Shown: positions 1 through 30,946 of the stretch, in pieces
Layout: each line of letters opens with the position of its first letter
Position numbering within the stretch: the first letter of the stretch is position 1
IMG/VR virus record: IMGVR_UViG_3300030106_004662
Span: 1-30,946 of that record
Direction: 5' to 3' (one strand)
Length of the DNA stretch: 30,946 nucleotides
Source of the DNA: a virus
Notes under the pieces: model-generated
Databases searched by the model: none
Told to the model about the DNA's origin: nothing
What the model saw: only the letters and a program-made list of their open reading frames with translations
Program-made: the position numbers and the translations under genes

Positions 1-690
1 TTAGCTGGTAGTAACACATTAATTGATACAAATACTGATTTTTTAGCAGCCGGAGTTCAGCCAGGTGATTTGGTTATTAATACAAGCGCTACAGGTGTCG
101 CTAATTATCCTGTAACAGGATCATTAGGATTACAGGGCTTTGTTAATCAAATTTTAAACTCAGCCCCTGGAAATAGTAATGATACTATTATTTGCTCAGC
201 ACAATTATTTGTTAATCCAGATGGGCTTCCTACATTTGAAAACTACGCAATATTTGATTCAAAAAACATTGTAGAAGTAGAAAGAGTAAGTCAAAGAAAA
301 ATATATAATTTAACAAGCTCTAACCTTACCTGTCCTACAAAACAATATCCGTGTTATGTTTTAGATGGCAATATAGCTTCCGTTTATCCTACTGTTTGGG
401 ACGGTTATAATATACCATATACCGTAGGAGATAACATGGGTCTTTGTGATGTTAAAGCTCAATATATTAGGTATCCAAGAGACCCGAGATGGACATTTCA
501 GAATTTAGTTGGAGGAGAACCTTTATTTGATGCGTCTCAACCTGACTATCAAGATTTTGAACTTCCACTATCTGATGAACCAGCATTAATTGCTAAGATT
601 TGTCAATACGTTGGTATAGAAATTAGAGAAGCAGAGGTTTATAATTTTGGAACAGCTGAAGAACAATTAAATACACAAGAAACAAGTTAA
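1..690 (+). CDS. Virion structural protein, 5' truncated
   Basis: The frame is open from base 1 without a stop, so the gene begins upstream of the window. A TTG at 70 could be read as a start but lies inside this continuous frame. The visible 229 residues include a segment of the form TLIDTNTDF..AGVQPGDLVIN, a small beta-rich pattern I associate with neck, adaptor or head-tail proteins of marine phages. The end is acidic and Gln-rich. It sits five bases upstream of an adaptor-like gene, at the position where podoviruses encode head-completion or neck proteins. I infer a virion role from this position and pattern; the exact function is not known. Confidence 0.7.
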   Translation, partial: LAGSNTLIDTNTDFLAAGVQPGDLVINTSATGVANYPVTGSLGLQGFVNQILNSAPGNSNDTIICSAQLFVNPDGLPTFENYAIFDSKNIVEVERVSQRKIYNLTSSNLTCPTKQYPCYVLDGNIASVYPTVWDGYNIPYTVGDNMGLCDVKAQYIRYPRDPRWTFQNLVGGEPLFDASQPDYQDFELPLSDEPALIAKICQYVGIEIREAEVYNFGTAEEQLNTQETS

Positions 691-695
691 TTATT

Positions 696-1619
696 ATGGC
701 ATATATTACAGATTATCAATATTACGAAAACGGAGGAAATGTACCTGAAGATGCAAATTGGGGGTCATATCAATATATTTCTTTAGACGATATAGTAAAT
801 AATTTTATGTTAATGTTTCAGGGTAATAATGAATTAATTAATAACATTAATCGCTATCAGGTTTTATTTTTTGCTAAAAGAGCAATTCAAGAACTGAACT
901 ACGATGCGATGAAAGAAATAAAAATATTACAATTACAAGTAGATGATCAGCTAAGATTTATATTACCTCCAGATTATGTAAACTGGGTAAGAATATCTTG
1001 TTATAAAGACGGTGTATTAAAACCTCTTACAGAAAACATTCAAACTAATTGGAGTGGAGCGTATTTACAAGATAATAATTATAAAATATTATTTGATATT
1101 TATGGAAATGTTTTAAAACCTAATGACTCTCAGCTTACTGAAGACAGAATTAATGGTGTTAAAAAAAGTATTTATTTAAATCAAAACAGTCCATATAACG
1201 GTCAATTAGGATACAATATAGATGGAACCTGGTATTTTGATTATGCTGTTGGAAGAAGATTTGGTTTGAACACAGAAACGGCTAATTCAAACCCTACTTT
1301 TAGTATTGACAAAAGAGGTGGAGCGATTAATTTTAGCTCAGGATTGGCAGGAGAATCAGTGGTATTAGAGTATGTTTCAGACGGATTAGAAAAAGGAGAT
1401 GATTCCAGTGTGAGTGTTAATAAATTATTTGAAGAGTTTATCTATGCTGCTATTAAGTTTTCTCTTTTAAACAACAGAATATCTGCTCCAGAATATTTAG
1501 TAAATAGAGCTCGTAAAGATCGATCCTCTTTACTAAGAAATGCAAAGTTAAGAATTAGTAATATGCACCCTGGTAGACTGTTAATGAATCTAAGAGGTCA
1601 GGCTAAATGGATAAAGTAA
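696..1619 (+). CDS. Tail tubular / neck adaptor-like protein (P22 gp4-like)
   Basis: This 307-residue protein has an N-terminal helical segment of the type SLDDIVNNFMLMF...LINNINRYQVLFFAKRAIQELNYD, followed by a beta-rich part with PPDYVNWVRIS. That architecture is typical of phage adaptors annotated as P22 gp4-like or tail tubular protein A-like in crAss-like and marine flavophages. These form the ring between portal and tail. The C-terminus is basic (RARKDRSSLLRNAKLRISN), as expected for a part contacting the DNA channel or portal. The start follows TTAATTATT, with A at -3 and no SD. The next gene, two bases on, encodes the probable nozzle/stabilisation protein, the same order as gp4-gp10 in P22. 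The family is recalled, not searched. Confidence 0.65.
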   Translation: MAYITDYQYYENGGNVPEDANWGSYQYISLDDIVNNFMLMFQGNNELINNINRYQVLFFAKRAIQELNYDAMKEIKILQLQVDDQLRFILPPDYVNWVRISCYKDGVLKPLTENIQTNWSGAYLQDNNYKILFDIYGNVLKPNDSQLTEDRINGVKKSIYLNQNSPYNGQLGYNIDGTWYFDYAVGRRFGLNTETANSNPTFSIDKRGGAINFSSGLAGESVVLEYVSDGLEKGDDSSVSVNKLFEEFIYAAIKFSLLNNRISAPEYLVNRARKDRSSLLRNAKLRISNMHPGRLLMNLRGQAKWIK

Positions 1620-1620
1620 T

Positions 1621-4600
1621 ATGTTAATACAGACTAATTTTATTGCGGGTAAAATGAATAAAAGCGTGGACGAACGTCTTGTTCCTCCAGGCGAATATGT
1701 AGACGCTTTAAATGTAAGACTTGGTTCTACTGAAACCACTGAGATTGGGGCGGTAGAAAATTCAAGAGGAAATACACGTCTTACAACTTTAATGTATAGA
1801 AATTTACCTTTATCAGGTGTTGCTCGATGTATAGGAGCTTACGAAGATGGAATGAGAGAAACTATTTATTGGTTTGTTCATGATGAATCTAACCCAGCAT
1901 CATCTTCAGGAAAGGTAGATTTAATTGTATCTTTTGAAACAAATACAAATACTTTAACGTATCACGTTCAAAGTGAAACTGTTTTAAATTTTGATCCTAA
2001 ATTTTTAATAACAGGAGTAGATAAAATTGGAAACTTTCTTTATTTTACTGACGATTTAAATCCTCCTCGTTTTATAGATGTAACAGGCCAAGATGGAGTG
2101 GCTTATCCAAGTGACGCTCCAGGTACCTTAAATCCTTTGGAAGAAGAAGATTTAAATGTAATTGTTCAAATACCTGGATTTGAAGATCCTACCGCTACCA
2201 CTATTCCATTAGGAGCCCCTCACTTAGACTTTCCCCCAGACAATCAGTCAGATGAAGATTATATGGAAAATAGATTTTTATGTTTTGCATATAGGTATAG
2301 ATATTTTAATGAAGGGTATAGTGCAACGTCTTTATTTACTAAACCGGCTTTTCTTCCTCGAGAGTTTAATTTTAGTTTAGAAAATTTTCTTAACGATGGA
2401 ATGGTTAATAGTCGTAATAGGGTAAATGTAACCTTTTCAACAGGAGACAGAAGGGTAAAAGAAATTCAGCTTTTAGTAAAAGAAACTACGAGTAATAATA
2501 TATTTTTAGTAGAAAGAATAAATAAGTCGGACCAAGGTATTTCTGATGACACATTTATAACCCGACAATTTTGTAACAAAAAAGTTTTAACAGTTATTGG
2601 TAGTGATGAATTATTAAGACTTTACGATAATGTTCCTCGTTTAGCAAAAGCTCAAACCATACAAGGTAATCGTTTAATGTATGGAAATTATGTAGACCAA
2701 TACAATATAGAAAGAGGTCTTCTTGACGGATCAGGAAATCTTCAACCTGGAGGACAGGTTATTCCTACTCAATATACTTTACATGGTATTTCTAATGAAT
2801 TAGGAAATCAAGAGTTGGATCCTGCGTCAACTATAAGCTCCAGCTCTGGGGTTATTGATATAGGAGGTGGAGCAACTACTATTGTTGATAATCAAATAAC
2901 TATAGATTTATCCAGCTTACCCTCTCCTATCCCGCCAGGACTTTCACTTTCTTTTCAATTTGCAGTTCAAAATGTAATGCAAACCAACAACGCTGGTCCT
3001 GATGTGGTTGCCACATTGATTCCTGATTTTAATCTTACTTGGATTTTTACAACTCCGGTTTCGTATCCTACTCCGGTTGATTTAATAAACTCTTCAGAGT
3101 TTCAAGCGGCTGTAGGAACTTCGGCTAACATGGCTGTTTTATTGCCACCTACAAACCCTCCTGTTATACAAAACGGAACAACGCTAACAGATTATTTTAA
3201 TAACGCTATTTATTACGCGCTACAATCAACTAATGGAAATACTTTACAGTTGTTAAACACTTCTATAAACGGGTCTTGCCCAGCCATACCTTTGGCTACT
3301 TTTCCTCCGGTAGGATCTATATGTGTTCAAGAGCCAATAGGGTTTACCGCTTTAGGTAATTCGTTTAGATTACAACTACCAGGAGCTCAATTTTATTTTG
3401 ATACTGATTCTGCTAATCCAGGACAACCGGGTAATTTTAGTAATCAGTTTAATTATTTTTCATTTAACCCTGCTACATCAGCGGTAGCTGTTTCAGAAAT
3501 TTCAGAAAACAGCAGTCTTCATAGTAATAGAGATTATGAAGTAGGTGTTGTTTACATGGATAAATTTGGTAGGTCTTCTACCGTTTTAACTTCTGAATTT
3601 AATACCGTGTACTTTAGCTCTCAGTTTATGCAAAATAAAAATCAAATACAGGTAACTATTCCTTCAGATGTTCCTGCTCCTTGGTGGGCTGAAAAATATA
3701 AGTTTGTTGTAAAACCAACTGAAGGGGCTTATAATATTATCTATTCTAACTTAAACTATCAACAAACTGGTATTGGTTCAACGGGTCCAGAACCGTTTAT
3801 ATCAGACTTAGCCAGCTTTTGGTTTAGATTAGAAGGAGATTCTCAAAATGTAGCTCAAGTGGGACAAAAACTTCGTGTAAAAATGGATGCTCAGGGAGCT
3901 ACAGGGGTAACAGCTTTATGTGAAGTGTTAGACAAAAAGGCTCTGTATTCAGATCAAATTTCAAGTGGTTCTCAGCCAGGGCTATACATAAGGTTAAAAC
4001 CATCTAACTGGACAGCTATAAACCCAAATGTTAGGACGGATATAAATTGTAAAAAAAGTGGAACTAATGATGATAAAGGCTGTAGTGGGGGTCATAATAA
4101 TGTAACCCTTTCTTGTGGTGTAAATGATGGGGGTGTGGCGGCTACTATACCAGCTGGTTCTGTGGTTAAAATATCTATAGATAATAGAAGAGAACATAAA
4201 AACAGCCTTTGTTCGGGCAAAAGAATGAAGTTTACAAAATCAATAATTGCCACTCAAGACTATGCTAATATTCACGCTATGCTTGTAGGAGAGCAATTAC
4301 AAAACTCTATGACTACTGCAAATGCAGAAATAGCAGACGCCACTTCTATTTCGTTTGATCCCACATTAGTTTTTACAAACACCTCTACTTCTGGAGGAGC
4401 ACCTGGCATTAGTTGTTTTGCAACTAAGTGTTGGGTTTATGAAAACGGAGCGGGCGAACAGTTTTTTATGATGAACTCTGGTATGCCTCGTTGTGGTTGG
4501 GCGAAAAAAAGAAAGGCTAAAAGCAATCTTAGAGTACAAATATCTTTTTCAGACGGGCTGTTTGTTTTTGAAACAGAACCTTCAGAAACTGATCCAAATT

Positions 4601-6570
4601 TATTTTATGACGCCTCTCAGTTATTAGATATAGAAACTGACCCTTCCGGTTTTAAAGTTCACTCCGCAGCAACTAAATACAATAGTTCTACTAACGCTTC
4701 AGGCATAGTAACCGGTTGTGAAGATGCTAATGGAGACCCTATACCTTGTAGTGATCAAGTTTTAGGGACTACCCCAATGATAACAACTATTGACTTTGCT
4801 AATTGTTATGTTTTTGGTAATGGGGTGGAAAGTTTTAGAATACAAGACCGTATTGACGGAAAAAGTTTTGAGTTAGGACAAAGAAAGTTAGCCGTATCGA
4901 ATCAAGATTTTAAAGAAGCAGATAGGTTTGCAGGAATAACATATAGCGGAGTATTTAGTGATTCGGCTAATTCAAATAATTTAAATGAGTTTAATTTAGG
5001 TTTAGCTAACTTTAAAGACTTAGAAACTCGCTTTGGACCAATTATGATTTTACACTCTCGTGAAACAGATATATTATGTTTACAAGAAGATAGAATATCT
5101 TATGTGTTGGCCAGCAAAAACGTAGTTTCTGATTCTACTGGAGGAGGTGCTATTGTTTCTGTTCCAGAGGTGTTGGGAACTCAGATAGCCCGAATAGAAG
5201 AATATGGTATTAGTTTTAACCCTGAAAGTTTTGTTTCGTGGGGAGCTCAAATGTTTTTTACAGACACTAAAAGAGGGGTTGTTTTATCTTTACAAGGAGC
5301 GTCAGCTAATAGCGATCAACTAAAAACAATATCATCTTTTGGAATGCGTTCATATTTTAGAGATGAATTTAACGCAGCCCTTACCACTCAAAAATTAGGA
5401 GGGTATGATCCATACATGAATGAATATGTATTGAGTAGTAATGACAGAGCTGTTCCGGTTCCTGTACCAGAAGTTCCTTGTGGTCAATTACTTACACAAG
5501 TTAATACCACTCAAGATTTAATATATGATGTTAACTTGGGGGCGGTAATAGGACAGGTAGATGTGCCTTACACTATATCTTCAGGAACAATCAATATCAG
5601 TATAGTTTGGAATGGCATAACTTATACTTCCGGAAATGTTTCTACCAGTGGTAGTTTTAGTTTTAACAAAACATCTGCAACTCCTGACACAGCAAGTGTA
5701 ACTATAACTCCGGTTAGTTCGTCAGCTTCTTATAATGTAACAGTAGAGTGTCCACCTCAAATACCTTTAACTGTTATCAAGGTGGTTGTTAATACCCCTA
5801 ATTATGATCAAGAGTCTATACATATATTTTATAAATGGAACGATGGAAACACTTTTAGCCCAACACAAACTGACCCTATAAATTTAAATGTAAATGTTCC
5901 AACTTCTCATTATTCTCAAGCTATAGGAGTTAGGTCGGTAGGAATGTTCCCTTATGACGGAACAAATATAACTTTAGGTACAAATAAATTAGCGGGAGAC
6001 ACTTTCGATTTTGACCCAAATCTACATAGGTTTAAAATGCTTTCAAGCAATACTGAATTTCAAAACACCCCAGTAGATATAGCGTTATTACTAACAACAG
6101 CTACTGACGTTACGCCTATTTTAAATCAACCTGGTATTCAAGATTTTCAAGCTACAAATTTAAACTTTACTATGAATATAGGTAATCAGTACTTATATTT
6201 GGTTTGGGACTTTAGAGATATTATAGAAAATGAATTGTGTTATGAGCCACCTTCAAGCACTATTGAGGCTGTGTGTTGTGAGTGTGAAGGAAATTGTCAG
6301 CAAATTTACTTTAGCCCAGGACAAGGAACTCAATCAGCTGCTTGTCAAGTAGATACAAACACATTTGGAAATAATCAGTATTCATTTAATGGATCAAATG
6401 CGATTCCTGTATTAGGAGACCAATGTTTTGCAAATTTAAGTTGCGATCCTCAGTCTACAGTAGATGCAGGATTTTATATAGTAGACGCTGCTCAACCAGC
6501 TGCTACTAACCCTAAAAACTGGATAGAGTTAGATGCTCAGGGATTTGTTATTGACTCAGGAACATGTTAA
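1621..6570 (+). CDS. Large tail nozzle / DNA-stabilisation-like virion protein
   Basis: This 1649-residue protein starts with GKMNKSVDERLVPPGEYVDALNVRL...IGAVENSRGNT, which I recognise as the beginning of packaged-DNA stabilisation or tail nozzle proteins (P22 gp10-like; called stabilization protein in crAss-like phages). It is two to three times longer than P22 gp10 or T7 gp12. The extra length includes long beta-rich inserts, a probable Ig-like segment at about residues 1285-1385 (CGQLL...VNTTQDLIYDV to SASYNVTVECP), and a Cys-rich C-terminal module (CCECEGNC, CQVDTNTF, NLSC, ending IDSGTC). The C-terminal module resembles the N-terminus of the next protein. It probably sits at the tail end, with distal modules exposed to the host. 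No membrane segment or signal peptide is seen. Confidence 0.65.
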   Translation: MLIQTNFIAGKMNKSVDERLVPPGEYVDALNVRLGSTETTEIGAVENSRGNTRLTTLMYRNLPLSGVARCIGAYEDGMRETIYWFVHDESNPASSSGKVDLIVSFETNTNTLTYHVQSETVLNFDPKFLITGVDKIGNFLYFTDDLNPPRFIDVTGQDGVAYPSDAPGTLNPLEEEDLNVIVQIPGFEDPTATTIPLGAPHLDFPPDNQSDEDYMENRFLCFAYRYRYFNEGYSATSLFTKPAFLPREFNFSLENFLNDGMVNSRNRVNVTFSTGDRRVKEIQLLVKETTSNNIFLVERINKSDQGISDDTFITRQFCNKKVLTVIGSDELLRLYDNVPRLAKAQTIQGNRLMYGNYVDQYNIERGLLDGSGNLQPGGQVIPTQYTLHGISNELGNQELDPASTISSSSGVIDIGGGATTIVDNQITIDLSSLPSPIPPGLSLSFQFAVQNVMQTNNAGPDVVATLIPDFNLTWIFTTPVSYPTPVDLINSSEFQAAVGTSANMAVLLPPTNPPVIQNGTTLTDYFNNAIYYALQSTNGNTLQLLNTSINGSCPAIPLATFPPVGSICVQEPIGFTALGNSFRLQLPGAQFYFDTDSANPGQPGNFSNQFNYFSFNPATSAVAVSEISENSSLHSNRDYEVGVVYMDKFGRSSTVLTSEFNTVYFSSQFMQNKNQIQVTIPSDVPAPWWAEKYKFVVKPTEGAYNIIYSNLNYQQTGIGSTGPEPFISDLASFWFRLEGDSQNVAQVGQKLRVKMDAQGATGVTALCEVLDKKALYSDQISSGSQPGLYIRLKPSNWTAINPNVRTDINCKKSGTNDDKGCSGGHNNVTLSCGVNDGGVAATIPAGSVVKISIDNRREHKNSLCSGKRMKFTKSIIATQDYANIHAMLVGEQLQNSMTTANAEIADATSISFDPTLVFTNTSTSGGAPGISCFATKCWVYENGAGEQFFMMNSGMPRCGWAKKRKAKSNLRVQISFSDGLFVFETEPSETDPNLFYDASQLLDIETDPSGFKVHSAATKYNSSTNASGIVTGCEDANGDPIPCSDQVLGTTPMITTIDFANCYVFGNGVESFRIQDRIDGKSFELGQRKLAVSNQDFKEADRFAGITYSGVFSDSANSNNLNEFNLGLANFKDLETRFGPIMILHSRETDILCLQEDRISYVLASKNVVSDSTGGGAIVSVPEVLGTQIARIEEYGISFNPESFVSWGAQMFFTDTKRGVVLSLQGASANSDQLKTISSFGMRSYFRDEFNAALTTQKLGGYDPYMNEYVLSSNDRAVPVPVPEVPCGQLLTQVNTTQDLIYDVNLGAVIGQVDVPYTISSGTINISIVWNGITYTSGNVSTSGSFSFNKTSATPDTASVTITPVSSSASYNVTVECPPQIPLTVIKVVVNTPNYDQESIHIFYKWNDGNTFSPTQTDPINLNVNVPTSHYSQAIGVRSVGMFPYDGTNITLGTNKLAGDTFDFDPNLHRFKMLSSNTEFQNTPVDIALLLTTATDVTPILNQPGIQDFQATNLNFTMNIGNQYLYLVWDFRDIIENELCYEPPSSTIEAVCCECEGNCQQIYFSPGQGTQSAACQVDTNTFGNNQYSFNGSNAIPVLGDQCFANLSCDPQSTVDAGFYIVDAAQPAATNPKNWIELDAQGFVIDSGTC

Positions 6571-6589
6571 AAATTTAAAATTAAATATT

Positions 6590-8020
6590 ATGCCACTACA
6601 ACCTTTTTTTTATGACGGATTAACATTTGCTTCAGCAGGCAATGTATATACAGATTCTAATTTAACCACTCAAGCTCCTGATGGATTCTATTCTTTAGGA
6701 GGAATAGTTAGAGTAAAAACAGGAGGGGTTTTAGGACCACCTCAAAACTGTCCTTCTTGTGCAGTACCTTGCGGTACAGATGGTTTTGCAGCAGAAGGTG
6801 AAACAGGTATTTTTACGGTAGATTTTGAATTAGGAAACACTCCAGGAGCAGCTATAATTACGTTTAGCCCAGGAAAAGATAATGATACTTGTGTTCCTAT
6901 ACCTGATAAATGCACATGGTCTTACAATGGGGTTACAGCATCCGAATACAGTTCTTTACTCGGAGGGTATCAAACAGGATTAATAGGAACGCCAGATGGC
7001 CCGCCTAAAGGAGGTACTCAGTGTAATGCTTGTTCGGCTACAGGAGTAAATGTTGATCCTGCTACCGGCATAAACCCTCCTCTTACTATTGCTGGATTTG
7101 CTTATAATAATGGTACAGGAAATTTTGATCCTGTTGGAAACATAACAACTCCTGGTATAACTGGAGTTAATAATTTTGCTCCCGACCCTCAACCAGGTAG
7201 CACTTTATTAGACTGGAATTTTACCAATCAAGGATTACTTATTAATGGGTTAGGGTCTAATAATTGCGGTAGTACAACAGGAATAGGTATCCCTTTAGGT
7301 TTTGATGGGGTCAGTCCGGCTGCACCTAATTTACCAACAACAAACTGGCCAGCTTCAGGAATGGAATATAGAGGAGCTACTATGGTTGTTCCTTCTCCAC
7401 CTGGCGTAACAAGTACTATTTTATCTATTGAAGTTGTAGCTCCTTGTTCAAACACTTGGTGGGGAATAACAGTAGAGTGTCCAAGGTCTTTAACAGGAAT
7501 AGACTCTTCTACAGCAGAACCTCAAGGGACTGCAACAGCTACAGTGTGCACTAAAGATATAACTACCACTTTATTTCACGTTCCCGTAGACGCTTTTGGA
7601 AACTCCAACACTTGTTCTAATTACTTTCAAGTTGGCAATGAATTTCCTGCCAGCCCTGCTTCTGGTCAACCAAATGGAGTTTTAGGCTTACATGATTGGG
7701 TTTTTATGGATGAGTTTGGACAAACACCTGCTCCAGTTGGAGAGTATAAGTGTCGTTTTGATGCTCAAGACGGTCTTGGTGTAAGAAATTGGCATGTATC
7801 AGTTGGTGTTAGAGAGTATAGAGATACTGCAAATAATGGTAATTATCCAGGGTGTGCACCAATTAATTCACCTGCAACACAGCCACCAACAACAGGTAAC
7901 GCAATTAAAATGTTACCTCCGGAAGGTTATGGTGGTTCTTATAATGGAGTGTTGGGAACTTCGCAAACCAGTGGGCCTTATGTTCCTGGAATAGTTAGAT
8001 CAATAATACCATGTCCTTAA
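6590..8020 (+). CDS. Cys- and Gly-rich tail fibre or receptor-binding-like protein
   Basis: I choose the ATG at 6590 (476 residues). It follows AAATATT, the start context used by neighbouring genes, and lies clear of the upstream stop at 6570; an in-frame ATG at 6533 would overlap the previous gene. The protein is rich in Gly, Pro, Thr and Asn and almost lacks Lys. The N-terminus has NVYTDSNLTTQAPDGFY, a module I associate with surface-exposed phage fibre proteins of Bacteroidota phages. Cys pairs occur at CPSCAVPC and CNAC. The composition suggests an extended beta-rich adhesin. The position after the nozzle and before the ejection proteins fits a receptor-binding role, but this is inference. 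Confidence 0.55.
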   Translation: MPLQPFFYDGLTFASAGNVYTDSNLTTQAPDGFYSLGGIVRVKTGGVLGPPQNCPSCAVPCGTDGFAAEGETGIFTVDFELGNTPGAAIITFSPGKDNDTCVPIPDKCTWSYNGVTASEYSSLLGGYQTGLIGTPDGPPKGGTQCNACSATGVNVDPATGINPPLTIAGFAYNNGTGNFDPVGNITTPGITGVNNFAPDPQPGSTLLDWNFTNQGLLINGLGSNNCGSTTGIGIPLGFDGVSPAAPNLPTTNWPASGMEYRGATMVVPSPPGVTSTILSIEVVAPCSNTWWGITVECPRSLTGIDSSTAEPQGTATATVCTKDITTTLFHVPVDAFGNSNTCSNYFQVGNEFPASPASGQPNGVLGLHDWVFMDEFGQTPAPVGEYKCRFDAQDGLGVRNWHVSVGVREYRDTANNGNYPGCAPINSPATQPPTTGNAIKMLPPEGYGGSYNGVLGTSQTSGPYVPGIVRSIIPCP

Positions 8021-8031
8021 AATAAATAATT

Positions 8032-8823
8032 ATGCCTGTATATTCAAATTGTAAAACATTATCATACGCAGAAGACGTCCAAGGGTGGCCGTCCTTTTAT
8101 TCTTTTTGTGCCGACTACATGATTGGTATGAATGGTTTTTTCTACACATGGTCTGGAGGAAACCTATATAGACATAACACAAATAATTTAAGAAACAATT
8201 ATTACGGAGTTCAGTATAACTCTACCATTACAGGAGTGTTAAATATAGAACCTAAAACCATTAAGCTTTTTAAAACGATGTCTTACGAAAGTGATGACAG
8301 ATGGGCGTGCACCAACTTATTTACAGACCTTGGTGATGGATCAATGTTATCTACATTTTTTGAACAAAAAGAAGGAGAGTGGTTTACTTTTATTAGAGAA
8401 AACGAAGGAACAAGAGATTATAGAGATAGAAATGTAAATGGAATAGGTACTGTTATTACAGTAATAGGACCTCCTGCGGCTGTTCAATACACTTTTAATG
8501 TTGAAATTAGTAGCATACTAAGTATTGGAGATTACATGTATTATTCAGTAGGAGGAACCCCTATATATGCAGGGCAGGTAACAGCGGTAGATAGGTTAAA
8601 CCTTATAGTAACTGTTGACAGCACAATACCTGAGCCAGGAACCAACCCTCCTGTAATAGGTACAAATGCCCCTCCAAATAGTTTTGTATTTTATTTTAAA
8701 GATGTTGTTGCTGAGTCTCACGGAGCTCGTGGATACTTTATGCAGTTTACATTAGAAAACACAAACACAAGAGCGGTTGAGCTCTTTGCTGTAGGAGGAA
8801 GCATAATGAAAAGCTTTCCATAG
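8032..8823 (+). CDS. Virion structural protein, GWxSFYS-type
   Basis: The protein has 263 residues. Its first 60 contain YAEDVQGWPSFYSF, GMNGFFYTW and GGNLYRHN, a signature I recall from tail or stabilisation-associated proteins in crAss-like and marine podoviruses. The signature is followed by SDDRWACTNLFTD and an all-beta C-terminal half containing VGDYMYY-like and YAGQVTAVD strands. The start is ATAATTATG without an SD. It sits between the fibre-like protein and the GNAT-like gene, within the late operon. I infer a tail or baseplate role; the mechanism is not known. Confidence 0.6.
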   Translation: MPVYSNCKTLSYAEDVQGWPSFYSFCADYMIGMNGFFYTWSGGNLYRHNTNNLRNNYYGVQYNSTITGVLNIEPKTIKLFKTMSYESDDRWACTNLFTDLGDGSMLSTFFEQKEGEWFTFIRENEGTRDYRDRNVNGIGTVITVIGPPAAVQYTFNVEISSILSIGDYMYYSVGGTPIYAGQVTAVDRLNLIVTVDSTIPEPGTNPPVIGTNAPPNSFVFYFKDVVAESHGARGYFMQFTLENTNTRAVELFAVGGSIMKSFP

Positions 8824-8830
8824 ATTTTAT

Positions 8831-8838
8831 TATCTTTG
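8831..8838 (+). promoter_or_regulatory. Candidate Bacteroidota -7 element (TATCTTTG)
   Basis: The octamer TATCTTTG matches the Bacteroidota -7 consensus TAnnTTTG exactly. It lies in the 20-base gap between two genes, and the next ATG begins only five bases later, so a transcript from it would be almost leaderless. No TTTG is present 19-21 bases upstream, so the -33 half is missing. Confidence 0.4.
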
Positions 8839-8843
8839 CAGTA

Positions 8844-9254
8844 ATGAAATTGAATATAGAACCACTCAACGAAGGAGATTACGAAAATATATTATGTCAA
8901 TGGTGGAAAGATTGGCGTTGGACTCCTCCTTCAAAAGATTTTTTACCAGACAATGGTATGGGTGGTTTTATAGTTTATGACGATGGAGTTCCTGTTTGTG
9001 CGGGCTTTATGTATTTAACAAACTCTAAGGCCGTGTGGTGCGATTGGATTATATCAAACCTTAATTATAAAAACAGACAAGGAAGAAAAGAAGCTATTGA
9101 ATTGTTAATCAGTACTATAGCGAATTTAGCAGGTGAGCTGGGAAATAAATTTGTGTATGCGTTGATTAAAAACAAACCTTTGATAAACACTTATGTAAAA
9201 TGTGGTTTTAAGGAAGGAAGTTCTTATACAACGGAAATGATAAAAAAATTATAA
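8844..9254 (+). CDS. GNAT-family acetyltransferase-like protein
   Basis: At 136 residues it has the size of a single GNAT domain. The order fits the fold: GGFIVYDDGVPVCAGFMYL for the central strands, WCDWIISNLNYKNRQGRKEAIELLI for strand 4 and the acetyl-CoA pyrophosphate loop (NRQGRKEA in place of the usual Q/R-x-x-G-x-A), and YALIKNKPLINTYVKCGF for the late strand and helix, where the CGF pattern is common in this family. Single GNAT proteins are common inside structural operons of marine phages. The substrate is unknown; a virion or host protein is possible. A candidate -7 promoter element lies directly upstream. Confidence 0.65.
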   Translation: MKLNIEPLNEGDYENILCQWWKDWRWTPPSKDFLPDNGMGGFIVYDDGVPVCAGFMYLTNSKAVWCDWIISNLNYKNRQGRKEAIELLISTIANLAGELGNKFVYALIKNKPLINTYVKCGFKEGSSYTTEMIKKL

Positions 9255-9256
9255 TT

Positions 9257-10000
9257 ATGGCAGTAACAACAGCAGCGGTAGTAGGTATAGCGGCCGGAGG
9301 GGCTCAGGCAGTGCAAGGATTTATGAACGCTTCAAAACAAAAACAAGCAGCAAAAAAAGCAGAACAAGCAGCAGAAAAAGCTATGGCTGAAGCTCGAAGA
9401 AGAGCAGAAGTAGATGAATATGCAGGTTTAGATGTTCCTTTAGATGCGTTTGAAGCTCAAAATGAAGCTAATTTAGCAGCGGATAGACAAGCTGTTGAAG
9501 CATTACAAGAGGGGGACGCAAGAGCATTAGCAGCTGGAGCTGGAAGGATTGGAGCTCAACAAGCGGCTGAGACTGAGCAAACTCGTATGGCTATGGCAGA
9601 CGAAATGTTTAATTTAGACAAAATGAAAGCCGATTCAAGAGAAGCTATAAAACAACAGCAAATTGGATTTGATGTGGGTGAGGCTAAAATGCAAGACCAA
9701 AGAGCGAGAGAAGCAGAACAAGCGAGAGCAGCGGCCATACAATCTGGATTTCAAGGTATTGGTAAAGTAGCTACTGGAATAGGAGAGCTTGCTCCTTTAT
9801 ACGGAAAGTCTATGAATGATAAAAGAGCACAGAAAATGATGGATGATAAAGATTTTAAAGCAGGACTACAAAAAAAATTTCAAGGTAAATCAGACGAAGA
9901 ACTATTTAATATAGTTTCATCAAGAGAAATATCAGGGAAAAATTACAGACAAGGAAGAAGAAGTAATTTTAGCGATTTCGATTATTCTATATTTGATTAA
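9257..10000 (+). CDS. Internal virion (ejection) protein, Ala-rich helical
   Basis: This 247-residue protein opens with a small hydrophobic Ala/Gly segment (TTAAVVGIAAGGAQAVQGFM). A long Ala-, Gln- and Glu-rich region follows, predicted helical or coiled-coil at about residues 27-160 (AAKKAEQAAEKAMAEARRRA). The second half has a short Gly-rich hydrophobic stretch (GFQGIGKVATGIGELAPLYG), then a charged tail. This composition and its place upstream of two large coiled-coil proteins match the smallest of the three ejection proteins of podoviruses (the T7 gp14 position). The start is AATTATG, no SD. The function is inferred from composition and synteny. Confidence 0.6.
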   Translation: MAVTTAAVVGIAAGGAQAVQGFMNASKQKQAAKKAEQAAEKAMAEARRRAEVDEYAGLDVPLDAFEAQNEANLAADRQAVEALQEGDARALAAGAGRIGAQQAAETEQTRMAMADEMFNLDKMKADSREAIKQQQIGFDVGEAKMQDQRAREAEQARAAAIQSGFQGIGKVATGIGELAPLYGKSMNDKRAQKMMDDKDFKAGLQKKFQGKSDEELFNIVSSREISGKNYRQGRRSNFSDFDYSIFD

Positions 10001-10009
10001 TAATAAAAC

Positions 10010-11917
10010 ATGGCAAGAGACTTAAACATAAAAGGAACAGCTGGTATTGTAGATACTGACAAGTACGTTTATAGGAAAGAACGTGACATGACCAAAACCC
10101 AAGTTGATTGGAATGCGGTTACAACTGGTCTTACTGATACTATAAACAAAATAAGAGATGATAGAGAAAGCCGAAAGGCGGAAATAGAAAAGACTACCAG
10201 AGAAACAATGAATCAGCTCCAGGATTTGGAGCAATATGACAACCAGTCCTTAAACAGTAAAATTATAGGAATGGGTGGTGAGGCTGGAAATTATATTCAA
10301 TCTCAAAATGATTTAATGCGTAGAGGGTTAATTAGTCCCTCTGAGTTTTTACAAAACACTCAAAATGTTTCAGATAATTTTAAAAATGTAAAAAATGCGT
10401 TTTCTAAGTTTGATAAAGATTTCCAAAATGCACAACTTAGAGTACAAAATAACGAGTCTAATATTGCAGAGCAATACGAAATGGAAGGAATAGCTGGTTT
10501 TGGAAACTTAGCTAATATGGATTATTATGTAAACCCAACTACGGGTACACTTTCTTTTGTTAAAAAACAATTTGGCGAAGATGGTCAGCCAATACCAATG
10601 ACAGAGGAATATTTGGCTGACCCTGCTAATCATTTAAGTATGAATACTATAAATGTAAGGTTGAATAGTAAAAGTAATTATCAAAGCACGAGTGAAGCGG
10701 TTTCAAGTGAAGTAGAAAAGTTAGGGGAGATTGTAACGGTTGACCCAGGAACAAGACAGTCTGTAACTACTTATGAAGATTGGTTCCAGTTAGAGGGTTC
10801 TGAAGAGTTAATGAACGACTTAATAGGAACGGTAATAAATAATGATCAGCAAAAAATTAGTGTTCTTCAGGACATGGGTTATACTACTGAAAGTTTTACT
10901 CAAGACCCTCAAGAGGCCGCTAATGATCCTTCTAAAATATTAATGATTCCTGCTAAAGATGGTTCAGGAAGATTAGTTCCTCAGTTTAACGAAGAGCAAG
11001 AGGCTGAAATGGAGCAATATGTAAGAAACAGATTTGCGGCACAAATTACTCAAAAGGCAGGATTTACTAAGGGATACACTCCTCCACCACCAAAATCTAA
11101 AACAGCTGTAGACATTGGAAAAGAAGACAGAGATAGAGATAGGTCAAGCTTATATCAAAACAATGTAGACCTTGTAACTGGAGATGGTCCTTCGGCAACA
11201 AAAGCAGCTACACAGTTAACTAATATATATAATAACAATAGAGGTGATAAGCCAGAAATAACAAGTCCTATTACAAGAACAATAGGAGATGACGGAGAAG
11301 TAGTGTTTACTATACCTTTTGAAGATGGTGTTCAAACAGTAAGCTCTTTAGATACAAATGGAAATGTAAAAACTCCTGAGCAAATAGTTGATGAAATATA
11401 TGACATATCAAACCCTTACGGAGATAATATTAATATTGGTAAAGATGCTTGGGAGGGAAGTTATGACGATTTAAGTACAGGAACAGATAAAGCTGCGGGT
11501 TCTGTTAAGTTTAAAACAATGGACGAAATCGACTTTAATTCCCCAATACAAATAGGAGGAGCAAATGTGAATCCAATTGCATATTTAGAAGAGGAGCTGG
11601 ATATAAACTTTGCTGACGGAATAAACGCAAATAAGGAAGATATACAACAAAGTTTCACTAAAGTAATTGAGCAATTAATGCCTCCTATGATGCAGGATAA
11701 TTATAAATTTAGAGTAGAAGCTACAGATGCTGACGGTGATGCGTATAAAGGTGGGTTTATAAGATTCTTCTTTACCGGTCCAGATGGAAAGGAAACTCGT
11801 TATCAATTTGAAGGTACCAACGACAAAAGTATAAGGCAGGCTTATAATTACTTGAAAGAATCTATGAATAAAGAAAGAACAAAGTACAATAAAAACAAAA
11901 AAAGCAAACCTTTATAA
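10010..11917 (+). CDS. Internal virion protein, large, acidic
   Basis: The protein has 635 residues. The N-terminal third is largely charged helix (KIRDDRESRKAEIEKTTRETM; NVKNAFSKFDKDFQNAQLRV). The rest is acidic and mixed alpha/beta, with no catalytic motif that I can recognise and no membrane segment. It is flanked by the Ala-rich internal protein and the giant ejection protein, in the same orientation and only a few bases apart. By position it corresponds to the middle ejection protein of podoviruses (the T7 gp15 position). No specific homology is claimed. Confidence 0.55.
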   Translation: MARDLNIKGTAGIVDTDKYVYRKERDMTKTQVDWNAVTTGLTDTINKIRDDRESRKAEIEKTTRETMNQLQDLEQYDNQSLNSKIIGMGGEAGNYIQSQNDLMRRGLISPSEFLQNTQNVSDNFKNVKNAFSKFDKDFQNAQLRVQNNESNIAEQYEMEGIAGFGNLANMDYYVNPTTGTLSFVKKQFGEDGQPIPMTEEYLADPANHLSMNTINVRLNSKSNYQSTSEAVSSEVEKLGEIVTVDPGTRQSVTTYEDWFQLEGSEELMNDLIGTVINNDQQKISVLQDMGYTTESFTQDPQEAANDPSKILMIPAKDGSGRLVPQFNEEQEAEMEQYVRNRFAAQITQKAGFTKGYTPPPPKSKTAVDIGKEDRDRDRSSLYQNNVDLVTGDGPSATKAATQLTNIYNNNRGDKPEITSPITRTIGDDGEVVFTIPFEDGVQTVSSLDTNGNVKTPEQIVDEIYDISNPYGDNINIGKDAWEGSYDDLSTGTDKAAGSVKFKTMDEIDFNSPIQIGGANVNPIAYLEEELDINFADGINANKEDIQQSFTKVIEQLMPPMMQDNYKFRVEATDADGDAYKGGFIRFFFTGPDGKETRYQFEGTNDKSIRQAYNYLKESMNKERTKYNKNKKSKPL

Positions 11918-11920
11918 AAG

Positions 11921-14900
11921 ATGGAACAAGCACAAAAGCTATACAAGGTATTAGTACAGGAAGATTTAACAGACAAAAGTTTTGAAGAATTTGTTGAGGC
12001 CTCAAAAGACAATAAATATCAAGAAAAAGTATATGAGGTTGTCACCAGGGAAGACCTTTATGATGGTACTCGAGACGAGTTTAATGTTAAATACTTTGCT
12101 GAGATAGAAGAGTTAAAAAAAAAAGAACCTTCCGCTGGTACTGGTCAAATGGAAGGTATGGAGTCTACATCACAACAGCCTCAAGACGATGGCTCATCGG
12201 ATGCTTCTCAGCCTTATCAATTCGAAGCGGGAAGAAGAAATAGAGGACAACAAGTTCCTGGAGCACCTGAGTTTACACCGGATACTTCTACTCAAAAAGC
12301 TTTAGCTCCTCAACAAGAGGCTATAGATATATATCAAGAAAGTCAGGATATTGCTTTTGTTGATGATCAAACTAAAAAACAACAACAACAACAACAACAA
12401 CAACCTCAACAACAGCCTCAAGAACAAAACAGACAGCCTGTTGATAGAAGTTCATTACAACTAACTCAAGAAAGCGACACTCTTATAGAAAGAACTTTTG
12501 GCAAAAATGAGTTTACCGATTTTTTTGGAGACTTATGGAGAGCGGGAGAAACTGGACAAGCTCAGGCTGGAGTTGTAGGAGAGGGTCTTGAAGCTTTTTT
12601 AGAGGGAAAAACAATGAGCGATCAAGATATTGCTGAATTTATTGATGATGTTAATAGGTTAAATAGTATGCCTCCTTCTGATGAAATGAGAGATTTTAAC
12701 AGAGTGTATGAGTCTAATGGAGGTGGTTTTTTTGGTTGGCTTAAAGGTGTTGCGGAAAATCCAACAGTAGCTCCTCAGTTATTAGTAAGTTCGGTTTCGG
12801 CTATGTTTAACCCATCTTCATTTACTGCGGCCGCAGGAGTTATAGGCACAGGTACTGCTATTGGAGCTGCGGGGGGATCAACGGTTGGTGGTGTTGGTGC
12901 TATCCCTGGTGCTGTAGGAGGTTTTATTAGTAGTCTTCCGTTTGCTGTTGGAGCCGCTGGAGCCACTCTGGAAACAGGATTGGCTTTTGCAGAGTTTTTA
13001 CAAGAAGAAATATCCGAAAAGGGACTTCAGTTTGACAGAGAAGGCGTAAGAACTGTTTTAAATGATCCAGACGCTATGTTTAATATAAGAGCAAAGGCAG
13101 CTGGTAGAGGTTTAGTGATAGGTGTTATTGATAGATATACAGCGGGGCTGGGGGGTTCAGTGGTTAAAGGAATAGGAAAGTCAGCTTTAGCAACAGGAAA
13201 ACAAGCAACTAAAGCCGGAAGAAGAGCGACAAAACTTAAACAAACCGGAGCGGCAGCTGGTATCGAAGCTGTAGGGGGCTCAACAGGAGAGGCTTTGGCT
13301 CGACTCGCTACAGGTCAAGAAATGGATGCGGCAGAAATTGGATTTGAAGGAATAGCAGGTCTTTCATCTACTCCTGTAACAATGGCTTATGGTTTAGCTA
13401 AAAACCCATTTTCAGGGACATATAAAATAAACGGAGAAGTAAGAACTGGAGAAGAGATGGTTGAGTTTATAACAAAAGCATCTGACAAAGATTTTGCAGG
13501 AATGAAGTTTGAAATTAAGAATGATCCTGAGTTAAAAGCTGCTGCTGAAAAAAGAAAAAAAGAATTAAAAAAGAAAAACAACGTAGTGCAAGATCTAAAA
13601 CTAACGTTGGGTCAGGTGGATAAAAAAACGGGGGACGAGATAGTAGATTTACAAATAGAGCTGGATAGTATAGAAGAAAACCCTTCTAACAATTTTATTG
13701 GTAAACGAAGACAAAAACAAAGAAAAGCAGAAATAGAAGCTCGTTTAGAACAGCTCACTGAAAACATAACGACAGAACAAGATTTAGAAGTAACTGATGC
13801 CGAAGCAAGAGCGTCTTTAGAGCAAGAGAATGAACTTAATGCGCAGTTAGAAAGTAGAGGGTTGCCTAATGCAGGGCAACAGCTTATTAGTCAAGAGGCT
13901 ATTAATGAAAGGAAGGCAAAGTTAAAACAAGAAAAAATAGATAACTTAACAAAAAAACAACAAGATGCCGTTCAAGAGTCAAAAACAGAGGGCGTGGATG
14001 CACAAGAATCTACCCCGGATAGCCCAGAGGTGGGAGAAGGAGACGCCGAAGGGACAACTACCCCTGAAAGTGAAAGCGAAACCGATATTACCGAAGAGAC
14101 GCAGGAGGAAGTAGGTGAACAAACAGACGATCCCTCAACAGAGGTTGAGGATTTAAGAGACGCTTTAGGTTTAGCCTCTACTCCACCGCCCGTAGATCCC
14201 GATGTAGATGTAAAAGGTAAGACATTATCGCCCAAAGAAACTCAACCTGAAGAAGAAACTCAAGCCCCTCCAGATACAGAGGTAACAATGGATGAGGTTT
14301 TTGAAGAACTGGGTGTTGATTCAAGTGACCCTGATGCCATAAGAGAGGTCACTCCTGATCAAATAGTTGACGCTCAAAATAAAATTAAACAAAAAAAACA
14401 GGCTGCTTCTAAAGTTCAGCCAGACCGTAAACCTTTAGATGTTGTTGAAGTAACGGACGAGGCCCAAAGAGATGTTGATCTTCAAAATACTAAAACAGGA
14501 GAGAGAGTAAAGTTAAAAGGAGAGAGGGTGGTAGTTGAAGAAACCGCCCCTAATGAGTCAAACCTTTTTGAGGTTAACGAGCTTTCAGAAAGTGTAGATC
14601 CAATTTATAAAGACAACAACACTCAAATAAAACAAGAAAACAAAATAAGGAATATAGCTAAAAAAGCTTTAAAGGCCGTTAAAACTATTCTTCCTAATAC
14701 TAAAATAATTTTACACAAAACAGAAGCCTCTTATAATGCTGCTACCAACCAGAACTCTAAAGGCTCAGAAGGAGGTGGTGGAACAAGGGGGTTGTTTGAT
14801 CCAAATACTAACACTATTCATATTAATATGCCACATGCAAACTCTCGTACTATAGCTCACGAGATTTTTCACGCAGTGTTAATGAATAACTTAACCGATC

Positions 14901-17900
14901 CTGAAATAATTAAGCTTACGGGTAGAATGGTGCAGGCCTTAAAACAAACAATAAAAGACCCGGAGATACTACAAGAGTTAAATGATTTTACAGATAAATA
15001 CACTGGAGATAAGGCTAAGTTTAAAAACGAAGAGTTTGTTTCTGAGTTGTTAGGAATTTTGGCTGAAAATTACCAGTCAATGAACAAGCCTTCTCAAAAT
15101 TTGGTTCAAAGATTTTTAACTCGATTAGCTTCTTTACTTGGTTTAAGTAAATCTCAAGTTCCTAAAAACACTTTAGAATTATTAAATGTGTTAGCCGGTA
15201 AAATAAAAGAAGGCCAAGCAATTGAAGAATCAGATATTGCTTTTGTGCAAGAAGGCAAAACAAGACCAAAAACACAGAAAGATGAAAACACAGAGGTAGA
15301 CACCTCTACCCTTCCTTTATTTGAAGATAAAAAGGGAAAAAGATATAGAAAATTAAAAAAAGGAGGGGGTCCTGAAGGGGTCTCTTTATATGTTGAGGAA
15401 GGAACAAAAGTATATATAGATGAAAGTGGAATAGAAAGACCTTCCCCTACCGAAAAAAATAAAATGGTGGGCATAAATTTGTCAGACAATCTATTGACTC
15501 CGGTAGAAACAACTAAAAAGGAAAAGACTAAAAAGAAAAAGGTTTCTAAAGAAACTCAAGAAACTTTAGACGCTATAGATCAATTATTTATTGATGAAAA
15601 AATAGAACAGCAGCTGCAAGAAGAGGCGGAAAGAGATGCTGCGTTTCAAGAACAAAGAGATTTAGAAAACGAATTAGCCGAACTTCCAAATGAAATGGAG
15701 TTATTTTTATTTGAAAATGTTGACAAGGTGCACACTAAAGATTACGACAGATATGGCGATCCTAACTATAGAAAAGACTTTGGTATAGGGCTAAATAGGC
15801 TGTTAAGAAAAAGTGGAAGACAAGATATTGACACCCTGGCTGACAGTCTGAGTGATATTTTTGGAACAGAAATAACTATTCAAGACATAGTCGATTATCT
15901 TACAGATAGAGCTTCTACTCCAGGAAAGTATACTCAGAAAAATGCACAACGAGCAAGAGATTTAGGGGTTAGTAGAGAACAGAAATTTAGTCCAGGAGAA
16001 AATACTCAACAAAAAATAACACAGCTGGCTGTTCAAAACGGCATACAACAAAACGGATTTTTTAGAGCGAATCTGTTTAACCCTCAAGCATTAAGAAAAA
16101 GACTACAGGCTTATGGTTATGGATTAAAAGAAGCTTATAGGTCCTACGGTGACAGAGGGTTGGCGGGTTACTATATAACCAAACCCAATGGCAGAAAATG
16201 GAGTCTTCCTCAAGATCGAACTCGTTCTCAAGCAATGTTTGATAAGGACAATAAAAATGTATTAGATGTTATTAATACCGCTCGAGAAAACAATTTTAGT
16301 CGTGGAGCTATACGAGAAGTTTTAATAAAAGATTATGGTCTTTCCGCAAAACAAGCAGATGCGGCTCTAAATATAGAGCTGGACAACCTATATGAACTTC
16401 CTCCAAGCTATGGGGAGATAGGGCTAAACTCGGGTATAAAACTGTTTAGAACAATAAGTAATTACGCTAATAAATTAGTAGAAAAAGGATTGAGTGCTCA
16501 AGAGGTTTTAACTCAAACCTTAGAGTTTTTAGAAAACCAAGACACATATAAAGAAGCAACAGAATCTCAAAGAGATGCTATGTATGTAGAAACACAAAAA
16601 GCTTTAGGATTAAAACCAACTAAAGATGTGGGTTCTAAAATTAGAAAACTAAAAGAGTCTTTACGTCAAAGAAAAAAAGGAGCAAGAGGTTTACAACAAA
16701 TAAAAAGAAAGCTTCGTAATTATATGAGAGAAGTTCTTCCTAAAGACGTATACAACAAGTCTGATGTAATGAAGATGGTTAGAAAAATTACTGACGCTAC
16801 TGAGGCTAATATTGATAAACTTATAAATGAAGTAACTGACTTTGCAACAACAAGACAGGTTAAATTTTTAGAATCTACTATCGACAGTATATTAAATGGT
16901 GTTTATGAAACCGTTCAAAGCGGAAGAAAAAGAGGAAAAAGAATTGACACTAAAACACGTTTAAGATTAGAAAATATAAGAGACAATTTAGTTGTTGGTC
17001 CAGAAGCTACAGCTGCTGATGTTATTGAGCGAAACGCTAAATTAAATAAAGAGTATAATGATTTAAGTCAAAAAGTAGACCTCACCCCTCAAGAGGAGTC
17101 TCGTATGATGGATCTGCTTGCTGCAATGAGTTTAAACAACTCTAAATTAATGGAGAATGTAGATGTAAATAAAGTTGAGTCTCTCCAAAGAGCTGAAGAT
17201 ATTTTAGCTGGTATATTAGGAGAAGGAAGACAGGCTTTAAAAGAACAAATGCAGGCCGCTCATGAAAAATACAAGCAAGAATTTAAAGAGGTTTATAAGT
17301 CTGTAACAGGAGAAGAGGTTGATTTAGATTCTGAACAAGGAATAAAAGATATGAAAAGCGCAGCCCGTTCTTTATCTAAAAGAGCTAACGCTAAAAAGAA
17401 CCGAAATAAATTGATAAAATATTTAAGCAATTTAAAGTCCAGGTTAGGATCTTTCTTTAAGTCAAGCGAATCTCTCATGGGTCTTATGGAAATAATAGCC
17501 GCGGCTCCTGGAGAAATATTTGGAGGCGCTGCAAAAAGATTAGTATATGATAAGCTAAACGCTTCTACTATTGTTTTCAAAAAACGAATGATGGATAATA
17601 GAAAAGTGGTTTTAGACAAAGTTAAAGAAATTTATGGCAAAGGATGGAAGAAACAAATGTCTAAAAATTCAGTTCAAAACAACACGGGGATTTATCAAGA
17701 CTTAGAAAGAGTTCAAGAGGCTCAAAAAAAGTATGACGAGAACCCAACTAAAAAAAATAAAAAGGAATTAGAAAATATTAAAAAAGAAGAAGCTATAAAT
17801 TTAAGTAACAACGAAATAGCGTATCTATGGATGCAGTATCAAGATCCCGCAAACTTACCTTCTTTTGCAAATCCTGATAATGAATATTTTGGCCCAGACC

Positions 17901-19711
17901 ATAAAAGAATTATGCAAGAATTAATTAAAAAAGTAGGCGGAAAAGTTGATGAAAAAGGAAATTATACCGGAGGATCAAAAGTTTTAGATTTTGCTATGTG
18001 GCAAATGAACGAATACTTCCCTTCTTTATATGACCATTACAATAAAACATATCAAAACATATATAGAACTAATTTGCCTTGGAATAAATATTATGGAGGA
18101 AGGATATATAGAGAGGGAGTTGTTCCAGAGCCGTTAGATTTGTTGGGAGATAAAGCGGTTCTGAACCAGCAGGTAGGAGCGGCTTCAACTAAAGTAAGAG
18201 TTAAGAATGACAAACCTATCCAGCCAACAGACATGATGAACGGCCTAATGACCTACCTAACAGATATGGAATGGTTTGCTGCGTTTGGGTCGGAAATTAG
18301 AGATATAAACAAATTGTTTAATAATCCTCTAATGAGAAAAGCTATTATAGACACTCATGGTGAGTCTACTTTGAGGTTAATTGAGCACCATATAAAAAAT
18401 ATAGCAGCAAGGGGGGTTAACTCTTCAAGAGGAAATGGGGTGGTAAACTTTTTTAATAACTTATTTATCACAACAAGACTCGGTTTAAACCCTACCATCA
18501 TGATAAAGCAGTTAACTTCTATCCCTACTTATGCGAACGATATAGGTCCTTTAAATTATTTAAAATATGCGTTTAAAAATAAGGCTCAGTTTTTAGGAGT
18601 GTGGAAAGAAATAATGAAGAACTCAGTTTACATGCAAGATCGTATGAGTACTGATTTTAGAAGAACTATTGAGTCTTATAACAACGAACAGTTTATAAAA
18701 TTTATGCCTTCTTTAGAGATAAAAAGTTGGTGGGCTAACGCTATGATGTTCTTTGTTAGAGCGGGGGATATTGGAGCTATTATGCTCGGGGGTATGCCTA
18801 ATTATTCTTACTACAAAGCGGAGTTTAAAAAGAATAATCCTAACGCTACTGAACAACAAGCTATAGACTATGCTATTAAAAAGTTTGAAAACGACACTAA
18901 AAATACTCAGCAGTCTATGGATCTTCAAGATAAAGATTACTATCAAAGCTCCGATGCTATTACTCGTTCTTTAAACATGTTCCTTACTACACCAAAACAA
19001 TATTTAAGAAAAGAGTTTAGTGGTTTAAGAAACATGTATAGGGGAGCAAAAAATCTCAAAGGCGGACAGTTCTTAAAAGGGTTTAGAACATTTACTATGT
19101 ATCACATGATTATGCCGGCCTTATTTCAATACGTTGCTTTAGGACTACCTGGTTTATTAAGAGAGCCGGACGATGAAGATCAAGAAGATATGTTAAGGTC
19201 AATTATATTAGGAAACTTTAATGCTTTATTTATAGCGGGAGATTTAATCGATGGCCTTGCGGATGCGGTACAAGAAAAGCCTTATGCAGATGAAATGGCG
19301 GGAATAGCAGTTTATGACGCTATGAGAGAAATAAACAAGTTGTATCTTAGAGCTCAAAAAACAAAAGACCCAAAAAAGAAACAGGAATCTATGATGAGAC
19401 TTAACTATCGAATAGCTGAAGTTGTTTTAGCCGGAAAAGTTCCTGTAAGTAACATTGTAAAATATGTTGAAAATTTAGAAAAGGCGGCTGACACCAATGA
19501 TGAGAAAGAGATGATACTAAGAATGCTTAACTACAGTGATTACTTTATAGAAAAAAGAGGAGGAGGTATGAGTGACATCTATATGCCTTTGACACCTAAA
19601 CAAAAAAAAGAGGCCGAGCAAATAAGAGGAAGAGAGTCAAGAAAAACAAGAGAAAGAGGAAGAGGCCCAAGAAAAACAAGAGAAAGAAAACAGCGTGTAA
19701 GAACCAGATAA
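11921..19711 (+). CDS. Giant internal virion / ejection protein with HExxH motif
   Basis: At 2596 residues this is the largest gene of the window. Visible parts in order: an acidic helical N-terminus; Gln-rich linker with eight consecutive Gln at 154-161; a Gly/Ala-rich hydrophobic region at about 285-355 that could act on membranes; Lys/Glu coiled coil at about 535-680; an acidic linker at about 690-800; and TIAHEIFHAVL at about 977-987, where H980-E981-H984 form the HExxH pattern of zinc metallopeptidases. Further coiled coils follow, then a C-terminal third with RLGLNPTIMIKQLTS and a hydrophobic stretch near 2390-2413, resembling C-terminal domains of large phage polyvalent proteins. The tail is Arg-rich with a ten-residue repeat. 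By position it is the large ejection protein. The protease activity is a hypothesis. Confidence 0.65.
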   Translation: MEQAQKLYKVLVQEDLTDKSFEEFVEASKDNKYQEKVYEVVTREDLYDGTRDEFNVKYFAEIEELKKKEPSAGTGQMEGMESTSQQPQDDGSSDASQPYQFEAGRRNRGQQVPGAPEFTPDTSTQKALAPQQEAIDIYQESQDIAFVDDQTKKQQQQQQQQPQQQPQEQNRQPVDRSSLQLTQESDTLIERTFGKNEFTDFFGDLWRAGETGQAQAGVVGEGLEAFLEGKTMSDQDIAEFIDDVNRLNSMPPSDEMRDFNRVYESNGGGFFGWLKGVAENPTVAPQLLVSSVSAMFNPSSFTAAAGVIGTGTAIGAAGGSTVGGVGAIPGAVGGFISSLPFAVGAAGATLETGLAFAEFLQEEISEKGLQFDREGVRTVLNDPDAMFNIRAKAAGRGLVIGVIDRYTAGLGGSVVKGIGKSALATGKQATKAGRRATKLKQTGAAAGIEAVGGSTGEALARLATGQEMDAAEIGFEGIAGLSSTPVTMAYGLAKNPFSGTYKINGEVRTGEEMVEFITKASDKDFAGMKFEIKNDPELKAAAEKRKKELKKKNNVVQDLKLTLGQVDKKTGDEIVDLQIELDSIEENPSNNFIGKRRQKQRKAEIEARLEQLTENITTEQDLEVTDAEARASLEQENELNAQLESRGLPNAGQQLISQEAINERKAKLKQEKIDNLTKKQQDAVQESKTEGVDAQESTPDSPEVGEGDAEGTTTPESESETDITEETQEEVGEQTDDPSTEVEDLRDALGLASTPPPVDPDVDVKGKTLSPKETQPEEETQAPPDTEVTMDEVFEELGVDSSDPDAIREVTPDQIVDAQNKIKQKKQAASKVQPDRKPLDVVEVTDEAQRDVDLQNTKTGERVKLKGERVVVEETAPNESNLFEVNELSESVDPIYKDNNTQIKQENKIRNIAKKALKAVKTILPNTKIILHKTEASYNAATNQNSKGSEGGGGTRGLFDPNTNTIHINMPHANSRTIAHEIFHAVLMNNLTDPEIIKLTGRMVQALKQTIKDPEILQELNDFTDKYTGDKAKFKNEEFVSELLGILAENYQSMNKPSQNLVQRFLTRLASLLGLSKSQVPKNTLELLNVLAGKIKEGQAIEESDIAFVQEGKTRPKTQKDENTEVDTSTLPLFEDKKGKRYRKLKKGGGPEGVSLYVEEGTKVYIDESGIERPSPTEKNKMVGINLSDNLLTPVETTKKEKTKKKKVSKETQETLDAIDQLFIDEKIEQQLQEEAERDAAFQEQRDLENELAELPNEMELFLFENVDKVHTKDYDRYGDPNYRKDFGIGLNRLLRKSGRQDIDTLADSLSDIFGTEITIQDIVDYLTDRASTPGKYTQKNAQRARDLGVSREQKFSPGENTQQKITQLAVQNGIQQNGFFRANLFNPQALRKRLQAYGYGLKEAYRSYGDRGLAGYYITKPNGRKWSLPQDRTRSQAMFDKDNKNVLDVINTARENNFSRGAIREVLIKDYGLSAKQADAALNIELDNLYELPPSYGEIGLNSGIKLFRTISNYANKLVEKGLSAQEVLTQTLEFLENQDTYKEATESQRDAMYVETQKALGLKPTKDVGSKIRKLKESLRQRKKGARGLQQIKRKLRNYMREVLPKDVYNKSDVMKMVRKITDATEANIDKLINEVTDFATTRQVKFLESTIDSILNGVYETVQSGRKRGKRIDTKTRLRLENIRDNLVVGPEATAADVIERNAKLNKEYNDLSQKVDLTPQEESRMMDLLAAMSLNNSKLMENVDVNKVESLQRAEDILAGILGEGRQALKEQMQAAHEKYKQEFKEVYKSVTGEEVDLDSEQGIKDMKSAARSLSKRANAKKNRNKLIKYLSNLKSRLGSFFKSSESLMGLMEIIAAAPGEIFGGAAKRLVYDKLNASTIVFKKRMMDNRKVVLDKVKEIYGKGWKKQMSKNSVQNNTGIYQDLERVQEAQKKYDENPTKKNKKELENIKKEEAINLSNNEIAYLWMQYQDPANLPSFANPDNEYFGPDHKRIMQELIKKVGGKVDEKGNYTGGSKVLDFAMWQMNEYFPSLYDHYNKTYQNIYRTNLPWNKYYGGRIYREGVVPEPLDLLGDKAVLNQQVGAASTKVRVKNDKPIQPTDMMNGLMTYLTDMEWFAAFGSEIRDINKLFNNPLMRKAIIDTHGESTLRLIEHHIKNIAARGVNSSRGNGVVNFFNNLFITTRLGLNPTIMIKQLTSIPTYANDIGPLNYLKYAFKNKAQFLGVWKEIMKNSVYMQDRMSTDFRRTIESYNNEQFIKFMPSLEIKSWWANAMMFFVRAGDIGAIMLGGMPNYSYYKAEFKKNNPNATEQQAIDYAIKKFENDTKNTQQSMDLQDKDYYQSSDAITRSLNMFLTTPKQYLRKEFSGLRNMYRGAKNLKGGQFLKGFRTFTMYHMIMPALFQYVALGLPGLLREPDDEDQEDMLRSIILGNFNALFIAGDLIDGLADAVQEKPYADEMAGIAVYDAMREINKLYLRAQKTKDPKKKQESMMRLNYRIAEVVLAGKVPVSNIVKYVENLEKAADTNDEKEMILRMLNYSDYFIEKRGGGMSDIYMPLTPKQKKEAEQIRGRESRKTRERGRGPRKTRERKQRVRTR
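12380..12403 (+). repeat. (CAA)8 microsatellite encoding polyglutamine
   Basis: Eight consecutive CAA codons encode Gln 154-161 of the giant virion protein, followed by further Gln/Pro codons to about 12440. A pure triplet run like this could change in length by replication slippage without breaking the frame. It lies in a low-complexity linker. Confidence 0.85.
19638..19687 (+). repeat. Tandem 30-base repeat encoding Arg-rich C-terminal tail
   Basis: The 20-mer at 19638-19657 recurs identically at 19668-19687, a period of 30 bases or ten residues. It gives RKTRERGRGP followed by RKTRERKQR at the very end of the giant virion protein. Confidence 0.85.
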
Positions 19712-19712
19712 T

Positions 19713-19949
19713 ATGAAAATAAACGAAGAGAAATTAATGCACCAAACTTTTCAGGTGCTAACAGGAAAAGCTACACTACAAACATTAATGGAAGATAAAA
19801 GAGGAGTCAATCTTTTATTTAATCCTTACGAGCCTTTGGCTGAAATAGATCCGCAAATTATAGATATACTTATAGATTTTTATGTTAGTTTAGAGGAATA
19901 TGAAAAATGTCAGAAACTGGTTACTTTGAAAGAGGTTTTGTTTCAGTAA
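19713..19949 (+). CDS. Small hypothetical protein, last gene of late operon
   Basis: This 78-residue protein has its start one base after the stop of the giant ejection protein (TAATATG), so it is probably translationally coupled. It is mostly helical and acidic, with hydrophobic helix IDPQIIDILIDFYVSLEEYEKC and no catalytic motif. Its 3' end overlaps the convergent gene on the other strand by 29 bases. I do not recognise the family. The tight coupling and regular codon use make it likely to be real. Confidence 0.65.
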   Translation: MKINEEKLMHQTFQVLTGKATLQTLMEDKRGVNLLFNPYEPLAEIDPQIIDILIDFYVSLEEYEKCQKLVTLKEVLFQ

Positions 19950-20265
19950 AATTTTTCTTATAATTACTTCTTTCCACTTCTAATTTATAATAAAGAAAAG
20001 ATTGAAATCCGTTTATATGAGAATCGGTAGGGAAAAAATATTTCCAACCTTTTGACACTCCTTTGTTTATATAGTAGCAAAACGCTAATCCGATTTTACC
20101 TGTATTTTTTTTAAATCTTATAACGGCTGTATGGTCTGATGTAGGAATTACTTCTTCTACCTCGAATGTTTCTCCGTTTTTATTTCCCTCCCTGTTGGAG
20201 TAAGAAAATCTTTTAGCTATCTCCTCGCTAAATTTATTTAATTCTTTAGCTATTTCTTTTTGCAT
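19921..20265 (-). CDS. Hypothetical protein, convergent with late operon
   Basis: I take the ATG at 20265 (114 residues, beginning MQKEIAKELNKF) because AAGAAGG lies about ten bases upstream. An in-frame ATG at 20292 would add nine residues and overlap the HNH gene further. The protein has an amphipathic N-terminal helix, then a beta-rich middle (TAVIRFKKNTGKIGLAFCYYI) and a Lys-rich end. It is the last gene of the replication unit, and its stop lies inside the last late gene. The family is not recognised. Confidence 0.6.
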   Translation of the reverse strand: MQKEIAKELNKFSEEIAKRFSYSNREGNKNGETFEVEEVIPTSDHTAVIRFKKNTGKIGLAFCYYINKGVSKGWKYFFPTDSHINGFQSFLYYKLEVERSNYKKNFTETKPLSK

Positions 20266-20608
20266 TTTGTTGCCTTCTTTTGGCTGTAGCAATTCTATGG
20301 CAATTAGAACATCTTATTTCACATTTATCTATTTCTGCCATAATTGCCTCTATACTATAAGATGTTCGAGACATGTCTGAAATGTTCATTATTTTTTTTC
20401 CCACCACATGATCAAAGTCTAAAACTAACGGGTTGTCTTCTCCACAATCTACACAGCAGCCTCGAGACTTTACCCATGCTACAAATTTTTTATTTTTCTT
20501 TTTTTGACTCTTGTTTCTGGCTCGAGTCCGAGCTTTTATTTTTTCTTTATTAGCTTCGTAATGGCGTTTACTTGCTGCTGCTTGATCTTTTTTATCTTTG
20601 TACGCCAC
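20246..20608 (-). CDS. HNH endonuclease-like protein
   Basis: This 120-residue protein has a strongly basic N-terminal half (KKDQAAASKRHYEANKEKIKARTRARNKSQKKKNKK) for DNA contact. The nuclease half has zinc-binding CVDC at 51-54, the catalytic-type DFDH at 63-66, and CSNCHR at 99-104, the usual order of small phage HNH (beta-beta-alpha-metal) nucleases. The start is GTG at 20608, overlapping the TAG of the upstream gene by one base; no early ATG exists in frame. It lies at the end of the replication unit next to VRR-NUC and DnaA-like genes. It could be a processing nuclease or a free-standing homing-type enzyme. No interrupted gene is seen beside it. Confidence 0.8.
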   Translation of the reverse strand: MAYKDKKDQAAASKRHYEANKEKIKARTRARNKSQKKKNKKFVAWVKSRGCCVDCGEDNPLVLDFDHVVGKKIMNISDMSRTSYSIEAIMAEIDKCEIRCSNCHRIATAKRRQQNAKRNS

Positions 20609-20799
20609 TATATTTCATCAGACAAGGATTGTATTAAGTCTGCAAGTTTTTCAATAAGTTCTTGAGCTTTTTCTTTTGCCTCTTGATTTTCTCGGTCCAT
20701 TAAGTGCTCATATATCTGGTCTCCGAAGTCGTGTATATTATCCGCCAAAAATGTTATGTGGCTGATTGACTGTCGGTCGTCTGGAGAGATTGGTGGCAT
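20608..20799 (-). CDS. Small acidic helical protein
   Basis: This 63-residue protein overlaps the preceding gene by 46 bases and touches the GTG of the HNH gene. It is almost entirely helical, with an acidic coiled-coil C-terminal half (RENQEAKEKAQELIEKLADLIQSLSDE). It could be a dimerising accessory factor. The family is not recognised; the start is the only in-frame ATG giving a protein over 30 residues. Confidence 0.5.
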   Translation of the reverse strand: MPPISPDDRQSISHITFLADNIHDFGDQIYEHLMDRENQEAKEKAQELIEKLADLIQSLSDEI

Positions 20800-21218
20800 C
20801 TATTACAATCGCTAATTAATTTATTTAACTTTTTGTGAACATCAATTAGTTCCAAATTTAACATTTTATTTTGTTGATGCAAGGATTTTATCTCTTTTTT
20901 TATAAAAAATGGATCAACATCTTCAAAAGAATCAGACTCAGTAAACCATAAGTGCTTGATTTCCAGATAGTCATCCTGTATAGATTTGTCATACGCAGAC
21001 AAAGATTCATAATTTTTTAAAGCACATAAGACTGACGCGTGGTTTTTATTAAAGTATCTTCCTATTTCTTTAAAAGTCATTTTTAGTTCATCTCTTAAAA
21101 TTTTATATGCCACTGTGCGAGCTACTATGTATTGGTATTTTCTACTTTTAGATACAACATCAACACCGTAATAGGTACTAACCATGTCTTTTATAAACTT
21201 TACTTTTTCGTGTTTCAT
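20754..21218 (-). CDS. DnaA domain IV-like DNA-binding protein with coiled coil
   Basis: Residues 1-75 follow bacterial DnaA domain IV: VKFIKDMVSTYYGV, then SKSRKYQYIVARTVAYKILRD (basic loop and helix), then the helix-turn-helix TFKEIGRYFNKNHASVLCALKNYE, in which NHASVLCA replaces the DHTTVLHA of DnaA. There is no AAA+ ATPase part. Residues 105-140 form a probable coiled coil with a C-x-x-C-H sequence at the end (SDCNRCHQS). The first ATG keeps the family's first helix; a second at 21185 would cut it. It may bind DnaA boxes or a phage operator. This is the second such protein in the window. Confidence 0.75.
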   Translation of the reverse strand: MKHEKVKFIKDMVSTYYGVDVVSKSRKYQYIVARTVAYKILRDELKMTFKEIGRYFNKNHASVLCALKNYESLSAYDKSIQDDYLEIKHLWFTESDSFEDVDPFFIKKEIKSLHQQNKMLNLELIDVHKKLNKLISDCNRCHQSLQTTDSQSAT

Positions 21219-21537
21219 TAGGTTTGAGTATTTGATTTAAATTCATTAGGTCTAAATATTCGTCCATACTTATTTGTTTGACGTCTGACAAAATAAGTTT
21301 GTCTTTATGATCCTTATAGACTTCTACAGCAAATGTAATAGGATTTTGTTTAGAATCCATAACAAGTCCCCCTAAAATTGTTGTTATTAAACTATTTTTT
21401 ATTATGGGAAAATCATTTCTGTCTATATGATACGCAATTTTTAAAGAGTTTATAGACCCAAACTCTTGTAGTCCTTCTACAAAATCTTCTTCTAATATAT
21501 ATTTAGTCTCCTCGGTAGACTTCTGTCTTGACACCAT
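21178..21537 (-). CDS. Hypothetical protein between VRR-NUC and DnaA-like genes
   Basis: The protein has 119 residues, a charged N-terminus, hydrophobic strand KNSLITTILGGLVMD, then a beta hairpin (NPITFAVEVYKDHKDKLILSDVKQISM) and a basic C-terminus. It overlaps both neighbours by 35-41 bases, so it belongs to the same translationally linked string. I recognise no family or catalytic motif. Confidence 0.6.
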   Translation of the reverse strand: MVSRQKSTEETKYILEEDFVEGLQEFGSINSLKIAYHIDRNDFPIIKNSLITTILGGLVMDSKQNPITFAVEVYKDHKDKLILSDVKQISMDEYLDLMNLNQILKPNETRKSKVYKRHG

Positions 21538-21745
21538 GTTTTTTTAATTCTTTTAATCTATACTCTTGCAACTTAGACACCTTCCCTTTTTTAGTTTTGA
21601 TTTCAGAAAAAATTACATTACAGTTAGGAGGAATAGCAACAACATCTGGTATTCCGTTTTTGTTTGTTTTAATTAATTTAATTACATAATAACCTTCTTC
21701 CTCTAATTCTTTAATTCTTTTTCTTTGTATTTCTTGTTCGGTCAT
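21503..21745 (-). CDS. VRR-NUC domain nuclease
   Basis: This 80-residue protein is a minimal VRR-NUC (PD-(D/E)XK superfamily) domain. Residues 32-36 give IPDVV with catalytic D34, residues 46-50 give FSEIK with the E-x-K pair E48/K50, and Q60 follows in KVSKLQ, the usual order D, ExK, Q. Family members are structure-specific or nicking nucleases, often placed next to phage helicases, as here. It probably acts on replication or recombination intermediates. It overlaps the genes on both sides by 35 bases. Confidence 0.85.
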   Translation of the reverse strand: MTEQEIQRKRIKELEEEGYYVIKLIKTNKNGIPDVVAIPPNCNVIFSEIKTKKGKVSKLQEYRLKELKKHGVKTEVYRGD

Positions 21746-21920
21746 TTTTGTAATCTAAATAAAATCCAACCGCCACTATAACATTCATTCCTAATGAAGA
21801 TATAATCTCAATTAGATCGTGAAAACTATGTATTGATAAATGGATGTGTCCAACTACCCAAAACGGTATGGCTAAGTTTTGACTAATCCAGATTAATAAA
21901 AATCTTACAAAATTCCACAT
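21711..21920 (-). CDS. Small membrane protein
   Basis: Of 69 residues, about 4-25 (FVRFLLIWISQNLAIPFWVV) and about 43-56 (LGMNVIVAVGFYLD) are hydrophobic, separated by a His-containing amphipathic stretch and followed by a basic tail (YKNDRTRNTKKKN). The predicted topology is two membrane passes with a cytoplasmic C-terminus. The start overlaps the stop of the SF2 helicase by one base (TAATG). It could be a holin-like protein, a superinfection-exclusion factor or a membrane anchor for the replication machinery; the sequence does not decide. Confidence 0.55.
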   Translation of the reverse strand: MWNFVRFLLIWISQNLAIPFWVVGHIHLSIHSFHDLIEIISSLGMNVIVAVGFYLDYKNDRTRNTKKKN

Positions 21921-23152
21921 TACAAATTTAGTAAATCCTTTTTGAAGTGTCTTAAGGTATAATCCTTCTTTTTAATAACCGCCTTATATATTTCTTTTTC
22001 TATACCTTTTTTACTAAATATCCAATATACTTCGTTTTTAAGTCTATCCTTTGTTGTCATACGATCTCTTGACTGCCAATAACTTGTGGCACTAAAGTCA
22101 ATATTATAATAAACTAAAGCATTAGCTTTTCGTAAAGATATACCCTCTCTACCGCTAACAATTTGCAGGGCAATATTTTTATCGGTTCCATCAAACTCTT
22201 CCAATGTAGTACATAAAGAATCTCCAAAAACCTCTTTCAAAGCATTTAGTTCTTCTTTGAATTTATAAAATATACCGATCTTCATTGACTTAAATTTACT
22301 TTTTATAAACTTAGCTTTAGACAAATCCAACACCATAGAGTTCCCGCTTTCAAACTTTATAGTTCCACTACAAAGCTGATGCACTTTAGTCATTAGTTTT
22401 ACCGCAGTATCCGCAAGTATAACCTCATCTTTTCCCTCTACGACTAAATCTTTTTTAAGTTTTGAAATAAGATCTGTTGTTTCTTTTTTAAGATCCACCT
22501 CTAATATGTGTTCGTTTGTATCTACTACAAAACCCGCTTCTTTTTGGCTAAAAGATATAGTGTAGGGCTTCATGTGTTCTATAATATTTGTATTACCCTT
22601 AGAGTAATCATTTATATAAAGCCCTCCTATTTTTTTCTTAACCACGCTTACATAGTGTGAAGCAAATTTGTAAAAGGTTCTATATTGCTTAAACGGATTG
22701 TTAGGTATAAAATAAACTTGATGATACATTTGAGAGTACGCCTCTGGAGTAGGAGTTCCGCTTAAAAGTATTACATAAGGGTTGTTCCAAAAAACAAACT
22801 CTTTTACTTTTTTAGCTCTTCCATTAGGTTTTGGAAAAGCTCCCATACTATGTGCCTCATCACATATCACAACATCCCAACCTTTCTTTGGTATCTTATG
22901 TAAAGATTCGTAATTAATAACCTGTAAATTATAATCAGGATTATACATTTCAAAATCTTTTTCTATACTTGATATTGCTTTTTTCTTTGTAATAAACAAT
23001 ACGTTTTTTACATTAAGATAATTACATATTCCTAAGCTTGTCAGGGTTTTGCCAGTCCTAACCTCCATGGCTAAGTATAAGAACCTATTTTCTTTTAAAA
23101 CCCCAAGACCTTTAGATATAATATCTTTTTGATAACCTCTAAACTCTATCAT
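21920..23152 (-). CDS. SF2 helicase, SNF2/DEAD-like
   Basis: This 410-residue protein has the full set of superfamily 2 motifs: Q-motif-like FRGYQKD near the start, Walker A VRTGKT (31-36), Walker B DEAH (98-101), motif III LSGTPTP (about 133-139), motif V SGREGISL and motif VI YWQSRDRM in the C-terminal lobe. The compact size and the SRDRM ending resemble phage SNF2-like helicases. Its ATG overlaps the primase stop (ATGA), so it is translationally coupled. It probably remodels forks or recombination intermediates together with the VRR-NUC nuclease encoded two genes on. Confidence 0.88.
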   Translation of the reverse strand: MIEFRGYQKDIISKGLGVLKENRFLYLAMEVRTGKTLTSLGICNYLNVKNVLFITKKKAISSIEKDFEMYNPDYNLQVINYESLHKIPKKGWDVVICDEAHSMGAFPKPNGRAKKVKEFVFWNNPYVILLSGTPTPEAYSQMYHQVYFIPNNPFKQYRTFYKFASHYVSVVKKKIGGLYINDYSKGNTNIIEHMKPYTISFSQKEAGFVVDTNEHILEVDLKKETTDLISKLKKDLVVEGKDEVILADTAVKLMTKVHQLCSGTIKFESGNSMVLDLSKAKFIKSKFKSMKIGIFYKFKEELNALKEVFGDSLCTTLEEFDGTDKNIALQIVSGREGISLRKANALVYYNIDFSATSYWQSRDRMTTKDRLKNEVYWIFSKKGIEKEIYKAVIKKKDYTLRHFKKDLLNL

Positions 23153-25560
23153 ATATTTATCTCTCCTTGTTTATCGTAATAACTTTTGTTTACAAACTGA
23201 ACCCACTTACCTATTTTATCCCTCCCCTCTATTGCGGGGCAATCATATTTAAATTGTGAGTATGAGGTAATCCATTTGTTAAACCTAATTCTACTTATAG
23301 TCATTTTAGATTTTGGGGCAAAGTCAGGATATTCGTTTGTAAAGTCTAAATACAAATCGTTTACATATATTCGAGTATTCTTAATTAATTTTTCATTAGA
23401 TTGACCCCCTATAACACCACACCATTCTACAAACTCGTGTGAGGTTTCGGCAGAAAATCTTCTTGTTTTTAAATTAACAAAGTCGCTTTTTAGTAATCCT
23501 TTGTCTAAATATAACTGCAAACAACTAATCATATAATTATCAAATTGACACCAGTCGTTATCGTTCCATTCTCCAAACATTAGTTTACCAAACTCAACAA
23601 GAGGGGTAAACTCTTTAGTGTAATATTGACTAAGTTCTAACTCCCACTTTCTTCTTTCAAAAGAAGATCCTTTTCCTTTTATTGCATAGTTTGTAGTAAT
23701 AGCAACCTTCGGAGATTTACTAAATGGTATTTTTATTGCGTCTTTGTTTTTCTTTTCAAGAGTCAACCCTTCTGTTACTACACTAAATAATCTTTCAAAA
23801 TCAAAATGTTTTTTTACATCATCAAAACAAAGTATTTGTGTGTCTGCTGATACCAACTGATAAGCAAAGGATTTTTCAAAATTAAATGATTTCCCATCTA
23901 TTACGACCAGTTTTTTCATGTGAGAAAGTCCATTCATAAATAATCCTTTACCAGTTCCTCCTTCAGGATTGTCTGATATAACCTCATCATTTAAAATTGT
24001 TGCCGGACAATAAGATAAGTTTTTCCATCCATGTAATAAAAATCCTATTGTAGATTCCATTGACCTTATTCGTTTTTCAGTTTTACCGGATATATTATCT
24101 ACAAAAATTTTGTAATCACAATTATTTACTTCACATATTTCAAACACCCTATTAATAACATGGTCCTTCCAAACATATCCCCCTAAATCTAAATAGTCTA
24201 TCGGAGTTATTTCATCTTTAGTAATTTTAACCGCACAGTTTGTATAATAAAGGTAGGCTGTATCTTTAGAGTCCTCTATAAAAAATACATCAATAGATGA
24301 AAGTAATGTAAGAAACTCTTCTCTAAAATATCTCGTGCATTCAGCAAAGTAATTATAAACTGAAGTGTCATCTAAATCATATAAATAATTTAAGATAAAA
24401 TCTTTTATTTCTTTTTCAGAAGTATGATCTATTAAGTTATTTGTAACCCTAACAAAAACATAATTTTTACTACCCTGCGGATTAAATTTATAAAAACCAT
24501 TTTCTTCTAAAAACTTTTTAAAAGATATATGAATAATTTTTATAACTCCTTTTTCTGATTTACTCCAAAACTTTTGTTGATCTTGTTCTTCTTCAAGTCT
24601 TCTGATTACATTATCTAAAACGCTATCATCAATTTCTGACTCTTCCTCCAGTTGTGTTTTAATATCTCCCTTGTTAACTCCTCTTCTTAGTTTTTGTTTT
24701 ACTTCATTTACTTTATCTTCATCTTCGTAATATTTAGTACCAAAGTTTTGTACTTGTTGATAAGCCGAGTGTATTGTTCTTCTTATTTCTGATTGAGGAA
24801 AATCTTGAGAAGCAAAGCTATTCATAATATATTCAGCAAGCCCCTTTGATACTCCAAAGTCATTAAAGGCTGAGGCTAAAACATAAACATTGTTATTTCT
24901 CTCTCCACTTTTTAATCCATACTTTCTTTCCCACCACTTCATTAATATCTCTACTATTTTATTTTCATCTGTGATTGGTATAGTTTGAACATCTTTAAAT
25001 TTATTTACCTCTTGATATTTTTGTTCTGTGATTTGATTAAATACACTGGACTGTTCATTAGTAAAAATAAGAGGATCGTAGCTTTCATAACAAACCCTTG
25101 ATATATTTTTACAAGTTTCATCAAAGTAAGGGGAATCAAAGTGGTGTTGTAATGAATTAAAAAAGTTTTTATGATTATCAGGCTCTGATGGTATCTTAAC
25201 TAAAACCTTTAAACCCAGTCCACTGGGAGATATAAATACTGAATAAACATATCTATCTTTAGTTAATTTTTCTTTTTCCTCTAATAATAATTTGTCGTTT
25301 TCATAACCATCAAAATCTAAACATATAAGCCCACTGTGTTGCGTGATTGACGCATCGTTTCTTTTTGTAAATTTACCACTAAAACATATAGCTGGTAATG
25401 AGGACTTTAATTTATTTCTTTTGTGTTTATCTTTTTCTTGTCTTATTTTTTTTACTAATTCTTTGCTTGATCCATCCCCTATTCGTTTTAATACTACTGC
25501 TACATCTCTATAAAAAGGTTGAGAAGTATCTTTAATATCTTTAAATATTGTTATTTCCAT
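23149..25560 (-). CDS. Primase-helicase: BT4734-like primase fused to SF3 helicase
   Basis: The protein has 803 residues. Residues 55-165 carry the BT4734-like N-terminal primase pattern: PAICFSGKF, HSGLICLDFD with the acidic pair D82/D84, SPSGLGLKVLVKIP (111-124), and ISRVCYESYDP. Residues 200-275 look like a primase C-terminal helical segment. The C-terminal half is a superfamily 3 (D5/virus-type) helicase with Walker A EGGTGKG (533-539), Walker B ILCFDD (576-581) and motif C VAITTNY (619-625). It would unwind and prime phage DNA. The ATG follows a leader of AAATCAACATC repeats and has no SD. No DNA polymerase gene lies in this window. Confidence 0.88.
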   Translation of the reverse strand: MEITIFKDIKDTSQPFYRDVAVVLKRIGDGSSKELVKKIRQEKDKHKRNKLKSSLPAICFSGKFTKRNDASITQHSGLICLDFDGYENDKLLLEEKEKLTKDRYVYSVFISPSGLGLKVLVKIPSEPDNHKNFFNSLQHHFDSPYFDETCKNISRVCYESYDPLIFTNEQSSVFNQITEQKYQEVNKFKDVQTIPITDENKIVEILMKWWERKYGLKSGERNNNVYVLASAFNDFGVSKGLAEYIMNSFASQDFPQSEIRRTIHSAYQQVQNFGTKYYEDEDKVNEVKQKLRRGVNKGDIKTQLEEESEIDDSVLDNVIRRLEEEQDQQKFWSKSEKGVIKIIHISFKKFLEENGFYKFNPQGSKNYVFVRVTNNLIDHTSEKEIKDFILNYLYDLDDTSVYNYFAECTRYFREEFLTLLSSIDVFFIEDSKDTAYLYYTNCAVKITKDEITPIDYLDLGGYVWKDHVINRVFEICEVNNCDYKIFVDNISGKTEKRIRSMESTIGFLLHGWKNLSYCPATILNDEVISDNPEGGTGKGLFMNGLSHMKKLVVIDGKSFNFEKSFAYQLVSADTQILCFDDVKKHFDFERLFSVVTEGLTLEKKNKDAIKIPFSKSPKVAITTNYAIKGKGSSFERRKWELELSQYYTKEFTPLVEFGKLMFGEWNDNDWCQFDNYMISCLQLYLDKGLLKSDFVNLKTRRFSAETSHEFVEWCGVIGGQSNEKLIKNTRIYVNDLYLDFTNEYPDFAPKSKMTISRIRFNKWITSYSQFKYDCPAIEGRDKIGKWVQFVNKSYYDKQGEINI

Positions 25561-25562
25561 TT

Positions 25563-25590
25563 GATTTGATGTTGATTTGATGTTGATTTA
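25563..25590. repeat. Direct 11-base repeats in primase leader
   Basis: Two and a half perfect copies of GATTTGATGTT (+ strand) begin two bases upstream of the primase ATG. On the coding strand they read AACATCAAATC. Confidence 0.85.
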
Positions 25591-25626
25591 ATTTTCCCTT
25601 TTACTACTTATAACTTTCTTTTTAAT

Positions 25627-25727
25627 GTTAAGATGTTAAGTTTAAAGTAAAAAATTATAGTAGAATAAAAAGACTGCTAAATTAAAATTTATTTTACAAA
25701 AAACAACAATAAAGTCAACATCTTAAC
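25627..25727. repeat. Inverted repeat GTTAAGATGTT / AACATCTTAAC
   Basis: GTTAAGATGTT at 25627-25637 and its perfect reverse complement at 25717-25727 are separated by 79 bases. The second copy overlaps the -35 element of the candidate primase promoter. The core GATGTT/AACATC also appears twice in the leader repeats, so one motif occurs four times in 165 bases. This fits paired operators for a dimeric regulator, or iterons. Confidence 0.7.
25691..25718 (-). promoter_or_regulatory. Candidate promoter of primase-helicase unit
   Basis: On the - strand TTGACT (25718-25713) and TAAAAT (25696-25691) are 16 bases apart, close to the primary-sigma consensus. It lies just after the terminator behind the SSB-like gene. 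The leader to the primase ATG would be about 125 bases. It does not fit the Bacteroidota TTTG/TAnnTTTG form as well. Confidence 0.45.
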
Positions 25728-25738
25728 ACCAATAAGAC

Positions 25739-25794
25739 AAAAAAATAAGGAGGATACCCGTTCTTCTTTACTGCCCGGTCTAAAACCTCCTTAT
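25739..25794 (-). terminator. Terminator with SD/anti-SD stem after SSB-like gene
   Basis: On the - strand ATAAGGAGG (25794-25786) pairs perfectly with CCTCCTTAT (25753-25745) around a 32-base loop, followed by a run of seven T. It begins about 14 bases after the SSB-like stop codon and closes the recombination unit. Confidence 0.75.
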
Positions 25795-25807
25795 CTTTTC
25801 TACCAGT

Positions 25808-26068
25808 TTAGAAAGGTAGATCTTCATCTACTGCCGGAGCAGTTTCTTTCTTTGGTTCCGGTTTAAATGTATCAATAGCAACATAATGAGTTTTACCATA
25901 ATCATCAGCTCCATCTTTTTTAGCTGATACATTTACTTTAATGTATTTTTTACCATTATACTCAAACATGTGTTCTTGAGGTAAGTCTGATAAACAAATA
26001 CTACAGGAAATCATATTCCCATCAAATTTGGAAGTTCCACTTCCGACATAGATTTTTTCTTCTGCCAT
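25808..26068 (-). CDS. Small SSB-like protein with acidic DEDLPF tail
   Basis: This 86-residue protein ends in VDEDLPF. That is the acidic-Leu-Pro-Phe tip by which bacterial SSB proteins recruit replication and repair partners. A Pro/Glu linker precedes it. The body is beta-rich (MFEYNGKKYIKVNVSAKK; KTHYVAIDTFKP) but shorter than a standard SSB OB fold; a C-x-x-C (CSIC, 22-25) is present. It is encoded next to the exonuclease and annealing protein, as phage SSBs often are. The start is AATTATG, three bases after the upstream gene. Single-stranded DNA binding is inferred from tail and context. Confidence 0.7.
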   Translation of the reverse strand: MAEEKIYVGSGTSKFDGNMISCSICLSDLPQEHMFEYNGKKYIKVNVSAKKDGADDYGKTHYVAIDTFKPEPKKETAPAVDEDLPF

Positions 26069-26070
26069 AA

Positions 26071-26211
26071 TTAATTAGATTTATAAATTATTTGTTCCAA
26101 CTTATTCATTGTAGCCTCCATGACTTGATCACGATCAGCGTTTGAAGTGTAGTGGGTTGGAACTTTCAACCACACTTCATTGTTTCTATTATAAAGTTTC
26201 TTTAATAACAT
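26071..26211 (-). CDS. Small hypothetical protein
   Basis: With the ATG at 26211 this is 46 residues (MLLKKLYNRNNEVWLKV...). A farther ATG at 26292 gives 73 residues but would overlap the exonuclease gene by 104 bases, so I prefer the short form. It is basic at the start, with a helical end (DQVMEATMNKLEQII). It fills the space between the exonuclease and the SSB-like gene. The family is not recognised. Confidence 0.5.
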   Translation of the reverse strand: MLLKKLYNRNNEVWLKVPTHYTSNADRDQVMEATMNKLEQIIYKSN

Positions 26212-26926
26212 AAGTTTCGATGTCTTCCGTAGCGTCTTCACTAAAGAATTTATTATACACCTCAACTGCTCTTTCCACTTTTTCTTTTCCATAATTTAAA
26301 AATGTTTCAGATGGATAATAAATACCCAGTTCGTAAGTTAATTTATCTACTACATAAAATACTAAAGGTTTGTCAAAAAATTGTTGATATAAAAAAGCCT
26401 GACTATCATAGTTATATTTTCTGGCACTATACTTAAAGTCTTTTATGTTTGATGTAGTTTTTAAGTCTATCAATATATCTTTCCCAACTATATCAGCTTT
26501 ACCTTTCCACTTTTTACCTAAATACTCATGAATAGCCGGCACCTCAAATTCATTATCCTCATCATAAAGCGCCTCATAAAACTCCAAGTTATTTTTCATA
26601 GTAGATATAGCCCTATCAATCTCTTCTTTTTCTTTAGTTAACATCATTAAAGGGCGTTTGTAATGTAAAAGTTCTTCTTTATATTTTTTTGTATTTCTAC
26701 TCGAAGCGTCTATTGTCCAGTATTCTACACTATCAATTTTTTCCGGCTCCAACATGGCGGTATGAAAATATCTACCAACCAACATAGCTTTTGTCATAGG
26801 TTTTTCCTTTCCAAAACTTTTTGGATCGTTTAACAAAGTAATTATATCAGAGTTCGATAAAAATTGTTTACCAAATTTTCCGTAATAATGTTGATCCTCT
26901 TTAAGTAATTGCAAGTCTTTATCCAT
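26189..26926 (-). CDS. PD-(D/E)XK exonuclease (RecE/lambda-exo type)
   Basis: This 245-residue protein begins with the substrate-entry pattern of this family (FLSNSDIITLLNDPKSF, then AMLVGRYFHTAMLEP). The catalytic core is GKADIVGKDILIDLKTT (142-158), with D145, D154 and K156, and the helix YNYDSQAFLYQQF (171-183), where Q176 and Y180 match the RecB-type QxxxY motif. Such enzymes resect double-stranded ends so that an annealing protein can bind the single strand. The upstream gene encodes such an annealing protein, and the start overlaps its stop by one base. It belongs to the phage recombination module. Confidence 0.85.
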   Translation of the reverse strand: MDKDLQLLKEDQHYYGKFGKQFLSNSDIITLLNDPKSFGKEKPMTKAMLVGRYFHTAMLEPEKIDSVEYWTIDASSRNTKKYKEELLHYKRPLMMLTKEKEEIDRAISTMKNNLEFYEALYDEDNEFEVPAIHEYLGKKWKGKADIVGKDILIDLKTTSNIKDFKYSARKYNYDSQAFLYQQFFDKPLVFYVVDKLTYELGIYYPSETFLNYGKEKVERAVEVYNKFFSEDATEDIETYVIKETL

Positions 26927-27540
26927 TATTTAATATGTTTTGATAGTTCCTTTTTTACCACCGCCTTGATATTATATTTAGTTTCTAAATTTTTAACAAT
27001 TTTAGGTAGTCCTAACTCTTTATTGGAAGCTATATATTTTAAAACTTTACTCCAGTTATTATCTCCAATATCCAATGTAATCTTTGTTTCTTTTACTGGT
27101 GTTGAGGTTTTACTAATCTGTTGTTTAGGTTGAGGTTTTACAACTTCAATAGTGTCCTCTCCTATCCATAAACTTAACCCAAGTCCGTGCATAGCAATAG
27201 CTTTTGCGGTTGATCTTTGTATAGCGGTGTTTACATCCATAGATGTAATTTTTTCCATACTAATAGAATTATTTCTATAATCCATAACTGGTAAATAATC
27301 TATATGTTCTAAATTATTTATTGTTATCCCTACTTTTACATAAGCAGTTTTACCATCTGTAAAAAAATTAAGTCCAGTTTCTTGACACTCATATACTTTT
27401 CTTTGTGCGTCCGGATATTCATTTTTTATCATACTCCAAGCTGTAGCCCAAGACATATAATCGAACTTTCCCTTTTTATCGGTTTTACCTTTTATTGATA
27501 CTTCTGATAATTCTTTAAATATGTTTTTCTTTTTTTCCAT
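26926..27540 (-). CDS. Single-strand annealing protein, DUF1071/Sak-like
   Basis: The 204 residues contain YMSWATAWSMIKNEYPDA near the N-terminus and SMDVNTAIQRSTAKAIAMHGLGLSLW at about 100-125. These are the signatures I know from DUF1071, a Sak/ERF-related family of phage annealing proteins. The C-terminus has a Lys/Thr/Pro linker and a short winged or helical end (ILDIGDNNWSKVLKYIASNK region). Its role is to coat resected ends and anneal complementary strands, working with the adjacent exonuclease and SSB-like protein. It overlaps the preceding gene by 26 bases. Confidence 0.8.
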   Translation of the reverse strand: MEKKKNIFKELSEVSIKGKTDKKGKFDYMSWATAWSMIKNEYPDAQRKVYECQETGLNFFTDGKTAYVKVGITINNLEHIDYLPVMDYRNNSISMEKITSMDVNTAIQRSTAKAIAMHGLGLSLWIGEDTIEVVKPQPKQQISKTSTPVKETKITLDIGDNNWSKVLKYIASNKELGLPKIVKNLETKYNIKAVVKKELSKHIK

Positions 27541-27922
27541 TTAATTTGTTTTTTAGATTTGTATATTTATTTAATATTGATTCTCTTCTGTTTTTTAAGT
27601 GCTGTATATACTTATCGTTTTTTCTTGTGTTTATTTCTGTCTTAACTCTCTCTTCTATCATCTCCAACTTTCGTTTGCAGTTTTCTAAATTATTTAATAT
27701 AGATCCCTTTCTCCATCCTCTCATATAAAAATTCAGATACTCTTCATCATTACATTCTACAAAATAATCTCCACCTTTAGAACAATTTAATATTTCAATT
27801 TTATCTTTAAATTTTTGTATCTTATAACCATAATTAATTACAATAATTTTGTTTTTTAATTCTTGATATATCCCAAGCTTATCTTTGGAGGCTTGATTAA
27901 ATATTTCTTCTAATGAATACAT
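27515..27922 (-). CDS. Hypothetical protein with coiled coil
   Basis: This 135-residue protein has a first half with short strands (KNKIIVINYGYKIQKFKDKIEIL; GGDYFVECNDEEYLNFYMRGW) and a second half that is a long basic coiled coil (NLENCKRKLEMIEERVKTEINTRK...). The start overlaps the stop of the DnaA-like gene by one base (TAATG). Being the second gene of the recombination unit suggests a replication or recombination accessory role, but no family is recognised. Confidence 0.6.
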   Translation of the reverse strand: MYSLEEIFNQASKDKLGIYQELKNKIIVINYGYKIQKFKDKIEILNCSKGGDYFVECNDEEYLNFYMRGWRKGSILNNLENCKRKLEMIEERVKTEINTRKNDKYIQHLKNRRESILNKYTNLKNKLNGKKEKHI

Positions 27923-28218
27923 TATAATTTATTAGAGGCGTATTCTAATATTTTTTTATAATCCTCATCTTTATCAATAAGTTCTTTTGCTTTTTTATAT
28001 CCATGAATAATAGTGGAGTGAGAAACATTGTGTCCGCTCTCTTCCATAAATCTTTGGATGTAAGAAATTCGTATGGGGCGTTCCATACATAAATAATAAA
28101 GTATTTGTCTGGCATCTACACATTCTCTCTTTTTTGTTTTTTCAAACATTTGATCTAATGTTAGATGAAATTGTTCGGCAATAGCGTTAGCATAAACCAT
28201 AAATATTTCCCTTTTCAT
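27922..28218 (-). CDS. DnaA domain IV-like DNA-binding protein, first gene of unit
   Basis: The 98 residues match only the C-terminal DNA-binding domain of DnaA: VYANAIAEQFHLTLDQMF, KTKKRECVDARQILYYLCM (34-45 equivalent to the basic loop and following helix), then helix-turn-helix ISYIQRFMEESGHNVSHSTIIHGYKKA, where SHSTIIHG parallels DHTTVLHA. No ATPase domain is present. It is transcribed first from the promoter at 28351-28320, so it may regulate its own unit, mark the phage origin, or compete with host DnaA. These roles are inference. Confidence 0.8.
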   Translation of the reverse strand: MKREIFMVYANAIAEQFHLTLDQMFEKTKKRECVDARQILYYLCMERPIRISYIQRFMEESGHNVSHSTIIHGYKKAKELIDKDEDYKKILEYASNKL

Positions 28219-28248
28219 AGTTGATTTTTATTAAATTAAATTATTAAA

Positions 28249-28313
28249 AATTAGTGTGTAGTTTCTCGGATACTCTTCACATACATAGTTTGCTTTCAGG
28301 TATCTCACTAATT
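28249..28313 (-). promoter_or_regulatory. 5' leader hairpin of the DnaA-like unit
   Basis: AATTAGTG (28249-28256) pairs perfectly with CACTAATT (28306-28313). Inside, GATAC (28270-28274) pairs with GTATC (28300-28304). The outer arm begins about seven bases after the -7 element, so the hairpin would form the very 5' end of the mRNA. It overlaps the palindrome ACTAATTAGT. Confidence 0.55.
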
Positions 28314-28319
28314 AGTCGG

Positions 28320-28351
28320 CTAAGATAATTCTTTTTCAATACTTAACCAAA
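28320..28351 (-). promoter_or_regulatory. Promoter of the DnaA-like / recombination unit
   Basis: On the - strand TTTG (28351-28348), a 20-base spacer and TATCTTAG (28327-28320) match the Bacteroidota promoter TTTG-N19-21-TAnnTTTG with one mismatch. It lies between the upstream terminator and the DnaA-like gene. Confidence 0.6.
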
Positions 28352-28377
28352 TTTTGTTTATGTTTTTTTTATTTCTT

Positions 28378-28461
28378 AAAAAAATAAGAGTTTCACCCAT
28401 AGAATAAACCAATGCATTGTTTCGGTTAATTTATTCACTTGGGATCTGTTATCTCTTATTT
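28378..28461 (-). terminator. Terminator with long structured loop after Nmad1-like gene
   Basis: AAATAAGAG and CTCTTATTT (28453-28461 with 28382-28390) form a nine-base stem followed by seven T on the - strand. The 62-base loop folds further: CCCA/TGGG (28396-28399 with 28440-28443) and GAATAAA/TTTATTC (28402-28408 with 28430-28436). The apex holds the palindrome CAATGCATTG (28410-28419). Confidence 0.75.
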
Positions 28462-28468
28462 CTTATTT

Positions 28469-28750
28469 TTATTTTTGTTCTTTTTTACACTGGACTTTAT
28501 ATAAAATTAAATACCCAATTAAATCTAAAATTGTGTCTTCAGTTTTATCATTTATTCCAGTGTTCTTGATCCTACTTAACTTATCATCTATTCGAGCAAG
28601 TATCCCTTCTTTTGGAGAAAGTTTAGAAAATATTTTTGGAGGATCATTTGCAGTGTCTCCGTAAGATTTGTTTTTCTCCAACAATAACATTATTACTTCT
28701 CTTCCTACTTCTTTTATTAGTTCGGATGTTTCTTTACTTTTCTTTTCCAT
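28469..28750 (-). CDS. Nmad1 / DUF1599-like protein (MazG-type helical)
   Basis: This 93-residue, all-helical protein has the pattern LLEKNKSYGD, then EGILARIDDKLSRIKN, then DKTEDTILDLIGYLILYKVQ. That matches small phage proteins annotated as nucleotide modification associated domain 1 (DUF1599), which resemble all-alpha NTP pyrophosphatases; the ExxxD-type acidic residues (E61, D65 region) could bind metal. It may hydrolyse or process nucleotides for phage DNA synthesis or modification. No base-modification enzyme is seen in this window. It overlaps the upstream gene by 17 bases and is followed by a terminator. Confidence 0.65.
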   Translation of the reverse strand: MEKKSKETSELIKEVGREVIMLLLEKNKSYGDTANDPPKIFSKLSPKEGILARIDDKLSRIKNTGINDKTEDTILDLIGYLILYKVQCKKEQK

Positions 28751-28922
28751 GATATTTTTCTTTAAAATGTTTATGTTTGGCCTTTTTTGTTGAGTTGTAT
28801 AACTCTTTCATTTTTGTTTTAAAAGATTTATTCATTTCTTCTGTGTCTATTATTATATAACCACTTTCGTCTTCATAATAAAACACTGGCACAATAATAC
28901 TTTCTTTTTTAATTTTTTCCAT
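28734..28922 (-). CDS. Small hypothetical protein
   Basis: This 62-residue protein has a short beta start (ESIIVPVFYYEDESGYIIID) and a Lys-rich helical end (KAKHKHFKEKYHGKEK). It overlaps the genes on both sides by 14-17 bases, which supports it being translated. No family is recognised. Confidence 0.55.
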   Translation of the reverse strand: MEKIKKESIIVPVFYYEDESGYIIIDTEEMNKSFKTKMKELYNSTKKAKHKHFKEKYHGKEK

Positions 28923-29169
28923 CTTTATATTTTTTTAATTTATTAACTCCATCATAAGCAAGCCAGTCATCCATATTGATAAAGTTTTGTTTTTCTAATT
29001 CATCAAGATATTGTCTTTGTTTCATTTCACTTATTAAATGCCTAACACTATCTTGTTTATCTAATAATTGTTGTAAAAACTGAATATACTTTTTGTTAGG
29101 TTCTTTTTTGTTTTTTTCTTTTAATATAATTTCACTTATGTTTTTCATCATACATTTTTTTAATTTCAA
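28909..29169 (-). CDS. Small hypothetical helical protein
   Basis: This 86-residue, helical, Lys/Gln-rich protein contains KKYIQFLQQLLDKQDSVRHLISEMKQRQYLDELEKQNF. The first ATG overlaps the upstream gene by 38 bases; ATGs at 29151 and 29148 would shorten it by six or seven residues and are equally possible. No family is recognised. Confidence 0.55.
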   Translation of the reverse strand: MKLKKCMMKNISEIILKEKNKKEPNKKYIQFLQQLLDKQDSVRHLISEMKQRQYLDELEKQNFINMDDWLAYDGVNKLKKYKDGKN

Positions 29170-29353
29170 ATTCTATCGTAGCCCAACTAAAATCTTCTCG
29201 ATCTTTTAAATGCTCTTTCAAATACTCAATCCAGTCCCCTTCTTCTTCAAACACTTCTTCCAACATATCACATAGGTTATCATAAAACTGATTGCCATCA
29301 TTGTCTTCTAATTCGTTCATAAATTCTTCGTAAAGTTTTTTTGTTAATTCCAT
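29132..29353 (-). CDS. Small very acidic protein
   Basis: This 73-residue protein is rich in Glu and Asp in its first two thirds (YEEFMNELEDNDGN; CDMLEEVFEEEGDW). It is the first gene after the 29375-29485 RNA element, with only about 20 bases between the T run and its ATG. The acidic helical character is compatible with a DNA-mimic or inhibitor role, but that is speculation; the family is not recognised. Confidence 0.55.
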   Translation of the reverse strand: MELTKKLYEEFMNELEDNDGNQFYDNLCDMLEEVFEEEGDWIEYLKEHLKDREDFSWATIEFEIKKMYDEKHK

Positions 29354-29374
29354 TTTATTTTGTTTTTAGTTATT

Positions 29375-29424
29375 AAAAAAAATAAGGCAAGAGTTTGGTA
29401 TCGCAAATGATTTTCTCTCTTATT
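29375..29424 (-). terminator. Terminator hairpin with complementary loop
   Basis: AATAAG plus AGAG (29381-29386 and 29390-29393) pair with CTCTCTTATT (29415-29424), with a three-base bulge. Eight T follow on the - strand. The 21-base loop contains, on the - strand, GCGATA (29404-29399), complementary to the loop of the adjacent hairpin. Confidence 0.65.
29377..29407 (-). promoter_or_regulatory. Possible promoter embedded in the terminator
   Basis: On the - strand TTTG (29407-29404), a 19-base spacer and TATTTTTT (29384-29377) match TTTG-N19-TAnnTTTG with one mismatch. The ATG of the acidic gene is 24 bases downstream. The -7 element is the terminator's own T run. Confidence 0.3.
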
Positions 29425-29485
29425 AAGTGTGTTTGAGGGCGATATATCTGATTACTGCCATTAACCTCAACCAGTACACACCTTA
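29425..29485 (-). ncRNA. Imperfect hairpin, part of predicted kissing-loop RNA
   Basis: TTGAGG (29433-29438) pairs with CCTCAA (29465-29470), GTGTGT (29427-29432) with ACACAC (29476-29481), and the outer AA/TT pairs follow after a one-base bulge. There is a five-base bulge at 29471-29475. The 26-base loop carries TATCGC (- strand, 29444-29439). It abuts the terminator hairpin directly. Confidence 0.5.
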
Positions 29486-29489
29486 TATA

Positions 29490-29708
29490 TTATTCATCTC
29501 TCATATCTTCTAAATAGTTTTCTCTTTGTATGGCTTCATATTCATAGTCCTCAATTATCTCACAATAATCTCCACAAGCTATACATACTATTCTTTCCTC
29601 ACAATTTTCATCTTCTATTTCTTCAATTTCATCTCCACAACAAGAGCTTACCATACTATATCCCCCATCATCAATGGGATTACTTAATTTCCAGTTATCG
29701 TAGTTCAT
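29490..29708 (-). CDS. Small zinc-ribbon-like acidic protein
   Basis: I take the ATG at 29708 (72 residues), which follows AAATAAATA with A at -3. An ATG at 29732 is also in frame and would overlap the upstream gene by 14 bases. Two Cys pairs, SSCCGDE and CIACGDYC, separated by an acidic segment, suggest a zinc ribbon of the kind seen in many small phage proteins. The rest is strongly acidic (EDYEYEAIQRENYLEDMRDE). Function unknown; it is the last gene before the kissing-hairpin element. Confidence 0.6.
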   Translation of the reverse strand: MNYDNWKLSNPIDDGGYSMVSSCCGDEIEEIEDENCEERIVCIACGDYCEIIEDYEYEAIQRENYLEDMRDE

Positions 29709-29718
29709 ATTATTTATT

Positions 29719-29997
29719 TTATAAATGTCCACCTACATAACCATTTCCCTCTTCATCTTCCCCATACTCAAATCTCCATTCACTATCAACATCTTCATCC
29801 ATACCCCTATATTCATCAATACCACTTCCATACTCAAAATTTGTTTCACTTATGGCTTTGTCCATCTTGTCAATATACAAGTCTTCATTATCCGTTAAAT
29901 ATTCGTGTATATCATTACACTCCATTCCATCAGGTATGTCTATTTCTACTTCAGCGTATTTATGATAGACTGATCTTTGTATTATTTTTACTTTCAT
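29719..29997 (-). CDS. Small acidic protein
   Basis: This 92-residue protein has an N-terminal strand pattern (KVKIIQRSVYHKYAEVEIDIP). Its middle and end are dominated by Asp, Glu, Gly and Tyr (IDEYRGMDEDVDSEW; YGEDEEGNGYVGG). No family is recognised. It lies between a zinc-ribbon gene and a YubB-like gene in a run of acidic early proteins. Confidence 0.55.
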   Translation of the reverse strand: MKVKIIQRSVYHKYAEVEIDIPDGMECNDIHEYLTDNEDLYIDKMDKAISETNFEYGSGIDEYRGMDEDVDSEWRFEYGEDEEGNGYVGGHL

Positions 29998-30002
29998 TTT
30001 TT

Positions 30003-30746
30003 TTAATTTTCAGTTTTATTAATATATTCTTTCGCCTCCTCTAATGTTTTTCCACAATATTCTTGTCCCCACTCTAAATAATATCCAGTTCCACTCTCAT
30101 AGTTTGGATGTTCATCCATAAGTTTTATTAAATTAAAATCCTTATATTCTACTGGATCATCCCAATTAGGATAATCATAATCAAAACCATGTATGTTTTC
30201 TCCATCTTCAAATTCGTATTCTCCACCCCACTCTTGTTCCTCTTGAAAACGATAAAATATGTTAGGAAAATCTTTTAATAACATATTTATAATATTATCT
30301 CCAATGGGACTCCACGCACTTTCAAATTTCAACTCTCCATACTCTCCTTTGTTTTCTAAATGGGGATATGTATTAATTTCTACTTCTAAATCACAATCTC
30401 CCCACTTTGTCCCCCAGTTATTACAACTCCAGTCATACCAATTATTTGTTCCATATTTTTTAATAAGGTTATCACTCATCTCTTGTGTAATTGAACGATC
30501 TAAAAACAAATGTGTCCCCCCAATCTCTTTGTGTTCTTTTTCTTTTTCTTTATTTTTAATTTGTATCTCATTATATTCTTTTTGAGAAACAATACTGGCT
30601 GGACTTCTTGTCTCACTAATCTCTTTCGTTCTCGGAACATAATACTCACATATTGATCCTACTTTTTCTATCTTTTTTAATATCTCTTTCTGTTTTTTTG
30701 TAAGTGGAGTAGATATTGTTATCCCACTATAAACCCAATTCGGCAT
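30003..30746 (-). CDS. YubB/DUF1281-like ferredoxin-fold protein
   Basis: This 247-residue protein starts MPNWVYSGITIS, the characteristic beginning of the YubB/DUF1281 (Api92-like) family found on plasmids and phages. It then has a helical insert and a long Trp-, Tyr- and Glu-rich second half (NNWYDWSCNNWGTKWGDCDLEVE; ESAWSPIGDNIINMLL; FEDGENIHGFDYDYPNWDD). The W-G-T-K-W-x-x and A-W-S-P-P/I patterns also occur in that family. The biochemical function of the family is not established to my knowledge. The start is in AAAAATG context, no SD. Confidence 0.7.
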   Translation of the reverse strand: MPNWVYSGITISTPLTKKQKEILKKIEKVGSICEYYVPRTKEISETRSPASIVSQKEYNEIQIKNKEKEKEHKEIGGTHLFLDRSITQEMSDNLIKKYGTNNWYDWSCNNWGTKWGDCDLEVEINTYPHLENKGEYGELKFESAWSPIGDNIINMLLKDFPNIFYRFQEEQEWGGEYEFEDGENIHGFDYDYPNWDDPVEYKDFNLIKLMDEHPNYESGTGYYLEWGQEYCGKTLEEAKEYINKTEN

Positions 30747-30873
30747 TTTTATTTAATTTTAATTGATTAATAATTTGATCTAAATGTCTCATATACATAA
30801 AGTCTTGTTTGTGTAAAGGTTTGTTTAATTCCCTTTTTAAACATTCTCTATAAAATTCTATATCTTTTTTCAT
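30727..30873 (-). CDS. Very small ORF upstream of YubB-like gene
   Basis: This 48-residue frame, starting MKKDIEFYRECLKREL, is helical and basic. Its start overlaps the stop of the upstream frame (ATGA), and its end overlaps the YubB-like start by 20 bases. Such tight coupling supports translation, but the size leaves doubt. Confidence 0.4.
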   Translation of the reverse strand: MKKDIEFYRECLKRELNKPLHKQDFMYMRHLDQIINQLKLNKNAELGL

Positions 30874-30946
30874 ATCACTGGTATTGTTTGTAGTTCTGAA
30901 ATTGTAGTTTGTATTGATCCACCATCATTTCCCTCATCATCCATCA
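30870..30946 (-). CDS. 3' end of a further gene, truncated by the window
   Basis: The frame ending in TGA at 30872-30870 reads MDDEGNDGGSIQTTISELQTIPVI if it starts at the ATG at 30944. It may equally continue beyond the window. Its stop overlaps the next start. Too little is visible to identify it. Confidence 0.35.
   Translation of the reverse strand, partial: MDDEGNDGGSIQTTISELQTIPVI

Follow-up and report, generated by a model that had tools for sequence, protein, structure and literature searches.

The stretch of DNA analysed here (the window, 30,946 bases) corresponds to positions 1-30946 of a 59,605-base IMG/VR virus record. Its + strand carries structural genes, and its - strand carries replication genes together with small early-type genes. 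ARAGORN found no tRNA in the window, and megablast of positions 28000-30946 against annotated phages returned no match. Annotated phages whose primase is similar (31 records) have Flavobacterium, Polaribacter, Cellulophaga, Maribacter and Bacteroides as hosts where a host is given, and the host of the window phage is hence probably a Bacteroidota bacterium. The element under study lies on the - strand between two genes, one for a small cysteine-rich protein, zinc-ribbon-like as judged by eye from its cysteine pattern, and one for an acidic protein (Table 1).

The initial annotation read this gap as two abutting hairpins, the second a terminator, joined by a kissing contact between their loops. 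The parts of this description are present in the sequence: an imperfect hairpin on the - strand from about 29485 to 29425; a terminator-like hairpin in which AAUAAG (29424-29419) is able to pair with CUUAUU, with eight T at 29382-29375; the complementary hexamers UAUCGC (29444-29439) and GCGAUA (29404-29399); and the gene spacing, with the upstream stop codon at 29492-29490 and the next ATG at 29353. The layout itself is replaced by a three-way junction. It is closed by a helix that had passed unnoticed, P1 (29488-29481 with 29387-29380), which re-uses the strands previously given to the bases of both hairpins.

Table 1. Features of the window at and around the RNA element.
Feature	Position	Strand	Remarks
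Upstream gene, small cysteine-rich protein (MNYDNWKL...)	29490-29708	-	nine relatives; stop codon one base before P1
Whole RNA element, three-way junction and pseudoknot, including U-run	29375-29488	-	aligned region 29376-29491
P1 5' strand (AUAUAAGG)	29481-29488	-	pairs with 29387-29380
P2 5' strand (GUGU)	29476-29479	-	pairs with 29430-29427
P2 internal bulge and variable apical part	29431-29475	-	includes UUGAGG/CCUCAA and loop-1 hexamer UAUCGC (29444-29439)
Pseudoknot 5' strand (UGGU)	29470-29473	-	pairs with 29399-29396
P2 3' strand (ACAC)	29427-29430	-	pairs in A3
Junction ACUUAAUA	29421-29428	-	columns 64-70 invariant, column 71 at least 90% (18 copies); invariance partly built in, most of the string being required by the search patterns
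P3 5' strand (AAGAG)	29417-29421	-	pairs with 29393-29389
P4 mini-hairpin AUC-AUUUGC-GAU	29400-29411	-	AUC/GAU, GUC/GAC, ACC/GGU, AAC/GUU across copies
Pseudoknot 3' strand (ACCA)	29396-29399	-	pairs in A3
P3 3' strand (CUCUU)	29389-29393	-	pairs in A3
P1 3' strand (CCUUAUUU)	29380-29387	-	overlaps U-run start
U-run, eight T, intrinsic-terminator-like end	29375-29382	-	stem P1 directly 5'
Downstream gene, 73-aa acidic protein	29132-29353	-	no PHROG match

Homologues of the element

The upstream gene has nine relatives, and the element is found with five of them (L004, L005, L008, L009 and L010). The same gap holds a different RNA in L007 and is empty in L002, L003 and L006; in L003 both flanking genes are as in the window and the element is cleanly absent. 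To judge from these relatives, the gap after the upstream gene is a variable slot.

DNA patterns of the conserved core yielded further copies, one pattern scan adding none that passed the covariance model (CM) beyond those known. This model, R1, was built from 14 copies, which together with their duplicates score 83-100 bits by construction; the window copy, one of the 14, scores 96.7 bits. With R1 a divergent copy came to light in L223 (49.9 bits, E 1.8e-8), and the copies that the last pattern had given in L228/L242, L244 and L249 were confirmed (60-90 bits). The resulting alignment, A3, comprises 18 distinct copies from phage contigs, window included, and was produced with MAFFT without structure. 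It omits exact duplicates (L016-L019 and L027, equal to L014; L031, equal to L030; L242, equal to L228), loci re-fetched from the same records, borderline hits and the diverged first member of a tandem pair in L249 (38.4 bits). This tandem pair occupies about 7720-7881 and is joined by CCC-GUAA-GGG; its first member has P3 AAUAGC/GCUAUU and P4 GUC/GAC.

The pattern-led search required ACTTAATA, parts of the P3 5' strand and the P4 closing C-G with TTGCG, and single scans also required CCTTW or ACCM..CTYT, so that invariance at the required sites is partly built in. Pairs of outer P1, of P2 (columns 15-16/62-63) and of P4 (columns 81-82/91-92) were not prescribed by the patterns.

Several candidates were set aside. 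Two strict-pattern matches in bacterial genomes (L028 and L029) get no hit from the CM and were taken as chance, and the pattern hits L032, L034-L036, L058-L139 and 31 of the 36 of L225-L260 are without a CM match. Borderline matches in L224 (18.4 bits, E 0.09) and L057 (14.3 bits) were judged chance after viewing the alignments. One in L268 (20.4 bits, E 0.021) was taken as chance on score alone; the copy in L033 is itself matched on its reverse strand (27 bits, E 0.011), which was also attributed to chance.

Searching whole records with the CM gave 20 positives among 24 at E ≤ 1, with one match in 19 of them and, in the twentieth, one strong and one chance-level match. In a further whole-record search two of 50 were positive at E ≤ 0.1, clearly in one case and borderline in the other; another gave none in 27 records; and the last gave six of six, two of them already counted. 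The element occurs in the records of 7 of the best 80 primase relatives, many of them fragments, a patchy presence. Blastn of the element against annotated phages produced just three pieces at E=4. The CM was empty on MW202828, MT497071 and PP540027, a weak result in which the first look passed zero candidates, and cmsearch of 15-17 kb stretches of MW202828 and MT497071 was empty too.

Rfam 15 gave no match at E ≤ 5 on window positions 29300-29560 and none for the window at gathering. For ten related loci it returned one tRNA only at gathering, and for eight more, including L223, nothing at E ≤ 0.5. A direct search of the record for 6S-Flavo gave no match, the controls being likewise empty. 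The titles and abstract openings surveyed, a set that left subscription journals and preprints mostly outside its scope, contained no account of such an RNA.

Covariation and the shared fold

The fold shared by the 18 copies is a three-way junction closed by P1 (AUAAGG/CCUUAU), with P2, P3, the mini-hairpin P4 and a pseudoknot (UGGU/ACCA). Its helices were first drawn by hand on alignment A2; RNAalifold, run unconstrained on A3, yields the same nested junction of P1, P2, P3 and P4 with one extra pair (12-104). With the pseudoknot the structure comprises 24 pairs, of which 14 are changed on both sides, and 93.7% of the 429 cells in A3 are paired. The covariation score, 0.274, compares with 0.090 for shuffles and with a maximum of 0.084 after sliding the partners. 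None of 500 column shuffles reached the observed values, except for the number of pair types, one of five measures, which was reached by 2 of 500.

Because related sequences inflate double-change counts, we also used a tree-aware null, in which a custom script re-placed the changes of each column on a FastTree tree to give 150 simulated alignments. Our results show 14 double-changed pairs against a null mean of 7.3 (maximum 11), a summed covariation of 6.71 against 2.51 (maximum 4.36) and a paired fraction of 93.7% against 72.7% (maximum 81.6%), and none of the 150 simulations reaches the observed values. Single pairs in P1, the pseudoknot and P4 stand out among the 24, with expected null counts of 0.010, 0.009 and 0.017, and the pseudoknot pair 19-96 of A3 has the best score of the 24; two P2 pairs have an expected null count of 0.052 and the remaining pairs are not significant singly. 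A blind scan of all column pairs would leave none of the structure's pairs significant (chance expectation 2.3-4.4 for the best three of them), and the pair scoring highest in it, 18-50, lay outside the structure. The case hence rests on the structure as a whole. All five helices, pseudoknot included, show double changes and, on this comparison of copies, the element is a conserved, structured RNA with a three-way junction and a pseudoknot.

P1 shows changes on both sides in six of its eight pairs in A3, and the window copy forms seven of the eight. It reads UAAGG/CCUUA in most copies, AAUAGUAAGG/CCUUACUAUU in L030, AAAUAAAGG/CCUUUAUUU in L020, UAAUUUAUGGG/CCCAAAAAUUA with one mismatch in L244, and ACAAUGAUGGG/CCUAUCAUUGU in L223. 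For P2, two of four pairs are changed on both sides, and these double changes come from three sequences (L008, L020 and L223) that read GUUG/CAAC; its apical part varies widely in length and sequence and is partly absent in the shorter copies. P3 is paired in 97.8% of cells, its two double changes resting on one sequence each. The variants of P4 mostly surround the loop ANUUGC; L223 has lost the mini-hairpin, and L228 has it in altered form. The pseudoknot is paired in 90.3% of cells, with double changes in two of four pairs and the variants UGGU/ACCA, GGGU/ACCC and UGAU/AUCA; it is incomplete in L014, L030 and L033 (two of four pairs) and in L020 (three of four).

The proposal of a structured RNA with a long-range loop contact thus held in its general form, as such a contact is real and conserved, but the contact is UGGU/ACCA and not UAUCGC/GCGAUA. 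The hexamer alone pairs in 57.8% of A3 cells, one of them double-changed, and its individual pairs are broken in up to 11 of the 18 copies. Taken with the lower stem, the kissing model pairs 74.3% of cells and has one double-changed pair, and 389 of 500 column shuffles of the 18 aligned copies reach that pairing; the kissing pair lacks conservation, and its covariation does not exceed that of shuffles. GCGAUA consists of two P4 loop bases, the P4 3' strand and one pseudoknot base, and the loop-1 half falls within variable apical P2. Nor does the match go beyond chance in the window, a six-nucleotide complement occurring in 12.3% of 20,000 random pairs of 26 and 21 nt from the early region. The model was rejected by pair counts on both A2 and A3.

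Folding energy alone is not informative for this stretch. Compared with shuffled sequence, z is -0.18 for the 120-nt stretch and -0.22 for the terminator hairpin, neither of which folds better than the shuffles, and -1.17 for the first hairpin. For the window copy the minimum free energy is -19.3 kcal/mol, with -18.9 for the stem proposed earlier and -16.1 for the nested junction (pseudoknot energy excluded); by energy only, this copy slightly prefers the two-hairpin fold.

Gene context and the RNAs of early-gene slots

Gene context was examined for 15 copies, that is, all but L228, L244 and L249. The 5' end lies within about 3 nt of a stop codon in nine, and in 12 the distance from the 3' end to the next start codon is 12-29 nt. 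The latter does not hold for L014 (170 nt), L022 (76 nt) and L020, whose aligned copy stops at 7148, with a tRNA-Arg gene from 7155 onward. By eye, most of the 15 contexts have a different ORF next downstream, with one family common to L004 and L008 and another to L023 and L024. Since the downstream gene differs among copies, the suggestion that the element gates the acidic gene specifically finds no support. From its distribution, the element looks independent of neighbouring genes and more like a movable RNA gene than a pair of kissing hairpins.

Eleven of the 18 copies have five or more consecutive T at or after P1; seven do not (L014, L020, L030, L033, L223, L228 and L244), and in these P1 still pairs. 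The terminator-like end noted earlier is present as the U-run of the window copy, but it does not define the element. In the window phage, P1 and the U-run may terminate transcription.

The pattern TTTG-N20-TANNTTTG, the consensus form of Bacteroidota promoters, ends exactly 9 nt before the aligned start in L014, L023 and L024, which represent two unrelated loci; about 0.05 matches are expected from background in 18 x 160 nt. L228 has the same pattern 91 nt before the aligned start, and 14 of the 18 copies, window included, have none within 160 nt upstream. L023 and L024 show the layout promoter, RNA, U-run. Versions of their promoter are also found ahead of the same DnaA-like gene in six element-free relatives, so that the promoter is the neighbouring gene's and the element could equally be its leader. 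Hence only L014 may have a dedicated promoter.

The region from this conserved promoter to the DnaA-like gene forms a second slot. It is occupied by the element in L023 and L024 and by a different RNA family in the window (28246-28311), and is empty in L003, L004, L005, L008, L010 and L223. As slot contents differ among relatives, small structured RNAs come and go there like cassettes. The second RNA family, UUAGUG...CCGAGAAA...CACUAAUUUUU, is found on the - strand of the window at these positions, at 731-817 in L002 and at about 2722-2798 in L007, that is, in slot 2 in the window, in slot 1 in L007 and elsewhere in L002. Its inner stem co-varies by eye in the three sequences (GAUAC/GUAUC, GACAC/GUGUC and GACAA/UUGUC).

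Other gap RNAs were noticed. Two in the window are closed by terminators: 28378-28460 (-), AAUAAGAG...CUCUUAUUUUUUU, with CCCA/UGGG and GAAUAAA/UUUAUUC inside (by eye), and 25739-25794 (-), AUAAGGAGG...CCUCCUUAU followed by a U-run, with a 32-nt interior and similar DNA (72-98% identity) in three other records. Next to copies of the element lie a structured RNA directly 3' of that in L014 (2876-2950 (-), GAGAGUCGU...ACGACUCUCCUUUUU, ending in a U-run), a gap RNA directly 5' of that in L008 (about 2735-2840, AAAGGUAG...CUACCUUUAUUUUUU) and, in L228, a leader RNA closed by AAAGGGGG/CCCCCUUU between the TATATCTTTG promoter and the element (about 4557-4636); the L228 contig has a phage portal gene nearby.

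In L223, P1 of the element is also stem III of a hammerhead, with stem I AUACU/AGUAU, CUGAUGA, stem II, GAAA and, from the sequence, GUC at the cut site; Rfam at E ≤ 0.5 did not report this hammerhead. A scan for hammerhead cores in all fetched loci (1.72 Mb, including re-fetched overlaps) found 11 distinct cores, and the same scan in 3.4 Mb of sequence shuffled in 2-base blocks found none. They lie in L010 (257-316 and 763-833), L013 (9181-9270), L015, L021, L025 (two), L026 (two), L041 and L223. None is wholly inside an ORF of at least 40 aa, a short ORF apparently starting within one L010 core, and of the ten that have an ORF upstream, nine begin no more than 4 nt from where it ends. The two in L010 match the RAGATH-1 hammerhead (RF03152) below cut-off (27.1 and 26.6 against 56.3 bits). 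In L041 the slot matching that of L223, before the MPNYVY... gene, holds a hammerhead with a short stem III and no element. No hammerhead core was matched around the window element; among the copies, the sequence of L223 alone has one. Hammerhead-like hits at window 25643-25913, obtained with relaxed thresholds that give one hit in 1.2 Mb of shuffled sequence, start in coding sequence, have very long loops and were taken as chance. Outside the window, the same record has a hammerhead between two early genes (34865-34960 (-)). Its stem III carries a module of about 55 nt common to the reverse strand of L025 (about 757-851), the shared region having 96% identity over 105 nt in two phages.

Possible functions and related systems

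Usually one copy per record, a constant fold and changing neighbours make trans action most likely. Our preferred reading, at a probability of about 0.45, is that the element is a cassette-like phage noncoding RNA, usually present once per record, that acts in trans. The RNA would be about 85-115 nt long (about 114 in the window), its junction of P1, P2 and P3/P4 being held by a pseudoknot from the P2 bulge to the P3 internal loop, a fold that covariation supports. Some copies would be transcribed from a promoter immediately before them and the others within an early operon, and the 3' end of the RNA would be made right after P1. In the window P1 would act as an intrinsic terminator stem, as the U-run suggests; in L223 hammerhead cleavage would produce the end, to judge from the sequence; and in L020 tRNA 5' processing perhaps does so. 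The RNA would then accumulate as a discrete species and bind a host or phage protein or RNA, and the cassette would come and go in early-gene slots, where related phages hold hammerheads or at least one other RNA family. The small-RNA option, already mentioned in the initial annotation, is slightly favoured by the evidence. On the other hand, 12 of 15 copies lie 12-29 nt before a start codon, as a leader would, and the L023 and L024 copies fit a cis-acting leader equally well; 14 of 18 copies are without such a promoter, presence is patchy, and one record has a tandem pair. Against the conserved junction itself stands the computed stability of the two-hairpin fold in the window copy.

The promoter of L023 and L024, as it belongs to the slot, weakens the trans-RNA reading and strengthens the alternative of a cis-acting, riboswitch-like attenuator, which we nevertheless consider unlikely. 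Its conserved core would be an aptamer sharing P1 with the expression platform, so that a ligand stabilizing P1 would complete the terminator (window) or hammerhead stem III (L223) and lower the next gene. A conserved junction and loops with a variable but paired P1 are the usual look of an aptamer, and P1 in the window, AU-rich and closing a long loop, should depend on folding of the core. The T-run at or after P1 in 11 of 18 copies, the role of P1 as stem III in L223, the distance to the start codon and the position of the element between a gene and that gene's promoter in L023 and L024 would fit as well. However, the downstream ORFs are by eye not one family and one copy precedes a tRNA gene; six of the seven copies without a five-T run have no hammerhead in the scan either; there is usually one copy per record; and the window's alternative fold, with two hairpins, has a terminator at its end as well, hence providing no on/off pair. 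A wider version, which we hold to be a little less probable still, is that interchangeable RNA cassettes plug into end-making devices, the junction being the ligand-sensing domain of a new phage riboswitch class with swappable expression platforms, in which P1 drives a terminator or, in L223, a natural allosteric hammerhead.

There is a rather small chance that the element is an intercistronic 3'-end module, a stable fold right behind stop codons that would cap and protect the upstream early mRNA, in the same niche as the hammerheads, with the mRNA end made by termination, hammerhead cleavage or tRNA processing. This would agree with the nine of 15 copies that begin within about 3 nt of a stop codon, with the hammerheads, none of which lies wholly in an ORF of at least 40 aa and which in nine of ten cases start within 4 nt of the upstream ORF end, and with the supposed 3'-end routes, every one of which would end the RNA right after P1. 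Yet L014, L023, L024 and L228 follow a promoter and not directly a coding sequence, a general stabilizer should occur more often than the usual single copy per record, and a plain hairpin would suffice, leaving the conserved core unexplained.

Association with hammerheads has led others to new ribozyme classes, and the element shares genomes and intergenic slots with them; its aligned length of 86-116 nt, its pseudoknot and its many conserved core bases could also suit a new self-cleaving ribozyme, or a specific nuclease processing site. Such a role is very improbable: the L223 copy sits within a hammerhead that looks intact, so that a second cut would be redundant, P4 is missing from that copy and altered in L228, and we see no candidate catalytic site. 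We give slightly less room still to an ordinary intrinsic terminator with a meaningless conserved core, which the hairpin and eight T of the window copy would satisfy but not the double changes in five helices, the conserved unpaired core or the seven of 18 copies without a five-T run. Finally, the kissing-loop terminator, which has its complementary hexamers in the window in its favour, can practically be discarded, given shuffle-level covariation, a match expected by chance in 12.3% of pairs and a GCGAUA strand explained by P4 and the pseudoknot.

The phages concerned have early regions with hardly any annotation, and the element gives them a further RNA family, one in which five helices carry double changes. 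Early-gene gaps emerge as slots in which terminators, hammerhead ribozymes and structured RNA modules replace each other, in one case with the element nested within a hammerhead (L223). If trans-acting, the RNA would be a candidate for a role in host takeover or counter-defence; if it is a sensor, the hammerhead of L223 would be a natural one controlled allosterically.

Several known systems can be compared with it. Some riboswitches share P1 between aptamer and expression platform, and the element likewise has a P1 of variable sequence, a conserved junction core and a pseudoknot; unlike them, it has no consistent downstream gene and some copies are without a visible expression platform. The stable RNAs C and D of T4 are phage-encoded small RNAs, and the element lies once directly before a tRNA gene (L020), but those were seen as RNA whereas the element is a predicted RNA. 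RNase III sites between T7 early genes are imperfect hairpins, as in the window between early cistrons, whereas the element is a conserved three-way junction with a pseudoknot, and 4 of its 18 copies stand behind a promoter. The manA and wcaG motifs are described in PMC2864571 as orphan structured RNAs of aquatic phages with cyanobacterial hosts; the element is like them a conserved structured RNA of phages, but its host group is probably Bacteroidota, it has no Rfam match and its neighbour genes are mostly uncharacterized. Hammerhead ribozymes, which include the RAGATH-1 hammerhead (RF03152) and the phage hammerheads of PMC3088659, lie like the element between genes of the same phages. The window element differs from them in its fold and lacks the CUGANGA/GAAA core, and one of the 18 copies, that of L223, is joined to a hammerhead by forming its stem III.
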